The position numbers and the translations under genes are program-made. Below are positions 1-64,000 of a stretch of 64,000 bases of DNA, piece by piece; the stretch's first letter is position 1, and each line of letters starts with the position of its first letter. The stretch comes from a candidate division NC10 bacterium CSP1-5 (lineage in GTDB: Bacteria; Methylomirabilota; Methylomirabilia; Methylomirabilales; CSP1-5), in NCBI GenBank assembly GCA_001443495.1, contig LDXR01000001.1:6002-70001 (forward strand), given 5' to 3'. The notes beneath the pieces were generated by a model. That model was not told the DNA's origin, did no database searches, and was given only the letters and a program-made list of their open reading frames with translations.

Positions 1-478
1 TGAGGGCCTCCTCGGGGGTGCGGGACGACGGTGTGAGCACGCAGAGACTCTCGTGAAAGAGTCCGGCCGCGGCGGCCTCGGGCCCAGAGCGTTCGGTCCC
101 GGCGATAGGGTGGGCAGGGACGTAGGCTCGGCCAGGAGGGATCTCTCTCTCCACCTCGTCGACGAGATCTCCCTTCACACTTCCCACGTCGGTCACGATA
201 CACCCGGGGGCGAGGTGGGGCGCAGTGGCTCGGACCACTTCCACGATGGCCCCGACGGGGACGGCCACCACCACGAGGTCGGCCCCCGCCACCCCGGTCG
301 GCAGATCGCCAACCTCGTCCACCAGGCCCAGGGCAATCGCCTGATTCAGATGGATCTGATCTCTGTCCAGGCCGACCACGCGCGCGGCGAGCCGCCCCCG
401 GCAGGCCCCAGCCAGGCTGCCGCCGATGAGCCCCACGCCGATCACCGCGATGCGCTGAAACAACAGTTCACGGTTCAT
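1..478 (-). CDS. tyrA: Prephenate dehydrogenase, 5' part (3' end outside window)
   Basis: Oxidatively decarboxylates prephenate to 4-hydroxyphenylpyruvate with NAD(P)+, the committed step to tyrosine. The reading frame starts at the ATG at 478 and stays open through base 1, giving the first 159 residues. An N-terminal Rossmann signature GVGLIG is at residues 14-19, VTDVGSVK at 95-102, and the family motif HPIAGTERSG at 123-132, containing the conserved histidine. It is the last visible gene of a leftward aromatic operon (pheA, hisC, aroF, tyrA), 31 bases after aroF. Truncation is only by the window edge. Family assignment is firm; cofactor preference is not readable. Confidence 0.93.
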   Translation of the reverse strand, partial: MNRELLFQRIAVIGVGLIGGSLAGACRGRLAARVVGLDRDQIHLNQAIALGLVDEVGDLPTGVAGADLVVVAVPVGAIVEVVRATAPHLAPGCIVTDVGSVKGDLVDEVEREIPPGRAYVPAHPIAGTERSGPEAAAAGLFHESLCVLTPSSRTPEEAL

Positions 479-509
479 CCAGCCACCAGCCACGAGTTAC
501 TAGCCACCC
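479..509. repeat. Intergenic word repeat between aroF and tyrA
   Basis: On the minus strand the whole gap after the aroF stop codon is a run of related words, GTGGCTAGTAACTCGTGGCTGGTGG, built on GTGGCT. The same words appear at 2720-2757 and 30061-30125. It leaves almost no room for a normal Shine-Dalgarno sequence for tyrA. Confidence 0.5.
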
Positions 510-1523
510 TCACAGGGTGCGTCCAACGATGGGCGCCAGGGCCCGCATCTGCTCCATCAGTGCGGCGAACCGGCCAGGGATCAGGGCCTGGGGTCCGTCG
601 GATAAGGCCACCTCGGGTTGGGGATGGACCTCGACCATGACCCCGTCCGCCCCCACGGCAACGGCCGCCAGCGTCAGCGGGGCCACGAGATCCCATTTTC
701 CGGCGGCGTGACTCGGATCGACGATGACCGGCAGGTGCGAGAGCTGCTTCAGCGACGGGACCGCCGAAAGGTCCAGCGTATTCCGGGTGTACTCTTCGAA
801 GGTCCGGATGCCCCGCTCGCAGAGGACAATATTGTAGTTTCCCTCGGACATGATGTACTCGGCCGACATCAGAAGCTCCTTGATCGTCGAGCTCATCCCC
901 CGCTTGAGGAGGACCGGCTTGCGGTGGATGCCCACCTCCTTGAGGAGACGGAAGTTCTGCATGTTCCTGGCACCGATCTGGACCATGTCGGCATACTTCA
1001 TCACAAGCTCTGCATCCCGAGGGTCCATCAACTCGCTGACGACCGGCAGCCCGGTCACCTCCCGCACCTCGGCCAGGTATCTCAACCCCTCCTCACCAAG
1101 GCCTTGAAACGAATACGGCGAGGTCCTCGGCTTAAAGGCCCCCCCTCGGAGCAGGGTGGCACCCGCCTTCTTGATCTTGGTCGCCGTATCAAGCAGCATC
1201 TCGCGCCCTTCGACCGAGCATGGGCCGGCAATGACCGCGAGCCGCTCCCCGCCTATCGCTACACCATTGACCTCCACGACGCTTGGCTCGGCCTTGAAGT
1301 CTCGACTGGCGAGTTTGAAGGGCGTCAAAATGGGGAGGACCTTTTCAACGGCGGGCAGGGCCTCAAAAGGCACATTCCGAAGGACCCGCTCATCCCCGAT
1401 GGCCCCGATGATGGTCCGCTCCACCCCTCTGGAGACGTGGGGCTTGAGGCCATGCTGGGTAATTCGCTCCACCACCTGGTCGATGTCCGCCTGGGTGGCG
1501 GTAGAGCGCAAGACGATGATCAT
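510..1523 (-). CDS. aroF: 3-deoxy-7-phosphoheptulonate (DAHP) synthase, AroF/AroA(I-beta) type
   Basis: Condenses phosphoenolpyruvate and erythrose 4-phosphate to DAHP, the first step of the shikimate pathway. 337 residues: an N-terminal ferredoxin-like (ACT-like) regulatory domain (about 1-70) followed by a TIM-barrel synthase. Visible motifs are AGPCSVE (99-105), [16 protein letters not shown] (126-141), QIGARNMQN (182-190), KRGM (207-210), VDPSHAAGK (267-275) and MVEVHP (296-301), matching the metal- and PEP-binding residues of the I-beta class. Its ATG overlaps the hisC stop by four bases (ATGA), so translation is probably coupled. The ACT-like domain is where feedback inhibition acts in relatives; the effector cannot be told here. 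Confidence 0.95.
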
Positions 1524-2704
1524 CTCTTGCTCCTCCCTTCAGTGGGACCCGCGGACCTCGCCGCCGCCGCCACCGTGCCGAGCACTTCGGCCAGGGCCTG
1601 GAGAGCCCGGCTATTTTCCTGGGGTGTTCCCACCGTCACGCGGATATACGTGGGCAGACCATACCCCTCCATGGATCGAACGATGACCCCGTTGCGCAGG
1701 AGGGCGTCCGCAACCGCCTTGCCTTCCACCCCGACATTGACCAGGATGAAGTTGGTGACGCTCGGGATGGTGACAAGTCCCGACGCGTCGAGGCGGGACC
1801 GCATGGTTTTACGTCCGGCCTCGGTGATTCGAAGCGTCTCCTCGAGGTGGGCTGCATCGTCCAGGGCAGCCAACGCCGCTTTCTGGGCCAACGTGTTGAC
1901 GTTGAAGGGCTGCCGCACCCGGTTCAGAAGCTCCACCATTTCCGTGGGGCCGATGCCGTACCCGATCCGCAGTCCCGCGAGACCGTACGCCTTCGAAAAG
2001 GTCCTGAGGGCCAAAAGATAGCGTCCCTCCCGGACATATCGAAGGAAATCCGGCTGAAGATACCGGGGGATATACTCCCGATACGCCTCATCCACCACCA
2101 GGATGACATCGGGTGGAAGCGCCCGCACAAAATCGTCCAGGTCGGTGGGCGAGACGCACGTCCCGGTCGGATTATTGGGGTTGCCGAGAAAGACCAGCTT
2201 GGTTCGGGCGGTCACCGCCTTGAGCATCCCGCGAAGATCGTGCGTGAAATCCTTCAGAGAGACCTCTCGGATTTGGGCCCCCACGGCCTGGCAGACACTC
2301 CGATAGACGACAAAGGCCGGATGGCCCATCACCGCCTCATCCCCCGGTCCCAGGAAGGCTCGGGTGACGAGCTCCAACAGCTCGTTGCTCCCGTTGCCGA
2401 AACAGAGCTCCTCGGGTGTCACCCCGAGGCGCCGACTGAGCCCCTGGCGTAAGGCATAACAGCCGCCATCGGGGTACCGGTGCAGCCCTTGAAGCGCCTC
2501 TCGAATGGCCTGCAGCGCCAGCGGCGAGGGGCCCAGGGGATTCTCGTTGGAGGCGAGCTTGAGCACGTCATCGAGCCCGAGCTCCCGCTCTACCTCCTCC
2601 ATCGGCCTTCCCGGGCTGTACGGGACCAGTCCCAGGATGTGAGGCTGCGCCAACTCTTTCAGCGTTTTCATCTGACGGCTCGTCGTCTGCCCTTCACGCG
2701 TCAT
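1520..2704 (-). CDS. hisC: Histidinol-phosphate/aromatic aminotransferase (HisC family)
   Basis: Class I/II PLP-dependent aminotransferase, 394 residues from the ATG at 2704; an alternative ATG lies 11 codons downstream (2671). Motifs: SNENPLG (52-58), NPNNPTG (175-181), DEAY (205-208) and the PLP-lysine motif SKAYGLAGLR (lysine 238). HisC proteins make histidinol phosphate. In this operon, between pheA and aroF/tyrA with no other his gene nearby, the enzyme may instead, or also, transaminate phenylpyruvate and hydroxyphenylpyruvate, as some HisC paralogues do. That substrate call is inference from context. The gap upstream carries a word repeat rather than a recognisable promoter. Confidence 0.9.
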   Translation of the reverse strand: MTREGQTTSRQMKTLKELAQPHILGLVPYSPGRPMEEVERELGLDDVLKLASNENPLGPSPLALQAIREALQGLHRYPDGGCYALRQGLSRRLGVTPEELCFGNGSNELLELVTRAFLGPGDEAVMGHPAFVVYRSVCQAVGAQIREVSLKDFTHDLRGMLKAVTARTKLVFLGNPNNPTGTCVSPTDLDDFVRALPPDVILVVDEAYREYIPRYLQPDFLRYVREGRYLLALRTFSKAYGLAGLRIGYGIGPTEMVELLNRVRQPFNVNTLAQKAALAALDDAAHLEETLRITEAGRKTMRSRLDASGLVTIPSVTNFILVNVGVEGKAVADALLRNGVIVRSMEGYGLPTYIRVTVGTPQENSRALQALAEVLGTVAAAARSAGPTEGRSKR

Positions 2705-2757
2705 CGTCGCCGTTCATGAGGTGCTTGGTGGCTAGTGGCCACCATTCACCCCTCACC
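2705..2757. repeat. Word repeat with small hairpin between pheA and hisC
   Basis: Starts right at the pheA stop codon on the minus strand: GGTGAGGGGTGAATGG, then GGTGGC-CACTA-GCCACC, a 6-bp hairpin with a 5-base loop (plus-strand arms about 2725-2730 and 2736-2741). It shares words with the repeats at 479-509 and 30061-30125. No U-run follows, so a terminator role is uncertain. Confidence 0.5.
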
Positions 2758-3837
2758 CTAGCTCCTGGCCCGGAGCGGTTCCTTGGGGTAAGAGCCTAAG
2801 ACCTTCAGAAAGATGCATTCGTCCTGGAGCCCCTCCAGGGCCGCCTTCACCGGTGCATCCTCGGCATGCCCCTCGAAATCCACATAGAAGATGTACTCCC
2901 AGACCCGGTAGCGGGAGGGTCGCGATTCGATCTTGGTCAGGTTGATCTGGTTCTTGGCGAAGGGCTCCAGCATCCGGTACAGCGCCCCCACCCGGTCCCG
3001 AATCGTGAAGAGGATCGAGGTCTTGTCCTGGCCGGTGACGGCGCACGGCGACTGCCCGATGATCAAGAATCGCGTGAAATTATACGGGCTGTCTTCAATC
3101 CGGGACGCCACGACCTTGAGATCATAGAGCCGGCTCGCCAGCTCGGACGCGATGGCCGCGGCCGTCTCATCCTGGGCGGCAAGCTCGGCGGCCGCCGCCG
3201 TGGAGTGCACCTCGCGAAGCGCGACCCCCACCATGTTCGCCTCGAGCCACTTCCGGGATTGGGCGATGGCGTGAGGATGGGAGTAGATCGTCATGATCCG
3301 CCCCTTCTCTCCGAGCTTCGACAGGAGGTGATGAGCAACCTCCATAAGGATCTCACCGCAGATCTTCAGGTCCGAATCGACGAACATGTCGAGGGTGTGA
3401 CTCACCACGCCTTCGGTCGAGTTCTCGACCGGTACGACCCCGTAGTCCGCCTTCCCCTTCTCCACCTCGGTAAAGACCTCTCCGATACCCCGGAGCGGGA
3501 CGTATTCCGCCAGCAGGCCGAATCGCTTCATGCATGCCATGTGGGTGAAAGTGGCCTGGGGCCCGAGATAGCCCACCTTCAACGGCTGCTCGAGCGAGAG
3601 ACAGGCCGAGAGGATTTCCCGGTAGACCGCCTTGATCCCCCTGTCCGGGAAGGGTCCCCGGCTCTCCCGCGTGAGCCGATCGATGATCTCTCCCTCCCGT
3701 TGCGGGGAATGGTAGGCGATGTTTCCCTTGGCCTTCTCCTCTCCCACGCGCACGACGACCTCGGCCCGGCGATTCAGGAGGTCCAGAATCTGGCTGTCGA
3801 TGGCATCAATCTGCCGTCGAAACTCCTCGATTCCCAT
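2758..3837 (-). CDS. pheA: Bifunctional chorismate mutase / prephenate dehydratase (P-protein)
   Basis: Converts chorismate to prephenate and then to phenylpyruvate. 359 residues from the ATG at 3837, chosen because MGIEEFRRQIDAID is the usual beginning of the AroQ chorismate mutase domain; a longer frame opens at 3888. Domains: chorismate mutase (about 1-85), prephenate dehydratase (about 88-265, with GYLGPQATFTH, VVPVENSTEG and the catalytic EDSPYNFTRF at 248-257), and a C-terminal ACT domain (about 275-350) with the phenylalanine-sensing ESRPSR motif. It follows scpB and starts the aromatic part of the run. Feedback inhibition by phenylalanine is expected from the ACT domain. Confidence 0.95.
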   Translation of the reverse strand: MGIEEFRRQIDAIDSQILDLLNRRAEVVVRVGEEKAKGNIAYHSPQREGEIIDRLTRESRGPFPDRGIKAVYREILSACLSLEQPLKVGYLGPQATFTHMACMKRFGLLAEYVPLRGIGEVFTEVEKGKADYGVVPVENSTEGVVSHTLDMFVDSDLKICGEILMEVAHHLLSKLGEKGRIMTIYSHPHAIAQSRKWLEANMVGVALREVHSTAAAAELAAQDETAAAIASELASRLYDLKVVASRIEDSPYNFTRFLIIGQSPCAVTGQDKTSILFTIRDRVGALYRMLEPFAKNQINLTKIESRPSRYRVWEYIFYVDFEGHAEDAPVKAALEGLQDECIFLKVLGSYPKEPLRARS

Positions 3838-3912
3838 CTTTGCTCTCTTCCGTCTCCCCGTCCACATCTCGATCTGAAGCCCGGCCATTATAGGGAGGAA
3901 TCCGAGGCGGCT

Positions 3913-4478
<566 letters not shown>

Positions 4479-4482
<4 letters not shown>

Positions 4483-5186
4483 GCCGCCGCCCCACCGATC
4501 ATAATCTCGCCGAACGGGACCCGTTGTCGGACCCGGACCGCTCCCTGCCGCAAGAGCTCCAGCAGCGCGAGAAAAGTCGCTATCACCAACGAGCGATCGA
4601 CCGTCGGAGGAAACAAAGCCTCAAAGGTCAGGGAGCCCTGGAGCGTCACCTGGTCGAGGATGGCGACCATCCGTTCTGCCGTCGTCACCGGTCGGGGCAC
4701 CAGCGTGAGCGCCCCTTGGTCGTCGACACGCCTCAGGACGTCCCGAAAGGCCGCGAGGAGATCCAAGAGACTGACCTCGAGCGTTCCTCCGCCGGGCGGG
4801 ATGTCGAGAGGCATGGAGCGGAAGAAGAAGAGTCGCTGTCCATCCTCCCGGTCCGCCAACGTCTCGGCGGCAGCCCGGAAGCGCTCGTACTCCAGAAGCA
4901 TATCGACCAGGGGGGTCCGAGGATCCTCCTCGCCCGCCTCCCCATCGGCAGAGGGCTCGACCGGCAGCAACATCCTGGACTTGATGTACACCAACGTGGC
5001 CGCCATGACGAGGAACTCTCCGGCCACCTCGAGGTCGAGCTCGTGGAGCAGGGTGAGGACCTGGAAGTATTCATCGGTGATCCGCGCGATGGGAATATCG
5101 TAGATATCGATTTGGTTTCCGCGGATGAGATGCAGGAGTAGGTCTAACGGCCCCTCAAAGACCGGGAGCTTCACCTGGTAGGCCAT
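4479..5186 (-). CDS. scpA: Segregation and condensation protein A (kleisin)
   Basis: Kleisin subunit that bridges the SMC heads and binds ScpB. 235 residues from the ATG at 5186, chosen because [20 protein letters not shown] is the canonical ScpA N-terminus; the same frame stays open much further upstream without similarity. The N-terminal helical SMC-neck region (1-90) and the C-terminal winged helix (about 160-235) are separated by an acidic linker. The start lies inside the last 16 bases of the upstream ComEA-like gene. Confidence 0.93.
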
Positions 5187-5494
5187 GTCTCCTCCTCCAC
5201 AGTCAGATAGGGACGGATCTTTCGCAGGTGCGTCGAGCCGATCTCCGGGATGCGCTCGAGGTCCGAGAGCCGCCGAAAGTGACCGTGCTCTTCCCGAAAC
5301 CGGACAATCGCCTCTGCCATGGCAGGGTCCATCCCCGGTACGTTGGCCAGGCGCTCCGCATTGGCCCGGTTGGGATTCACGCGCCCCGACCCCGGGTCCA
5401 TCGGCACGAGATCCCGGACGGCGACGAGGACCAGGACGGATAAGAGGAGCAAGGCGAACGCGGCATCGGCAGGAGCGAAGACCGGCACCCTCAT
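5171..5494 (-). CDS. ComEA-like helix-hairpin-helix protein
   Basis: 107 residues. An N-terminal membrane anchor (about residues 10-30, [14 protein letters not shown]) is followed by a short linker and a DNA-binding helix-hairpin-helix pair ([16 protein letters not shown] ... [12 protein letters not shown]). This matches the DNA-receptor protein ComEA, which binds incoming DNA at the cell surface and passes it to ComEC. A comEC gene lies at 42065-44509. The start was set at 5494 because it overlaps the lysC stop (ATGA) and puts the hydrophobic segment at the N-terminus. It may instead be a general HHH protein; its place between lysC and scpA says nothing about competence. Confidence 0.75.
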
Positions 5495-6723
5495 CGGCCC
5501 CCCGTCGACTGCGCCTCCAGCCGGAAGACACCGTGCAGCGCCCGGACCGCCAGTTCCGTGTACTTTTCCTCGATCACGCATGACACCTTGATCTCTGATG
5601 TGCTGATCATCATGATGTTAATGTTCTCCGCAGCCAGGGCGGCAAACATCTTGGCAGCGACCCCGGAGTGGGTCCGCATACCGACCCCCACGGTCGAGAC
5701 CTTGGCGATCCGATCGTCCCCCAGGACCTGGTCCGCCCCGATCTCTTTCGCCAGCCCCTTGACGAGTTCCATCGCCTTGTGAAAATCGGTCCTCGGGACG
5801 GTGAAGGAGATATCGGTGTGCCCGTCCTGGCTCATGTTCTGCACGATCATGTCCACCACGATCCCCGCCTCGGCCACCCTCCCGAAGAGCTTGGCCGCGA
5901 TCCCGGGGCGATCCACCACCCGGGTAATGGTGATCTTTGCCTCCTTCCGGTCATAGGCAATCCCCGAGACCATCACCTTTTCCATATCTGGATCCTCCTG
6001 CACCACCAAGGTCCCTCGGTTTTCGGAAAAGCTCGATCGCACGTGGACAGACACGTTGTAGTTCTTCGCATATTCGACGGCCCGCGCCTGGAGCACCCTG
6101 GTCCCCAGGCTGGCCATCTCGATCATCTCCTCGTACGAGATCTTGGGGAGCTTCCGAGCCGTGGGGACCAGACTGGGATCCGCGGTGTAGACGCCCTCCA
6201 CGTCCGTATAGATCTCGCACACGTCGGCCTTCAGGGCGGCGGCCAGCGCGACGGCGGTGAGGTCCGAGCCACCGCGACCGAGGGTCGTAACTTCCTCCTC
6301 CGCACTGACCCCTTGAAAGCCCGCCACAATGGCGATCTGCCCCTCCCGGAGCGCCTGCCGGATCCGCTCGACGTCGACATTGAGAATCCGGGCCTTCGTG
6401 TGCACGTTGTCGGTGAGAATCCTCACCTGGGTCCCGGTGAAAGAGCGGGCCTTGGCGCCACAGGCCTGAATGGCCAAGGAGAGGAGCCCGATCGCCACCT
6501 GTTCTCCGGTGGCCAGGATGACATCCAGCTCCCGCTCATTCGGGGACTCGGTGATCTCATGGGCGAGCTGGAGGAGCCGATCGGTCTCTCCAGCCATGGC
6601 GGAGACCACGACGACCACGTCATGCCCGGCCCTCTTCGCCTCGACGATCCGCCCGGCGACACGCTGGATTCGCCCCACGTCTCCCACCGAGGTCCCGCCG
6701 TATTTCTGGACGACGAGGGTCAC
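5491..6723 (-). CDS. lysC: Aspartate kinase
   Basis: Phosphorylates aspartate, the first step to lysine, threonine and methionine. 410 residues. The N-terminal kinase domain begins [10 protein letters not shown] (5-14), with GRGGSDLTA and [12 protein letters not shown] further on; two C-terminal ACT domains (about 265-335 and 345-405) carry KITITRV and [12 protein letters not shown]. This is the single-function, ACT-regulated class, so feedback inhibition by lysine and/or threonine is likely. It lies one base downstream of pgsA and overlaps the ComEA-like gene. Confidence 0.96.
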
Positions 6724-6724
6724 G

Positions 6725-7273
6725 TCACTCCCCCCTGCTCTGGACCGTCACCCCGAGACCGAGCTGCCGCCAGAACCGTGCAAAGTAGTCGATGCCCGAC
6801 ACCACGCTCAAGACCACCGCGACCCCGACCGCGAAGCCCCCCAGATCCAGAGGGGGAGGATCGAGGATCAGGAAGATCACAGCAATCACCTCCGCCGCCA
6901 TCTTGTACTTCCCGAGCTGGGACGCGGCGATGATCAGCCCCTGGGAAGCCGCAATGCCCCTGAGCCCGGTAATGGCGATATCCCGCCCGATGATAACCGT
7001 CGCCACCCAGGCCGACACCCTCCCGATCTCCACCAGAGAGATGAGCGCCGCCGCGATCAACAACTTGTCGGCGACGGGATCCAAGAGCTGCCCGAGGGTG
7101 GTGACCTGTTTCCGGCTTCGGGCAATGCGACCGTCCAGCCAGTCGGTGAAGACCGCCGCCAGGAAAATGGCCGCCGCCGGATAATTGCGGGTGTCAGCGC
7201 TCGCAATCAGGAAAATGACCAGAAAGGGAACCAGGAAGATTCGAACGAGGGTCAGCGTGTTCGGCAAATTCAC
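6725..7273 (-). CDS. pgsA: CDP-diacylglycerol-glycerol-3-phosphate 3-phosphatidyltransferase
   Basis: Makes phosphatidylglycerol phosphate in the inner membrane. 182 residues, beginning [19 protein letters not shown] as in PgsA. The CDP-alcohol phosphotransferase signature DG-x2-AR-x8-G-x3-D-x3-D is complete: D47-G48, A51-R52, G61, D65, D69. Several hydrophobic helices follow. It appears to head the leftward run pgsA-lysC-comEA-scpA-scpB and onward; 39 bases separate it from the upstream TPR gene. Confidence 0.94.
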
Positions 7274-7312
7274 TGAAGGCCACCTGGCATCATGCGACGG
7301 AGAGGACGGAAC

Positions 7313-9007
7313 TCAGCGAGAGGACCCCCGGCTGGCGTCAAGACGGTTTCGTAGGTCCCGAACCCGTACCCGGATGTCCCGAAACTTCGGCATCTCGCTC
7401 TGGATGGCCAGCAGGGTTTCGAGGGCCTTCTTCCCGTTCCCGAGCGCCTCATAGGCCGTCGCGAGATCGTAGAGGATCCCCCACCGCTCTTCGGTGCCTG
7501 CCTCTGTCGCTGCAACGCCCTTGAGCAGCTCCTCGACCGCCCCTTCTGGCTCACCCTTGACCAGATAGCAGAGGCCGAGGAGGCTCGCGCATCGCACCTG
7601 ATACGCGGTATCGTTGGCCGCCAGTCGTAATTCTCCGATGGCCCTATCGTAAAGCTCCAGGTCCTTGAAGGCAATTGCGAGATCGTAATGGGTCTCATAG
7701 TCGGCTGCATCGAGTTGATCACGGATCCCCCGCTGGAGATCGTGGAGCAGCTGCTTCACCTCCGGCTCCATATCAGGCGGCAAGGACGCCTCTTCATCTT
7801 CACTCAGCGCCTCGCTCAGCTCCCCGGCAAAATCGACATACTCCCCCTGCGGAGCCTTCGCCTCCACCACCCGAAACACGGACCGCTTCTTGCCAGCCGC
7901 TCTCGGGCGCTCCTCCCGCTTCGGCCTCCCCGCACCCCGCTCGATCTCCGCCAAGTGCTGCTTGGCCACCGGCGCTTCCGACGGCTCTGGCTGGGGGATG
8001 ATCATCTCGGAGCCCTGGAGGGACTCGAGTTCGATCGTGGCTGCCTCGATGGCTTCTTCAGATGGGCCTTCCTCCCCGGCGGCGACATCCACCTCCAGCA
8101 TGTCTGGAGCTACACGCTCCTCCGCCTCTTCGGCGATTTCCTCGACCACCCCTCCTCGCGCTCCATCGAACCATCCGCCAAGCTCGGCGGCCGCGGTGAG
8201 GGATTGAAGCTCTTCCCGCACCTCCAAGGGCCCCGGCAGGATCTGCAGGGAGGGAGCCTCCTCGACGAGAGTCGCCGCTCCGGCTGCCGGCTCCGGGGGA
8301 TTTTCCCCTCCGGGGAAAGCCGCCGCCAGCGCTTCGTCCAGCCTCGCCGCCGCCACGGAGGGGTCGAGGGAGGCAAGCCGCTCAGTCAGAAGGGTCGCCT
8401 CGGCCCCCCGACGTTGCGACCTCAAGAGCGCTCCCGCCTCTTGGTAAATCTGCCGAATGTCGTCGGCGTGCCCCGCCGTGACGAGGCGATCCTCCAGGGT
8501 CTTGAGTTTGGCCAGGGCCTGGTCCAGCCGCCCGGATTTCGCGAGGAGGTTCGCAACCTTGGAGAGGTTCGGACGATGTCCCGGCTCTACCAGGATCATC
8601 TTCCCGTATATCTCCAAGGCCTTGAATGTGTCCCCGCTCCTGACGGACTGATCGGCCAGGGTCTGGAACTGAAGCTTGGCCTCCGCGGTCAGCCCCTGCT
8701 CGGCATACATCTCGGCACAGGCCAGGGAGGCTTCGGTATGCGAGGGGTCGAGCTTGAGGACCTTCTTATAGACGGCAATCGCCCGGACCTGCAGGCCATC
8801 AAGCCGGTAGACCTCCCCGAGACGTTTGAAGAAGCCAATGGCCTCGGCTTTGTTCCCGATCCTGACGGAGAGGTCCCCGAGCGCGTTGAGCACGTTGCAG
8901 TTGTTCGGGTCAGTTCTTAAGATCGCCTGGTATTCCGCAACGGCCTGGTCCAGCTTTCCCTGCTGGAGGTAACTCAGGGCGGCCTGAAGCCCCTTTCGCT
9001 TCTCCAT
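7313..9007 (-). CDS. Tetratricopeptide-repeat protein, function unknown
   Basis: 564 residues. TPR repeats fill roughly 1-235 (AVAEYQAILRTDPNNCNVLNALGDL; RAIAVYKKVLKLDPSHTEA). A long acidic, low-complexity linker (about 236-410) follows, then more TPR helices (about 420-560, with IRDQLDAADYETHYDLAIAFKDLELYDRAI). No signal peptide or catalytic motif is visible, so it is probably a cytoplasmic scaffold. The organisation resembles TPR proteins found beside pilus or gliding genes in deltaproteobacteria, but nothing here links it to such a system. It has its own promoter at 9069-9097. Confidence 0.85.
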   Translation of the reverse strand: MEKRKGLQAALSYLQQGKLDQAVAEYQAILRTDPNNCNVLNALGDLSVRIGNKAEAIGFFKRLGEVYRLDGLQVRAIAVYKKVLKLDPSHTEASLACAEMYAEQGLTAEAKLQFQTLADQSVRSGDTFKALEIYGKMILVEPGHRPNLSKVANLLAKSGRLDQALAKLKTLEDRLVTAGHADDIRQIYQEAGALLRSQRRGAEATLLTERLASLDPSVAAARLDEALAAAFPGGENPPEPAAGAATLVEEAPSLQILPGPLEVREELQSLTAAAELGGWFDGARGGVVEEIAEEAEERVAPDMLEVDVAAGEEGPSEEAIEAATIELESLQGSEMIIPQPEPSEAPVAKQHLAEIERGAGRPKREERPRAAGKKRSVFRVVEAKAPQGEYVDFAGELSEALSEDEEASLPPDMEPEVKQLLHDLQRGIRDQLDAADYETHYDLAIAFKDLELYDRAIGELRLAANDTAYQVRCASLLGLCYLVKGEPEGAVEELLKGVAATEAGTEERWGILYDLATAYEALGNGKKALETLLAIQSEMPKFRDIRVRVRDLRNRLDASRGSSR

Positions 9008-9068
9008 GCTGACGTCACTTCTCCAGGAAAGGCTCTAAGCCCAAGAAAATCATATAATTCGCGGCTTC

Positions 9069-9097
9069 AGCCTATCAAACACCACCGCGACTGTCAA
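9069..9097 (-). promoter_or_regulatory. Sigma-70 promoter of the TPR gene
   Basis: On the minus strand a perfect -35 TTGACA (9092-9097) is followed by a 17-base spacer and -10 TAGGCT (9069-9074). The start codon of the TPR gene is at 9007. Spacing and the TAGGCT-type -10 match the promoters at 20547, 50156 and 59676. Confidence 0.65.
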
Positions 9098-9147
9098 GGT
9101 GCAACTCACGGGCCATCCGCCCGGAAAAGGGGCGCTTTGACTGCATG

Positions 9148-9963
9148 TTATCGGCGAAGGGTCCACTCGGCGGTTCCGTATCGCTTGACCACCAGTTCCT
9201 GAACGACGCTCTCCTCTTTGGCCGTCAGTCCTCCCGGCTCCAAGGAGACTGCGGCTCCCGCCTCGAATCCCGCCCGAAGAGCCTCAACCAATTCCTCCCA
9301 GCCGGGGGAGCGCCCGAGCAGAAGCCTGAGAGCAGTCGCCCGCGCCTCGAGGTCTCGCCCCTGCGGGAAGAGCGCGCTCCATGCGGCATGCTCTAACTCG
9401 ATCAAGAGGGATCCGTGTTGAAGGAGGGCGCTGGTAAACCGTCGCTGCGCCGACCCGATCAGCTTGCGCCCGTTGACGGTCACCTCATACCGGGCCGAGG
9501 AGAGGAAACAGAGTCCCCCGGCTTCTCCCTGGGGGTGATCTCCGCGACTCAAGGTCGCCGCCACCCCCACTCTCCGCAAGGCGAGGAGGAGGCAGTGGCT
9601 GATCCATCGATAGTCGTGGAGGACGCTCCGGCTTCCGCGCAGGATGGGAATGGCCAGGCTATAGGTGAGCTCCCGATGGTGTAGCAGGGCCCGGCCCCCC
9701 GTGGGACGGCGCACCACAGGGATTCGTCGCTCACGGCAGGCGGTGAGGTTCACCTCTCCCTCAATGGATTGGTTGACACCCAGCGAGACCGTGGGGAGGG
9801 CCCAGCGATATGCGCGAAGGGTGGGAGGACTCCACCCCCCGTCGCACCCGAGCGCCAGCGCCTCATCGACCGCCATGTTGGTGGGACCATCCCGGGGCTC
9901 GTCCACCAGCAGACGCCAGCGACTGGACTGAAACCACGTTGGGGTTCCCGCCACTTCACCCAT
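9148..9963 (-). CDS. Lipoate-protein ligase / octanoyltransferase (LplA-LipM family)
   Basis: Attaches or transfers lipoyl/octanoyl groups to the lysine of lipoyl domains or GcvH. 271 residues from the ATG at 9963, five bases past the rapZ stop; an upstream in-frame extension overlaps rapZ and looks spurious. Family features: WRLLVDEPRDGPTNMAVDEA at the start, RRPTGGRALLHHRELTYS (85-102) in place of the usual RR-x-GGG-x-V-x-H-x-x-E motif, and NGRKLIGSAQRR (164-175). Cysteine 152 in LCFLSSARYEV is at the position of the catalytic cysteine of LipM octanoyltransferases, so LipM-type transfer is as likely as ATP-dependent ligation. Confidence 0.85.
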   Translation of the reverse strand: MGEVAGTPTWFQSSRWRLLVDEPRDGPTNMAVDEALALGCDGGWSPPTLRAYRWALPTVSLGVNQSIEGEVNLTACRERRIPVVRRPTGGRALLHHRELTYSLAIPILRGSRSVLHDYRWISHCLLLALRRVGVAATLSRGDHPQGEAGGLCFLSSARYEVTVNGRKLIGSAQRRFTSALLQHGSLLIELEHAAWSALFPQGRDLEARATALRLLLGRSPGWEELVEALRAGFEAGAAVSLEPGGLTAKEESVVQELVVKRYGTAEWTLRR

Positions 9964-9967
9964 CGAC

Positions 9968-10825
9968 CTACTCCTTGTCGATGTCGCGATGCCGCACCCC
10001 CACCTCCCGCCCATCCCCCTGAAGCTGCTGGGCCAGAAACTCGGCGGCGCTCACCGACCGGTGCCGACCACCGGTGCAGCCCAAGGCAATCGTGAGATAG
10101 GCCCTCCCTTCACGCAGGTAGTACGGCAGCGCGAAACGGAGAAATGTCAGAAGCTCCTCCAAGTATGATTGGGCCTCGTGGTCATCCAGGAGGAACTTGG
10201 CCACCTTGGGGTCGCGTCCGGTCAGGGGCCGCAGCTCCTCCCGAAAGTGAGGATTGGGCAGACACCGGAGATCGATGACCAGGTCGGCATCAGGCGGAAG
10301 GCCATGCCGGTATCCAAAGGAGACACAGGTGATCGCCGTCTTGCTGCCGGGCCGATCGTCGCGGAAGGCGGCGACTACGAGCCTGCGGAGGTCATGGATG
10401 GTGAGGCCGCTCGTATCGACCACCATGTCCGCCTCGGCCTTGAGGGAAGCCATCCGCTCCCGCTCTAGGCTGATCCCCCGGAGCACGGAGCCCTGCGGGG
10501 CGAGGGGGTGCGGCCGACGGCTCTCGCTGAACCGTCGGAGCAACACCTGGTCATCCGCCTCCAGGAAGAGGACGCGAATAATGTGGCCATGCTGCCTGAG
10601 GGTGGCCAGGACGTCCTGCAGGGGACCGAGGAACTCTCCCTCCCGAACGTCGACCACGAAGGCGACGCGCTTGACACGCCGTTCCGAATGGGCGCAGAGA
10701 TCCGCCACCGTCGGAATGAGGGTGGCAGGCAGGTTGTCCACACAGAAGACGCCCAGATCCTCCAGGGTCTTGATCGCCTGGCTCTTCCCGGCACCCGACA
10801 TTCCTGTGACGATGATAAACTCCAT
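9968..10825 (-). CDS. rapZ: RNase adapter protein RapZ (nucleotide-binding)
   Basis: P-loop protein. In E. coli RapZ binds glucosamine-6-phosphate and steers RNase E to the GlmZ small RNA, controlling GlmS and so cell-envelope precursors. 285 residues with Walker A GMSGAGKS (8-15) and the C-terminal signature GCTGGRHRSV (249-258), which lies in the ligand/RNA-binding domain. It sits in the conserved lptA-lptB-rpoN-hpf-rapZ neighbourhood, though ptsN, usually next to it, is missing. Family identity is certain; whether a GlmZ-like RNA exists is unknown. Confidence 0.95.
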   Translation of the reverse strand: MEFIIVTGMSGAGKSQAIKTLEDLGVFCVDNLPATLIPTVADLCAHSERRVKRVAFVVDVREGEFLGPLQDVLATLRQHGHIIRVLFLEADDQVLLRRFSESRRPHPLAPQGSVLRGISLERERMASLKAEADMVVDTSGLTIHDLRRLVVAAFRDDRPGSKTAITCVSFGYRHGLPPDADLVIDLRCLPNPHFREELRPLTGRDPKVAKFLLDDHEAQSYLEELLTFLRFALPYYLREGRAYLTIALGCTGGRHRSVSAAEFLAQQLQGDGREVGVRHRDIDKE

Positions 10826-10911
10826 ATCAATTCACTGCCGATCGTTCACAGTGCACAGAGGCGGAGACGTAACGCCGCAAGAAACCGTCAACCGTGAGCT
10901 GTGAACGATGT
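10826..10911. repeat. Inverted word repeat between hpf and rapZ
   Basis: Directly after the hpf stop codon the minus strand reads GTTCACAGCTCACGGTTGACGG. About 25 bases later comes TCTGTGCACTGTGAACGATC, the same GTTCAC word in the opposite orientation. The two halves can pair imperfectly. No promoter for rapZ is evident in it. Confidence 0.5.
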
Positions 10912-11427
10912 CTAGGGCCCGGGCTCGATCAGGCCGTAGTTGCCCTCGTGGCGACGGTACAGCACATTGACCTCGTCGGTCTGGGCATTGCGGAAGACGA
11001 AAAAATCGTGACCCAATAAGTCCATCTGTAGGATGGCCTCATCGAGGGTCATGGGCTTGATGGCAAAGCGCTTGGTCTTCACGACCCGTGGCTCTTCCTC
11101 CCGAGACGAGATGCTGTCTTGCGGTCTCCCGCTCCGACTGGCATGCGCCTGGATCTTCCCCTTGTATTTTTGCACCTGGCGTTCCAGCTTCTCCACGACC
11201 AAGTCGATCGAGGCATAGAGATCCTCACTACTCTCTTCCCCGCGGATGGTCAGATCCCGCACCCGGAGGGTCACCTCGGCGACCTGGCGATACTTCTCCA
11301 CGGAGAGGATGATATGGGCCGACGTGATCCTTTCGAGGTATCTCTGCAGCCTCCCCACTTTCTCTTCCGCATATCGCCGCAGGGCCTCGGTGACCTCCAG
11401 ATTGCGCCCGGTGAGAGAGATCTGCAT
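10912..11427 (-). CDS. hpf: Ribosome hibernation promoting factor, long form
   Basis: Binds the decoding centre of idle ribosomes and drives 100S dimer formation. 171 residues from the ATG at 11427 (MQISLTGRNLEVTEALRRYAEEKV, the canonical start). The N-terminal S30AE domain is about 1-100; the C-terminal dimerisation domain (about 115-171) carries RFAIKPMTLDEAILQMDLLGHDFFVFRNA. This is the long type that dimerises ribosomes without RMF. Its position between rpoN and rapZ is conserved in many Gram-negatives. Confidence 0.95.
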   Translation of the reverse strand: MQISLTGRNLEVTEALRRYAEEKVGRLQRYLERITSAHIILSVEKYRQVAEVTLRVRDLTIRGEESSEDLYASIDLVVEKLERQVQKYKGKIQAHASRSGRPQDSISSREEEPRVVKTKRFAIKPMTLDEAILQMDLLGHDFFVFRNAQTDEVNVLYRRHEGNYGLIEPGP

Positions 11428-11480
11428 GGCTGAAGCTCCTCGGGAAGGGGAACGGAGGGAAAGGTCTTTAGCCCAGAGAA

Positions 11481-11527
11481 GTTGGAACGGCACAAGCAGG
11501 AGGCCCACTACGTTGGAACGGCACTAG
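11481..11527. repeat. Two copies of a 13-18 base dispersed repeat (GTTGGAACGGCAC)
   Basis: GTTGGAACGGCAC occurs at 11481-11493 and 11512-11524 in the same orientation. The second, extended copy (11510-11527) is the exact reverse complement of CTAGTGCCGTTCCAACGT at 35810-35827. On the minus strand it begins at the TAG stop codon of rpoN. Related copies form an inverted pair at 31704-31807. Confidence 0.7.
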
Positions 11528-12936
11528 TATCTTCGGCGCCGGCTGGAAGAGGGGATCTTGAGCTGTCCCCGATACTTGGCGACGGTCCGACGCGCGATCT
11601 CGATCCCCTGTTGCCGCAACATCTCGACAATCTTCTGGTCCGAGAGGGGCTTCCCCGTGTCTTCCGCCGTGAGCAGCCGCCGGACCAGCTCTTTGACGGT
11701 GAGCGAAGATACCGCCTCGCCATCGACGGCGTGGACCCCCCGGTGAAAGAAGTACTTGAGCTCAAAGAGACCTTGCGGGGTATGCACGTACTTGTTGGTG
11801 GTGACGCGGCTCACGGTCGACTCGTGCATGCTGATATCTTCCGCCACCTCCTTGAGGGTCAGGGGGCGCATCTCGGTAATCCCCTTGTCCAGGAACTGCC
11901 GTTGAAATTTCACGATCGAGTCAGTCACTTTGAAGAGGGTGCGCTGGCGCTGCTCAATGGAGCGGATCAGCCAGAGGGCGGACCGCATCTTGCCCTCGAC
12001 GTACTCCCGGGTCTCCTTCGAATTTGCCCGCCCCTTGCTCAACAGCCCGCGGTAGTACGAGCTGATCCGAAGGCGGGGAAGGCCATCCTCGTTGAGGACA
12101 ACCACAAAGCGATCGTCGACCTTGAGGATATACACGTCCGCGGTAATGTAGCGGGGCTCCTCGGTGCTGAAGGTGCGCCCTGGCTTCGGCTCAAGGGAAC
12201 AGACCAGGAGGAGGGCATCCTGGACCGCCTTGATGGGGATCTTCAGCTTCTCGGCAATCCTCGTGAGATAGCGCCCCTCCAGGTCCGTCAGGTGGTTATC
12301 GATCAGCGTCCGCGCCAGAGAGACCTCCGGTCCGCCCTTCAGGCTATCGACTTGCAAGAGAAGGCACTCCCGCAGGTCTCGCGCCGCCACCCCGCTGGGA
12401 TCGAAGGTCTGGACCAACCTGAGCGCCTCCTCCAACACCGAGACGGGCGTGGATGTCTTTCCCCGCAGCTCTTCCAGGCTGAGTTTCAGATATCCGTTTT
12501 CGTCGAGATTGCCGATGATCTCAGTGGCCCAATGAATGCAGACGGGATCGGAGGTGGATAGGTACAGCTGAAAGACGAGGTGGTCCGCCAGGGAGCGAGG
12601 TCGGGTCAGGCGTTCCTCGGGGGACCAATGCTCAACCTCTTCTCGCGGGAATTCACGGCGATAGTCCGAGGCATCCTGCAGGTAGCTCTCCCAGTCGAAA
12701 TCCGAAATGCGGTCGTCGTCCGTTTGCGGCTCTTCATCCTGAGAAGCCTCCGTCGAAACCTGCCCGTCTTCCAATACAAGCTCTTCGTCTAGGACCGGAT
12801 TCTCTTCCAGCTCCTGTCGGACCGCCTGGATCAACTCCATCCGAGAGAGCTGCAGCAGGCCAATGGCCTGTTGCAGCGATTGGGTCATGATCATCCGCTG
12901 GGTTTGACGCAGGCTGAGGCGCAGTTCCATGGCCAT
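11524..12936 (-). CDS. rpoN: RNA polymerase sigma-54 factor
   Basis: Directs RNA polymerase to -24/-12 promoters that need an AAA+ activator. 470 residues; the activator-interacting region I starts LRLSLRQTQRMIMTQSLQQAIGLLQLS, an acidic region II follows (about 55-110), then the core-binding domain and the C-terminal RpoN box ARRTVAKYR (about 448-456). A second ATG two codons in (12930) may be the true start. It lies 16 bases downstream of lptB, the usual order. No bacterial enhancer-binding activator is encoded in the window, but a candidate -24/-12 site is at 29063-29078. Confidence 0.97.
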   Translation of the reverse strand: MAMELRLSLRQTQRMIMTQSLQQAIGLLQLSRMELIQAVRQELEENPVLDEELVLEDGQVSTEASQDEEPQTDDDRISDFDWESYLQDASDYRREFPREEVEHWSPEERLTRPRSLADHLVFQLYLSTSDPVCIHWATEIIGNLDENGYLKLSLEELRGKTSTPVSVLEEALRLVQTFDPSGVAARDLRECLLLQVDSLKGGPEVSLARTLIDNHLTDLEGRYLTRIAEKLKIPIKAVQDALLLVCSLEPKPGRTFSTEEPRYITADVYILKVDDRFVVVLNEDGLPRLRISSYYRGLLSKGRANSKETREYVEGKMRSALWLIRSIEQRQRTLFKVTDSIVKFQRQFLDKGITEMRPLTLKEVAEDISMHESTVSRVTTNKYVHTPQGLFELKYFFHRGVHAVDGEAVSSLTVKELVRRLLTAEDTGKPLSDQKIVEMLRQQGIEIARRTVAKYRGQLKIPSSSRRRRY

Positions 12937-12952
12937 GGCTGTTCAGCTCACC

Positions 12953-13825
12953 TTACAAGGTGAAACGCTCCCCCAGGTAGATCTCTCGAGCCTTTTGATC
13001 GGCGGCCAGCTCAGACGCCGTCCCCGACAACAGGACCTCTCCGTGATGGATGATATAGGCGCGGTCGACGGTTTGCAATGTCTCTCGCACATTATGATCG
13101 GTGATGAGGAGACCGATCCCGCGGCGCTTCAGCTGCATCAACAGGCTCTGAAGATCGCAGACAGCGATGGGATCGATCCCGGCAAAGGGCTCATCCAGGA
13201 GGATAAAGGTAGGAGACGTCGCCAGGGCCCGCGCGATCTCGGTCCGCCGCCGCTCCCCCCCCGAGAGGCTATAGGCCGGTGCGTCGGCCAGGTGCGCGAT
13301 GCTCAGTTCGTGGAGCAAATGATCTGCTCGTTCCTTGCGCTCCGCCGCGCTCAGCGGAAGGATCTCGAGGATGGCCATCAGATTCTCCTTGACCGTCAGC
13401 CGGCGGAAGACCGATGCCTCCTGGGGGAGAAACCCTATCCCGCGTCGAGCCCGCTCGTACACGGGCAGGGAGGTGATCTCTTCACCATTCAGCACCACAC
13501 GACCGCGGTCGGGCCGGATCAGGCCAAGGATCATGTAGAAGGTCGTCGTTTTCCCCGCGCCGTTCGGTCCCAGCAGTCCGACCACCTCGCCCGGTTGGAT
13601 GGCAATGCTCACCCCCGAAACGACTCGTCTCTCCTTGAAGGCCTTGACCAAGTCCTCGGCCCGAAGACCATCCGCGGGAGTGTCCCCCCCTAGCCTGATG
13701 ACAGATCCGTGACTCACCACACCGGGCTTCGGAACCGCAGCGACCGGGGGAGCAGCCGCCTTGGCAACCGGCTTGACCCTTTTAGCCTTGGGCCTGCGCC
13801 CCTTGGCATTTTCCCCGAGCTGCAC
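12953..13825 (-). CDS. lptB: LPS export ABC transporter ATPase LptB with basic N-terminal extension
   Basis: ATPase that powers LPS extraction from the inner membrane with LptF, LptG and LptC. Walker [10 protein letters not shown]-loop LPQEASVF, signature LSGGE and Walker [12 protein letters not shown] are all present, along with the LptB-typical H-switch region (ITDHNVRET). The protein is 290 residues because the GTG start at 13825 adds about 50 residues rich in Lys, Ala and Pro before the ABC domain begins at [10 protein letters not shown] strong Shine-Dalgarno (GGGGAGGGG, about 5 bases before the GTG) supports this start. The permeases are at 44585-46845. Confidence 0.95.
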
Positions 13826-13904
13826 GCCTACCCCTCCCCGGCCCTTTCCTTTTCTCCTCGAACATCTACTGCTCGCTTCTATCTTTCACCAATCCTTCTC
13901 AGGT

Positions 13905-14327
13905 TCACCTCGCCTGTTCCGGCTGCTGCTTTGGATAGATCACGGCGGTCACGCGTCCCCTCTCCTTCCCTTCCAGCATGAGCCGGTCCTGAAGGACGTC
14001 GTAGGTCGCCTGCTCGGACATCGCCCTGGTCCCATCGCTCCGGGAGATCTGCACGTTGCCGATCGCCACCATCCGCTCGACGGCTTCCATTTTTTCATCG
14101 AACTCGAATTCCATTCGATCGGCGGTGACCGTGAGGTCAGTCGTCGTCGCCACCACATTTCCGGTGTAGACCGCCCGGCGTTCTTTTCTGCTCACCACCA
14201 GACGATCGGCGGTGACGGTGGTGGGCCGTCCTGTCCCTGTGCTCTCGGACGGAATTTCGCCGGCCATCGCAGACGCTGCGAAGAAGAGGAGCAGGGCACC
14301 GCATGTCCATCCCGCGGAGCGCCTCAT
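13905..14327 (-). CDS. lptA: Periplasmic LPS bridge protein LptA (OstA-like)
   Basis: 140 residues: a signal peptide (about 1-22, GALLLFFAASAMAGE) and a single OstA/LptA beta-jellyroll (VTADRLVVSRKERRAVYTGNV ... MEFEFDEKMEAVERMVAIGNVQIS). LptA polymers form the bridge carrying LPS across the periplasm. It is shorter than E. coli LptA (185 residues) but keeps the repeated beta-strand pattern. The start overlaps the lptC stop by four bases. About 80 bases of pyrimidine-rich sequence separate it from lptB. Confidence 0.9.
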   Translation of the reverse strand: MRRSAGWTCGALLLFFAASAMAGEIPSESTGTGRPTTVTADRLVVSRKERRAVYTGNVVATTTDLTVTADRMEFEFDEKMEAVERMVAIGNVQISRSDGTRAMSEQATYDVLQDRLMLEGKERGRVTAVIYPKQQPEQAR

Positions 14328-14908
14328 CGCCGTTGCTCCGCGCTTCCAGAGAGGGTGACCTGGGAGGTGATCCGTTCACGGATGATCATCCGCTCCAAGA
14401 CGGTGTCGGCCTCCATCCCCTTTCCCCGAATCTGGACTCCCGCCTTCTCGATGACGACCGGGGCGTCGGTCGTGATCCGCCGGTTCCCCGCGGACCACTT
14501 CAGGGACTCGGACAAGATCCGTGGCCCCTGGCTCGATTCACAGCGGACGCGGCCGGTGAGCTGGACGTCCTTGGTCTTCAGGTCCACGACGGCCTTGTCG
14601 GCGAAGCAGATCACCCGTTCCTCGCCCCGGTAGATGGTGATCTGCACGGGATGGACCACCCGGGTGAGGACGGCTATCCCTCGCCCCTCAAATACCTCCG
14701 CCCTGTCCGCCTCGACGTCCCACAGCCGTTTCCCTTTCAGTGTCTCTGTGATCCGAAAACGCTCGATCGCCGCACCGGGCCCCGAGCCAGAGGGAGCCTC
14801 GGTGGAAGGCCTCGCCTGCCCTGTTGCCACCTGCACATCGCCGGAGGCGAGAAAATTCAGCCCCGTGAGAACGATTGCCAGCCCTAGAAAACGCAACGGG
14901 AGCCTCAC
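14324..14908 (-). CDS. lptC: LPS export protein LptC
   Basis: Inner-membrane anchored bitopic protein that hands LPS from LptBFG to LptA. 194 residues from a GTG start. A hydrophobic N-terminal segment (about 5-25, RFLGLAIVLTGLNFLAS) is followed by a jellyroll with LWDVEADRAEVFEGRGIAVLTRV and the repeated strands typical of the LptC/DUF1239 family. It is first of the leftward lptC-lptA-lptB-rpoN run. A weak promoter-like pair (TTTACT, 18 bases, TATGGA near 14918-14947) lies just upstream but would leave almost no leader. Confidence 0.88.
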   Translation of the reverse strand: MRLPLRFLGLAIVLTGLNFLASGDVQVATGQARPSTEAPSGSGPGAAIERFRITETLKGKRLWDVEADRAEVFEGRGIAVLTRVVHPVQITIYRGEERVICFADKAVVDLKTKDVQLTGRVRCESSQGPRILSESLKWSAGNRRITTDAPVVIEKAGVQIRGKGMEADTVLERMIIRERITSQVTLSGSAEQRR

Positions 14909-14995
14909 AGTGCATTTTCCATACCATAGCGGTCGGGGGGAAGTAAAGGGGAAAGCCGGGACCGCGCATTGCGTCAGGACCCACAGAGGGATGGA

Positions 14996-16165
14996 TCAGG
15001 CGAAGGCGCTCAGGCCCGTGATGTCCCGGCCTAAGATGAGGGTATGGATTTCGTGTGTCCCCTCATAGGTGTAGAGCGTCTCCAGATTCAGCATGTGACG
15101 AATCACCGGGTACTCATCCACGATACCGGCAGCCCCTAGAATCTCCCGGGCCAGCCGGGCGATCTCTCTTGCCTTCTCCACGTTGTTCATCTTGGCCAGA
15201 GAGATATGGGTATGGTGGACGCGACCCGCCCCTTTCAGTTGGCCGAGTCGGAGGCAGAGAAGCTGAGCCTTGGTGATTTCGGTGAGCATCCTGACCAGCT
15301 TCTGTTGCACCAATTGAAATCCGGCGATGGGCCGGCCAAACTGGACCCGGGCCTTGGCATACTTGAGGGCCGCGTCGTAGCAGGCCGTGGCCGCGCCCAC
15401 GGCTCCCCAAGCGATGCCGTACCGCGCCTGATCGAGGCACATGAAGGCCGCCTTCAGGCCTTGCTCGCTCCCGGGGAGGAGACTCGCGCTGGGAATGCGA
15501 CAATCCTGGAAGATGAGCTCGGAAGTGATCGAGGCACGGAGCGAGAATTTCCCGTGGATCTCACGTGCGCTGAATCCCGGGGTCCCCTTCTCGACCAAGA
15601 AGCCGCGAATCCCTTCCTCGGTCCGGGCCCACACCACGGCGACATCGGCGATGGTCCCATTGGTGATCCACAGCTTGCTCCCATTCAGCACGTAGTGGTC
15701 GCCCCGTCGGACGGCCTTGGTGACCATGCCCGCCGGATCCGAGCCGTGGTCCGACTCGGTGAGCCCGAAACACGCCACCTTTTCGCCCCTCGCGAGGCGC
15801 GGAAGCCAGTCCATCTTCTGCGTCTCGGTCCCGAAGGCGTAGATCGGGTACATGGCCAAGGCCCCCTGGACCGAGGCGAAACTCCTGAGGCCGCTGTCCC
15901 CTCGCTCGAGCTCCTGCATGATGAGCCCGTAGGCGACCTCACTGATCCCGGCACACCCGTAGCCGTGAAGATTGGCCCCCAACACCCCCAGTTCCCCCAG
16001 GCGTGGGATGAGCTCCACCGGGAATGTCCCCCGCCGGTGGTGCGCTTCGATGAGTGGGAGGACCTCGGCGTCGACGAAGGTGCGGACCGTCTCTCGGACC
16101 AGGCGTTCTTCGTCCGAATACAGTTCATCCACGCGATAGTAATCAAGGCCAGTGAATGGCTCCAT
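14996..16165 (-). CDS. gcdH: Glutaryl-CoA dehydrogenase (acyl-CoA dehydrogenase family)
   Basis: Flavoprotein that oxidises and decarboxylates glutaryl-CoA to crotonyl-CoA in lysine, tryptophan and benzoate-type degradation. 389 residues from the ATG at 16165; an upstream in-frame TTG adds 23 residues without similarity. The segment SVQGALAMYPIYAFGTE followed by CFGLTESDHGSDPAGM, and the C-terminal YEGTHEIHTLILGRDITG with the catalytic glutamate at about 368, are the GCDH versions of these motifs rather than those of short- or medium-chain dehydrogenases. The gene appears monocistronic. Its roughly 400-base leader holds two lysine-rich micro-ORFs and several hairpins. No other lysine-catabolic gene is in the window. 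Confidence 0.88.
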   Translation of the reverse strand: MEPFTGLDYYRVDELYSDEERLVRETVRTFVDAEVLPLIEAHHRRGTFPVELIPRLGELGVLGANLHGYGCAGISEVAYGLIMQELERGDSGLRSFASVQGALAMYPIYAFGTETQKMDWLPRLARGEKVACFGLTESDHGSDPAGMVTKAVRRGDHYVLNGSKLWITNGTIADVAVVWARTEEGIRGFLVEKGTPGFSAREIHGKFSLRASITSELIFQDCRIPSASLLPGSEQGLKAAFMCLDQARYGIAWGAVGAATACYDAALKYAKARVQFGRPIAGFQLVQQKLVRMLTEITKAQLLCLRLGQLKGAGRVHHTHISLAKMNNVEKAREIARLAREILGAAGIVDEYPVIRHMLNLETLYTYEGTHEIHTLILGRDITGLSAFA

Positions 16166-16220
16166 GGTGATCTCTACGAGAGAATGGGAGATGACTTGCG
16201 AGAGCACGATATCACGACCG

Positions 16221-16290
16221 CTCAGGGAAGACAACCCTCGGTCCTGTCCCTGAGGGAGGGGAGGAATACCCTGATGCGATGTTCTCAGGG
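16221..16290 (-). promoter_or_regulatory. gcdH leader with four alternately pairing RNA segments
   Basis: Read as RNA from the minus strand, four short segments occur in order: A CCCTGAG (16284-16290), B TCAGGG (16269-16274), C CTCAGGG (16248-16254), D CCCTGAG (16221-16227). A:B and C:D form two hairpins (the second extends to 8 bp, 16221-16228 with 16247-16254). A:C and B:D are equally possible but exclude the first pair. This is the layout of attenuators and riboswitches. It ends about 55 bases before the gcdH start codon, and CTCT-CGT-AGAG just before the ATG could hide the weak Shine-Dalgarno. Regulation is inferred, not shown. Confidence 0.45.
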
Positions 16291-16389
16291 TGCGAAGGCC
16301 ACTGTCACTCTCATCCGCTGCTTGTGGTGTGACACGCCTCGATGCCGCGACCTCCTTCGACTCCGATGATTCTTCTTATTATAAGTACG

Positions 16390-16410
16390 GCTGGGGGGAA
16401 TCCCCCCAGC
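16390..16410 (-). terminator. Strong GC hairpin after the lysine-rich micro-ORFs
   Basis: GCTGGGGGG (16390-16398), a 3-base loop, and CCCCCCAGC (16402-16410) form a perfect 9-bp stem 12 bases after the stop codon of the second micro-ORF. No U-run follows on the minus strand; a TATAAT (16378-16383) follows instead. It could be a terminator, a pause site or part of a regulatory leader for gcdH. Confidence 0.5.
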
Positions 16411-16422
16411 GAGGCACCATCC

Positions 16423-16467
16423 CTATTTCTTTTTCTTGGAGCCTCCCTTTTTCTTTTTCTTCGCCAT
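16423..16467 (-). CDS. Lysine-rich 14-residue micro-ORF (copy 2)
   Basis: Encodes MAKKKKKGGSKKKK then TAG, nine of 14 residues lysine. A strong Shine-Dalgarno, GGAAAGGGGGTGA, ends 6 bases before the ATG, within sequence nearly identical to that before copy 1 (GGAAAGGGGGTGARACTGR-ATGGC). The gap between the two start codons is 113 bases, so this is a tandem duplication of RBS plus micro-ORF. The product could be a tiny basic RNA- or DNA-binding peptide, or the act of translating the lysine codons could regulate gcdH downstream. I recognise no family. Confidence 0.6.
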   Translation of the reverse strand: MAKKKKKGGSKKKK

Positions 16468-16538
16468 CCAGTCTCACCCCCTTTCCTTGCAGGGTATCCC
16501 CGCATCTGCGCAAATCACCACTTCGATGTTCTGTCTTC

Positions 16539-16580
16539 TTATCTCTTCTTCTTGCCAGCTGCCTTCTTCTTCTTTGCCAT
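16539..16580 (-). CDS. Lysine-rich 13-residue micro-ORF (copy 1)
   Basis: Encodes MAKKKKAAGKKKR then TAA, preceded by the Shine-Dalgarno GGAAAGGGGGTGA that is repeated before copy 2. It begins about 60 bases after the end of the HEPN gene. A lone TATAAT (16639-16644) overlapping that gene's stop could be a -10 element, but no convincing -35 is visible, so the micro-ORFs may also be read from the upstream HTH-MNT/HEPN operon. The two peptides share MAKKKK, a Gly-containing middle and a basic tail. Confidence 0.6.
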   Translation of the reverse strand: MAKKKKAAGKKKR

Positions 16581-16639
16581 TCAGTTTCACCCCCTTTCCT
16601 CGCATCCCCCGCGACTCTGTCCGGGGGACGGGTTGTACA

Positions 16640-17089
16640 TTATAAGAGGCGCGCCTGAGGGTCTTTCGCATAGACGCGCTTGGCTACGACCCCCACCCAT
16701 TGTTCGGCGATGTTCAGCGTCGCCTCGAGCTCATACAAGGAAATCGGGCGATCCGCCCACTCCAAGAAATGCTGCCCCTTCTTCCGGACCTGCTCGAGGT
16801 CGTCGAGCGTGGAGCCCTCGCCCTCACCGACAAGGGAGCCGGCGATCTGGAGGAGCGTTCGCGTCTGATCCCGTCCCCTGGGACGGAAGCCTTCCGCCAG
16901 CATGAGGGCGCGAGCTGCTCGGAGAACGGCGTGTACGGCAACGACATAAGCCCATTCTGCATCGGTCCCCACTACGGCCTGTGCGGTTTTGAGGTCCTTC
17001 TGCGCCCTGGCCATGAGACGATTCGCACCGGGCAGGTCCGGATCAACCGCCTCCACCAAGCCTTTGGCCTTGAGTTGCTCAAAGATCAT
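16640..17089 (-). CDS. HEPN-domain protein lacking the R-x4-6-H motif
   Basis: 149 residues, all-helical. WAYVVAVHAVLRAARALMLAEGF followed by a helix and AEQWVGVVAKRVY resembles HEPN domain proteins, which pair with minimal nucleotidyltransferases (MNT) as toxin-antitoxin or regulatory modules. The usual catalytic R-x4-6-H of RNase-type HEPN toxins is not present; the place expected is RGRDQTRTLLQ. It overlaps the upstream HTH-MNT gene by 11 bases, so the two are translated together. It may be a non-catalytic partner. The family call rests on pattern and gene pairing only. Confidence 0.65.
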   Translation of the reverse strand: MIFEQLKAKGLVEAVDPDLPGANRLMARAQKDLKTAQAVVGTDAEWAYVVAVHAVLRAARALMLAEGFRPRGRDQTRTLLQIAGSLVGEGEGSTLDDLEQVRKKGQHFLEWADRPISLYELEATLNIAEQWVGVVAKRVYAKDPQARLL

Positions 17090-17639
17090 GGATTGACCCG
17101 ATCAGAGGAATCGTCCTCCCCTGCAGAACCTCCCGCAGGAAAGGGTCCCCCTCCGCCTTTCGTCGCTGGAGCTCCCGCTCGTCAAAGACCAGATAATTGA
17201 TGCTCCGGCCGATGCGCAGCTCCAGGGCCGCCACCACCCGATTCAATTGCGCCATGTGAGGCCGCCCCATCACCAACACGTCAATGGCCTCACCCTCCGG
17301 GACCTCGGGTTTGCCGAAGAGTAGGGCCACCCGGATTCCGGCCACACCCCGAAGCGCTTCGCCGATCGCCTGGGGAACCCCTCGTGTCTTATCGATGATG
17401 GCCTTGAGTTCCGGATAGAGAGGGAAGGTCTTGTTGACGATGTAATAGCGGAGATTGCCAACCTTGCTGCTCGTGAGGAGGCCTGCCTTCTCCAAATTGT
17501 CCAGCTCCCGCTTGATCCCCGAGATATCGCGCTTGAGCTCTCTCGCAATTTCCCTCACGTAGTATCGTTGGTCTTGACGGCTCAAAAACAGTTCGAGCAA
17601 TTGCACCCGGGTTTCAGACGAAAAGAGCTTATCCAGCAT
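17079..17639 (-). CDS. Winged-helix regulator fused to a degenerate nucleotidyltransferase (MNT-like) domain
   Basis: 186 residues from the ATG at 17639 (a frame open to 17672 would overlap the promoter). Residues 1-70 form an ArsR/MarR-like winged helix (VREIARELKRDISGIKRELDNLEKAGLL, then a wing). Residues 95-185 resemble MNT nucleotidyltransferases, but the signature GS-x10-D-x-D is broken: LFGKPEVPEGEAIDVLVMG has lysine for serine (110) and one aspartate (120). With the HEPN gene this is an HTH-MNT/HEPN pair, probably autoregulated through the palindrome in its promoter. Enzymatic nucleotide transfer is unlikely. Confidence 0.72.
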   Translation of the reverse strand: MLDKLFSSETRVQLLELFLSRQDQRYYVREIARELKRDISGIKRELDNLEKAGLLTSSKVGNLRYYIVNKTFPLYPELKAIIDKTRGVPQAIGEALRGVAGIRVALLFGKPEVPEGEAIDVLVMGRPHMAQLNRVVAALELRIGRSINYLVFDERELQRRKAEGDPFLREVLQGRTIPLIGSIHDL

Positions 17640-17652
17640 CCGAGTTTGCCCC

Positions 17653-17690
17653 TGATGAAGTGAATACATCATAAGTTACTTTTTTGTCAA
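17653..17690 (-). promoter_or_regulatory. Promoter and palindromic operator of the HTH-MNT/HEPN pair
   Basis: Minus strand: -35 TTGACA (17685-17690), 18-base spacer, -10 TATTCA (17661-17666). An imperfect palindrome, TGATG-N9-CATCA (17653-17671), lies across the -10, exactly where a winged-helix autorepressor would bind. The sequence is AT-richer than its surroundings. Confidence 0.5.
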
Positions 17691-17980
17691 CAGTTTTTTT
17701 CACCTTCTCCGAAAAACCTTCTCGAAGGTGCAAGATACCTGTTTTCGGTTCAGGGTTGTTCTTGAGAGCGGCGGGAAGTCCCCGGCAAGGCTGGGGTCTC
17801 TTCGACGGGCGTGACATACTCGAACCATTGCCACGATCTTCGACGAAATCCGAAAGGAATAGACCACGGCTTAACTAAGGGAATCGAGGCTATTCCCACG
17901 TCAAGACCGCCCATGTGTGCAGAACCAGGCTGCTCCAGTCTCTTCGAAGCTTAGAATGAGCGGATCGTTGACGAATTGTC
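17691..17980. other. Non-coding gap with one small palindrome
   Basis: No convincing gene on either strand. The only structure seen is a perfect inverted repeat GAATTGT-CTC-ACAATTC (17973-17989) that overlaps the stop codon of the YhaM-like gene; a 7-bp stem with a 3-base loop and no U-run could be a weak transcription end or a protein-binding site. Confidence 0.4.
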
Positions 17981-18985
17981 TCACAATTCCTCCCGCCCTT
18001 CTCCCAGCGTCTCCCCGGGCGCCTCGGGTTCCCCAAAGAAGAGCGGGCGCTCGAAGCTTCGATGAAAAACGGTCCACCCCTCCCGATACGGGTCGGGGTG
18101 AAGTCTGGCCAGCTTCAAAAAGAGGTTGATCTTCCCATCCAGGTTCTCCACCGCATGCAGAATCATGGCCTCCACCGTCTTCGGCCGCCGTGGCGATCCC
18201 CATGCGTACTCCCCATGATGGCTCAGGATGTTGTGGAGTAGCTCCAGCCGAAGTCCCGGCGGGAAGTCGGGGATCTTTTCGATCTGTTCTTCAACAAAGA
18301 GCACGCCCTGGGTGATGTGGCCCAACAGCCGCCCTGCATCCGAGTAATCGAACCCGCGTTCCCATGTGAGTTCATGGATCTTGCCCACATCATGGAGGAT
18401 CGCGCTCGCGAGAAGCAGCTCCCGATCAACGGCCCCTCCGTAATGGGCGGCGATGGTCTCGCACAGCCTCACCACCGATACGGTGTGCTCCAACAGCCCT
18501 CCGAGGTACGCATGGTGAAGCTCCTTGGCCGCCGGGGCGGCGGCAAAGGCTTCGCCGAAGCCTTCCGCCTCGAAGATGCTCGTGAAGAGACGCTTGAGCG
18601 GCTCGTTCGTGAAGGCGCGGATCGTCTGGGTAAGAGAGGCGAGCATCGAGGGCACATCCGCGCTGGTCGAGGGAAGAAAATCACGGAGGGCGGCCTCGCC
18701 CTCCCGCGCCAGGCGGAGCCGCTGAATGGTGAGTTGCAATCCTCCCTGGTAACTCCCCACGACGCCCTGCACCTTCACCAGATCACCCTCTCGGATCTGT
18801 TCCCCGATACCGTCCGCGTCTTCCCACATCACCGCGGGAAGCTCCCCTGTCCCATCGCCGAGCACAAGCGTCACAAACGGTTCGCCTGTCTTGCGGAGGC
18901 GGCGCTGGGGATTTCGCACCTGGAAAAAGGAGGTCACGGGTTCGTTGAGCTTCAGATCTTTGACGGCCACCCGCTCCACCGTCAT
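17981..18985 (-). CDS. YhaM-type 3'-5' exoribonuclease (OB fold + HD domain)
   Basis: 334 residues from the ATG at 18985. An N-terminal OB-fold nucleic-acid binding domain (about 1-95: FVTLVLGDGTGELPAVMWEDADG ... GDLVKVQGVVGSYQGGLQLTI) is followed by an HD metal-dependent phosphohydrolase domain (LLEHTVSVVRLCETIA, then ASAILHDVGKIHEL with the HD pair, and LSHHGEYAWGSPRRPKTVEAMILH). This is the architecture of Bacillus YhaM, a 3'-5' exonuclease on RNA and DNA. It is 19 bases downstream of the acyl-CoA synthetase gene and probably co-transcribed; no functional link is obvious. Confidence 0.88.
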   Translation of the reverse strand: MTVERVAVKDLKLNEPVTSFFQVRNPQRRLRKTGEPFVTLVLGDGTGELPAVMWEDADGIGEQIREGDLVKVQGVVGSYQGGLQLTIQRLRLAREGEAALRDFLPSTSADVPSMLASLTQTIRAFTNEPLKRLFTSIFEAEGFGEAFAAAPAAKELHHAYLGGLLEHTVSVVRLCETIAAHYGGAVDRELLLASAILHDVGKIHELTWERGFDYSDAGRLLGHITQGVLFVEEQIEKIPDFPPGLRLELLHNILSHHGEYAWGSPRRPKTVEAMILHAVENLDGKINLFLKLARLHPDPYREGWTVFHRSFERPLFFGEPEAPGETLGEGREEL

Positions 18986-19004
18986 GGTGTTCCCTCGACG
19001 GTCA

Positions 19005-20516
19005 TCACAACTGGCCAGGGGCTCCCAGCTGCTGGCGCAGGATCTTCCCGGAGACCGTCCTCGGTAAGGCCTCACAAAATTCAAGATCGCGAGGGATCTT
19101 GAAGGGAGCCAGACGCTCTCGGGCAAACCGCAAGAGCTCATGCCGCGCACAGGAGGCCCCGGGTCTCAAGACGACATAGGCCTTTGGGGCCTCCCCACGC
19201 GTCGCATCGGGAACGCCAATCACCACCGCTTCGGCCACGGCAGGATGGGCCGCCAGCACCTCCTCGACCTCTCGAGGATACACGTTGAGACCGCCAACGA
19301 TGATCAGATCCTTCTTCCGGTCGACAATGTAGAAGTATCCATCGTCATCGCGGCGGCCGAGATCTCCGGTGCGGAGCCATCCGTCCTTCAAGACCTCCCC
19401 GGTGGCGTCAGGCCGGTTGAGATACCCCAGCATGATGTTCGAACCCCGGGCGATGATCTCTCCCACCGCTCCATCGGGGACCTCTCGCCCCTCCTCATCG
19501 ACCACCTTGAGCTCGATGCCAGGAAGAGCTTTTCCCACTGACCCGACCTTCCGCGGCCCCAAGAGAGGATTTTCGGTCAAGACGGGAGCGGCTTCGGTGA
19601 GTCCGTATCCTTCGTAGATGAGGATCCCGTAGCGCTCCTCAAATCGGCGGAGGGTCTCGAGGGGGAGCGGGGCGCCTCCTGAAATGGCGAAACGCACGCG
19701 TGAGAGATCCACGGACAGCGGGGGAAGTTGCGCCCAGAGGGCATACATCGACGGGACCGCCGCAAAGACCGTGACCCGTTGCTCGGCCATCACCCGCATG
19801 GTCTGGTCGGGGACAAAGCGAGGCTCGAGCACGATTGCCGCCCCGATGTCCAGCGGAAAAAGCATGAGGACGGTGGCACCATAGGAGTGAAAGAGGGGAA
19901 GGACACAGAGGAACACGTCCCGCTCATCACACGGAGCGATCTGTCGGAACGCGCTCATGTTGCTTAACAAGTTCTCATGGGAGAGGAGCGCTCCCTTGGG
20001 CCGCCCAGTGGTTCCGGAGGTGTAGAGGCACACCGCGACTTCGTGCGGCTCAGGAGCCGTGACTTCCCCCGTCTCTCGGAGGAGGTCCGGACCGCCGATG
20101 ATCCCGGAATTCCCTCCGCCACTCTCACCGTCCAGAACGACCACCTGTATGGGTCGACTAAGCCTCTCGCGGGCTGCCTCTATGACCGGCAGGAACATCC
20201 GGCTGGTGACGATCCAGCGGGTCGCGGCATCCTCCAGGATGTATCGAACCTCCTCACCCTTATAGAGCACATTCAGCGGCACCACGGTTCCCCGGGCCGC
20301 CAGGATGCCGAAATAGACCTGGACGAACTCGGGGACGTTCGGCAGCATGAGGCCAACCCGCTCCCCTGGCTCGACCCCGAGCCGACGAAAGCCGGCTCCC
20401 AGGCGCCTCACGACCTCCCAGAGCTCTCCGTAGGTGAGCGACCGGTCGCCGCTGATGAGCGCCGTTCTCGTGGCAAACTTTTCCGTCGATCTCTGCAGGA
20501 GGTCGAGCAAGTTCAC
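19005..20516 (-). CDS. Long-chain fatty-acid-CoA ligase-like AMP-binding enzyme
   Basis: Activates a carboxylate, probably a fatty acid, with ATP and CoA. 503 residues; the ANL-family core is complete: LYTSGTTGRPKGALLSH (P-loop), YEGYGLTEAAPVLTEN, GWLRTGDLGRRDDDGYFYIVDRKKDLIIVGGLNVYP (hinge and A8) and the C-terminal catalytic lysine in RTVSGKILR. I set the start at the GTG at 20516 because GAGGTG lies six bases upstream; another in-frame GTG is three codons earlier. It has its own promoter (20547-20575). It may feed the downstream gcdH-type oxidation, but the two genes are separated by other units. Confidence 0.88.
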   Translation of the reverse strand: MNLLDLLQRSTEKFATRTALISGDRSLTYGELWEVVRRLGAGFRRLGVEPGERVGLMLPNVPEFVQVYFGILAARGTVVPLNVLYKGEEVRYILEDAATRWIVTSRMFLPVIEAARERLSRPIQVVVLDGESGGGNSGIIGGPDLLRETGEVTAPEPHEVAVCLYTSGTTGRPKGALLSHENLLSNMSAFRQIAPCDERDVFLCVLPLFHSYGATVLMLFPLDIGAAIVLEPRFVPDQTMRVMAEQRVTVFAAVPSMYALWAQLPPLSVDLSRVRFAISGGAPLPLETLRRFEERYGILIYEGYGLTEAAPVLTENPLLGPRKVGSVGKALPGIELKVVDEEGREVPDGAVGEIIARGSNIMLGYLNRPDATGEVLKDGWLRTGDLGRRDDDGYFYIVDRKKDLIIVGGLNVYPREVEEVLAAHPAVAEAVVIGVPDATRGEAPKAYVVLRPGASCARHELLRFARERLAPFKIPRDLEFCEALPRTVSGKILRQQLGAPGQL

Positions 20517-20546
20517 GATGAGCACCTCAGCCGCGAACTGCCCGGG

Positions 20547-20575
20547 ATGCTACCAGAGGCCCCAAGACAAGTCAA
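20547..20575 (-). promoter_or_regulatory. Sigma-70 promoter of the acyl-CoA ligase gene
   Basis: Minus strand: -35 TTGACT (20570-20575), 17-base spacer, -10 TAGCAT (20547-20552). The predicted transcript starts near 20540, about 25 bases before the chosen GTG start. Confidence 0.65.
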
Positions 20576-20674
20576 CGAACCGCTGAAGCTCACAGGGTCG
20601 CTCCCCTCCCTGTCGAGATGGATGGCGATACGGCCGCTCGATTTTATCGCATTCCCGTGATAGTAGACGCAAGG

Positions 20675-22030
20675 TTAGGCACCATTCGTCGGATCAGGGG
20701 AAGTGGTCGGAGCAGGCGTCACCAGCACCTTATCGACCCGGTGTCCGTCCATATCGACGATCTCGAATTGCAGTCCACCCCACTCAAAGCGATCGCCGGT
20801 TGATGGTATACGCCCCAGATGGGCCATCACGAAACCGCCCAACGTATGATAGGTGCCCTCTTCTTCTCGTGGCGATCCCGCGATGGCGAGGACCTCTTTG
20901 AACTCGTCGACAGGCAACATCCCGTCCAACAGCCACGAACCATCGGCCCGTCGCACGACCTGAGGATCGGGTGACTCATCGACCGAGGGAATCTCGCCCA
21001 CGATCGCCTCGAGCACGTCCTTCAGGGTGATCAGTCCCTGGATGCCACCGTATTCGTCGGTCACCATTGCGATGTCGGTCCCGGACTGCTTAAACAATTC
21101 GAGGACCTTCAAGGCGCGCACGCTTTCAGGAACAAATAATGGGTCTCGCACCGATGACTTGAGGTCCAACGGTTCACCGGTCAAGCTGCGAGCCAATAAG
21201 TCTTTGGCGAGGACCACACCAAGGACGTTGTCCAGGCCGCCCTGGCACACCGGGAAACGAGAGCGACCGCTTTCGGTCATCTTTCGCCGGTTCTCGTCGG
21301 GCGGGTCGTCAAGGTCGATCCAGATGATCTCCGTTCGTGGTGTCATCAACGCCCCCACCCGCCGGTCGCGCAAACCAAGGACCTCCTCCACCATATCTTC
21401 CTCTGCCTCGCTCAGGAGTCCGGCCTGGCGGCTGGCCGCCACCACGAACTTCAGCTCTTCGGGAGAGTGTATGAACGCTTCGCCTCCGGCCGGTTGAAGA
21501 CCCAAGAGGCGCAGAAGCAGGTTGCCCAGGTTGTTGAGAGCATAGATAGCGGGGCGGAAGAGTCTGAGGTACCATTCGAGCGGCGAGACCACAGCCAGGG
21601 CCGTCCACTCTGTCCGCTGCAGCGCCAGACTCTTGGGCGCCAGTTCACCCAGGACAATGTGAAGGGTGGTAATGATGGTGAAGGCGATAGTCACCGCGAG
21701 GGTGTGGGCGCCGATCACCGCCCAGTCTTTCGGGAGGAAGTCGAAGGCCGGCTCGATAAGCGCAGCCAGGAAGGGTTCGCCGATCCAGCCCAGCCCAATG
21801 GAGGACATGGTGATGCCAAGTTGGGTTGCCGCCAGGTAGGCATCCAGGTTCTTCACCGCGCGCTCCAGAATTCTCGCGAGGCGGTGCCCCTCGGCGATAA
21901 GCTGCTCCACCCGGCTGCGGCGCAGGGCCACCAATGAGAACTCGGCCGCAACGAAGAAACCATTAGCCAGCACGAGTGCGATCACGGCCAGCAGCTTTCC
22001 GCCTGTCATCCAACTAAAGAGATCATCCAT
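20675..22030 (-). CDS. CorC/HlyC-family membrane protein (DUF21-CBS-CorC)
   Basis: 451 residues. An N-terminal CNNM/DUF21 membrane domain with about four hydrophobic segments (LAVIALVLANGFFVAAEFSLVALRRSRVEQL; LAVTIAFTIITTLHIVLGELAPKSLAL), two CBS domains (LMTPRTEIIWIDLDDP ... IAMVTDEYGGIQGLITLKDVLEAIVGEI), and a C-terminal CorC_HlyC domain (DGSWLLDGMLPVDEFKEVL). Relatives are implicated in Mg/Co transport or efflux; the old name haemolysin C is misleading. It appears monocistronic. Confidence 0.9.
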   Translation of the reverse strand: MDDLFSWMTGGKLLAVIALVLANGFFVAAEFSLVALRRSRVEQLIAEGHRLARILERAVKNLDAYLAATQLGITMSSIGLGWIGEPFLAALIEPAFDFLPKDWAVIGAHTLAVTIAFTIITTLHIVLGELAPKSLALQRTEWTALAVVSPLEWYLRLFRPAIYALNNLGNLLLRLLGLQPAGGEAFIHSPEELKFVVAASRQAGLLSEAEEDMVEEVLGLRDRRVGALMTPRTEIIWIDLDDPPDENRRKMTESGRSRFPVCQGGLDNVLGVVLAKDLLARSLTGEPLDLKSSVRDPLFVPESVRALKVLELFKQSGTDIAMVTDEYGGIQGLITLKDVLEAIVGEIPSVDESPDPQVVRRADGSWLLDGMLPVDEFKEVLAIAGSPREEEGTYHTLGGFVMAHLGRIPSTGDRFEWGGLQFEIVDMDGHRVDKVLVTPAPTTSPDPTNGA

Positions 22031-22264
22031 GGGAAGGTGTTTCCAGCCTCCTCTCCAGCGACGGCATTTCTTGCATCTAACACATTATCGAGCGACACGC
22101 AGGTCTAGCAATTTTCGATGATGCCATCAAGGGTCGCGCCGGCCGTCTTCTGGGACCCGAGACACTCTGGCCTCACCATCGCCATAACCCCGAGCTCACA
22201 CACAAATGTAACAGGGGCCGATCAGAGTCTGGGGGACCGTGCGTAAGAACAGTGCGGTGGAACA
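22031..22264. other. Non-coding gap upstream of the CorC-like gene
   Basis: No gene, repeat or strong hairpin recognised. A weak promoter-like pair on the minus strand (TTGCTA, 16 bases, GATAAT around 22085-22112) could serve the CorC-like gene; the match is poor. Confidence 0.3.
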
Positions 22265-23356
22265 CTACAGGGTGCCCGGGAGGGTGGGCTGCTCGCCCCG
22301 CCCCTCGACCGTATCCAGCTTTGCCTCAAAACGGGCCAACGCGCCCGCCGCCTCGTCGAACCGATTCTTGGCATCCGTGAGGTGTCTGCCGGCCAGTTCG
22401 AAGCGGTCCCGGAACTTCTTGAGATCGACCTGGAGTCGTCCGAGGAGCTCCATGATCTCCCGGGCGTTCTGCTCGATGCGCAGTCCCTTCAGCCCGAGGA
22501 GGATGGTCTGGAGGTAGGCGTAGAAGCTGTTGGGAGAGACGGGGATCACCCGCCGCTCATAGGTGTACGCCCGGACGGAGTCCTCCGCTTCGTCCTTCAC
22601 CATCACCTCGTAGTAGACGTTTTCCGCCGGGATGTACATGAGGGCAAAGTCGAACGTGCCTTCGTCGGGCAGGATGTACTTGTTGGCGATTTCATTCACC
22701 CGCTGTTGCACATCCTTGAGAAAGGCCTTCCGGGCCGCCCGCCGCCGCTCCTCGTCTCCCCCCCCATTTGCCTCCAGCATCTTCCGGAAGTTCTCCAGGG
22801 GAAACTTGGCGTCTACCGGGATCAGGCGACTCCCCAATCGGATGATGGCATCGACCCGCTCTCCGCTCCGGAAGGTGTACTGGAGCTCGAAGGCGTCGCC
22901 CGGGAGGATCTGGCTCAAGAGTTGCTCCAGGAGGGTTTCGCCGAAGCCGCCCCGGACTTGGGGGGGCCTGAGGATCTGCTGAAGACTCGCGATGTCCTGG
23001 CCCACCTCCAGCATGCGCCGCGTCGACTCGTCCAGTTTGCCGAGACTCCCCCGGACCTCGCCGACGACGGCGGCGGCACGATCCAGCCGCTCTCCAATGG
23101 ATTGATGGGCCTGTTGGATCAACACGGCGCTTTCCTGGAGCCGCTGATTCACCTGGGTGCCCATCTGGTGAAGCCCTTGGCTCACTGCGGTGCTGAACTG
23201 GGCGATGTCTTGCTGGAGCAGGAGGATCGAGGGATCTTGCTCCGTGCGCGCTTCTCGGAGACCCGTGAGAATCCGGGCCATCAGCACGAGGCTGACCGCC
23301 AGGACGAGGAGAAGAGCGATACCCACGACGAGGAGAATGACCGCCCAGTCCGACAC
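22265..23356 (-). CDS. rmuC: DNA recombination protein RmuC homologue
   Basis: 363 residues from a GTG start 10 bases after the sigma-factor gene. An N-terminal membrane segment (about 3-28, WAVILLVVGIALLLVLAVSLVLMARI), a coiled-coil stretch (about 35-120), then the RmuC core with LLEQLLSQILPGDAFELQYTF, RLIPVDAKFPLENF and FDFALMYIPAENVYYEVM. Family members limit inversions and rearrangements and carry a PD-(D/E)xK-like nuclease fold (D-A-K here in VDAKFP). It closes a tight five-gene leftward run. Confidence 0.92.
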   Translation of the reverse strand: MSDWAVILLVVGIALLLVLAVSLVLMARILTGLREARTEQDPSILLLQQDIAQFSTAVSQGLHQMGTQVNQRLQESAVLIQQAHQSIGERLDRAAAVVGEVRGSLGKLDESTRRMLEVGQDIASLQQILRPPQVRGGFGETLLEQLLSQILPGDAFELQYTFRSGERVDAIIRLGSRLIPVDAKFPLENFRKMLEANGGGDEERRRAARKAFLKDVQQRVNEIANKYILPDEGTFDFALMYIPAENVYYEVMVKDEAEDSVRAYTYERRVIPVSPNSFYAYLQTILLGLKGLRIEQNAREIMELLGRLQVDLKKFRDRFELAGRHLTDAKNRFDEAAGALARFEAKLDTVEGRGEQPTLPGTL

Positions 23357-23366
23357 GTCGTTGTCC

Positions 23367-24233
23367 TCAGTTCAGAAAGTCCTGCAGATGCCGGATCTTC
23401 GCCAATGCGAGAAGCTTTTTCTTCGCCCGCTCCTCCACCTGCCGGATCCGCTCCCGCGAGAGCCTGAATCGCTTTCCCACCTCCTCGAGCGTCATGGGCT
23501 CTCCCCCCCGGAGACCGTACCGTAGCTCGATGATCATCTGTTCCCGGGAACTGAGCCCCTTCAGCAGCCGCTCCACCTCCTCCTCAAAGGCCTTGCGCAC
23601 CAACTCATCATCGGCGGGTGAGACGCGCTCTCTGCCAGAGAGGAGCCCCCGCCCCTCCTCCCGATTCTGAATCTCCTCGAGCGAGGCCTGCGGCCTGTTG
23701 GTCTGCAACAACTCGTCCACCTCCGCCCGCGTCAGGTTTAGCTCTTTGGCCAGTTCCTCCTCCGTCGGCTCCACGCCCTCCTGCTGCAGCTTCTCTGCCC
23801 GCAGGCTCCGCAGTTTGCTGGCCAGGCGGATCTTGCGCGCCGGAAAGCGCAAGGCCCCGCTGGCCCGGCCCAGGGCCTGCATGATCGCCTGGCGGATCCA
23901 CCACACGGCGTACGTGATGAATTTGACGTTGTAGTCGGGGGAGAAGCGGCGGGCGGCTTCCAGCAGTCCCAGGTTTCCCTCGTTGATCAGATCCAGGAGG
24001 GAGACGCCATACCCCCGGTACTGCAGCGCCACCTTCACCACGAATCGCAGGTTGGCCTCGACGAGCTTCTTGGGGGCCTTCTCATCCCGCCCCTGGATCT
24101 GCTTGGCGAGGCGGAGTTCTTCGGCCTTGGTCAGGAGCGGGATATTGACGATCCGGCGGAGATAGGCAGAGAGGGCCTCGTCGCTGATCTCCTCGTAGAA
24201 CTCGGGTGTGCGTCGTGCCATGGGCTTTGGCAC
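23367..24233 (-). CDS. RNA polymerase sigma-70 family factor (RpoD/RpoS-like)
   Basis: 288 residues with all group-1/2 regions: 1.2 (DEALSAYLRRIVNIPLLTKAEELRLAKQIQ), 2.1-2.4 (NLRFVVKVALQYRGYGVSLLDLINEGNLGLLEAARRF, then KFITYAVWWIRQAIMQAL), region 3, and 4.1-4.2 with the helix-turn-helix MTLEEVGKRFRLSRERIRQVE. It lacks the long N-terminal region 1.1 of a primary sigma and is RpoS-sized, so it is probably an alternative general factor. It lies between htrA and rmuC with gaps of 14 and 10 bases. A GTG at 24233 or an ATG four codons later could be the start. Confidence 0.92.
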   Translation of the reverse strand: MPKPMARRTPEFYEEISDEALSAYLRRIVNIPLLTKAEELRLAKQIQGRDEKAPKKLVEANLRFVVKVALQYRGYGVSLLDLINEGNLGLLEAARRFSPDYNVKFITYAVWWIRQAIMQALGRASGALRFPARKIRLASKLRSLRAEKLQQEGVEPTEEELAKELNLTRAEVDELLQTNRPQASLEEIQNREEGRGLLSGRERVSPADDELVRKAFEEEVERLLKGLSSREQMIIELRYGLRGGEPMTLEEVGKRFRLSRERIRQVEERAKKKLLALAKIRHLQDFLN

Positions 24234-24247
24234 CCGTCATGGAGGGC

Positions 24248-25693
24248 TTAACTTTTCGTCGGGGGGATGACGATGAAGCGACTACTCTTCCCGCGCTGCA
24301 CCAGCAGCAGCAGCTCCGTCTCGGGCCGGGACGCCTCGAGCATCGCGAGGAGGTCCTGACGGCTCTTGACCGGCTGGCGGTCAACCTCCAGGATCACGTC
24401 TCCCGGCCGGAGCCCCCGGCGGAACGCGGGACTCCCCGGCTCGACCGACGAGACCAACACCCCGCCCTCTTTCACCTGGAGTTTTTCCCGGAGTTCGGGG
24501 GTGAGATCCTGAACCGCAAACCCATGCCGCTCGAAGGACTGCGGAGTAACGACCGCCGCCTCTTCGGTCGGCATCTGCCCCACGGTCGCGTTCAGGGTCA
24601 CCTCCTTGCCCTTGCGATTGACCTTGACCGCTACCTGTGTTCCTGGCCGAATCGCAGCGACCAGGCGTTGAAGCCCGCGGACGTCGGTGACGAGTTTTCC
24701 CCCAACCGCCTGGATCACGTCCCCCGTCGTGAGCCCGGCCTTCTCAGCGGGTCCCCCTTCAAGGACATCGCCAACCACGACGCCCTCTCCCGCCTTGACC
24801 CCGAACTGCCGGGCCAGCTCCGGGGTCAAGGGCTGAATGAGCACCCCGAGCCACCCGCGGGTGATCCGGCCCTCCTTGATCAGTTGCTCCATGATCTCCC
24901 TGGCGGGGGTGATGGGAATGGCAAAGCCGATGCCCTGGCCGCTCGCCACAATAGCGGTGTTGATCCCGATGACCTGCCCGTCGATGTTCAACAGGGGACC
25001 GCCGCTATTCCCCGGATTGATGGAGGCGTCGGTCTGAACGAAATCCTCATAGGCCGTGACCCCCACGCCGGTGCGCCCGGTGGCGCTGATGACGCCGACC
25101 GTGACCGTGTGGCTCAGTCCAAAGGGATTGCCAATGGCGATCACAAAGTCACCGGTCCGGATCTTCGCCGAGTTCCCCAGGGGCGCCGGCTTGAGATCCT
25201 TGGCCCCCTCGATCCGGATCACGGCGAGATCGGTCTTGGGATCGGTCCCGATCACCTTGGCCTGAAAGGTCCGCTCGTCCACCAGCGTCACCTGGATCTC
25301 GTCGGCCTGCTCCACCACATGGTTATTCGTCAGGATGGTGCCCTTGGCATCCACGATGACCCCGGACCCCAGACTCCGTCGCTCGAACTCCCGGGAGAAG
25401 AATCGCTCGAAGAACTCCTCGCCGAAGAACTCGCGGAACGGGCCCCGGAAGAAGGGTTCGGTCTGACGGCGACTGGGCTGGACCCTTTGCGTCGTGCTGA
25501 TGTTCACCACCGAAGGCTTCAGCCGCTCTGCCACCTCCACGAAGACCTGCTGCATACGCTCCACCAGGGCACGATCCCTCGGGTCGGCGGCGCTGGCAGA
25601 GGGGGGGGAAGCCATCACGACACACAGAGCGAAGGAAGCCTGCATCAGAGGCCAGAGCCCTCGCGGAGAAATCTTCTTGATCTTCGTCCCCAT
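24248..25693 (-). CDS. Periplasmic serine protease Do (HtrA/DegP family)
   Basis: 481 residues from the ATG at 25693, chosen because it gives a signal peptide (basic start, hydrophobic core, cleavage near PSASA-AD at 35-36). The trypsin-like domain has a complete triad: H125 (LTNNHVVEQ), D155 (TDLAVIRI), S230 (NPGNSGGPL). Two PDZ domains follow (about 270-365 and 385-475, [31 protein letters not shown]). It degrades or refolds misfolded envelope proteins. Co-transcription with a sigma factor suggests an envelope-stress link. Confidence 0.94.
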
Positions 25694-25758
25694 GGAGCAG
25701 GCCTCCCCTCTGATCCACTCGCGAAACTGTTTCACGCTAGCACAGGGCATCCGGACTG

Positions 25759-26919
25759 TCAATCGGGGGGCCAGGCGGGAGAGATCTGCAGGTCGTCAGC
25801 GGTCCCGATCCGACCGTCGAGCCCCGGACTCGTCAACCGGTACGTCGGCTGGCGACGCTCATAGATCCAGGGGCGCCCCCAGGGATCCTGCAGGTCCCCG
25901 GCGTACAGTCCCTCGGTCTGCAATTCGGTCAGGCTATTGGGGTACCCGAGCCGCAGCAGCAGATACTCGTCGAGGGCGCGGGGAAGCTCTCGTCCGGCCA
26001 AAGTGAGCCTGCGAGTCTGGACTTCGGCCTCTGCCGCCAGCCGAGAGGAGGGGAACACGCGCAGGGGATCATCGCTCGCGCGGAACAGAAGCACGAGAAA
26101 GGCGAGCACGACGGCTCCGGTCGCGCCCGGGGCGACCCACGAGGGAAGGCGTCTGGGGGCCCGCACGGGCCGGAGCTCTCTCGCCCCGGCCTCGGCCTGC
26201 TGCTCAAGCTGCAGGGCTCCTGCCGCCAGCAGATCGGCGATCCCCTTGTAGGCGTCGAACTCTCCGAGGTCGCACAGCTCGGCAATGTCTCGGGCACTCC
26301 GTCGGCCATCGACCAGTTCGAGGACGGTGAGGGCCTCGGGAGGAGCCTGATCGCGATAGGCCGGCCGGTTACTTCGTCGGACGACCAGATCCAGCGAGGG
26401 GATCCGTCGTTCGATCATCGGCCACTCATCCATCTGACGAACAGCCTCCAGGAGGACGGTCTCCGTCCCCACCGGCGGGATCTGACCTCGACTCAGGTCC
26501 ACCTGCGTTTCAGCGGCAAATGTATACTTCCCATCCCGCCAACGGAGGGCCTGGTAGAGGGTTTCGCGCACCAGGCGCTGCACCACCTTTTCGATATCGC
26601 GAGGGGAGACCAACTGCCCCTCCAGGAGGAAGGGGACCAGGCGCTGTCCCTTGCGGGCCCGCATCTGCTGCACCTCTTCCCACCGCTCCCGCGTGGTGAG
26701 TTCACGGCGAGTCAGAACCCGGCCCAGGTTCGCCTCGAAAACCTCGTCGGGGGGGGCCGCCCAAACCACCATGCCGTCCTGTACGACAACGTTGAGGGTT
26801 TCGTCTTTCCTCGTCAGGGTGAGGACGCCGGTCTTTCGCTGCATGCCGATCAGCTGGAGGATATCGACCAGGGCAAAGTCTTGGAGTGTCCCCTCTAGCG
26901 CCATCGCCCACCCCCCCAC
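25759..26919 (-). CDS. DUF4388 (PATAN) protein with membrane segment and GspG-like C-terminus
   Basis: 386 residues. The N-terminal DUF4388/PATAN domain (about 6-95, [29 protein letters not shown]) and a second winged-helix-like stretch (about 100-240) are typical of regulators in two-component and gliding systems. One transmembrane segment (about 262-280) follows. The last 80 residues end in [12 protein letters not shown] and [14 protein letters not shown], the signature of the C-terminal domain of type II secretion pseudopilin GspG. The start overlaps the upstream TPR gene by 25 bases; MALEGTL five codons in is an alternative. The fusion is unusual; function is unknown. Confidence 0.82.
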
Positions 26920-29027
26920 CTTGAGCGACCGCGGCTGAACGTGAACGCGCTGACGAGGTAGACGGAGAGGAGCACGAGGATGCTCAGAGATCCGTGGTAC
27001 GGGAGCGATATGCCGGGAAGATACGTCGCCGGGGCGAGGAGTTGTCCGAGGAGCGGGGAGACAGCCAAGACCGTGGCGGTGAGCAACACAAAACCCTTGA
27101 AGGTCCGCCCCCGGTAGAGCCCCTCAACCCCCGGGATGAGCGCAAGGGCAACCTCGAGCAACTTCGACGGCCGCTTCATCTCTTCGAAGGGAAGACTCTT
27201 GATCATGCGAGGCATCTCCCCTGCCCGCGACCGCTGAATAATCGCACAGCGGGTGCAGAACCGGACCTCGCCCAGCAGCCGCTGGCACCGGGGGCAGAAG
27301 ACCCTGCCGCATTCCTGACACGCCCGGGCAAACCTCCGCCGCTTCCGCAACCACAGAATCCCCACGAAGGTCACGAGATACCCCCCCACCGCCCAGGGAA
27401 GTTGGGACAGGGAGACCCTCAGAAATCTTCCGCCCCACAACATCTCCACCATCTCCGGGGATGGCGCATCGAAGACGAGAATCCGGTGCCAGAGGTCTGT
27501 CACCGGAAGCGGTGCGTCGAGGATGACCCGCTTTCTCCCCTCCGCTCCCGCCCGTCGAATACGAGATTGCAGGGATGGCAGCGTGAGGATTGCCCGCGCA
27601 TACTCCTGTTCCGCCTGGTCCAAGAGGAGCCGCTCCGTGAACAACTGGCTCAGATTGAAGTGCGGATAGGCCAGGTCTGGACTCAAGGCAATGGCCTTTT
27701 CGTAGGCGGCCTCTGCCTGGGCCAGGTCCCCCGCGAGGAAGGCCAGGTTTCCCCGGTTGGTCCAGCTCGCCGCCTGAAGCGCCCCACCACCCTTTACCTG
27801 GGAGTACCGCTCGATCCCGCGCGCAAACTCACCCCGAAGCCGATACATCCGGCCGAGAGAAAACCGCGGCACGGGGTCCTGGGGGGCCTCGTCCGCCCAG
27901 CGGAGCAGCGTGGCCTCTGTGGCGGCTTCAAGATCCCCCTCCTCGAGCGTGAGCAACGCGACAAATTGGGGGGAGGTCGTGCCGGTGATCAGGCTGGCGA
28001 GGAGACGATGTCCCCCCGGAAGGAGCAGGAGGGAGAGGACCAAGACGATCCAGAGTGCGCGTTCTCGACCCTTGAGGTAGATCCCGAGGGGCACGAGAGT
28101 CACCATGACGGCGGGGAGCAGACCGAACCCGAGGATGACGGGAAGCAGGTACAGCATCATGAGGAAGAGCACCTGAGTCGCAGGGGACAGTCGTCGTCGC
28201 CCCCACTCGGCGACGTCATGTTGAAAGAGGGGTGACACCCGCAGGACGAGTAAGACCCCTACCAGCAAGAGAGCGACGGGGAGTGCCAGCAGGAGAGAGG
28301 CTAGGATATTCGCCCAGTGGCTCGGCCCATACAAGGGCGAGGTCAGGCTGAGCCACCAGCCCCGCATCAGAGCCAGAAGCCCCCCCGGATTGCCGCGGCC
28401 CAGCAGGACCCGGGCCCGGGCGAAGAAGACCTCGGGGAGGGCTGGGTCAAACTCTTCCGCCAAGTCCAACGCCCTCTCCGCCCCGGGTAGATCGTTCCGT
28501 GCGGAGAGCACCCCGGCCGAGTGCACCAGGTGCCAGCCCAGATAGGCAATGCGATCGAGACCCAACCGGTCCCGAACCTCCCGAATCTGTCGCAGCTCGT
28601 GATCTGCCGCCCGGTCCTCGCCCAGGCGGAGAAACGCTCGATAGAGCAGCCACCGAACAGCCACGCGGTTCCCCGCCCGTTGAGAGGCCTCGGCGAGAGC
28701 AGCTGAGACGCCTCCCCCCTTGGTCAGAATGGACAGGGCTCCCCTGGCGAGGGGCAAAAAAGGATTCGAGGCCTCTTGCCGGCCCACGTCCTGCAGGTTC
28801 GCCGTGAGCAGCGCGATGGTCGAGGCGTCCGGTGGCTTGCCCCCCTGAATGAACTGTTCGAGGGCCGGCACTCTTCCAAACACTCGCTGCCAGAGCGCGA
28901 CGGCCTCTCGCACCTCGGTGAAGCCCGCCGTCTCCCCCGAGGGTGGGATCGCCACGATGAGCAACAACAGCAGCCCGATTGTCCTGAAGTCTCTGAGGAC
29001 CCTCGTACTCAACATGCCACCCGACAT
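26895..29027 (-). CDS. Large TPR membrane protein, function unknown
   Basis: 710 residues from the ATG at 29027, which has TAAGGCGG six bases upstream; the frame is open further up but crosses the divergent promoter. A signal-like N-terminus (TIGLLLLLIVAIPPS), TPR-like helices, a set of hydrophobic helices in the middle (about 250-360), TPR repeats (SLGRMYRLRGEFARGIERYSQV; AEAAYEKAIALSPDLAYPHFNLSQ), then more membrane segments. A four-cysteine zinc-finger-like motif lies near the end (CQECGRVFCPRCQRLLG, then CTRC). It heads the run TPR-DUF4388-HtrA-sigma-RmuC. Confidence 0.82.
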   Translation of the reverse strand: MSGGMLSTRVLRDFRTIGLLLLLIVAIPPSGETAGFTEVREAVALWQRVFGRVPALEQFIQGGKPPDASTIALLTANLQDVGRQEASNPFLPLARGALSILTKGGGVSAALAEASQRAGNRVAVRWLLYRAFLRLGEDRAADHELRQIREVRDRLGLDRIAYLGWHLVHSAGVLSARNDLPGAERALDLAEEFDPALPEVFFARARVLLGRGNPGGLLALMRGWWLSLTSPLYGPSHWANILASLLLALPVALLLVGVLLVLRVSPLFQHDVAEWGRRRLSPATQVLFLMMLYLLPVILGFGLLPAVMVTLVPLGIYLKGRERALWIVLVLSLLLLPGGHRLLASLITGTTSPQFVALLTLEEGDLEAATEATLLRWADEAPQDPVPRFSLGRMYRLRGEFARGIERYSQVKGGGALQAASWTNRGNLAFLAGDLAQAEAAYEKAIALSPDLAYPHFNLSQLFTERLLLDQAEQEYARAILTLPSLQSRIRRAGAEGRKRVILDAPLPVTDLWHRILVFDAPSPEMVEMLWGGRFLRVSLSQLPWAVGGYLVTFVGILWLRKRRRFARACQECGRVFCPRCQRLLGEVRFCTRCAIIQRSRAGEMPRMIKSLPFEEMKRPSKLLEVALALIPGVEGLYRGRTFKGFVLLTATVLAVSPLLGQLLAPATYLPGISLPYHGSLSILVLLSVYLVSAFTFSRGRSRWGGGRWR

Positions 29028-29062
29028 CGATTGCCGCCTTATTCCATGAAATTGCCTATATT

Positions 29063-29078
29063 TGCACGAACTATGCCA
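29063..29078 (-). promoter_or_regulatory. Candidate sigma-54 promoter for the TPR-htrA-sigma run
   Basis: Minus strand TGGCATAGTTCGTGCA keeps the GG-N10-GC spacing and most of the -24/-12 consensus TGGCACG-N4-TTGCA. The predicted start is near 29051, 24 bases before the TPR ATG. rpoN is encoded at 11524-12936. Confidence 0.4.
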
Positions 29079-29081
29079 AGA

Positions 29082-29120
29082 TGGCACGGGCGTTGACCCG
29101 TTACACCCCTCTGATATAAT
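29082..29120 (+). promoter_or_regulatory. Sigma-70 promoter of the CAAX protease gene, overlapping a -24-like element
   Basis: -35 TTGACC (29093-29098), 16-base spacer, perfect -10 TATAAT (29115-29120). The start of transcription would be near 29127, ruling out the ATG at 29119 as start codon. Upstream TGGCACG (29082-29088) plus TTGAC (29093-29097) also resembles a sigma-54 site, but its -12 element reads GA instead of the near-invariant GC. Confidence 0.65.
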
Positions 29121-29151
29121 GCGCCCCCATGAGGCCCAGGGAGGGACCGCT

Positions 29152-30060
29152 GTGCGATTTCCCGGTTGGCTCGCCTGCCTGTTGATGGGGGTCATCGGCC
29201 TGAGTGTGCTCACTGCTCCCCTCATCAAGGGAGCGGTCGAGTGGTTCCTGCAGGCCTTCCCCTCCTCAGCACTCTTCGGTTTTGACACCACGGGCGGCTC
29301 CTACGACTTTGGGCGAATCTACCGCCGTCTCCTTCTGCTGCTTACCCTGTTCTTGGGCGCCCTCGGACGGAAGTGGCTGGGGCCGATTTCCTTGAGAGGC
29401 ATCGGGGCCGGGAGCCGTCCCGCGCGCCAGCTCGGAAGCGGCTTCATGCTCGGGTGCTTTTCCTTCGCCCTCTTCCTTGCAATCTTCATCCTGCTGGGCG
29501 AACGTTCGCTCGCGCCAGCCGTTCCGGCAGACTGGTCCTGGCGCGCCGGCCGCGCCCTCACCAGCGCCCTCGTCGTGGGAGTCGTGGAAGAAACGATTTT
29601 CCGTGGGTACCTGCTGGGGGGATTCCTGCGTGATGGGTCAAGGTTCGGTGCGGTGGTGTGGGGCAGTGCCCTTTTCTCCGCCGTTCACTTTCTCCGCGCC
29701 CCCGTCCCGGTCACCCCCGGCCTTCACCTGGGCGTGGGCCTCCAGGCCCTGGGGGCGCACTTCCGTCCGCTCGGGCGACCGGAGGTCTTCTTCCCCTTCA
29801 TCGGCCTGTTGCTGCTCGGTATGCTCCTTGCCTATGCCTATCTCTGGACCGATTCGCTCCCCTTCGCCATCGGGCTGCACGCCGGCTGGGTCTTTCTCGT
29901 GAAGACCGCCGGTCTCCTGCTGCGGGAACCGACGGGAATCGAGTGGTTGTATGGCGAGCAGGGAGTTCTGGCCGGAGCGGTAGGATGGACCCTCCTGCTG
30001 CTGATGATCCCCTTGCTCCGCCTCTGGATTGTCTGGACTTCGACAACGGCTCGCCGGTGA
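29152..30060 (+). CDS. CPBP-family intramembrane (CAAX-like) metalloprotease
   Basis: 302 residues from the GTG at 29152, chosen because AGGGAGGG lies about 6 bases before it and upstream ATGs precede the transcription start. Eight or so hydrophobic segments. Abi/CPBP motifs: VVGVVEETIFRGYLLGG with EE-x3-R (E146, E147, R151), FSAVHF (H179) and the later GLHAGWVF. Relatives cleave prenylated proteins or process peptides; bacterial members often act in bacteriocin immunity or envelope processes. The gene is a single plus-strand unit between leftward genes. Confidence 0.87.
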   Translation: MRFPGWLACLLMGVIGLSVLTAPLIKGAVEWFLQAFPSSALFGFDTTGGSYDFGRIYRRLLLLLTLFLGALGRKWLGPISLRGIGAGSRPARQLGSGFMLGCFSFALFLAIFILLGERSLAPAVPADWSWRAGRALTSALVVGVVEETIFRGYLLGGFLRDGSRFGAVVWGSALFSAVHFLRAPVPVTPGLHLGVGLQALGAHFRPLGRPEVFFPFIGLLLLGMLLAYAYLWTDSLPFAIGLHAGWVFLVKTAGLLLREPTGIEWLYGEQGVLAGAVGWTLLLLMIPLLRLWIVWTSTTARR

Positions 30061-30125
30061 CGGACTGTGACAAGGTGACTAGTGGTGAGTGGCCTAGTGG
30101 CCCAAGACCTGACACCCGAGACCGC
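30061..30125. repeat. Word repeat between convergent CAAX protease and SAM hydrolase genes
   Basis: Starts at the stop codon on the plus strand: GTGACTAGTGGTGAGTGGCCTAGTGGCCC, built on AGTGG words, with a small GGCC-TAGT-GGCC hairpin. It shares GGCTAGTGG/GGCCTAGTGG words with 2705-2757. It may act as a transcription end between the two converging genes. Confidence 0.5.
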
Positions 30126-30932
30126 TCAGCCGCGCTTGTGCCGCCTTCCACCCTCCACCCGGACCGCCACCCCCCGCCCCGCCTTCAGGAGACGCGCTGC
30201 GCTCCGCTGGTTCGCGAAGATTTCCAGATAGCCGGCACTCCCGAGGATGGTTCCCGTCTCGCCTGGCTTGAGGCGGTCATAGCTCTGCTCCAGGCCATGC
30301 ATCGTCCGGCCTTTGATCGAGACCGTGATCCCCCTCTCCGGGTGCAGGGCCGAGATCTCGCGGCCTGAGATGTTCGTAATGAGATTCCCAAACCGATCCA
30401 CATGGAGGATAGAGCCCACAAGGACCCGAGCACTTTTTTTCGTCGAGACCGGCAGGCGGAGGCGCACAGGGCGCCTCGTGGCCTGTCCAAAGCGATCAAT
30501 GCCGCTCCGACGCGACAGATGTCCTGCCACCGGAGCAAAGACGTCCCGCCCGTGAAAGGTCTGGCTCACCGGATGGAGAAGATACGCTTCCGCAGTGATC
30601 TCCACGACCCGGCGGATCTCACCCGAGGCGAACAGATAGCTCAAGACCCCGTTGTCGGGCGCAACGTAGTACCCATGCCTGCCCTCGGCCACGAGACCCT
30701 TGCGCATGCCTCCCACGCCGGGGTCAACCACCACCAGATGAATGGTCCCCTTGGGAAAGTACCGGTATGAACATTTGAGGAGAAACGCCGCCTCGAGCAC
30801 ATCCTGGGGTGAGACCCCGTGACACAGATCGACGATCTGCACCCGGGGGTTGATGCCCAGGATCACCCCCTTCATGATCCCGACGAAGGGATCGGCGTGT
30901 CCAAAATCGGTGAGCAGGGTGATGATCCTCAA
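30126..30932 (-). CDS. S-adenosylmethionine hydrolase (adenosine-forming), DUF62 family
   Basis: 268 residues. The family splits SAM with water or hydroxide into adenosine and methionine and is related to fluorinase/chlorinase. Motifs: ITLLTDFGHADPFVGIMKG at the start, VVVDPGVGG, YVAPDNGVLS, and TFHGRDVFAPVAGHL, giving the Asp-Arg-His set of the hydroxide adenosyltransferases. The C-terminal beta-domain carries HVDRFGNLITNI. It lacks the extra loop of fluorinase as far as can be judged. Its start overlaps the stop of the thioesterase gene by four bases. Confidence 0.92.
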   Translation of the reverse strand: MRIITLLTDFGHADPFVGIMKGVILGINPRVQIVDLCHGVSPQDVLEAAFLLKCSYRYFPKGTIHLVVVDPGVGGMRKGLVAEGRHGYYVAPDNGVLSYLFASGEIRRVVEITAEAYLLHPVSQTFHGRDVFAPVAGHLSRRSGIDRFGQATRRPVRLRLPVSTKKSARVLVGSILHVDRFGNLITNISGREISALHPERGITVSIKGRTMHGLEQSYDRLKPGETGTILGSAGYLEIFANQRSAARLLKAGRGVAVRVEGGRRHKRG

Positions 30933-31327
30933 GATTCCACCTTCACCAGCACTCCCCGGGCTTCAGCCACGACCACACCCTCGGCCGTGGCTGCCTGACT
31001 CTCCACCTCGACTGTTCTCCGCCCATCTCGGAGAATTCTCCCGGCAAAGTGAAGACGCTCGCCCACCCTGGCGGGCCGCCTGAGCCGGACCTCCAACTTG
31101 CCGGTCACGACCCTCACGCCGCGGAGCCAACACCCATTCACCATCACCTCGTCGAGGATGGTAGCGATGATGCCTCCGTGGACGATGTCCCGGAAGCCCT
31201 GGAACGCCGGTGTTGGGAGAAAGCTCGTGCGTACCTGCGTCTGGCCAACGAGCTCGAAGTCGAGATGGAGCCCGGCAGGATTCTTCTTCCCGCACACAAA
31301 ACACATCTGATCATCCACGAGTTCCAT
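30929..31327 (-). CDS. PaaI-type hotdog-fold thioesterase
   Basis: 132 residues from the ATG at 31327, with GGGGGAGG just upstream; the frame is open further up without similarity. The hotdog core shows CFVCGKKNPAGLHLDFEL and FQGFRDIVHGGIIATILDEVM, with the HGG and following acidic residue of the PaaI/4HBT class, then VVTGKLEVRLRRPARVGERL. The CxxC motif at the N-terminus is common in this subgroup. Substrate, probably an acyl-CoA, is not readable. Likely co-transcribed with the SAM hydrolase gene. Confidence 0.87.
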   Translation of the reverse strand: MELVDDQMCFVCGKKNPAGLHLDFELVGQTQVRTSFLPTPAFQGFRDIVHGGIIATILDEVMVNGCWLRGVRVVTGKLEVRLRRPARVGERLHFAGRILRDGRRTVEVESQAATAEGVVVAEARGVLVKVES

Positions 31328-31495
31328 CGCCTCCCCCTGCCCTCTTGGGCAACCCCAGCCCCCACTTTGCGTCTTGTATTCGTCCAGCCCTGGCTGATAA
31401 CTGCACAGTCTCCATTGGGGGCGCCGGGCAGGAGGCACAGTGTTCCGCCAGCGAAGGCCCACTCCCCGAGCCCTTTGGGACAGCCAACTTTCCCG

Positions 31496-31524
31496 TTGAC
31501 TTTTTCCGCTCCCCTCTTTAGAGA
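31496..31524 (+). promoter_or_regulatory. Promoter of tRNA-Leu
   Basis: -35 TTGACT (31496-31501), 17-base spacer, -10 TAGAGA (31519-31524). The predicted transcript would start about 13 bases before the tRNA. Confidence 0.55.
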
Positions 31525-31543
31525 TAGGGAGATACCACGTGTT

Positions 31544-31630
31544 GCCGAAGTGGCGGAATTGGTAGACGCGCATGATTCAGGGTCATGTGGGCGTAAGCCT
31601 GTGGGGGTTCGAGTCCCCCCTTCGGCACCA
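31544..31630 (+). tRNA. tRNA-Leu (anticodon CAG)
   Basis: 87 bases with encoded CCA. Acceptor stem GCCGAAG pairs with CTTCGGC; D-arm GGCGGAATTGGTAGACGC; anticodon stem CATGA/TCATG with loop TTCAGGG, anticodon CAG at 31578-31580; a long class II variable arm (TGGGCGTAAGCCT); T-arm GGGGGTTCGAGTCCCCC. Reads CUG codons. Confidence 0.97.
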
Positions 31631-31703
31631 CTCTCGTCGCTTCAGCCGCCGCCAGTCCGCTTGATCTCACGCACCCCCCCGGTGCCCCCTCGGCGGCCGT
31701 TCT

Positions 31704-31807
31704 CGTGCCGTTCCAGCTTACTGAGCTGAATCTGAACAGCCTGCCTTGCTAGAACGGCTGCGCATGTCGGCGGCAAAGAGCTGGAAATACATAGTTGGAA
31801 CGGTACT
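31704..31807. repeat. About 104-base element with inverted ends of the GTGCCGTTCCA repeat
   Basis: CGTGCCGTTCCAG (31704-31716) and, in reverse orientation, AGTTGGAACGGTACTA (31793-31807) flank about 76 bases of non-coding sequence downstream of tRNA-Leu. The ends match the dispersed repeat at 11481-11527 and 35810-35827. Layout is like a very small non-autonomous inverted-repeat element, but no target duplication was identified. The rest of 31631-31930 shows no gene. Confidence 0.45.
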
Positions 31808-31930
31808 AACCCATCCCTCCCCTGAATTCAAGTGCCTTGCACTCCTTTCCCCAAGCCAGGGGTGGCTTCGATCCCTTCTTGGCACATACCCTGCAGTGTC
31901 TCTCAGTGTCACCACAAGGAGGGTCGGGCG

Positions 31931-32191
31931 ATGGACCTCGATTTCCCAGGCGAAACCTCAGGAGTCAGCCCTTATTTCGCGCCCGGGTTTGCCCTCGGGT
32001 ATGCCGCAGCACTGGCCCATCTCCGGGGACCAGAAGAGGCGGAGGGTGTCGTCCGATTCTTCGCGGCCCACGACTTCTCTGACACCTTTGCATACGGCAT
32101 CTCCCCCGACCACTCGTACCCCTGGACTCGGGCAATCATCTTCGGACGCGACCCACGGACCCAAGCCTGGAGAGCCTCCTGGAGTAATTGA
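31931..32191 (+). CDS. Small orphan protein (86 residues)
   Basis: The ATG at 31931 is preceded at 7 bases by a near-perfect Shine-Dalgarno, AAGGAGGG, the main reason to believe it. The protein (MDLDFPGETSGVSPYFAPGF start) is mildly acidic and aromatic, without signal peptide, membrane segment or known motif. It lies between tRNA-Leu and the site-2 protease gene, after the inverted-end repeat element. I recognise no family. Confidence 0.5.
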   Translation: MDLDFPGETSGVSPYFAPGFALGYAAALAHLRGPEEAEGVVRFFAAHDFSDTFAYGISPDHSYPWTRAIIFGRDPRTQAWRASWSN

Positions 32192-32304
32192 TTTTCTCGC
32201 CCTATCGCCCGGTCAACTCGTTCCCCCAAGACCCTCGCAATCTCGTCGCGCGGTGAGAGTATCGGTCGGTCATTTCGATGACCGCCGCTTCCCACCGTGC
32301 TCCC

Positions 32305-33384
32305 TTAAAACTCCGGGGACATAAAGGGAGAAGGGGTGATCAGACAGAGGAGGAGGATCAGGGCGCCGAGGGCCAAGAGGCGCCGCGTGGGGTCGAGGGG
32401 GGTCACGTCGTTCATGGGCTGGGGATGCTTGAAACCAAGCATGAACCCCAGGAAGGCCCAGAAGAGCCAGCCGAGCCAGAAGGTCAGCCCGAGAAGGGCC
32501 AACACAACGGCGGTGACGAATGCCAGCTTTTCCGACTGCCGGCCCACCAGGGCATACGCAATATGCCCCCCGTCGAGCTGTCCGAGGGGGAGGAGGTTCA
32601 GTGCGGTGACAAAGAGGCCGATCCACCCGGCGAAGGCCACCGGGTGCAGCAAGACATCCATCCCCTCCGGGATTGTCCCCAAGACCATCTGCTGCACTAA
32701 CATAAATAGGAGGGGTGATCCCAGCGAGATACCCATCCTCCCCCCGCTGGGAACGATCTCGGAGAGGCGGAGCCCGATCATCAAGACGGGTATAGCGAGA
32801 GCAAGGCCGGCCAATGGGCCCGCGATCCCGATATCGAACAGGCTGCGCCGGTCAATGACCGGAGATTTCATCTTGATGAAGGCCCCGAAGGTGCCGAGAC
32901 CGACGGGCGCGGGAATGAAATACGGAAGAGTCACCTGGACGCCGTACCGCCTTGCCGTCAAATAGTGGCCCATCTCGTGAACGCCCAGGATCGAGAGGAG
33001 GCTTACGGAAAACGGCAGGCCCACCAGGAGACTGGTCGGATCACTGAAAGGATCAGCCCCCTGCCCCAGGGCGCCGACGAAAAGGGTGGTGAAGATGGTG
33101 ATGACGAAGAGGAGGATCTGGGGCCAGGGCTTCTCGGTCACTCCACGCTGTACCCCTGCAGGCATGGGGAGGATGAGGATCTCGCGTGGGCTGGAGAGGA
33201 GCGGGAGAAATCCGACCGGCTCGAGTCGCTGCCGCAGGATCGTCAGGGCGGTTTCAGGTTGGGCCAGCAGATTGCCCCGAAACCGAACGGCCGCACCCTG
33301 GACCTGCCACTCTTCGACCTCGAAGACGCCAAAGAGTTGCCGGCCGAGAAAATACCCGATGCCTTCCGATTCCCGCTCGTGCAT
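32305..33384 (-). CDS. Site-2-protease-type membrane metalloprotease (peptidase M50)
   Basis: 359 residues. An N-terminal soluble region (about 1-85) precedes at least six membrane segments. Zinc motif HEMGH (136-140) in LSILGVHEMGHYLTARRYGV and the second motif NLLPLGQLDGGH give the H-E-x-x-H plus D ligands of the S2P/SpoIVFB class, closest in layout to EGY1-like bacterial members (GTFGAFIKMKSPV, IGIAGPLAGL). Such enzymes cut anti-sigma factors or signal remnants in the membrane. No anti-sigma gene is next to it. Confidence 0.9.
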   Translation of the reverse strand: MHERESEGIGYFLGRQLFGVFEVEEWQVQGAAVRFRGNLLAQPETALTILRQRLEPVGFLPLLSSPREILILPMPAGVQRGVTEKPWPQILLFVITIFTTLFVGALGQGADPFSDPTSLLVGLPFSVSLLSILGVHEMGHYLTARRYGVQVTLPYFIPAPVGLGTFGAFIKMKSPVIDRRSLFDIGIAGPLAGLALAIPVLMIGLRLSEIVPSGGRMGISLGSPLLFMLVQQMVLGTIPEGMDVLLHPVAFAGWIGLFVTALNLLPLGQLDGGHIAYALVGRQSEKLAFVTAVVLALLGLTFWLGWLFWAFLGFMLGFKHPQPMNDVTPLDPTRRLLALGALILLLCLITPSPFMSPEF

Positions 33385-33421
33385 AATCCGCCCGCCTTAT
33401 ACCACTGCCTGAGCGGCTGAG

Positions 33422-35800
33422 TCAAAGTCTTTCCCGGCTGCTCGGGGTGAGCTCCAAGACCTCGAAGACGGATGCCGCCTCCGGCATCATGGGGTGGTAC
33501 CTTCCGTGCCGCCAGTCGGGTAGCTGATCGGCGTAATGGCGAGAGAGAGGATCCCCCGAGCTTCCACCCGGAATAACCCAGAGGGACTGGTCGGGGCTTC
33601 CGAGGTCCACGATCTGTCGGTAGGCGGGTCCCACACCGGGCTCAAAGGGATGGGAAAGGAGATAGGCGGCCACATTGACCGTCATCCCATCCCCCGGATG
33701 AGGAAAGGGGCCGCGGTTGAATCGCAAAATCCGGTTCAGGAGGCGACTTCTCCAATCTCGACCGGCGCCCAGCGGGTGTCGCAGGGTCAAGGCATGAAGG
33801 GCACCCCAGGCCCATCGCTCTTCAGCTCCGAGCTCCCCCTCGAGAAACGCCACCGCCTCCTCGAGCGCCCGCCCCACGACAACCGCCCGCCCTCCGGGCA
33901 TCCACTCAGGACCACCCTCCTCCAGGATCCGAGCCACGGGATTGACCGGCAGATGCAGCAGCGAGAAGTAGCCCCGATAGAGCTCTGGAGCGACCTGGTT
34001 GAGCCGATCGGCGAAGACCAAGAAGCGCAGGCGCTCGTAAAAGACTTGGTAGAGTGCCGCCTCTCCACTCTCCGCCGCCATTCGACAATCCCACTGCAGG
34101 AGTCGATCCGCACCCTGTCTCGCCTTGCCCGTGAGCTCCCCGGCCACCGGGGCAAGTACCTGTCTGACCACCGCCCTGGCCTGGAGTGACACCACATCCC
34201 CTTGGATCGCCGCCATGTCCGCCACGTCGAGCCCCCCCCGCTCGAGCAGCTCGATGATCCGTCGGGCCCGATATCCGGGCTCCCACAGATACGTCAGTTG
34301 ATGCGGATACGTCTCATCCACGATCCGGTGATTGGCGGTCGCGATCAGGCCGGAGGGGGGGTTGATCAGGGAGGGAAGTTCGTCGAAAGGGATGTCCCCC
34401 TGCCACTCTGAGGCCCCGGAGGACCCGTCGACGGGAAAGGGGCCGTCTCCCTTTCGGCGCCTCGGAAAACGCCCGGCACAGAAGTAGGCGTAGTTTCCCC
34501 TCTGGTCGGCATAGAGAAAATTCTGGGCGGGCAGGGCGAAGTCCCGGAGCGCGTCCCGAAACTCCTCCAGGTCTTTCGCCCGGGAGATTTTGAGCACGGC
34601 ATCCATGTCTCGCGAGGGCTCGAGCCCCGTCCAGCGGAGGGAGAGCGGCGTATCGAGCGGGAGGATATCGCTGAGCAGGGGGCAGTCGGCACCGCCATGC
34701 GGGATGTACCGTATGGCGATGCGGCGCGCCGGACCGTTACGCACCCGGATTTCCTCCACCTCCGCCTTCAGGCGGCGCCACTCCCCCTGGAAAGCGTACA
34801 AGTGCGGATCTGACGGGTGAAGGGTCTCCCGGTATACGTCGGCATCGTCGGGCATGGCCGAGGTGACGCCCCAGGCTACCTTCGCATTCGCCCCGATGAT
34901 GATGGTTGGAATGCCGGGAACAGTTGCTCCCCCCACATGGTATCCCGCCCCTCTGAGGGAAACCTGGCAGAAGAGGCAGGGCAGGCCCATCGGCAGGTGC
35001 GGATCATTACAGAGCAGGGGATGGCCGCTCTGTGTCCGGCCGGGCCCGACCACCCAACTGTTGCTGCCGCCGATACCGCCACCCAAAAAGCCTTCCCCCG
35101 CCACGATTACCGGCTCCCCCTCCGGGGTCATCGGCAAGAGGGGAAAGAGATCCGGTCGTGTGGCGAACGCCCCCAGCACGAGCTCCGCCCTGGCAGCGAA
35201 ACACAGCATCCAAGCGATGAAACGGCCCACCGCCAGACTGTCTTGGGGTCTCCAGGGCTCGGGTTCGTACCCGAGCAGATAAAACTCCGGAGGAAGGCAT
35301 CGTGCTTCCTGCATCAAGGCCACGACGGCGTTGACACCAGCGGCATACCGCTCGAGGACCGAGCGTGCCTCGGGAGAAATGATCCCGTAAGACGCGTGCG
35401 CCACGCGAACAAAGCCCAAGGCGCGGTGCAGGGAGTCCAGCTGAACGACGGAAGCAGGCTGGAGGCGAGCGCCGGGTCTCACGCCAAGCGGCCGATCCCC
35501 CAGGATCTCCGCGAGCTGGCCTCGAGCCAGCCGTCGATAAAGATCCATCTGCCACAGCCGGTCCTGGGCCATGGCGTAACCAAAGCCGAAAAAGAGGTCG
35601 GAGGCGGCCCGGGCGTGGATGGTGGGGATCCCGAGGCGGTCGCGCGAGATCGCGACGGGCCCGTCGAGACCGACGACCGTCTGTCGCCCGCTCCGCTGCA
35701 AGGTCAGGCGGGATGGCAGAGGTGGGAAGAGGGGCGTGAGGAGACGTGCGGCAAGGAGGGTCAGGAGGCGAAGAGTCCGATCGATTGGCGTGATCGCCAT
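33422..35800 (-). CDS. Penicillin acylase family protein (Ntn hydrolase)
   Basis: 792 residues, made as one precursor that cleaves itself into alpha and beta chains. The N-terminal hydrophobic stretch (about 8-30) may be a signal or anchor. GPVAISRDRLGIPTIHA and GYAMAQDRLWQMDLYRR mark the alpha part. The autocatalytic site is GGIGGSNSWVVGPGRT, with the nucleophile serine at 246 (SNSW) starting the beta chain; NDPHLP follows. Natural substrates of such environmental homologues may be acyl-homoserine lactones or peptides; this cannot be told here. It is co-directional with the M50 protease gene. Confidence 0.9.
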   Translation of the reverse strand: MAITPIDRTLRLLTLLAARLLTPLFPPLPSRLTLQRSGRQTVVGLDGPVAISRDRLGIPTIHARAASDLFFGFGYAMAQDRLWQMDLYRRLARGQLAEILGDRPLGVRPGARLQPASVVQLDSLHRALGFVRVAHASYGIISPEARSVLERYAAGVNAVVALMQEARCLPPEFYLLGYEPEPWRPQDSLAVGRFIAWMLCFAARAELVLGAFATRPDLFPLLPMTPEGEPVIVAGEGFLGGGIGGSNSWVVGPGRTQSGHPLLCNDPHLPMGLPCLFCQVSLRGAGYHVGGATVPGIPTIIIGANAKVAWGVTSAMPDDADVYRETLHPSDPHLYAFQGEWRRLKAEVEEIRVRNGPARRIAIRYIPHGGADCPLLSDILPLDTPLSLRWTGLEPSRDMDAVLKISRAKDLEEFRDALRDFALPAQNFLYADQRGNYAYFCAGRFPRRRKGDGPFPVDGSSGASEWQGDIPFDELPSLINPPSGLIATANHRIVDETYPHQLTYLWEPGYRARRIIELLERGGLDVADMAAIQGDVVSLQARAVVRQVLAPVAGELTGKARQGADRLLQWDCRMAAESGEAALYQVFYERLRFLVFADRLNQVAPELYRGYFSLLHLPVNPVARILEEGGPEWMPGGRAVVVGRALEEAVAFLEGELGAEERWAWGALHALTLRHPLGAGRDWRSRLLNRILRFNRGPFPHPGDGMTVNVAAYLLSHPFEPGVGPAYRQIVDLGSPDQSLWVIPGGSSGDPLSRHYADQLPDWRHGRYHPMMPEAASVFEVLELTPSSRERL

Positions 35801-35809
35801 CGGCCCGGT

Positions 35810-35827
35810 CTAGTGCCGTTCCAACGT
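35810..35827. repeat. Dispersed 18-base repeat CTAGTGCCGTTCCAACGT
   Basis: Exact reverse complement of 11510-11527, located just upstream of the penicillin-acylase start codon. Single copy here. Confidence 0.7.
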
Positions 35828-35935
35828 GCTGTGCCTATTACCCAACAGGAATCCAGCGAGTCGTCTCTTCAAGAATCTCCTTCCTTTACCGGTCTTGAGG
35901 AAGCGCTTGCGACATGGGGGACTGCCTCAGAGCAA

Positions 35936-36003
35936 TAGAACATTGGACCGCAATGGAGCATTTCCCCCAAAATCACTCTATTGTTCCACTGCTCCATTGC
36001 TCC
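35936..36003. repeat. Inverted word repeat (CAATGGAGCA family) upstream of the acylase gene
   Basis: Left half: CAATAGAACATTGG then CAATGGAGCA. Right half, in the opposite orientation: CTATTGTTCC, then TGCTCCATTGCTCC. Both halves are made of the words GAGCAATGG and GAACAATAG in shuffled order, about 20 bases apart. The tonB terminator adjoins it. The rest of 35828-35935 holds no recognised gene. Confidence 0.6.
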
Positions 36004-36032
36004 AAAGCAAACGCACTCTGTGCGTTTGCTTT
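36004..36032 (-). terminator. Terminator hairpin of tonB
   Basis: Perfect 13-bp stem, AAAGCAAACGCAC (36004-36016) and GTGCGTTTGCTTT (36020-36032), 3-base loop. It overlaps the tonB TAA stop codon. The descending arm ends in TTTGCTTT, a short T-rich tail on the minus strand. Confidence 0.75.
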
Positions 36033-36948
36033 AGTGAGACGGTCTCATCGGTCTGCCCAGGTCAACGTAGCGAAAATTTCCAACAATGGTGAGACGCTGA
36101 AAGGTGAACTTGGACGGAAAGGGGCCATAGGGCGCCGCGGCCCGTACGGCCTCGACCGCCGCGTCATCCAGGACGGACGTCCCGGAGCTTTCGGTGATCT
36201 TGACCTGGGCCAGACCTCCTTCCGGGGTGATGCTAAAGACCAGGACGAGGTTTCCAGTGAGACCAGTTTGTCTCGCGTACAGCGGAATCTGCCAATGTCG
36301 CTCGATCCGACGCTTGACGTCGGCAAGGTAGGGGGCAAACTCCGAACTCTTGGTCTCCAGTGAAACGATGCGTTCGCCGGTTCCGGTATCCCCCCCCTGT
36401 CCGGCGTCCACGCCTTGCCCTTCCACGGAAGCTCCCCGCCTCCCCAACTTTGCGATCTCTTCTCGGAGGGAGGGACGATGAGCGGTGGGCGGGCTCGTGG
36501 ACGAATCCGGCCGCGCCAGGGATTGCGATTCTCCGGCGGGCTCGGATGTGGGAGCCGGCGGCGGGGCGGATTGCCGGGGGACGGGAGGCGAGGCGGGCGG
36601 TTCTGCAACCCTTCCAGCCTCGGGAGAAGGCGAAGCACGTCCGGGCTTCGGAATCCCTGAGCTTTCGGGGGTGGTCGCCGGGCCCGGAACCCTTCCGGGA
36701 CCCCGGGCCTCACTCGCGACCTGGGAGATATCCTTGCTCTTCACCGGCCCGGCTGCCTCTGGAGCCTCCGGTTGATCGATGAACCGGGGGATCTCACTCG
36801 GAGGAAGCAGACGGACCATCAAGGGAGAGGGGGCCGGGAGATAGGGGGTCGGGATCTGGGTCTTCCAGAGGAAGACCGCAGAGAGCAGGTGCAAGACGAG
36901 GGAAGCTCCGAGCGATCGGTAAAGAAGAACACGCTCCTCCCCCGTCAT
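36031..36948 (-). CDS. tonB: TonB-family energy transducer
   Basis: 305 residues from the ATG at 36948. An N-terminal membrane anchor (about 12-28, SLGASLVLHLLSAVFLW), a long proline/serine/glutamate-rich periplasmic linker (about 45-200), and a C-terminal TonB domain (about 215-290, VKRRIERHWQIPLYARQTGLTGNLVLVFSITPEGGLAQVKITESSG). It transmits proton-motive force to outer-membrane receptors. ExbB/ExbD genes are not in the window. It begins 22 bases after recN. Confidence 0.9.
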   Translation of the reverse strand: MTGEERVLLYRSLGASLVLHLLSAVFLWKTQIPTPYLPAPSPLMVRLLPPSEIPRFIDQPEAPEAAGPVKSKDISQVASEARGPGRVPGPATTPESSGIPKPGRASPSPEAGRVAEPPASPPVPRQSAPPPAPTSEPAGESQSLARPDSSTSPPTAHRPSLREEIAKLGRRGASVEGQGVDAGQGGDTGTGERIVSLETKSSEFAPYLADVKRRIERHWQIPLYARQTGLTGNLVLVFSITPEGGLAQVKITESSGTSVLDDAAVEAVRAAAPYGPFPSKFTFQRLTIVGNFRYVDLGRPMRPSH

Positions 36949-36970
36949 CTGCTGCCCCCGATGCGGCCCG

Positions 36971-38689
36971 TCATCCTGCACCCTTCCGCTGCTGTTGCTT
37001 CCAGCTCGCTGCAGCCCGCAACAACTCGCGGGCGTGCTTGAAGGGGGTCGTGGATTTTTCCGACCCCCCGAGCATACGACCCAGCTCTTCCACCCGCTCC
37101 TCTTCGGCAAGGGGGAGCACCCGGGCCTCGGTCCGCCCTCGCTCCACCTTTTTCTCGACCCGGAGGTGCACATCGGCAAAGGCCGCGATCTGGGGGAGAT
37201 GGGTAATGCAGATGACCTGGCGCTCTCGACTGACCCTCCAGAGCTTCTTGCCGACCACCTCCGCCATGCTCCCGCCGATCCCCGCATCCACCTCATCGAA
37301 GAGCAGGGTGGGGGTTTGGTCCACGGAGGCCAAAATGTTTTTGAGGGCCAGCATGGTCCGGCTGAGCTCACCCCCCGAGGCGATCTTTCCGAGCGGTCTG
37401 AAGCCCTCGCCGGGATTCGGCGCAAAGAGGAACTCTGCCTCTTCTAGGCCGGTCGGCCGGAGCGACCCTCGCCGATCCTCTCCCGCAACCCGCTTGAGCT
37501 CCACGCGGAAATCGGCCCGCGCCATCCCCAGCTGCTTGAGTTCACCCACCACCGCCTGGGCGAGCCGCTTCGCCGCCTCTGCTCTCCCGCTCGAGAGGCG
37601 CTCCCCCCGTTCCCAGAGCGCTTCTTCCGCACCCCGGATCTCCCCGTCGAGACTCACCAGTCGCTCCTCCGCTCCCTCCAACCGCTTGAGTTCGAGGGCG
37701 GCCCGTTCTCCATACGCGAGAATTTCGCCGGCAGTAACTCCATATTTTTTCTTCAGACGACTGAGGATGTGGAGGCGCTCCTCAATGGCCTCGAGCCGAC
37801 GAGGATCGAAGTCGAGCCGGTCCCGGTAGTCCCGAAGGGCGAGAACCACCTCCTTCAGCAGGGTCTTCGCCTCGTCGGCCATCGCCCCCACCGGGGAAAG
37901 GCGTGCGTCAATCCGTCCGGCCTCCCGGAGGCGGGCCTCAACAGCGAAGAGTGTCGAAAGCATCCCTCGCTCGTCCCCCTCAAGACGCCCATAGGCCTCC
38001 TCCACCGCCAGGAGGAGCTTCTCGTGATGGGTGAGGATGGCGCGCTCGGCCTGCACCGCCTCCTCCTCTCCCTCGGTGAGATGTGCGGCATCGATCTCCC
38101 GGATCTGGTGTTCCAGCAGATCCTTGCGCTGGGCCTTTTCCCGTTCGCCCTGCTGGAGTGCGTCCCGCTCTGCGTTGAGCGCCTGCCATCGGCGATAGAG
38201 GGCCTGATAGTCCTGGACCTCTTCCGTGAGAACCCCAAAGGCATCCAGCAGCTCCAAATGGCGCCGGGGATTCTGCAAGAGCACGCTCTCGTGCTGGCCA
38301 AGGATATCGACCAGATGCTCCCCCAGCGCCTTGACCATGGCCACTCCTGTCATCGTCCCGTTCACGTAGGCGCGGCTCCTCCCCTCCCGGGCCAGGTGGC
38401 GCCGCACGACAAGGTCGTCCTCCTCCGGCATGGGGATTCCCTGTGCAGCGAGGAGATCCTGCACGGGGCCGGCATCGGGAATCGCAAAGGCGGCCTCGAC
38501 CACTGCCTCTCCCTCTCCAGATCGGATCAGCTCGGTATCCCCTCGCGCCCCCAGGGCCAGGCTCAGGGCACTGATGACAATCGACTTGCCGGCCCCCGTC
38601 TCGCCCGTCAGCACATTCAGGCCGAAGCCGAAATTCGCCCGCACCTGATCAACGACGGTAAAGTGTCGGATGGCGATTTCGCGCAACAC
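36971..38689 (-). CDS. recN: DNA repair protein RecN
   Basis: SMC-like ATPase of double-strand-break repair. About 573 residues from the GTG at 38689. I prefer this start because an AGGGG box lies about 8 bases upstream and the next codons, LREIAIRHFTVVDQVRANFG, are the usual RecN start; the ATG at 38719 lies inside an intergenic word repeat. Walker A GETGAGKS near residue 30, a long coiled-coil middle, the ABC signature region GGELSRTMLALK and Walker B TLLFDEVDAGIGG near the C-terminus are all visible. Confidence 0.95.
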   Translation of the reverse strand: MLREIAIRHFTVVDQVRANFGFGLNVLTGETGAGKSIVISALSLALGARGDTELIRSGEGEAVVEAAFAIPDAGPVQDLLAAQGIPMPEEDDLVVRRHLAREGRSRAYVNGTMTGVAMVKALGEHLVDILGQHESVLLQNPRRHLELLDAFGVLTEEVQDYQALYRRWQALNAERDALQQGEREKAQRKDLLEHQIREIDAAHLTEGEEEAVQAERAILTHHEKLLLAVEEAYGRLEGDERGMLSTLFAVEARLREAGRIDARLSPVGAMADEAKTLLKEVVLALRDYRDRLDFDPRRLEAIEERLHILSRLKKKYGVTAGEILAYGERAALELKRLEGAEERLVSLDGEIRGAEEALWERGERLSSGRAEAAKRLAQAVVGELKQLGMARADFRVELKRVAGEDRRGSLRPTGLEEAEFLFAPNPGEGFRPLGKIASGGELSRTMLALKNILASVDQTPTLLFDEVDAGIGGSMAEVVGKKLWRVSRERQVICITHLPQIAAFADVHLRVEKKVERGRTEARVLPLAEEERVEELGRMLGGSEKSTTPFKHARELLRAAASWKQQQRKGAG

Positions 38690-38703
38690 CGTGGAAACCC
38701 CTG

Positions 38704-38745
38704 GTGATGAGTGAATCACTAATCACTAACCACCAATCACTGTCG
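38704..38745. repeat. Palindromic word repeat between nadK and recN
   Basis: GTGATGAGTGA (38704-38714) and TCACTAATCAC (38716-38726) form a near-perfect palindrome; further CACTAAC-CACC-AATCAC words run to 38745. It begins a few bases after the nadK stop codon on the minus strand (GTGATTGGTGGTTAGTGATT) and resembles the words at 63960-64000. Confidence 0.6.
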
Positions 38746-38750
38746 TTCGG

Positions 38751-39623
38751 TTATCTTTCGCCCCACTTGAGCTTTGACCGAAGGATCTCGTAATAGCTCT
38801 TCTTCGGGGAAACGATCAGGGTGATCTCCCGGTCCGCCCGCCGAATCTCGATCAGATCCCGATACCGAAGAGGGAAACCCACCTGCCCGTCCAGGGTGAG
38901 ATACACATCTTCACCCTGGGATTCGAGGGCCACCCGCACCCCCACCTCTTCCGGAACCACCAGTGGACGGTTTGTCAGGCCGTGAGGACAGATCGGGACC
39001 AGGATGAGCGCACGCATAGTGGGAAAAACGATCGGCCCGCCGGCGGAGAGGCCGTAGGCGGTGGAGCCGGTCGGCGTACACACGATGAGACCATCAGCGC
39101 GATACGTGGTCACGTATTCCTGTTCTATGTAGATCTCGAGCTCGACGATACGGGAGAGTGCCCCCTTCGTGATCACCGCATCGTTCAAGACGACATATTC
39201 AGCAACCCTCTTTTCCTGACGCTCCACCGTCACCTGGAGGAGCATCCGGCGACTTCCCCGATACTTCCCCTCCAGGACCGCCCCCAGGACCGGGTAGAGC
39301 TCATCCAGCGTCATCGCCGTCAGGAAACCCAATCCCCCGAGGTTGACCCCAAGGATCGGGATCTCCTCCGACTCCACCAACCTGGCCACCGAGAGTAACG
39401 TCCCATCCCCGCCGAGCACCACGACGAGGTCTGCCATTCTCGGGACATCGGTCTTGGGTACCACGGTCGCCTCTGCCCCGACAAGCGCCGCCGTGTCCGC
39501 ATCCAGGACGACCTCGCGGTCTTTCGCTCTGAGCCAGCTGATCAGGTGCTCGACCACTTCCCGGGCCTCCGGCCGGTGTGGTTTTGCCACGATGCCCACG
39601 CGTTTGAAGACTTTCGTTGCCAT
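38751..39623 (-). CDS. nadK: NAD kinase
   Basis: Phosphorylates NAD to NADP. 290 residues from the ATG at 39623; the frame is open upstream into tlyA but without similarity. Motifs: LVVVLGGDGTLLSVAR (the GGDG site), GVNLGGLGFLT, VLNDAVITKG, and YRADGLIVCTPTGSTAYGLSAGGPIV. Nine bases downstream of tlyA, with recN next, a common order (tlyA-nadK-recN) in several phyla. Confidence 0.96.
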   Translation of the reverse strand: MATKVFKRVGIVAKPHRPEAREVVEHLISWLRAKDREVVLDADTAALVGAEATVVPKTDVPRMADLVVVLGGDGTLLSVARLVESEEIPILGVNLGGLGFLTAMTLDELYPVLGAVLEGKYRGSRRMLLQVTVERQEKRVAEYVVLNDAVITKGALSRIVELEIYIEQEYVTTYRADGLIVCTPTGSTAYGLSAGGPIVFPTMRALILVPICPHGLTNRPLVVPEEVGVRVALESQGEDVYLTLDGQVGFPLRYRDLIEIRRADREITLIVSPKKSYYEILRSKLKWGER

Positions 39624-39631
39624 CCCAGACC

Positions 39632-40492
39632 TCAACGAGCCTTCTGTTCGAGGACCTCCCCGCTGGCCGAGCCAACCATCTCTTCGATCAAGCGTTCGAC
39701 ATCGCCGATGCCCCCCGGCCTCGCGCTGCTCTTCGCCAGGTAGAGGAAGAACTCGCGATTCCCCTTGGCCCCGAGGATCGGGGATGGACAGAGGCCCCTG
39801 ACCACCATACCGAGCCCGTGCGCGCACCGGGCCACCTTGCGGATCACACGTCCATGCTGGCGCGGATCGCGGACGACCCCCCCCTTTCCCACCTCTCCTT
39901 TTCCCACTTCAAATTGCGGCTTGATCAAGGCAACGATGTCGCCGTCGGGAAGGAGCAGGTCCGCGACCACTGGAATCACGAGTGTGAGGGAGATGAAGGC
40001 AACGTCGATCACCGCCAGATGAGGTCGCACAGGCAGGTGGCGGCTGGTCAGATGCCGGACATTGACCCGTTCGAGAAAAATCACCCGGGGATCGTGCCGG
40101 AGACGCGGGTGCAGGTGGCCGTGGCCCACATCCACGGCGATAACGTTCGCCGCCCCAGCCTGAAGGAGACAATCGGTAAAACCGCCGGTCCCCGCCCCGA
40201 CGTCGAGACAGACCTTTTCGCTGACGTCGACGCCGAAGGCATCGAGCGCGGCCCGAAGCTTGACGCCCCCCCGACCGACGAAGGGGTGCTCCGGGCCGGC
40301 AATGGTCACTGCCGCTTCTGATCCAATCAGGGTGCCCGGCTTATCGACCCGTCGGCCATCCACTCGCACCTGGCCGGCGAGGATCAGTCCTCGTGCGCGC
40401 TCTCGGCTCTCGACCAGCCCCTCGTCTACCAGCCGCTGATCCAACCGCTTTCGTGGGTTCTTTGGGTTGATGGGGTGTATTGGGTCAGCCAC
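39632..40492 (-). CDS. tlyA: TlyA-family rRNA 2'-O-methyltransferase
   Basis: 286 residues from the GTG at 40492. An S4-type RNA-binding domain (about 16-75, RKRLDQRLVDEGLVESRERARGLILAGQVRVDG) is followed by an FtsJ/RrmJ-like SAM-dependent methyltransferase (VCLDVGAGTGGFTDCLLQAGA; VIDVAFISLTLV; ALIKPQFEVG). TlyA methylates 16S and 23S rRNA ribose and can confer capreomycin sensitivity. The first 14 residues (ADPIHPINPKNP) come from CCCAAT/AACCCA word repeats, so the start could be elsewhere; an ATG at 40552 overlaps xseB. Confidence 0.92.
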   Translation of the reverse strand: MADPIHPINPKNPRKRLDQRLVDEGLVESRERARGLILAGQVRVDGRRVDKPGTLIGSEAAVTIAGPEHPFVGRGGVKLRAALDAFGVDVSEKVCLDVGAGTGGFTDCLLQAGAANVIAVDVGHGHLHPRLRHDPRVIFLERVNVRHLTSRHLPVRPHLAVIDVAFISLTLVIPVVADLLLPDGDIVALIKPQFEVGKGEVGKGGVVRDPRQHGRVIRKVARCAHGLGMVVRGLCPSPILGAKGNREFFLYLAKSSARPGGIGDVERLIEEMVGSASGEVLEQKAR

Positions 40493-40502
40493 CTGGCTTC
40501 CA

Positions 40503-40742
40503 CTACTCCTGCCCTTCTTTAAAGGGCGCCTCCGCGATCTCGCCTCGCTCATTCTTCAGGAGGATCGTAACCCTCCGCTCGGCCTCCTCTAGGCGATGCG
40601 TGCAGACCTTGGTGAGATGCACTCCTTCCTCGAAGAGACGGAGTGACTCCTCCAGGGGCAACTCGCCCGACTCCAGACGATTCACGACCGCCTCAAGTCT
40701 CGTCAGGGCCTCCTCGAATTGTATCTCTTTCTCGTCCGCCAT
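40503..40742 (-). CDS. xseB: Exodeoxyribonuclease VII small subunit
   Basis: 79 residues, the usual length. IQFEEALTRLEAVVNRLESGELPLEESLRLFEEGVHL is the family signature of a two-helix protein that binds XseA. It follows xseA by 51 bases and precedes tlyA by 10. Confidence 0.95.
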   Translation of the reverse strand: MADEKEIQFEEALTRLEAVVNRLESGELPLEESLRLFEEGVHLTKVCTHRLEEAERRVTILLKNERGEIAEAPFKEGQE

Positions 40743-40793
40743 CCCGTTCCCCGTGCCATCGCGTGTCGATCACCGAAAGAGGCCTGTGCACCC

Positions 40794-42002
40794 CTATTGC
40801 CGCTGTTCCTCGACCCGACAGATCAGTCCCCCCTGGTGGAGCAGCACCTCCACGCGCTCCCCCTCCGCGATGGAGGCGGCACGCGTCAGGATGCTGAGAT
40901 CGGGAAGTCGCCGGCAGACGCTGTATCCGCGGGCCAGGATGGCCAAGGGGCTGAGCGAATCGAGCCGCGCCGCCGCGGTCCTGAGCTCCCCCCGCCACAG
41001 CGCGAGGCGATGGCTCATCGAGGATTGAAGCGCCAGCGCCCCGTCTCTGAGCCGCTCCCGCTGCCCCTTCACCCGCTCGAGGGGGCTGAGCAGCCTGAGG
41101 TGCCGCTCGAGACTTCGCAGTCGCTCTCCACTCCTTTCGGCCCGGTACCGCATATGACTCACCAGTCGGCTGAAGAGATCGTCTACCCGCTGGCTGAGTT
41201 CTGCCTTTCGCGAGATGACGAGCTCGGCGGCCGCCGAGGGGGTCGGGGCACGGACATCGGCCACGAAGTCGGCAATGGTGAAGTCGGTCTCATGGCCCAC
41301 CGCGGAGATCACCGGCGTCTGGGAGGCGTAGATAGCGCGGGCGACCACCTCTTCGTTAAAGGCCCAGAGGTCCTCGATGGATCCTCCGCCCCGCGCCACG
41401 ATGAGAACATCCAGATCCCCCCGTTTGTTCAGGAACTCGACTCCTTCCACGATTTCGGCCGCGGCCCCCTCCCCCTGAACCCTGACGGGGAAGATGAGGA
41501 CCTGGACGTTGGCAAACCGTCGGTGGATGATCTGGAGGATGTCCCGGATCGCCGCACCACTCGGGGACGTGACGACGCCGATCTTCTTGGGAAGGAGTGG
41601 GATGGGTCGCTTCCGCGCGGGGTCAAAGAGCCCCTCGGCCTCCAGCCGGGTCTTCAGCTGCTCAAAGGCGAGCTGCAGCGCGCCGAGCCCCTTGGGCTCC
41701 ATGCATTCTACATAGACCTGGTACTCCCCTCGGGGCTCGTAGATGGTCACATTGCCAAAGACGATAACCGCCAAACCATCCTCGGGCCGAAACTGGAGCC
41801 CCCGGTTGCTCCCCCGGAACATGACCGCGCGGAGCTGCCCCCGCTCGTCCTTGAGGGTAAAGTACATATGGCCCGAGGTGTGGTGCTTGAAGTTGGAGAT
41901 CTCCCCCTCGACCCAGACCCCGGTGAATGTGTTTTCGAGGAGGGCCTTGAGCTCGGCGGTCAGCTCACTGACGCTGTAGATGCGCGGCGTTCGTAACTCC
42001 AC
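40794..42002 (-). CDS. xseA: Exodeoxyribonuclease VII large subunit
   Basis: Catalytic subunit that degrades single-stranded DNA from both ends. 402 residues from a GTG start. An N-terminal OB fold (about 10-100, FTGVWVEGEISNFKHHTSGHMYFTLKDE), the nuclease core with GVVTSPSGAAIRDI and DVLIVARGGGSIEDLWAFN, then a C-terminal coiled coil (about 270-370). The set xseA-xseB-tlyA-nadK-recN is a recognisable DNA repair neighbourhood. Confidence 0.96.
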   Translation of the reverse strand: MELRTPRIYSVSELTAELKALLENTFTGVWVEGEISNFKHHTSGHMYFTLKDERGQLRAVMFRGSNRGLQFRPEDGLAVIVFGNVTIYEPRGEYQVYVECMEPKGLGALQLAFEQLKTRLEAEGLFDPARKRPIPLLPKKIGVVTSPSGAAIRDILQIIHRRFANVQVLIFPVRVQGEGAAAEIVEGVEFLNKRGDLDVLIVARGGGSIEDLWAFNEEVVARAIYASQTPVISAVGHETDFTIADFVADVRAPTPSAAAELVISRKAELSQRVDDLFSRLVSHMRYRAERSGERLRSLERHLRLLSPLERVKGQRERLRDGALALQSSMSHRLALWRGELRTAAARLDSLSPLAILARGYSVCRRLPDLSILTRAASIAEGERVEVLLHQGGLICRVEEQRQ

Positions 42003-42064
42003 AGCCTCCTCTTAACATAGCCCCTCTCCCTTGTCAAACCTCTCGCCTGCCAGCGAAGTCGGAT

Positions 42065-44509
42065 TCACTCCCCCGCCCAGACGCCCAGTTCCTGCCGATA
42101 GGTCCTGGACGTCACCGCACCATCCCGCAACGCAAAGGTGACTGCCCCATCCCGATCGGTCCGAAAGACCTGAACCCCCTGTGCCTCGTACCGAGCGAGG
42201 GTTTCGTGGTGCGGATGCCCAAAGGGATTCCGGTCCCCTGCCTGAATGACCGCCCACCGGGGCCTCACCCCGCGGAGAAACGCGGCGGAACTCGACCCCC
42301 GGCTTCCGTGATGAGGGACCTTGAGCAGATCGGCGTCGAGCGTGAGGCCGCCATCAAGGAGCGACGCCTCGCCCTCCCCCTCGATATCGCCGGTGAGGAG
42401 CAGGCGAAGCTGCCGGTGATCGATGCGGAGAACGAGGGAGTTGTTATTGGCCATGGTTCTGGCGCGTCCCTTCCGGGGGATGAAGAAGGGCCGGGGCGGA
42501 TGGAGCGCCGTCACCACGACGCCGGGTCCAAGGGCAATGCGCTCCCCGCGGGTGATCCGTCGTAAACGGATCTGCCTTTCCCGGACAAAGTCCTGGAGCC
42601 ACAGGTACGTCGAATCGTAAGAGGGATAGCCGCTTTCCCACACCTCCCCCACGGGGAAATTCTCCAGGACCGCCTTGAGGCCTGCCAGATGGTCAAATTG
42701 AGGATGGGTCAGCACCACCACGTCGACCCGACGGATCCAGCGATACCAGAGGTAGGGCGCAACGACCTGTTCTCCAATATCGAAGCGGTCATCAAAGGTC
42801 CCGCCCCCGTCCACCAAGATCGATTTCCCATCGGCGAGCTCCAAGAAGATTGCATCTCCTTGGCCCACATCCAGGAAGGTCGCCTGAAACTCCCCTCCGC
42901 GGTCCAGGCATTTCCATCCGATCTGTCCGAGGAGGAACACAAAACAAAGGGCTATTGCAAGGCCCCTGCGCCGGAAGACCGGGACGAGCAACAGGACTAA
43001 CGTGGCGAAGTATGTGACCACCATGAGGGGGGTCGGGGTGTAGAGTCGGACAGAGGCGAGGGGGAGAGCGGCAAAGGCCTGCGCCGCCTGGATTGCTGTC
43101 TTGGTCAGGGCGAGGACGACAATTTGGACGGGGAGAAATCCCTCTCGGACGAGCAGGAGGAGCAGACTATAACCCATGCCCAACGCGGTCACGAGGCCGC
43201 CGAGGGGCACGATGACCAGATTCGCCAGGATGCCGGTCACGGAGGCTCGATTGAAATGGAAGGCAAGGATGGGGAGCACCCCCAGAGATGCCGCAGCCGA
43301 GGCGACGAGAGACGTGAGGAGCCACCGCCACGGCCTGGCGATGTGGCTCAGATCCCACCGCTCGACCGCGACCAGGATGGCCCCGGTGGCTGCAAAGGTC
43401 AGCTGGAAGCCTGCGTCGAAGAGGGAGAGAGGATTCCACAAGAGGAGGATGAACCCGGCCAAGGCGAGCGTGTTATAGAGGTCTCGCCCACGGCCAGCGA
43501 TGACCGCCAAGAGGTACAGGCCGGTCATGAGGGCTGCCCGAACGATCGGTGGGCTTCCCCCCGCCACGAGGGTATAGAGGACGACGCCAACGACGGTGAT
43601 CAGGCTCCCCGCCAGTGGTGGAAGCTTCAGGAGACGGGCGAAGAAGAAGAGGACCCCGGCAAAGAACCCGACCTGAAACCCGGAGATCACCAGGATGTGG
43701 TAGGTGCCCGACAGGAGAAAGACCTTGCGGATTTCCTCCGAGAGTCCGGATTGGTCGCCGAGGACCATCGCCTTGAGGACTCCCCCCTCCTCGGGTGGGA
43801 GATCGGCCCCGATTCTCTTGAGCATCGTCTCGCGAAGATCCGCAACGACCCGGAGCATCTCATTTCCTCCATCCCGGCCCAGCAGATGGAGTTCCTCTCC
43901 TTCCCGCCCCCACCCCTCGAGCTGAAATCCCCTGGTCAGGGCATAGCGGCGATAGTTAAACGCTCCGGGGTTCCAGTATCCTCGCGGGTGGCGCAGTCGA
44001 AAGTTCCCCCGGATCCGCTCCCCGTATCGATACTCGTGGACCGGATCAAGGATGCTGACCCGAGCACCACCACTCGTCTGGTATCGATCCCCTCCCAGGG
44101 TAATCTCCTCCACTCGGACCAGGAAGCGGATCCGTCTTTCCCGCCGCCACCCCTTTCCGGGCGGGATGTCCTCCGGCGGCGAAATGATCACTCCCTCAAG
44201 CCCCACCCTCCCCGTGAGCATCGCCTCGGGGACCTTCGAGAGGTGAAAACGTCCCTGGGGATGGATCGCCTGCAGGTATCGAAGACATCCGAAGAGGAAA
44301 ATCGCCACAAGGATCGACAGAGTCGCGCTCACCGGACGCGAAGCCCACAGCGCCAAGGCCCCCGCCCCCAGCACCAGCACGGTGACCAAGAGGAGGTACA
44401 TGGGTGGGAAGGGAAGCGACGGTCCGGTGAACAGACCGATACTGTAGGCCAGCACCAACGGGATGAGGGGTCGCCGAAACGGAGTGATGATCGGCGGGTG
44501 GGTGTTCAT
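42065..44509 (-). CDS. comEC: DNA internalisation protein ComEC/Rec2
   Basis: Forms the inner-membrane channel for DNA uptake. 814 residues: two N-terminal hydrophobic segments, a soluble OB-like DUF4131 domain (about 90-220), the multi-helix competence domain (about 235-520, with HILVISGFQVGFFAGVL and FTAATGA-like helices), and a C-terminal metallo-beta-lactamase domain (about 555-810, FLDVGQGDAIFLELADGKSILVDGGG; LTHPQFDHLAGL; LKVPHHGS). In the second MBL motif HPQFDH replaces the common HxHxDH, so nuclease activity is uncertain. With the ComEA-like gene it suggests competence. Confidence 0.94.
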   Translation of the reverse strand: MNTHPPIITPFRRPLIPLVLAYSIGLFTGPSLPFPPMYLLLVTVLVLGAGALALWASRPVSATLSILVAIFLFGCLRYLQAIHPQGRFHLSKVPEAMLTGRVGLEGVIISPPEDIPPGKGWRRERRIRFLVRVEEITLGGDRYQTSGGARVSILDPVHEYRYGERIRGNFRLRHPRGYWNPGAFNYRRYALTRGFQLEGWGREGEELHLLGRDGGNEMLRVVADLRETMLKRIGADLPPEEGGVLKAMVLGDQSGLSEEIRKVFLLSGTYHILVISGFQVGFFAGVLFFFARLLKLPPLAGSLITVVGVVLYTLVAGGSPPIVRAALMTGLYLLAVIAGRGRDLYNTLALAGFILLLWNPLSLFDAGFQLTFAATGAILVAVERWDLSHIARPWRWLLTSLVASAAASLGVLPILAFHFNRASVTGILANLVIVPLGGLVTALGMGYSLLLLLVREGFLPVQIVVLALTKTAIQAAQAFAALPLASVRLYTPTPLMVVTYFATLVLLLVPVFRRRGLAIALCFVFLLGQIGWKCLDRGGEFQATFLDVGQGDAIFLELADGKSILVDGGGTFDDRFDIGEQVVAPYLWYRWIRRVDVVVLTHPQFDHLAGLKAVLENFPVGEVWESGYPSYDSTYLWLQDFVRERQIRLRRITRGERIALGPGVVVTALHPPRPFFIPRKGRARTMANNNSLVLRIDHRQLRLLLTGDIEGEGEASLLDGGLTLDADLLKVPHHGSRGSSSAAFLRGVRPRWAVIQAGDRNPFGHPHHETLARYEAQGVQVFRTDRDGAVTFALRDGAVTSRTYRQELGVWAGE

Positions 44510-44584
44510 CAGAGAGGCCGGGAAGAAGGACGGAGAACAGAGATCCTTTACTTTCGAGGATCGAGCGGTTAGGATACCTAGATC

Positions 44585-45757
44585 ATGAAAGCGGGCCTGA
44601 AGGTCATCGATCGATACATCGGCCGCGAGCTCTGTACGTCAATGGGCCTCGGACTCGGATTCTTCACCTTTGTCCTCCTGACCAAGAAGCTCCTGAAACT
44701 CATCGAGCTTGTCCTCACCAAGCACGTCCCCCTCGGGAGCGTCGGTTGGCTCTTCCTGTATATCTTCCCCCCCCTGCTGGTCTGGACCACTCCTATGGCC
44801 CTTCTCCTCGCGATCATCGCCACGTACGGCCGTCTGGCCTCCGACCAGGAGCTCACCGCGCTCAAGGCGGCAGGATGCAGGCTGTACCGTCTGTCCCTGC
44901 CCGCCTTTGGCGTCGGCATCGTGGCCATGGCCATCACCGCTACCAGCAGCATCTATGGCGTCCCCTGGGCCGCACAGGCCTTTCGAGACCTGGTGTTTGT
45001 CCTCACACGGACCCAGGCAACGATAGGCATCCAGGAACGGGTCTTCAACGACGACTTTCATGGCTTGATTCTGTACGCCAACCGCCTGGACGACGCCAAC
45101 GGAATCATGGAGGGGGTCTTTGTGGTCGACACCAGAGATGAGCAAAACCCGCGCACGATCACGGCCCGCCGGGGTCGCATCGCTCTCGATGACCGGCAGA
45201 CCACCGTAGTGCTCGAGCTCCAGGAGGGCTCCGCCCACGTGATCCCCGAGAGGAAGGCGGGCCATTACCAGGTCTCCGGGTTTCAGACCTTGAAGTTGCC
45301 CCTCTCCGTGAGTGATCCCCGCAGCGCCGGCCTAAAAGACAGGATTCCGGACGAGCTGACGATCGCTGAATTGCTCGCCGCCATTCAGGACCCCGGCGCC
45401 TCCGGACGGAAGACGACAGACCTGCTGGTCAGCCTCCATCATCGATTCGCCGCTCCCGTCGCCTGCCTCGTCTTCATCATCCTCGGCACACCGCTGGCGA
45501 TCCGTATCCGGCGGTCGGGTCGGGGGATCAGCCTCGGGGTCACCATTGCGCTGGCCTTCATCTACTACGCCCTGATGGTCTTCGGTCACGGGATGGGGAA
45601 AAATGGCATCATCCCGCCCTTCTGGGGTGTCTGGCTCCCGAATCTCCTCCTCGGCGGCATCGGTCTGCTCCTCTTCATCGGCGGGGACAGCGAGGCGTGG
45701 ATCCCCACATCCCTTCGAGGGGCGTGGGCCACAGCCCGGGGGCTGAAAGGACCATGA
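44585..45757 (+). CDS. lptF: LPS export permease LptF (YjgP/YjgQ family)
   Basis: 390 residues. Two or three N-terminal membrane helices (IDRYIGRELCTSMGLGLGFFTFVLLTKK; WLFLYIFPPLLVWTTPMALLLAII), the periplasmic jellyroll (about 120-260), and C-terminal helices (ACLVFIILGTPLAIR; LGVTIALAFIYYALMVFGHG). With LptG and LptB it extracts LPS from the inner membrane. The two permease genes are translationally coupled and on the opposite strand from comEC, which diverges from them across a 75-base gap without a convincing promoter. I call it LptF from order only; the two are alike. Confidence 0.9.
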   Translation: MKAGLKVIDRYIGRELCTSMGLGLGFFTFVLLTKKLLKLIELVLTKHVPLGSVGWLFLYIFPPLLVWTTPMALLLAIIATYGRLASDQELTALKAAGCRLYRLSLPAFGVGIVAMAITATSSIYGVPWAAQAFRDLVFVLTRTQATIGIQERVFNDDFHGLILYANRLDDANGIMEGVFVVDTRDEQNPRTITARRGRIALDDRQTTVVLELQEGSAHVIPERKAGHYQVSGFQTLKLPLSVSDPRSAGLKDRIPDELTIAELLAAIQDPGASGRKTTDLLVSLHHRFAAPVACLVFIILGTPLAIRIRRSGRGISLGVTIALAFIYYALMVFGHGMGKNGIIPPFWGVWLPNLLLGGIGLLLFIGGDSEAWIPTSLRGAWATARGLKGP

Positions 45758-46845
45758 TCCGCATTCTTGATCGGTACATCGGGCGGGAATTCTTGAAACT
45801 GTTCGCCCTCGCCCTCGCGATCTTGGTGGCCACCTCTCTCCTCGTCCACCTCTTCGAGAGGCTTCACCGGTACGTGGCCTGGGGAGCCTCGGTGTCCGAT
45901 GTCCTGAGCTACTACTTCTACGCGCTCCCGCGGGAGACCCTCCGCGTCGCCCCCTTTGCCCTGTTGATTGCCTCCTTTCTCAGCGTTGGCAAATTCAACC
46001 GGAACCATGAGCTTCTCGCCATGCAGATGGCGCGCCTGCACCCTCTGCGGGCGGTTCTCCCCATCGTCCTCCTTGCCCTGGCGATCACTGCCATGCTCTC
46101 TGTGGTCCAGGAAGCGATTGCCCCCGGCGCAAATGAGATTGCCTTGCGGATCCGACAACAACAGATGCAAAAGGATGCCGCCTTTCGTCGGACTCGGAGC
46201 CAGGACATCTGGTATCTGGCGGGGCCAGACCGCATCCTGCACGTCGGCCTCCTGGACGCCAGGAAGGGCGACATGCTGGATGTCTCTCTTTTCCGGTTTT
46301 CCCCAGAGTTCGTGCCGATCGAGCGGATCGAGGCGGCCAGGGGGCGGTGGATGGATGGGCGCTGGATTCTCTCGAACGTCCGGATTCACCGATTCTCGGA
46401 AGGGGGGATTGAGATGAGCATCGCCGAGGTCCGGGAGATGCCCGTCCAGTTAGACGCGACCCCTGAGGACCTGGCGGTCGTCGAGAAGGATGTGGAGGAG
46501 ATGGGCTATGTGGAACTCAAGCGGTATATCCAGCGACTGACCCGCGGTGGGGTGGACGCCCGACGCTACGCGGCGGATCTCGCGGCCAAGCCTGCCACGC
46601 TCGCCGTCAATTTTGTTATGGCGCTCCTGGGGATTGTCATTGCGTTCCGGATCGGACGCCAGGGATTCTTCGTCCACATGGGCACGTGCATCACCGCGGC
46701 ATTCCTGTACTGGTTCCTTTCCTCCGTGAGCCTCCAGCTGGCTCGCAATGAGGTCCTCCCCCCGCTCCTCCTCGTCTGGCTTCCGAACCTGATCTTTGGG
46801 GGCCTCGCCTTCTTCGGCCTGCTCCGTGCTCAGCCCCCCATCTAA
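45754..46845 (+). CDS. lptG: LPS export permease LptG (YjgP/YjgQ family)
   Basis: 363 residues from the ATG at 45754 that overlaps the lptF stop (ATGA). Starts IRILDRYIGREFLKLFALALAILVAT as in LptG; a periplasmic jellyroll (about 115-255) separates the membrane helices; C-terminal MALLGIVIAFRIGRQGFF and WLPNLIFGGLAFFGLL. Partner of LptF above and LptB at 12953-13825. Confidence 0.9.
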   Translation: MIRILDRYIGREFLKLFALALAILVATSLLVHLFERLHRYVAWGASVSDVLSYYFYALPRETLRVAPFALLIASFLSVGKFNRNHELLAMQMARLHPLRAVLPIVLLALAITAMLSVVQEAIAPGANEIALRIRQQQMQKDAAFRRTRSQDIWYLAGPDRILHVGLLDARKGDMLDVSLFRFSPEFVPIERIEAARGRWMDGRWILSNVRIHRFSEGGIEMSIAEVREMPVQLDATPEDLAVVEKDVEEMGYVELKRYIQRLTRGGVDARRYAADLAAKPATLAVNFVMALLGIVIAFRIGRQGFFVHMGTCITAAFLYWFLSSVSLQLARNEVLPPLLLVWLPNLIFGGLAFFGLLRAQPPI

Positions 46846-46849
46846 CCCA

Positions 46850-46899
46850 CGCTAGAATGCTAGGAAGCTGGTATGCTGGGATGCTCTAGCCTTCTAGCG
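46850..46899. terminator. Long imperfect hairpin between convergent lptG and ahcY
   Basis: CGCTAGAATGCTAG (46850-46863) pairs with CTAGCCTTCTAGCG (46886-46899) with one mismatch in 14; the loop contains further GCTGG-ATGCT words. Placed between converging genes, it is well suited to a two-way transcription end. It is made of the same GCTAGGA-type words as 48171-48328. Confidence 0.6.
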
Positions 46900-46913
46900 T
46901 CCTAAGGTGTGCC

Positions 46914-48170
46914 TCAGGTCCCGGACTCCCAGGACCGGAGATAGCGCTGCTGCTCCGCGGTCAAGCTATCGACCTTGACCCCCATCGAGGCGAGCTTAAG
47001 GCGCGCCACTTGAGCGTCCACCGCTTTCGGCACCGGGTACACGCGATTGGCGAGTCGCTGGGCGTGTTGGACCGCATACTGCACCGACAGGGCCTGGTTG
47101 GCAAAGCTCATGTCCATCACCGAAGCTGGATGACCCTCCGCAGCCGCAAGATTGACCAACCTCCCCTCGGCCAACAGATACAGTCGCCGCCCATTCCGCA
47201 GTGTGAACTCTTCCACGTGTTCCCGAACCATGCGCCGCTTCTTTGCCAAGGATCGAAGCCCCTTGATGTCGATCTCCACATTAAAGTGGCCCGCATTGCA
47301 CAGGATGGCACCATCCCGCATCCGCTGGAGGTGCTCCCGGCGTACCACCTGGGTGTTGCCCGTGGCGGTGATGAAGACCTCTCCCACGCGGACCGCCTCG
47401 CGCATCGGCATGACGCGGAACCCGTCCATCACCGCCTCCAGCGCCCGCACGGGATCTATCTCGGTGACAATGACGTGCGAGCCCATCCCCTGAGCCCGGG
47501 TCGCCACGCCGCGGCCACACCAGCCGTATCCTGACACCACCACGTGCCTGCCGGCCAGCAAAACATTGGTCGCACGGAGTAAGCCATCCAGGGTGCTCTG
47601 CCCGGTCCCATACCGGTTGTCAAAGAGGTGTTTCGTATCGGCATCGTTGACGGCGATGATCGGGTACCGGAGAACCCCCTTCTCCTCCATGCGGCGCAGA
47701 CGCACAACCCCCGTGGTGGTCTCCTCAGTCCCGGCGATAACCCCGGGGAGCAGATCGGTCCGCTCGCCATGGAGGACCGAGATCGTATCGGCCCCGTCGT
47801 CCATGGTGATATGGGGGCGAATCTCCAAGACGCTCTGGATATGCTTGTAATAGGTCCGCCGATCCTCTCCCCTGCGGGCAAAGACTGGAACGCGCAGGTG
47901 TTTGACGAGCGAGGCAGCGACATCGTCCTGCGTGCTCAACGGGTTGCTGGCGCACAGGGCCACCTGCGCCCCGCCCGCCTTGAGCGCCCGAAGGAGATTG
48001 GCCGTCTCGGTCGTCACATGGAGACAGGCCGAGACCCGGATCCCCCGCAGGGGCCTCTCCTTGCTGAATCGCGCCTCGATATGCGCGAGGACCGGCATGA
48101 ACCGCCCGGCCCATTCGATCCGTTTACGCCCTTTGTCGGCGAGGCGGAGATCTGCGACGTCGTATTCCAC
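46914..48170 (-). CDS. ahcY: Adenosylhomocysteinase (S-adenosylhomocysteine hydrolase)
   Basis: Splits SAH into adenosine and homocysteine, keeping methyltransferases active. 418 residues; NAD-binding [10 protein letters not shown] about midway, with [44 protein letters not shown] and [14 protein letters not shown]. The C-terminus ([16 protein letters not shown]) is the short form lacking the KPDHYRY tail of the longer eukaryote-type enzymes. Downstream of metK on the same strand; the gap holds a word repeat. I searched that gap for an SAH riboswitch and found no convincing match. Confidence 0.96.
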
Positions 48171-48328
48171 ACTCCCCTCCGCTAGAAGGCTAGGACGCTA
48201 GGACGCTGGCACGCTAGAAAGCCAATGGGCTGGAACACCAGAACACTTCAAGACTGGGACGAAAGAAAGTGGCAGGGTGGAAGGACCCTCCGAGCCTCCT
48301 AGCTTTCGAGCGTTCCAGCCTGCTCGCA
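48171..48328. repeat. Large word repeat between metK and ahcY
   Basis: Plus strand: GCTAGAAGGCTAGGACGC and GCTAGGACGCTGG repeats near 48181-48215, a middle section with CTGGAACACCAGAACAC, then CTCCTAGCTTTCGAGCG and TTCCAGCC in the opposite orientation (48292-48320). The two ends use the same words inverted. The whole metK-ahcY gap is occupied. Confidence 0.6.
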
Positions 48329-48345
48329 GGTCGCCTTCGGCGACC
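48329..48345 (-). terminator. Hairpin directly after the metK stop
   Basis: GGTCGCC-TTC-GGCGACC, a perfect 7-bp stem that abuts the TAA stop codon of metK. No U-run follows. It could stabilise or end the metK transcript. Confidence 0.5.
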
Positions 48346-49506
48346 TTAGGAGCCGAACCGCCCCGCCTCTTGCGCCAAATGCTCGGCGCGGTCGGTCCGC
48401 TCCCACGTGAAGTCCGGCTCGGTGCGGCCGAAGTGGCCATAGACCGCCGTCTGTCTGTAGATAGGCCGACGCAGGTCCAACGCCTTCAGGATCGCTGCGG
48501 GGGTGAGTTCAAAGTGCTTGCGGACCAGGGAACAGAGAATCTCATCCGGGATTTTCCCCGTCCCCTTGGTGTCGACCATGACCGAGACCGGCTCAGGGAT
48601 GCCGATGGCGTAGGCCAACTGCACCTCGCATCTGTCTGCGAGTTGGGCCGCAACGATATTCTTGGCGATATAGCGGGCCATATAGGAGGCGGACCGGTCG
48701 ACTTTGGTCGGATCCTTTCCCGAATAGGCACCACCCCCATGGCTTCCGACCCCTCCATACGTATCGACAATCACCTTCCTCCCAGTCAGTCCCGTGTCGC
48801 CCTTGGGTCCACCAATGACGAACCGACCTGTTGGATTGATGTGAAAGACGACCTGCTCCGAATCCAAGAGCCCGGGGGGGACGACCGGCAAGATCACTTG
48901 CTCGACGATGTCTTCCCGCAATTGTTGGAGCGTCACATCGGGGCTGTGCTGCGCGGCAACCACGATGGTGGTGACCCGGGTGGGCTTCCTGTCCACATAC
49001 TCCACGGTGACTTGAGATTTTCCGTCCGGGCGGAGGTAATTCAGGATATTCTTCTTCCGTGCCTCAGCCAGTCTGCGGCAGAGCTTATGGGCCAGCATGA
49101 TCGGCATGGGCATCAACTCGGGGGTCTCGCGCGTGGCATAACCGAACATCAGTCCCTGGTCGCCGGCCCCCTGAATATCCACCCCCATCGCGATGTCCGG
49201 AGATTGCTCCTGAATGGCTGTGATCACCGCGCAAGTTTCATAGTCGAAACCGTACTTGGCCCGCGTGTACCCGGCATCGCGGATGGTTTCCCGCACGATC
49301 CTGGGGATGTCGACGTAACATCTGGTAGTAATCTCGCCGGCCACGAAGGCCATGCCGGTTGTGACCATGGTCTCGCAGGCCACCCGGCCGTACGGATCCT
49401 GGGCGAAGATCGCGTCCAAAACGGCATCGGAGATCTGATCCGCGATCTTGTCGGGATGGCCCTCGGTGACCGATTCTGATGTAAACAGATACCGTCCCGG
49501 CGGCAT
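48346..49506 (-). CDS. metK: S-adenosylmethionine synthetase
   Basis: Makes SAM from methionine and ATP. 386 residues from the ATG at 49506, which has GAGGAGGG about 8 bases upstream (an ATG six codons earlier is less likely). Motifs [36 protein letters not shown] and [17 protein letters not shown] (the P-loop-like signature). Fifteen bases downstream of kdsC, so kdsC-metK and perhaps ahcY form one unit. SAM supply beside ahcY and a methyltransferase-rich cluster makes a methyl-cycle group. Confidence 0.97.
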
Positions 49507-49520
49507 GGGTGTTTCCCTCC

Positions 49521-50081
49521 TCACGAGTTCCGGTTACTCTGAAAATCCGCGCACACTCGATCCCAAACGCCCTGGGATTTGAGCAGCCACTCCACCGCCT
49601 CCCGGACCGCCCCCCTCCCTCCAGGCAGGGAGGTCACCAGGTGGGCGACGCGCCGTACCTCTACCGGCGCATCGGCAACCGTAATGGCCAGGCCGGCGCG
49701 CTGGAGTAGAGGAAGGTCTGGAAGGTCGTCGCCCATGTAGGCGACCTCAGGATCGCCCAGACGGTACCGTGCCAACAACTGGCGGTAGACGCCACCCTTG
49801 TCTTCGACGCCGGTATGGACCTCGACCAGGCGCAGTTCCTCGGCTCGACGGGCGAGGGCTTCCGACTTCCGGCCGCTGAGAAGCCCCACCGTGATTCCCG
49901 CTGCCTGCGCACTTTTCAGGGCAAGGCCGTCCCGCACATGGAAGGCCAGCACTTCCAATCCGGCGCTCCCGTAGATGATCCGCCCGTCGGTCAGGACGCC
50001 ATCCACGTCCAGGAGCAGCAGCCGGATCCGCCGCGCCCGCTCCCGCAGGTCCCGTCGGCTGCGAACCGTCTTCCGTGCCAT
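49521..50081 (-). CDS. kdsC: 3-deoxy-D-manno-octulosonate 8-phosphate phosphatase
   Basis: HAD phosphatase that releases Kdo for the LPS inner core. 186 residues from the ATG at 50081. The cap-less C0 HAD fold with [18 protein letters not shown] (nucleophile and acid Asp), [11 protein letters not shown], and [17 protein letters not shown] are the KdsC signatures. The promoter at 50156-50184 lies 75 bases upstream. Partner kdsD is at 58675-59634; kdsA and kdsB are outside the window. Confidence 0.94.
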
Positions 50082-50155
50082 CGGAACGATCCACCCTCGG
50101 GAAGGAATTGTGTCCGGGGTTCTGCGCAACATCACTGGTTCCGGACGCCCGCCAT

Positions 50156-50184
50156 ACCGTAGGAGTTCGAAGAAGAAAAGTCAA
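50156..50184 (-). promoter_or_regulatory. Sigma-70 promoter of kdsC-metK
   Basis: Minus strand: -35 TTGACT (50179-50184), 17-base spacer, -10 TACGGT (50156-50161). Predicted leader of about 68 bases. Confidence 0.65.
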
Positions 50185-50210
50185 TAGAAAAGCACGCCTA
50201 CATTCGCTCA

Positions 50211-51443
50211 TCAAGGCTGTGCCGCTTCGCTGGAGGCCAGCATCAGGGCTGTCATCGACGAGAAGGCGATGGCCCCTTCCGCATGGAGTGTCGTGTTGAC
50301 CATCCCGGCGACCACGATGGTGATGAAGCTCCCCATGGCGGCATGCCACAGCGCCTGACTCAGGGCATCCTTGGGAGGCCGGCGCCTGATGCATTCGTAC
50401 ACATAGCAGACAAGAAAGCCGATGAGCGACAGGAACCCGAGGAGCCCCCTTTCCGCCAGCACCGTCAAGAATAGGTTGTGCGCGTCCGTCCATCTCCGGC
50501 CGTACACGTCCGTTCTCTGAAAGCCATACCTCTCATGGTCCAGGTTCCTGAAGTTTCTGGGTCCGATTCCCAGCACGGGACGGTCCTTGACGCTGAGAAC
50601 GGCTCCCCGCCACATCTTGACCCGTTCGATGAGGTTCACATCCTCGTCGAGGCGGCCCAGCATCTCGAAATGTCTGGTCCACAGCCTTCCCATCCCGCTC
50701 AGGCCGACGACAATGGCCATCGTCAAGAATACCACCACCACAATTGGCTCCCACCGCTTCAGCGAGACCGCAAGGAAGAGGAGGACGGCCAAACAGGCGA
50801 TCCACCCTCCCCGCGAATAGGTTAGGAAGATGGCCAGATACGCTGCACCCGTGACGACCCCGACGGCTATCTTTGCCCAGATAGGCCAGTCCATGAGGAA
50901 GAGCAGGCTCATGCAGAGGGCGAGCATGATGATGAGATAGGTCGCAACATGGACAGGATTCCCCAGGGTTTTGATCCCGATCCGCATGTCGGTGCCTGTG
51001 AAGTAATCGAAGAGCCCCCGGGTCACGCCCATTGCGGTCGAGGCGATGAAGAGCGAGACGCAGAAGAGGATTTTCGGCTTGCTATCGACATCGTTGACCA
51101 TCATCAGGAAGAGTGAGAGATATCGGAACACATCCCAGGCTCCCCGGAACCCTTCCCATCGATCGAAGGCGAAGGCGGCGCTCAGCAGGGATGCGAGGAG
51201 GTACATGGACAGAAAGATCCCGATGGGGGTAAAGGTGATCCTGAAGTCGCGGCGCGCCGCCCGCTTCAGGACCCACCCCCCTAACGCCACGAAGTACCCG
51301 ATGTTCTTGAGGGCCTCTGAGATGGGCAGCGTCAGGATCATGAGGGCCAGACCACCCATGAAGGCGGCGTCGGCATAACGGACCGCCCAGCCTCCTTGGC
51401 CCCCACGGCTTACGCCGACCTTGGCGAACATCACGTCGGCCAT
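50211..51443 (-). CDS. O-antigen ligase / polymerase-like membrane protein
   Basis: About 410 residues with roughly ten hydrophobic helices (ALMILTLPISEALKNIGYFVALGGWVLKR; IAVGVVTGAAYLAIFLTYSRGGWIACLAVLLFL). The periplasmic loop with VLGIGPRNF and then RWTDAHNLFLTVLAERGLLGFLSLIGFL carries the Wzy_C/WaaL pattern, including the conserved H in DAHN. It joins O-antigen to lipid A-core, or polymerises repeat units; WaaL and Wzy cannot be told apart by motif. Start chosen at the ATG at 51443, after AGAAGAGAG. Confidence 0.85.
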   Translation of the reverse strand: MADVMFAKVGVSRGGQGGWAVRYADAAFMGGLALMILTLPISEALKNIGYFVALGGWVLKRAARRDFRITFTPIGIFLSMYLLASLLSAAFAFDRWEGFRGAWDVFRYLSLFLMMVNDVDSKPKILFCVSLFIASTAMGVTRGLFDYFTGTDMRIGIKTLGNPVHVATYLIIMLALCMSLLFLMDWPIWAKIAVGVVTGAAYLAIFLTYSRGGWIACLAVLLFLAVSLKRWEPIVVVVFLTMAIVVGLSGMGRLWTRHFEMLGRLDEDVNLIERVKMWRGAVLSVKDRPVLGIGPRNFRNLDHERYGFQRTDVYGRRWTDAHNLFLTVLAERGLLGFLSLIGFLVCYVYECIRRRPPKDALSQALWHAAMGSFITIVVAGMVNTTLHAEGAIAFSSMTALMLASSEAAQP

Positions 51444-51513
51444 CTCTCTTCTACGACCCCTCCCGTGCAGCAGGCCCAAGCCGGGTCAACGACTGCCACC
51501 GCTTCTCGCGTGG

Positions 51514-52125
51514 TCATCCCGCTTCCGCTTTCTTGTATGCCAGTGCCACGTACCCATGAGGGCAACCCGGATTGGGGCGCGCAAGTCCGGGGACCAGGCG
51601 GAGCAGGTAGTTGGAGTACTTGAGCGCGGAAGGTCGGGCCGAGATCAAATCCCAGATCGCGGTCCAGCGGTTCCCCAGGGGCCAGATAACCACCCGGGCA
51701 AAGTCCCTCAAGAGGTGTCGTAATCCCTGCGCCGTAAACCGCCAGTAGTCATGGGGGTCGCCGTGAATGACATAGATGAACGGAACCGAACAGACAAAGC
51801 GTCCCCCGGGGCGCAACACGCGGTGCACCTCGGCCACCACCTCGACCGGGGTGTGACAGTGCTCCAGCAGTTGCGTCGCCAGGACCAGGTCGTAGGTCCC
51901 GTTTCGGAAAGGGAGCCGGTGGGCGTCCCCCACCACCGCCGGATGCCGAGTCGACGAAAGGTCCAGCAGGTCATAGCGCCGTGCAGCTACGAGAAGTCGG
52001 TATGGAGCGTCCTTGCCGCCCAGGTCCAATGCGCGATCCACGGCCACGCCCGACAGTACCTCACGAAGCTTCGCGTCGAGCGTCGCGCGGCTGTAGGTGC
52101 GGCCCTTCCGGACTTTCGGCAGCAT
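51514..52125 (-). CDS. SAM-dependent methyltransferase (class I), glycan cluster
   Basis: 203 residues from the ATG at 52125. Rossmann-type core with ALDLGGKDAPYR (motif I), VVGDAHRLPFRNGTYDLVLATQLLEHCHTP and EVHRVLRPGGRFVCSVPF, as in Methyltransf_11 members. The C-terminus (YWRFTAQGLRHLL) resembles sugar-methylating enzymes of polysaccharide clusters. Five bases from the neighbouring glycosyltransferase gene. Substrate unknown. Confidence 0.85.
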   Translation of the reverse strand: MLPKVRKGRTYSRATLDAKLREVLSGVAVDRALDLGGKDAPYRLLVAARRYDLLDLSSTRHPAVVGDAHRLPFRNGTYDLVLATQLLEHCHTPVEVVAEVHRVLRPGGRFVCSVPFIYVIHGDPHDYWRFTAQGLRHLLRDFARVVIWPLGNRWTAIWDLISARPSALKYSNYLLRLVPGLARPNPGCPHGYVALAYKKAEAG

Positions 52126-52130
52126 GCTTA

Positions 52131-53297
52131 CTACCCCTGCGCCCGGCTCCTCCGCTCGTCGCGAGCGCGCTCGCACACCAGGGCCGTTTCCTCCGCCATC
52201 CGCGCGTGCGAGAGGCTGCCCGCGACGGCCCGCCCGGCCTCCCCCCGTGTCCGCCGCAGGTTGGCATCCAACAAGGGGATGAGGCGGTCCGCAAGTCCCA
52301 CCGCATCGAGCGGATCGGGCAGGATCGCGTCCGCCGCAGTACCCTCCACGAGTTCCGCCGCGCCGTTGGTCGCCGATGTCACCACGGGAAGCCCAGCCCC
52401 CATAGCCTCCAGGCACACGTTGGCGCACGGATCGTACAGGGAAGGCAGCACAAACACGTCACCCGCATGGTACACCATCACCACGTCCGAGACCGGGCCC
52501 AGGAAGCGAACCGCGTCCGGGGGAAGTCCGTTCTCCCGGGCCAGTCGGAGATACGGCCTCGGCCGTCCCCGACCGACGACGAGGACGCGCACCCGGGTGC
52601 CAGGCGCCCGCGCGTGCATGATCCCCGCTGCCCGCACGAGAGATGCCACCCCCTTTCGGACGAAACCGCTGCCCACCAAGAGAAGGACGACGTCCCCGGT
52701 CGCGACGTTGAGGGCGTTTCGAGCGGATGTCCGCTGGGCCGCTGTCGGAGGCCGGAAGTGGTCCGAATCAACGCCGTTGTAAATGACCGTGATGCGTTCC
52801 GCCGGGACGCGATAATACCGGAGCAGGTCACCCCGGACCATGCGCGAATTCGCAATCACCCAGGGCGGATCATCTGCCTCAAGCAGGCGACGCTCCAACC
52901 AAAGAATGGCGCGGTGAAGCGGGTTCACAATCTCCCGCAACCGTGCCTGGAGACCCAGGGCGCGCGCCCGAGCCGCGAGCCACGCCTGGTGACAACCGTC
53001 TCCCGCTCGGAACACATCGGCCCCAGGGGTGCGATCGAGGGTCAGGACCACCTCGGCGGTCAGGCCGCGAGCCTCACGCACCGCTCGCAGGCCGAAGATG
53101 AGCATCCGAAGAGCCTCTGGACCCGGGAGGGAGGGAATCACATGCCGGCTCACTCCCACCGGCAACTGCGCCGCCCATCGCTCGGCCACAACGGTCACCG
53201 CGTGACCTCGCGCCACGAACTCGCCGGCCAGCCGCGCCACCGTCTGCTCGGCGCCACCAGCAAGCGCATGCCGGCGACGGATCAGGCCGATGCGCAT
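52131..53297 (-). CDS. Glycosyltransferase family 4 (WaaG/RfaG-like)
   Basis: 388 residues from the ATG at 53297, overlapping the upstream methyltransferase stop by one base. GT-B fold: N-terminal GGAEQTVARLAGEFVARGHAVTVVAE, a DVFRAGDGCHQAWL motif that is characteristic of LPS core glucosyltransferase I (WaaG), NSRMVRGDLLRYYRVPAERITVIYNGVD, and the donor-binding VLPSLYDPCANVCLEAMGAGLPVVTS. It probably adds a hexose to inner-core heptose. Sugar specificity is inferred from the WaaG-like motif. Confidence 0.86.
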   Translation of the reverse strand: MRIGLIRRRHALAGGAEQTVARLAGEFVARGHAVTVVAERWAAQLPVGVSRHVIPSLPGPEALRMLIFGLRAVREARGLTAEVVLTLDRTPGADVFRAGDGCHQAWLAARARALGLQARLREIVNPLHRAILWLERRLLEADDPPWVIANSRMVRGDLLRYYRVPAERITVIYNGVDSDHFRPPTAAQRTSARNALNVATGDVVLLLVGSGFVRKGVASLVRAAGIMHARAPGTRVRVLVVGRGRPRPYLRLARENGLPPDAVRFLGPVSDVVMVYHAGDVFVLPSLYDPCANVCLEAMGAGLPVVTSATNGAAELVEGTAADAILPDPLDAVGLADRLIPLLDANLRRTRGEAGRAVAGSLSHARMAEETALVCERARDERRSRAQG

Positions 53298-54046
53298 TAC
53301 GGTCCCTTGCGGAGGAGAGCGTGATATTCGTAGCTGAGGGCCGGCCAGCGAGCCCCGACCTGATCCAGCCAGGGCTTGAGCGCCGGCCACCGGCGAACCC
53401 ACCGCTCGTGCGTACGGAACGGAAATCCAAACGCTGCGACACGGATGGGAAGCAGGCCGGTCCCCCTGATCAAGCGCCGGAACTTCCAGTAGTCCAGCCG
53501 GTTGAAGTGCGCGTTGGGATCGATCGTCGGCTCGTTGACCCGGATGCGTCTCTTGAATAGCTTGAACCGGTTGTCCAGGGCCACCAGCACATGGCCGGCC
53601 GACCGCACGACGCGGGCCAGTTCACGCATCCCGGCAAAAGGATCGGGTAGATGGTCTAATGTCGTTGAGCAAATGGCCAGATCGAAAGCCCCGTCCCGAA
53701 ATGGCAACACCCCCCCGTCCCCCGCCACGCCTCGGAGCGCTGGGATCCGGACCAGCGCCGTAGCTACCCGCCCCACCGCAAGGTCGAGCACAACCATGTC
53801 GAGGTCTGGGGACAGCACTGCCTCGACGTGCCCCTCGGCGCAGCCGACGTCGAGCACCCGGGCAGGAGGTCTGACACACTCCCGAACGAGGCAGGCCAGA
53901 AGGTCCAGCCGTTGCTGCTTCAGGGTACGGGTCACCGGATCGGAAGACTCATAATAGTGGGCCGCATAATTGACCGCGTCCCGCTCGAAAAAGGATCGGG
54001 CCTCTCCGGGTGTCCGCCCTTCCCCTCGCCGACTCAGACCGCTCAT
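53297..54046 (-). CDS. SAM-dependent methyltransferase (class I)
   Basis: 249 residues. ARVLDVGCAEGHVEAVLSPDLDMVVLDLAVGR (motif I and II), GDGGVLPFRDGAFDLAICSTTLDHLPDP, ELARVVRSAGHVLVALDNRFKLFKRR. The N-terminus FFERDAVNYAAHYYESSDPVTRTLKQQRL resembles methyltransferases that accompany LPS glycosyltransferases. Overlaps the WaaG-like gene by one base. Confidence 0.83.
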   Translation of the reverse strand: MSGLSRRGEGRTPGEARSFFERDAVNYAAHYYESSDPVTRTLKQQRLDLLACLVRECVRPPARVLDVGCAEGHVEAVLSPDLDMVVLDLAVGRVATALVRIPALRGVAGDGGVLPFRDGAFDLAICSTTLDHLPDPFAGMRELARVVRSAGHVLVALDNRFKLFKRRIRVNEPTIDPNAHFNRLDYWKFRRLIRGTGLLPIRVAAFGFPFRTHERWVRRWPALKPWLDQVGARWPALSYEYHALLRKGP

Positions 54047-54059
54047 GCGCTGCTGCCCC

Positions 54060-55208
54060 TCACGATCCCGGAGGGGAGGAGGGGACCACTGACCGGGAAT
54101 TCGCCCTGTTGCGTGTCAACATCTCGGCGTACAAGACCTCCAGCCGATCGAGCATCGTCTCCACGGCAAACTCCTTTTCGACCAGCCGCCGCCCGGCGTT
54201 TCCCAGGCTCGCCCCTCGATCCGGATCAGAGAGAAGCGAAGTAATCGCAGCAGCCAGGGCCACCGGATCCCCGTGGGACACCAGCAGCCCAGTCTCCTCG
54301 TGCCTGATCGCTTCTGGAATCCCGCCCACCTGCGTGGCGACGACGGGCCGCCTCATGGCCAGGGCCTGGAGCAGGGCCTGAGGAACGCCCTCCGCAGCGG
54401 TGGAGGCGGAGACAACCACATCAAGGGCCGCGAGGACCTCCGGGATATCCTCTCGATGGCCGGCCATCATGACTATCTCCTTGAGGCCCATCTGCTCGAT
54501 CCACTGACCAATAGTCCGCCGCAGCGGACCATCGCCAACGATGAGGAAACGAGCCGACGGGACCTTCCTGACAATCAAGGGAACGGCCTCAAGGAAGAAC
54601 CGATGTCCTTTCCAGCTCCGAAGCACCGCGACGATGCCGATCAATGGGGTCGTTGCCTGTACGCCGAGTTCATGCCTCACCTGCTTTCCGTCCACCGTAT
54701 GAGGATCGAGCTGGCGTAAATCTACTCCCGTCGGAATGGAGATGACCTTCGATGGATTAAGGCGGAGCTTTGCAAGCAAATGCCGACGGATGGCCTCGCC
54801 CGTCGTCACGATTCTGTCGCAGAGGGTCCAGTACACCAGTCGAGAGAAGGGGTCCCTCTTGAGAGGAACAGAGAGATGACGAGTCCGGACCACGGGAACC
54901 CGGGCACTCCGGGCCGCGAGGGAAACCACCCAGCTATCGACAGAGCTGTGGGTGTTCACCAGCTCCACCCGTTCCTGCGTCAGGAGGCGGTGCATCTGCC
55001 AGGTCAGTCTGGGATCGATGGGTCTCCGAAACGAAAGGCACCACACCTCGAGTCCGGCCCTCTCCGCCCGCTTCGCGAGCTCGCTTTCGGGGTGGCAGGC
55101 CAGCAGCATCCGATGGCCCCGCTCACGCAGACCGATCAGCTCCAGGTGCACCCGCATCTCCTGCCCGCCCCAGCCCGGCGAGGACTCTGTATGGAGGATA
55201 GTGGTCAT
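54060..55208 (-). CDS. Glycosyltransferase family 4
   Basis: 382 residues from the ATG at 55208. GT-B fold: ILHTESSPGWGGQEMRVHLELIGLRERGH, RIVTTGEAIRRHLLAKLRLNPSKVISIPTGVD, IGIVAVLRSWKGHRFFLEA, and the donor site STAAEGVPQALLQALAMRRPVVATQVGG. The GGQEMR motif is seen in core- or O-antigen hexosyltransferases. Overlaps the next gene upstream by four bases. Acceptor and sugar unknown. Confidence 0.86.
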   Translation of the reverse strand: MTTILHTESSPGWGGQEMRVHLELIGLRERGHRMLLACHPESELAKRAERAGLEVWCLSFRRPIDPRLTWQMHRLLTQERVELVNTHSSVDSWVVSLAARSARVPVVRTRHLSVPLKRDPFSRLVYWTLCDRIVTTGEAIRRHLLAKLRLNPSKVISIPTGVDLRQLDPHTVDGKQVRHELGVQATTPLIGIVAVLRSWKGHRFFLEAVPLIVRKVPSARFLIVGDGPLRRTIGQWIEQMGLKEIVMMAGHREDIPEVLAALDVVVSASTAAEGVPQALLQALAMRRPVVATQVGGIPEAIRHEETGLLVSHGDPVALAAAITSLLSDPDRGASLGNAGRRLVEKEFAVETMLDRLEVLYAEMLTRNRANSRSVVPSSPPGS

Positions 55209-55819
55209 CCTTTTACGGCCTCGAGCTCCCACACGATGGAGCCAGCCGGGAAGATGAAGGCAAAGTGCCTCTCATACAACCGGCTGAAGCGATTGGCCAA
55301 GAACTCGAATCCGATCAATTTGAAGAAATCGTTGAAATAGATCCTCCGCCTCACAATCCGCAGCTTGGCCTTGTAATTGTCGTTCGCCGGATGGAAATAA
55401 TCCAGGGAGCCCCCCGCGAAGAAATGAATGTGCCCGGGATGCCTGTAGGCCTCGGCCCAGGTAAAATGCGGAACCTCGACGACGATCGTCCCGCCTGCCT
55501 TCGTGATCCGGTACAGTTCATCGATGATTTCCACGACATCTTTCAAGTGCTCCAGCACATGTCTCATCACCACCAGATCAAACGACCCGTCCTCGAACGG
55601 CCATGGCACCGCATTGAGATCGTGGCGGATGTCGGCCGATGGGTGGGGCCGGACGTCGATCCCAATCGCTCCAGGGAATTTCTGCGTTCCACACCCGACG
55701 TCCAGGATCCTGCCCCCGTTAAACCGCTCCGCCAACCGCCCGTAATAGTGCTTCGGCCTCTCAAACCACATGCCCCACCACCACCCTTTTCGTCCCCGCA
55801 GCCTTGCCTTCTTCGTCAC
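55205..55819 (-). CDS. SAM-dependent methyltransferase (class I)
   Basis: 204 residues. ILDVGCGTQKFPGAIGIDVRPHPSADIRHDLNAVPWPFEDGSFDLVVMRHVLEH shows motifs I-III; ELYRITKAGGTIVVEVPHFTW and YFHPANDNYKAKLRIVRRRIYFNDFFKLIG follow. This type is common beside glycan transferases. Three bases separate it from the next methyltransferase gene. Confidence 0.83.
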   Translation of the reverse strand: MTKKARLRGRKGWWWGMWFERPKHYYGRLAERFNGGRILDVGCGTQKFPGAIGIDVRPHPSADIRHDLNAVPWPFEDGSFDLVVMRHVLEHLKDVVEIIDELYRITKAGGTIVVEVPHFTWAEAYRHPGHIHFFAGGSLDYFHPANDNYKAKLRIVRRRIYFNDFFKLIGFEFLANRFSRLYERHFAFIFPAGSIVWELEAVKG

Positions 55820-55822
55820 TCC

Positions 55823-56500
55823 CTATTGCTTTCGCAACGAGACCACAATCCCATCGTTCAACAGTACATTCAACGTGACAAGACGTTCCATGACTCTCCT
55901 GCTCTCATGATCCTTGAAAAGCAGCTTGACCAAGGTGTAGAGCTTCAACATCCAGCAATGGATGATGAATCGGTACATTTTGACCGTGATCCGGACGCGG
56001 TGTATCCGATCAAGCACGAAGCCGTACCTTTCCGCAAATGAAATGAGGAACGACAGATTGATGGGGGAGATGTGAAGGTGTTCTCCCGCTGCAGGCATGC
56101 GCACCAGATGGGGAAACCCGTAAAATGTTCCGAACAGGAGAAAGCGCAGTCTGCTCTTGATGTTCAAAGGGTTCGGCGTCGAGATAAGGAGTATACCGTC
56201 CTTCTTCAGGATGCGATAAAACTCTCGAAGGGCATGATGGGTGTTCTCGATGTGTTCCAGACCTTCCAGGCATGCTACATAATCGAAGACGTCATCGTCA
56301 TAGGCAAGTGGTTCATTCAGATCCGCTCGCTGGAAGTTTCGAATCGAGGCATTCGTGAAAAGGTCTGCGGAGAAATACTCCCATGCACCGGACGTCAGTT
56401 CATGGAAAAGCCAACAGTTCCCCGATGGGATGTCTAGTATCTTTCCGGGTTTGGCGTCTGTAAAGTACCCGACAATCGCCTGTCTGACTTCCGGCTGCAT
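55823..56500 (-). CDS. SAM-dependent methyltransferase (class I), AT-richer gene
   Basis: 225 residues. KILDIPSGNCWLFHELTSGAWEYFSADLF (motif I variant), DVFDYVACLEGLEHIENTHHALREFYRILKKDGILLISTPNP (motifs II-III). The base composition is noticeably more AT-rich than its neighbours, suggesting a later arrival, as often in O-antigen clusters. Seven bases from the GT9 gene. Substrate unknown. Confidence 0.8.
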   Translation of the reverse strand: MQPEVRQAIVGYFTDAKPGKILDIPSGNCWLFHELTSGAWEYFSADLFTNASIRNFQRADLNEPLAYDDDVFDYVACLEGLEHIENTHHALREFYRILKKDGILLISTPNPLNIKSRLRFLLFGTFYGFPHLVRMPAAGEHLHISPINLSFLISFAERYGFVLDRIHRVRITVKMYRFIIHCWMLKLYTLVKLLFKDHESRRVMERLVTLNVLLNDGIVVSLRKQ

Positions 56501-56506
56501 CTCATC

Positions 56507-57619
56507 CTAACTCTTCGGCCCTCGTGATGACAGATCCGCCGTCATCGACCGCGACCCAGGACGACGACGGCCGCGGCTCTTCGCCAGCTGATCGTCGACC
56601 GCGGTAATGACCTCCTCGATCTTCAGGGTTTCCAGGCACTCACAGCGCTTTGTCACCTCACATCGCTTCGCCTGAAGTTGGCTGCAGAAAGGATCCCTCT
56701 TGAGGATGAGGTGTCCTTCGCCCCAGGGCCGCCAGTTCTGCTCCCTGGAAGGGCCAAAGAGGGCGACCACCGGGGTCTTGACCGCCGCGGCCATGTGCAT
56801 GGGGGCGGAATCCACACCGATGAAGAGACGGGAGCGGGCGATCAGGGCGGCCGCTTGCTTGAGGGTCAGCCGTCCGCTCAGGTCGATGACGGGGCGCCGG
56901 GCGCGGCCAATGATCCGCTGTGCCTTTTGGACCTCACGCTCGGCCGGCCCGCTGGTGATACAGACCGTCATCCCCTGCTCGGAAAGGTAATCGGCCACCT
57001 GAGCGAACCCTTCGTCAGTCCAACACTTGAACATCCACTTGGCGGTGGGGTGGATGGTCACTACCCCATCGTCCCCCTCCATACCCATGTCTCGAAGGAG
57101 CGTGTTGACAGCGGCCTCGGCCTGCGGATCGACGAAGAGCCGAAGATCCCTCGCATCAGGCTCGACGCCCAAGGCCTGTACCAGGTCCAGGTTGCTCTCC
57201 ACCACATGCTTTTCCCAGTCCTGGCGCACGATGTGAGTGAGAAGAAGGCGCCGCCCCAGAAACCCAGAACGACCCGGATCGTAACCGACCCGGATCCGGG
57301 CCCCCGAGAGAACGCCGAGGATCGCCTCCCGGTCTCCATTGCCCATCTCTACCGCCAGATCCGGCCGAATCTTCCGGAGCTGACTGACGAGCCGCCCCTC
57401 GTTTCTGATCCGCCCTACACCGCTCCCCCTCTCAAACGCGAGGACCTCCTCCAGATCCGGGTTCCCCGTGAGCATGTCATCGGTCCCCGCGTAGACCAAG
57501 GCACAGATCCGGCTCATCGGGAAGGCTTTCCGCAGGGCATGTATGGCGGGGGTGGCGAGGAGGACATCCCCGATATGCTTTAGCTTGATGACGAGGATCC
57601 GCTCAATCCCCGAGATCAC
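56507..57619 (-). CDS. Glycosyltransferase family 9 (heptosyltransferase, WaaQ-like)
   Basis: Adds heptose to the LPS core. 370 residues; ILVIKLKHIGDVLLATPAIHALRKAFP is the GT9 N-terminus, HPTAKWMFKCWTDEGFAQVADYL matches the WaaQ (heptosyltransferase III) pattern, and IARSRLFIGVDSAPMHMAAAVKTPVVALFGPS is the ADP-heptose site (D-x-x-P-x-H). CSQLQAKRCEVTKRCECL adds several cysteines near the end, a feature of WaaQ-type enzymes. An extra basic, serine-rich tail closes the protein. Confidence 0.88.
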   Translation of the reverse strand: MISGIERILVIKLKHIGDVLLATPAIHALRKAFPMSRICALVYAGTDDMLTGNPDLEEVLAFERGSGVGRIRNEGRLVSQLRKIRPDLAVEMGNGDREAILGVLSGARIRVGYDPGRSGFLGRRLLLTHIVRQDWEKHVVESNLDLVQALGVEPDARDLRLFVDPQAEAAVNTLLRDMGMEGDDGVVTIHPTAKWMFKCWTDEGFAQVADYLSEQGMTVCITSGPAEREVQKAQRIIGRARRPVIDLSGRLTLKQAAALIARSRLFIGVDSAPMHMAAAVKTPVVALFGPSREQNWRPWGEGHLILKRDPFCSQLQAKRCEVTKRCECLETLKIEEVITAVDDQLAKSRGRRRPGSRSMTADLSSRGPKS

Positions 57620-57627
57620 GCCTCACC

Positions 57628-58377
57628 TCACCCGCGATTCGACCGTTGGGCCTCGTAGAGCGCGGCGTACCGGAAAAAGGTCTGCAGCGCCTCGAGCCCG
57701 TGCCAGTACAGCCCGTATCGTCCATCGAGAAAGCCCAGCCGAAAGACATAGCGGTACACGAACTTCAGGGGAATCCCGAGGAAGCGCCACAGAGAGATCG
57801 GATTGTCCCGGCGCATCTCGACGTAGAGCATCGCATACCGCCCGGCTTTCTCCCAGTACTGCCGCAGGTCTCGGTAGCTATAGTGGAGCAAATCGCCCCG
57901 CAAACGACCCACCGACCCTGTGACGCGGATGCCTTCATGCAGGAGGCGATCTTCAAATGTCCCCCGATCACGCCGGAAGAGCCGCAGGTAATGCTGGGGA
58001 TACAGGCCTCCATGGACGAGGGGCTGGCCCAGGAAATAAAATCGGCGCGGAATGAGATAGCCCGCATGCCTGGACTGCCCATTCCGCACCGCGCGCAGGA
58101 TCTCTTCGCGGAGCGCCGGGGTGACCTCTTCATCGGCATCAACGCTCAAGACCCAGTCGCCCGTGGCCTTGGCCAGGGCCGAGGCTTTCTGCAGCCCGTA
58201 TCCCTTCCAATCCTCCTCGTACACATGCGGTGTGTAGGTCCGGGCGATCTCGCGCGTCCGATCACTGCTATGCGAATCGACGATAATGATCTCGTCGACC
58301 CACCGAACACTTTCGAGACACCGGCCAATCTGGGTTTCCTCATTACGGGTAATAACGATCGCGGAGATCGTCTCCAT
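57628..58377 (-). CDS. Glycosyltransferase family 2 (WaaE/KdtX-like)
   Basis: 249 residues. ISAIVITRNEETQIGRCLESVRWVDEIIIVDSHSSDRT (nucleotide-sugar site), GYGLQKASALAKATGDWVLSVDADEEVT (D-x-D), and a C-terminal amphipathic region with RYVFRLGFLDGRYGLYWHGLEALQTFFRYA. This matches lipooligosaccharide core beta-1,4-glucosyltransferases (WaaE). Eight bases before the GT9 gene. Confidence 0.88.
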   Translation of the reverse strand: METISAIVITRNEETQIGRCLESVRWVDEIIIVDSHSSDRTREIARTYTPHVYEEDWKGYGLQKASALAKATGDWVLSVDADEEVTPALREEILRAVRNGQSRHAGYLIPRRFYFLGQPLVHGGLYPQHYLRLFRRDRGTFEDRLLHEGIRVTGSVGRLRGDLLHYSYRDLRQYWEKAGRYAMLYVEMRRDNPISLWRFLGIPLKFVYRYVFRLGFLDGRYGLYWHGLEALQTFFRYAALYEAQRSNRG

Positions 58378-58674
58378 TGGTCACTCACAGCACACCGCCG
58401 CCGCGGAACCCACTCTCCCAGATACCGCCGGTCGATGCGACAATCGTCTCCCCGGGGTTCCTGGAACGTTTTACGTCCCCGGTGGGACATGTGATGCGAT
58501 CTCATCCAGATCGAGCACGCGCGGACGAATTCGCCCGGCCGCGGAACTCCCGCCGGCACCATGCGTCGCCGGGCTCGCCATGTCGCGCTGTCGGGATCGT
58601 GGTCCTGGTGGGGAACCTTCCGAAGGAACGGCGATCTCTGACCTGTTGAACGGATGACCGCGAACTGGCAACCC
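58378..58674. other. Gap without recognised gene
   Basis: About 300 bases between kdsD and the GT2 gene. Several frames are open for short stretches but none has a good Shine-Dalgarno, family similarity or neighbour overlap. On the plus strand VVLVGNLPKERRS (about 58596-58640) faintly recalls a glycosyltransferase start but stops at once; it could be a remnant. No repeat words were found. Confidence 0.3.
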
Positions 58675-59634
58675 TCACACCACGCCGACCTGGAGGAGGG
58701 CGTGCAGGTGAATCACCCCATCCGGCCGGCCTTGCGCATCGACGATGAGCAGGGAGGTGATCTTATGTTGCTCCATCACCTGGACAGCCCGAGCAGCCAA
58801 CTCGTCCCGTTCAATGATCTTCGGATACCGGGTCATGCACTCCTTGGCCCGTCGTTCGAGGAGGTCGGTGTGCTTCTCTAGTCCACGCCGGAGATCCCCG
58901 TCGGTAACCACTCCGGTGAGCCGACCCTCTGTGTCGACCACCGTGGTCATTCCGAGGCGTTTCATGCTAATCTCCAGGATGGCATCGCGCATCGGTGTTT
59001 CCTCGGAGACAACAGGCATCTCGGGCCCAACGTGCATCAGATCTCGCACGCGCAGGAGCAGGCGGCGGCCGAGCCGCCCTCTGGGATGAAGGACCGCAAA
59101 GTCCTCCGCCTTAAAGCCTCGCTTCTCAAACACGGCAACCGCCAGGGCATCTCCCATGGCGAGTGCCGCCGTGGTGCTCGCCGTCGGGGCCAGATTCAGC
59201 GGGCAGGCTTCTTCATCCACGCCCACATCGAGCGCCACGTCGCTCTCCTTGGCGAGGGGGGACTGGAGATTTCCCACGAGCGAAATGAGTGTGACGCCGA
59301 AGCGCTTGAGCGCCGGAAGGATCTCGATAATCTCCGTGGTGTCTCCGCTGTTCGATACGGCCACCACGACGTCCCCCTGCACAATCATCCCCAGATCCCC
59401 GTGGAGGCCCTCGGCCGGGTGCAGGTACAGGGCGGGAGTCCCTGTGCTGGTCAACGTGGCGGCAATCTTCTTGGCAATAAAACCGGACTTCCCCATCCCT
59501 GTCAGCACCACCCGCCCCCGGCACGCGACCATGAGCTCCACCGCTCGAATGAACCGCTCGTCCAAACGTGGAATCAGGGCCGCGACCGCGTCGGCCTCAA
59601 TTTTCAGCACTCGCCGCGCCATGTCCAGGATCAT
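58675..59634 (-). CDS. kdsD: Arabinose-5-phosphate isomerase
   Basis: Interconverts ribulose-5-P and arabinose-5-P, the entry to Kdo synthesis. 319 residues; SIS domain (about 35-170: VVLTGMGKSGFIAKKIAATLTSTGTPALYLHPAEGLHGDLGM, SNSGDTTE, APTASTTAALAMGDALAVA) followed by two CBS domains (about 205-319, RDLMHVGPEMPVV; MTRYPKIIERDELAARAVQVMEQHKI). The full-length, CBS-containing form. The promoter at 59676-59704 serves it; it does not adjoin kdsC. Confidence 0.95.
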   Translation of the reverse strand: MILDMARRVLKIEADAVAALIPRLDERFIRAVELMVACRGRVVLTGMGKSGFIAKKIAATLTSTGTPALYLHPAEGLHGDLGMIVQGDVVVAVSNSGDTTEIIEILPALKRFGVTLISLVGNLQSPLAKESDVALDVGVDEEACPLNLAPTASTTAALAMGDALAVAVFEKRGFKAEDFAVLHPRGRLGRRLLLRVRDLMHVGPEMPVVSEETPMRDAILEISMKRLGMTTVVDTEGRLTGVVTDGDLRRGLEKHTDLLERRAKECMTRYPKIIERDELAARAVQVMEQHKITSLLIVDAQGRPDGVIHLHALLQVGVV

Positions 59635-59675
59635 CGCCCCTACCTCAGTCTCTCCCGTCCTCGAGTCAGGATCGT

Positions 59676-59704
59676 ACCCTAAATTCTCCCGAGCAAAAAG
59701 TCAA
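59676..59704 (-). promoter_or_regulatory. Sigma-70 promoter of kdsD
   Basis: Minus strand: -35 TTGACT (59699-59704), 17-base spacer, -10 TAGGGT (59676-59681); the kdsD ATG is at 59634. Confidence 0.65.
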
Positions 59705-59715
59705 CTGAAAAGGAG

Positions 59716-60825
59716 TTACGGCTTCCCCTGATAGAACTCGCGAACACTCTCGGCCACATGGCTGATCTCGCCCGCACTGAGCTCCGGATACATGGGGAGG
59801 GAGAGGGACTCCTGCGCTGCCGCCTCGGCCACAGGAAAATCGCCTTCCTTGTAGCCGAGGTACCGGTAGGCCGGCTGCAGGTGAAGGGGAATGGGATAAT
59901 AGACCCCGGTCGAGATCCCTCGTTGGCGCAGGTGGGCCTGAAGCCGATCCCGATGTCGGACGCGGATCGTGTAGAGTGCGTACACCGGGTTGGCATATTT
60001 CATGACCGCGGGGATCTTCACGTCTTCGACATCCGTCAACAGTTCATCGTACTGGCCGGCATGCCTTCTTCTTGCTTCGTTCCACCGATCCAGATGTTGG
60101 AGCTTGACCAGCAGGACCGCTGCCTGGATCGAGTCCATCCGGGCGTTGTATCCCTCGACTTCATGGACCCCAGGTTCCGTCTGACCATGGTCCCTTCGCA
60201 GCCGGACATGCTCCGCGGCCTTGAGGTCGTTGGTCACGACGGCCCCAGCATCACCTAAAGCCCCCAGCGTCTTCGATGGATAAAAACTAAAGCACGTCAG
60301 GTGACTGGTGCCGCCAATCGGCCTCCCCTTATACTGGGCCCCGGCTGCCTGGCACGCATCCTCAATCACCGTCAGGCCGTGGACCCGGGCGACTTCCCGA
60401 ATCGCGTCGAGATCTGCTGGCTGTCCGTACAGATCCACCGGCACGATGGACTTCGTCCTCCGGGTGACGACCCCTTCGATCTTTTCCGGGTCGATCGTCA
60501 AGGCCCCTGGGTGGATATCCGCAAAGACCGGCCGTGCCCCCGCGGCAGTGATGGCTTCAGCCGTTGCGATAAAGGTATAGGGGCTCGTCACCACCTCATC
60601 CTCCGGTCCGACGCCGGCCGCCAGGAGGGCCAGGTGTAACGCGGCAGTCCCTGAGGAGACGGCACTGGCGTATGCGCCCCCGCAGTACTGGGCAAAGGCC
60701 TCCTCGAACTGCTCGATCCATTTCCCCCTCACATAGTGGCAGTCGGCAAGCACCTCACCGATGGCGCGCTGAATCTCTCGTTCCAACTGTCGAGTTTGCT
60801 TTTTGAGATCGACAAGAGGGATCAT
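59716..60825 (-). CDS. DegT/DnrJ/EryC1-family sugar aminotransferase
   Basis: PLP enzyme that aminates a nucleotide-linked keto-sugar. 369 residues. IPLVDLKKQTRQLEREIQRAI start, FAQYCGGAYASAVSSGTAALHLAL, VIEDACQAAGAQYKGRPIGG, and CFSFYPSKTLGALGDAGAVVTND with the PLP lysine in SKTLG. C-terminal YYPIPLHLQPAYRYLGYKEGDFPVAEAA is typical of the WecE/QdtB-like group. The product would be an amino sugar for the O-chain or glycan. The sugar dehydratase partner is not in the window. Confidence 0.9.
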   Translation of the reverse strand: MIPLVDLKKQTRQLEREIQRAIGEVLADCHYVRGKWIEQFEEAFAQYCGGAYASAVSSGTAALHLALLAAGVGPEDEVVTSPYTFIATAEAITAAGARPVFADIHPGALTIDPEKIEGVVTRRTKSIVPVDLYGQPADLDAIREVARVHGLTVIEDACQAAGAQYKGRPIGGTSHLTCFSFYPSKTLGALGDAGAVVTNDLKAAEHVRLRRDHGQTEPGVHEVEGYNARMDSIQAAVLLVKLQHLDRWNEARRRHAGQYDELLTDVEDVKIPAVMKYANPVYALYTIRVRHRDRLQAHLRQRGISTGVYYPIPLHLQPAYRYLGYKEGDFPVAEAAAQESLSLPMYPELSAGEISHVAESVREFYQGKP

Positions 60826-60846
60826 GCCGTCCCGGTCCTTTGGCGA

Positions 60847-61428
60847 CTACCTGGATGCCCGCCGACTCATGATGGTATCCAAGATGCAGTGGCAGAGGGT
60901 CAGATGCACGATCTCAACGTGTCCGTAGGAAGCAGAACCGACGAAAAAATTCAGGTCTCCCATCAACCGGAGCGGCGCATTGGCAGCAAATCCTGACATT
61001 GTAATCACCTTGCACTCTTTCTTCCTTGCCGTATTCACGGCCGAGAGGATATTCTCCGAGCGGCCAGAACTGCTGATGGCCACCAGAACATCCCCGGGGT
61101 CTGCGAACATCTCTACGGGCTTTACGAACACCTGCGCGTATCCAAAGTCATTGCCGATGCACGTCAGAAGCGACGAGTCATTAAAGGCGACGGCCCGCAT
61201 GCCTCCGTTTTTCCAAAAGTCGACTGCCTGATGGCTGGCGATAGCCGCACTCCCCCCGTTTCCGATAAACATCACCTTGCGCCCCACCGCGGTCTGCGTA
61301 GCAATCAGGTCGACGGCAGTCAACAGGCCGTGCGAAAGCTCCAGGCGGCCATGACCCAGGTCCGTCACCTCGACACTGGAAAACAGGGCTGCGAGGCCCT
61401 CAAAATACTGGTGAATCGCTTCTCTCAT
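60847..61428 (-). CDS. SIS-domain phosphosugar isomerase (GmhA-like)
   Basis: 193 residues, the length of phosphoheptose isomerase GmhA, which starts ADP-heptose synthesis. VGRKVMFIGNGGSAAIASHQAVDFWKNGG is the SIS phosphosugar loop, with AISSSGRSENILSAVNTARKKECKVITMSGF and a C-terminal VHLTLCHCIL histidine. In place of the usual AQHF-x2-E metal-binding stretch it has ASHQAVDF, so the metal site may differ. The heptosyltransferase nearby supports the call. DiaA-like roles are an alternative. Confidence 0.78.
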   Translation of the reverse strand: MREAIHQYFEGLAALFSSVEVTDLGHGRLELSHGLLTAVDLIATQTAVGRKVMFIGNGGSAAIASHQAVDFWKNGGMRAVAFNDSSLLTCIGNDFGYAQVFVKPVEMFADPGDVLVAISSSGRSENILSAVNTARKKECKVITMSGFAANAPLRLMGDLNFFVGSASYGHVEIVHLTLCHCILDTIMSRRASR

Positions 61429-61461
61429 GCCTGGGAGCCTCCATGTCTCGACAGCAAAAGC

Positions 61462-62802
61462 TTAGCGTCCCATCCCGCTGTACTCGATCCCCATCGATTC
61501 CAGTACCCTGCGATCAAACATGTTGCGTCCGTCAATGATCAGTGGGCGCCTCATCCGCTCCTTCACGCGCAGGAGGTCAAGTCGCCGAAACTCTTCCCAT
61601 TCGGTGACGATCACGGCCGCATCCGCGCCCTCCACGGTCTCGTAGGGGTCTTTGCAGAACTCTACCGTTGTGAGGATCCTTTGCGCCTTGGGCATCGCCC
61701 TCGGATCGTAGGTCTTGACGTGCGATCCTTCCTTCAGCAGCTTTTGAATCAACTCAAGGGCTGGTGCAAAACGAATGTCGTCCGTATTCGGCTTGAAGGC
61801 GAGGCCCAGGACGACTATCGTCCTGCCCCGTAGGGACCCCAGGTGGTTCTGCAATTTCTTCAACACCATATCGATCCGCTCTGCGTTGATTCGCTCCACT
61901 TCCCGCAGAAGGCTCAGATCGCATCCGTGCTTCTCTCCTATGCGCACAAAGGCCTGAAGATCCTTCGGCAAACAGAATCCCCCGAAACCGATACCCGCAT
62001 CGAGAAACGCCCGGCCAATCCGGCGATCCAGACCCATCCCTTCCGCTACCTTCAGGACATCTGCCCCCACCCTTTCGCAGAGATCTGCGATGAGATTGAT
62101 ATACGAGATCTTCGTCGCGAGGAAAGAGTTCGAGGCATGCTTGATGAGCTCCGCACTGGTGATGTCGGTTACAAGGAGCGGAACCTCGCGACGTGGGCAC
62201 GCCTCATGGACGGGACAACGAAACGTTCCTCGAATCACGGGATCGTACAGCGCGCGCAGGAGCTCTGCTGCCTCCGGCCTTTCCACGCCGATCACGATGC
62301 GGTCAGGATGGAGAAAGTCCTCCACTGCTGATCCTTCCCGCATGAACTCAGGGTTCGAGGCAACCTCGAATCTACCCGTGTCTCCTCCGCCGTAAAGCTG
62401 CAGCAACTTTCCGATCCAGACTCCGGTCTGGACAGGAACGGTACTCTTCTCGACAATCAGTTGCGGGCCCTCCCCCATTTCCGCGAGTCGCCGGACCACG
62501 CCCTCAACGCTTGACAGATCCGCCTCGCCGTTCTCAAGCGGAGGCGTGCCGACACAAATAAATGCCACGCGGTAGGACCCGACACCCTCCGTCAGATGCT
62601 GCGCGAATCGGAGTCTCCCTGCACGCACTTGCCGCGCAACTATCTGATCCAGGAAGGGCTCGAAGATGGGAATCCTGCCCTCTTGGAGCAGCGCGATCTT
62701 TTCCTGGTCGTCATCAATACCGACCACCGTATTCCCCGTGTGGGCGAGGCACGCCGCTGTCACGAGCCCCACGTAACCGACACCGATGACGCAGATCTCC
62801 AT
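61462..62802 (-). CDS. ugd: UDP-glucose/GDP-mannose 6-dehydrogenase family protein
   Basis: Oxidises a nucleotide sugar twice to the uronic acid. 446 residues from the ATG at 62802; the frame is open upstream, but only through word repeats. MEICVIGVGYVGLVTAACLAHTGNTVVGIDDD (NAD site), CVGTPPLENGEADL, SNPEFMREGSAVEDFLHPDRIVIGV, and the catalytic cysteine in GFGGFCLPKDL, then LGLAFKPNTDDIRFAPAL. Closest in motif to UDP-glucose dehydrogenase; provides UDP-glucuronate for the glycan. Confidence 0.92.
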   Translation of the reverse strand: MEICVIGVGYVGLVTAACLAHTGNTVVGIDDDQEKIALLQEGRIPIFEPFLDQIVARQVRAGRLRFAQHLTEGVGSYRVAFICVGTPPLENGEADLSSVEGVVRRLAEMGEGPQLIVEKSTVPVQTGVWIGKLLQLYGGGDTGRFEVASNPEFMREGSAVEDFLHPDRIVIGVERPEAAELLRALYDPVIRGTFRCPVHEACPRREVPLLVTDITSAELIKHASNSFLATKISYINLIADLCERVGADVLKVAEGMGLDRRIGRAFLDAGIGFGGFCLPKDLQAFVRIGEKHGCDLSLLREVERINAERIDMVLKKLQNHLGSLRGRTIVVLGLAFKPNTDDIRFAPALELIQKLLKEGSHVKTYDPRAMPKAQRILTTVEFCKDPYETVEGADAAVIVTEWEEFRRLDLLRVKERMRRPLIIDGRNMFDRRVLESMGIEYSGMGR

Positions 62803-62880
62803 CGCTATCTCGCTGGGTCTTGGGTGTTGGGTGCCGGCTGTCGGGTGTCGAGTGTTCGATGCTGGGTGTTCGGTGTTCCG
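62803..62880. repeat. AACACCC word repeat inside the 3' end of manC
   Basis: On the minus strand a run of AACACCG, AACACCC, AGCATCG, AACACTCG, ACACCCG, ACAGCCGG, CACCC, AACACCC, AAGACCC. The run is translated as the last about 22 residues of ManC (TPNTQHRTLDTRQPAP...) and, in another frame, would extend ugd upstream. It is all but certainly an intergenic repeat that the manC frame has read into. Confidence 0.75.
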
Positions 62881-63932
62881 TCGGATGTAATCAACGTCAA
62901 GAGCTCCCGAATGTCTTGTGCTCGAGACTTCGGACAGATCAATAGGCCGTGCTCTGTTTCCGCAATGATCAGGTCTCGGAGTCCGATTGTCGCGACAACC
63001 TTCTCGTCCTGTCCGTAGATGATGCAATGTGACGTATCCAGACCCGCGTGCCGACCGATAACGACATTCTCTGCTTTATCCCTGGGCAGGATACGCCCGA
63101 GGGCCGTCCACGAGCCCAGATCATCCCACCCGAAGTGACCGTGGACCATCCAGATGTTTTCTGCCGCTTCGAGCACCCCGTAATCCACCGATACCTTCTC
63201 CAGCGTGGAGTAGACTGTTGCCAGGACATTGGTGTACGCAGGCGTTCCAAGGGCGGACCGAATCTGCTCCAGTCCCGACCAATGGGCAGGCAAATGGCTC
63301 TTGAGTAATTGTTGAAGCGTCCGATTCTGCCATATGAAGATCCCGGTATTCCAAAAGTAGTCCCCTGCCGCCACAAAGCGCCTGGCCGTCTCGGCGTCGG
63401 GCTTTTCGCGAAATCGAAGGACCGGATAGATATCCTGAAGCATCTCCGACCCAATGTGCATATACCCGTAACCCGTCTCAGGGCGATCTGGCCTTACCCC
63501 GATAACAACGGTGCTCTTTCTCTCCTGGGCAAGCGTGACCGCCTTTTCAAGAGAGGCGCGGAACGCCGAGGCCCCCTGGATGCAGTGATCGGCAGGGAGG
63601 ACCACGGCAATCGCATCCGGATCTCGACGCTCAAGGAACACGGAGGCCAAGCCAATACAGGCGGCCGTATTTCTCCCCACGGGCTCGCAGATGAGATTAC
63701 CCGCGGGCAGCTCCGGCAGCTCCTCGTGAATGCGAGCAACATGCCCCTCGCCGGCCACCACGATCTGCCGGTCAATGGGAATCAAGGGCTCGATCCGTTC
63801 GACCGTCCTCCTGAGGAAAGTCTTTCCGCCCAGGAGACGGAGAAACTGTTTGGGAGATTCGGGTGTGCTCAAGGGCCAGAACCGCTCCCCGGAACCTCCC
63901 GCCATGATAATCGCATAAACATGATGGTTCAT
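62805..63932 (-). CDS. manC: Mannose-1-phosphate guanylyltransferase
   Basis: Makes GDP-mannose from mannose-1-P and GTP. 375 residues from the ATG at 63932, single-domain form without the phosphomannose isomerase extension. AIIMAGGSGERFWPLSTPESPKQFLRL is the nucleotidyltransferase signature; PADHCIQG, RFREKPDAETARRFVAAGDYFWNTGIFIW, and HFGWDDLGSW follow. The last about 22 residues are encoded by an intergenic-type word repeat, so the true conserved end is near LLTLITSDG. A word repeat also precedes the start codon. Confidence 0.93.
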   Translation of the reverse strand: MNHHVYAIIMAGGSGERFWPLSTPESPKQFLRLLGGKTFLRRTVERIEPLIPIDRQIVVAGEGHVARIHEELPELPAGNLICEPVGRNTAACIGLASVFLERRDPDAIAVVLPADHCIQGASAFRASLEKAVTLAQERKSTVVIGVRPDRPETGYGYMHIGSEMLQDIYPVLRFREKPDAETARRFVAAGDYFWNTGIFIWQNRTLQQLLKSHLPAHWSGLEQIRSALGTPAYTNVLATVYSTLEKVSVDYGVLEAAENIWMVHGHFGWDDLGSWTALGRILPRDKAENVVIGRHAGLDTSHCIIYGQDEKVVATIGLRDLIIAETEHGLLICPKSRAQDIRELLTLITSDGTPNTQHRTLDTRQPAPNTQDPAR

Positions 63933-64000
63933 TGCGTTTCTTGGGTTTCTTGGGTCCGGTCCCATCAATCGCCAGTCACAAACCACCAATCAGTGGCTTC
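63933..64000. repeat. Word repeats upstream of manC
   Basis: Minus strand: GATTGGTGGTTTGTGACTGG, then GCGATTGATGG, then ACCCAAGAAACCCAAGAAACGC up to the manC start. The first part resembles 38704-38745; the ACCCAA words resemble the 5' end of tlyA (40455-40492). The element continues beyond the window. Confidence 0.55.

Follow-up and report, generated by a model that had tools for sequence, protein, structure and literature searches.

What process could fill the spacers of one bacterial genome with runs of short words that are alike in kind and different in letters? The question is raised by the gap at 35936-36003 of the window, i.e. the whole stretch of 64,000 nucleotides analysed here (C1:6002-70001; genome G000, 2.77 Mb in 40 contigs). 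An earlier note had placed this gap among ten that each hold runs of a gap-specific word, and had suggested either a common generating process or a common role such as RNA 3' end formation. The gap adjoins a PvdQ-like acylase ORF (33422-35800), whose relatives are spread widely over other phyla. The acylase shows 94% identity to nzgw238, the sequence that we call G005, and 73% to BB-18, both Candidatus Methylomirabilota / Methylomirabilis MAGs, and such MAGs are the nearest named relatives of G000, an uncultured bacterium akin to the methane-oxidising Methylomirabilis. The statistics were obtained on 864 kb, which is 31% of G000 (the window and stretches of contigs C2-C5), with genes called by an in-house codon-score script and not by a standard caller. 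The features found at the listed intervals are the following.

479-509, - strand: single arm of GTGGCTR words (CCAGCCAC on the + strand), adjoining the stop of ORF 510-1523(-); self-similarity p=0.005.
2705-2757, + strand: GTGGCTR / CACCATT words that form a short hairpin, with ORF 1520-2704(-) on one side and ORF 2758-3888(-) on the other; p=0.005, and on the - strand fold z -3.7.
10826-10911, + strand: GTTCANR ... TGAAC hairpin, arms 28/28, loop 24; p=0.019.
30061-30125, + strand: convergent gap with weak GTGACTR words, which by themselves do not reach significance; p=0.18.
35930-36002, + strand: imperfect hairpin of 8-mer words with left arm (AGCAATAG AACATTGG ACCGCAATGG AGCA), loop and right arm (TCTATTGTTCCACTGCTCCATTGCTCC); from genome copies, fold and polarity.
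36004-36032, + strand: perfect palindrome AAAGCAAACGCAC-TCT-GTGCGTTTGCTTT, the constant second part of a dispersed element; from alignment and fold.
38704-38745, + strand: GTGATTR / AATCACT words in the spacer that separates ORF 36971-38689(-) from ORF 38751-39623(-); TRF period 7, p=0.001.
46850-46899, + strand: GCTAGGAN ... CTAGC hairpin in a convergent gap beside ahcY; TRF period 8, p=0.001, fold z -4.3.
48171-48328, + strand: long GCTAGGAC ... CCTAGC element, flanked by ahcY (46914-48170) and metK (48346-49506); p=0.001.
62805-62880, + strand: nine TTGGGTG/TTCGGTG words within the 3' end of a mannose-1-phosphate guanylyltransferase ORF (- strand); TRF period 7 x9.
63932-64000, + strand: mixed words (TTGGGTTTC; CACCAATCAGTGG) cut off by the end of the window, where contig C1 (70,001 bases) ends too; from TRF and self-similarity.

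The word runs themselves are real: nine of the ten intervals beat dinucleotide shuffles (p 0.001-0.019), the exception being 30061-30125. Their description as gaps held except for 62803-62880, which is the 3' end of ORF 62805-63932(-). There the words encode the last 25 residues of the protein (C-terminus ...DGTPNTQHRTLDTRQPAPNTQDPAR), and the match to the mannose-1-phosphate guanylyltransferase family stops at residue 377 of 394. The comparison with shuffled sequence, which the earlier note had named as a possible refutation, gave the same picture in the genome sample: 35 of 277 gaps, and 3 of 277 matched coding windows, had a lag self-similarity that none of 200 dinucleotide shuffles attained. 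Degenerate arrays of periods 7 and 8 were about 25 times denser between genes than within them (75 against 2.9 per 100 kb for period 7, 27 against 1.2 for period 8), and in this sample no intergenic excess was observed for period 6 (2.9 intergenic, 11.8 intragenic) or period 9 (7.8 and 8.0). The words are not specific to their gaps, however: by clustering, most of them fall into about ten families common to the whole genome, which include GTTCANR, GTCAGCN, GTGATTR, CCGATGA, GTCCAAN, GCTAGGAC and AGCAATRG.

The interval 35936-36003 had to be redrawn, the true unit being a dispersed repeat of 105 bp at 35930-36034 (fold z -8.2). About 20 further copies are present in G000, 74-93% identical and with loop and palindrome in common, and the polarity was the same in 7/7 copies examined. 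The end of the palindrome, CTAAAG, provides the TAA stop (36031-36033) of a TonB-like ORF on the - strand; this gene ends differently in G003 and in BB-18, both of which have no element at the junction. At the same junction in G005 the palindrome and arms are kept, and the loop differs and contains a REP-like insert. The 105-bp family is present in G004, G005 and G001 and absent from G002, G003 and G006. A REP-like repeat, GACGGCTCGACTGAGCTCGCCGAAGTC, was also seen in G000 spacers (C2:51471, C2:286714, C4:15219, C5:64863, L132 and L135); all copies examined lie inside or beside word arms, as if hairpin loops were its preferred landing sites.

That several runs come in two inverted halves, as had been remarked, was borne out in the genome sample. 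The words pair as inverted arms, with one polarity per family in 50 of 51 pairs of the G000 sample: 15:0 for GTTCANR left and TGAAC right (family A), 11:0 for GTCAGCN (B), 7:0 for AGCAATRG (G), 5:0 both for GTGATTR and for CCGATGA left with TCATCGG right (these two being E and C in either order), 2:0 in J and in D, and 1:1 in H. Such pairs were observed in 45 of 456 co-directional gaps, 2 of 49 convergent gaps and none of 57 divergent gaps, with 2 in shuffled gaps; the co-directional rate per kb would arithmetically give about 11 elements in the divergent gaps. On the sense strand the elements fold strongly (median z -3.7, 36/45 below -2, control gaps 0.1), and many of them lie inside operons between ribosomal-protein genes, or between tRNA genes. 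The frequent start at a stop codon adds little to the observation that short co-directional gaps are filled by the elements: of 49 elements, 27 are no more than 15 nt from a stop, against 22.9 by uniform placement. We therefore rejected a special stop-codon target, and the true placement bias is that between co-directional and divergent gaps. We also rejected stems perfectly matched through compensatory change, because the arms of one element pair only slightly better than arms taken from different elements of the same family (p=0.015 in GTTCANR, no significant difference in the other families).

In full-length elements, a gene lies between arms of the same word. It belongs to PF05635 (23S_rRNA_IVP, the 23S rRNA intervening-sequence / S23 four-helix-bundle protein), and within the genus we found it inside arms of GTTCANR (L163, L167, L169), GTCAGC (L161), GTGATTR (L164, in G000), GCTAGGAC (L166), GTCCCC (L170) and TTGGGTG (L160). 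G000 has one such gene only, that with GTGATTR flanks, and the window has none; the ORF-bearing partners of GTTCANR, GTCAGCN, CCGATGA and GCTAGGAC are in congeners and not in G000. By a single flank inverted-repeat statistic, 17 of 39 PF05635 genes scored at least 17, against 0 of 814 ordinary G000 genes, and 22 of 39 scored at least 14, against 4 of 814; clear arms are lacking at about a third of the PF05635 loci (score below 12 in 20 of 58). In 44 of 48 cases the PF05635 ORF and the ORF upstream of it run in the same direction. The proteins match PDB 2gsc and are under purifying selection (dN/dS 0.04-0.18); we know of no nuclease or transposase activity of the four-helix protein.

The same layout, PF05635 within arms, was observed in Bacteroidota, Ignavibacteria, KSB1, Desulfobacterota and others. 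Among genomes reached via an unrelated acylase, 35 of 50 carry PF05635, against 0 of 14 control genomes, and the genes so reached are again flanked by inverted heptamer arms. Within NC10, one period-7 array was found in 130 kb of a family without PF05635 and 25 in 223 kb of PF05635-bearing relatives. Genome G074 has no PF05635 match and has a GTCAGC-type array within the 20 kb examined (L270). Two PF05635 genes of different MAGs (L201, L202; 80% identical) share an upstream stretch (..GTCAAGTTAACCGGCT..) without word arms, which is another context for this family. As for the AGCAATRG 8-mer family at 35936, it was never found with a PF05635 ORF and has the extra palindrome, and for these reasons we assign it to the same class by its architecture only.

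Word and protein subfamily co-vary across phyla. Among elements in different gene contexts, 13 of the 33 pairs whose proteins are at least 50% identical had similar arms, against 23 of 951 other pairs; the pairs are not independent, and the signal is confined to those at least 50% identical. A correlation between protein identity and the similarity of arms over all pairs was rejected, as it amounted to a trend (Mantel p about 0.08). The GTCAGC group unites proteins from two NC10 families and one Ignavibacteriae MAG, and the CAAGRCG pair unites one Bacteroidetes MAG and one Desulfobacterales MAG. L162 has a different word from L163, L167 and L169 at 53-55% protein identity.

We then compared the same gaps in related species for turnover, another check suggested beforehand, and found both an empty/occupied junction and word swaps. 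Between two genes which we take, from general knowledge of such sequences, to be those of methylmalonyl-CoA mutase and epimerase, G000 has TAG-CC-ATG and the junction is empty; in G005 a 0.5-kb GTTCANR|PF05635|TGAAC element lies between both genes, and this same element also follows the first gene in G006 and G002. At this one clean empty/occupied junction we observed inverted ends and no target-site duplication. In G006 (L203), a second, partial epimerase start is present 3' of the four-helix element and before the full epimerase gene, which suggests a local duplication at insertion. Between rpmJ and rpsM, a hairpin separates the stop from the ribosome-binding site in five of six congeners, with GTTCANR and GTGATTR words in G000 and GTCAGC or CCGATGA elsewhere. 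Of the orthologous gaps, 19 had a hairpin in one or more of the species; the word was shared in 9 of these by a strict word-class scan, which overlooks some swaps; it had changed in about 8 by reading and in 4 by script, and one gap was without element. In G006, a GCTAGGAC hairpin is nested within a GTCAGC hairpin. The proposal of a common generating process thus stands in this form: the words make up the arms of a single class of inverted elements, and orthologous gaps stay occupied while the word changes between species. In G000, two apparent EF-Tu 3' ends (..VSEIVT*; C2:165681-165801 and C2:181847-181962) are followed by the same element of about 115 bp, which suggests that gene conversion extends past the stop codon.

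The word runs are, in our opinion, probably the arms of inverted selfish elements that form hairpins and have inserted into transcribed spacers, for the most part between co-directional genes; the majority would be copies of intervening-sequence-type elements that have no ORF. In a full-length element, the left arm would hold a word of 7 or 8 nt in 3-6 degenerate copies, followed by a small PF05635 ORF of the S23/IVP type, usually in sense direction, and by a right arm in which this word is inverted. In G000 most copies would have lost the ORF, or never had it, and remain as hairpins of 50-120 nt. As to mobility, we infer a mechanism in which the elements move as units and the four-helix protein may recognise its own word, as DNA or as RNA stem, and aid movement or maintenance. 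Both the 'reshuffling' and the word swaps could arise when one element inserts into the hairpin of another and the older arms are then lost. Sites in RNA spacers would be tolerable since a stem there may be processed, or else ignored, in the way that RNase III acts on 23S rRNA intervening sequences.

Other explanations account for part of these data. Words might only expand and contract locally, by replication slippage and arm-to-arm template switching, then drift by mutation and be tolerated where harmless, with no mobility and with the four-helix gene as a hitch-hiker; the words of separate families are indeed only a few mutations apart, the internal structure is degenerate and, according to Mrazek as cited in PMC4679880, period 7 dominates slippage-type repeats in bacteria. 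We nevertheless consider such a local origin unlikely, given the same few words in the same polarity at unlinked loci, the 105-bp element with its many copies and common loop and palindrome, the junction either empty or occupied by a 0.5-kb insert, and the co-variation of word and protein subfamily across phyla. Under selection for RNA elements, intercistronic hairpins would be kept because they serve mRNA processing or stability, as RNase III sites or exonuclease barriers, and the words could vary freely since only the stem counts. This agrees with the co-directional placement, the sense-strand folding and the continued occupancy of gaps as words change; it seems to us quite improbable, as it leaves unexplained why particular words have a fixed polarity, why a four-helix ORF lies in the loop and why junctions at conserved gene pairs can be empty, and the stem partners are barely better matched than random family members. 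A later, secondary use as RNA elements is compatible with the selfish-element reading, and the sense-strand folding would allow the suggested role in RNA stability, or one in processing.

Palindromes of the REP/REPIN type, moved by a RAYT (Y1 transposase), are likewise small and dispersed in spacers, and G000 does contain one Y1 gene and the separate REP-like repeat nested in hairpins. The arms of period 7 or 8 and the unique loops differ from REP anatomy, however, in line with the earlier statement that the runs are neither simple tandem repeats nor REP elements nor IS ends; the elements associate with PF05635 instead, and no GACGGCTCGACTGAGCTCGCCGAAGTC copy lies within the 3.3-kb Y1 locus. 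With a single Y1 gene and no repeat near it, this origin was rejected as very improbable. We give hardly any credence to intrinsic terminators or other 3'-end signals: the hairpins are near stop codons, but only 1 of 45 is followed by at least 4 T, and many are inside operons, as in the ribosomal-protein cluster, or between tRNA genes. The word hairpins are thus not terminators, since T runs are lacking, and the suggested role in 3' end formation is not upheld. A known RNA family was also rejected, as Rfam finds one tRNA in the window and nothing else. So was a reverse transcriptase as driver (group II intron or diversity-generating retroelement), no PF00078 being found in G000, which is 99.7% complete, nor in G001-G004.

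Since the longer word hairpins carry the same four-helix gene as the rRNA inserts, two unexplained genome features look like one widespread selfish family. It is possible, and we propose it tentatively, that S23/IVP proteins are the sequence-specific factors of a cross-phylum superfamily of mobile hairpins, each subfamily with its own 7-8-nt word, that the heptamer repeats of many bacteria and the 23S rRNA intervening sequences are both its products, and that no known transposase or reverse transcriptase is needed. On the selfish-element reading, orphan S23/four-helix-bundle genes, rRNA intervening sequences and inter-gene word repeats in many phyla would have one testable explanation, and a candidate function could be sought for a four-helix family without known role (PDB 2gsc). 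Through these elements intercistronic RNA would also change rapidly, in a way that current annotation overlooks.

In open-access papers, a search that took in few subscription papers or preprints, we found none that joins intergenic word hairpins to PF05635 genes. Avd, the accessory protein of diversity-generating retroelements, is a four-helix bundle whose fold is related to that of the PF05635 protein; unlike Avd systems, G000 has no reverse transcriptase. Like small dispersed repeats, MITEs and REPINs (PMC3116915), the word elements are short, non-coding, dispersed, palindromic and apparently moved in trans, but they have arms of 7-8-nt words, no link to RAYT and no target-site duplication seen. 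With the cyanobacterial heptamer repeats and the TAACTGA repeats of Beggiatoaceae (PMC4679880) they share period 7, the intergenic location and a few words common to distant phyla. The TAACTGA repeats are described as exact direct repeats before start codons, with no carrier and no evident mobility mechanism (PMC4679880), whereas the word elements are degenerate, made of two inverted halves and linked to a protein gene, and one genome has several words. The cyanobacterial type (STRR) is defined by 7-nt units in tandem within spacers; the word elements agree with it in period and place, with degenerate units and inverted halves.

The nearest likeness is to the 23S rRNA intervening sequences of Coxiella and Leptospira (PMC4990558). 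That of Coxiella has an S23p ORF, 28-bp inverted ends and tandem heptamers GACAGAT ahead of the ORF, is excised by RNase III and is suspected of mobility (PMC4990558). Common to both are terminal inverted repeats that form a long stem, a PF05635-type ORF in the loop, a total of about 0.4-0.5 kb, the sense orientation, the suspected mobility and, in Coxiella, heptamers beside the ORF; here the stem-forming repeats occur in the word elements generally, and the ORF between arms in the full-length congeneric elements but not in the ORF-less copies of the window. The arms of the word elements consist wholly of degenerate words, most copies have no ORF, and the ORF is under purifying selection, whereas that of Coxiella is decaying (PMC4990558). 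Intervening sequences lie in helix 45 of 23S rRNA; the word elements, since they are sited between protein genes and tRNA genes, work like these sequences rather than being 23S intervening sequences themselves.
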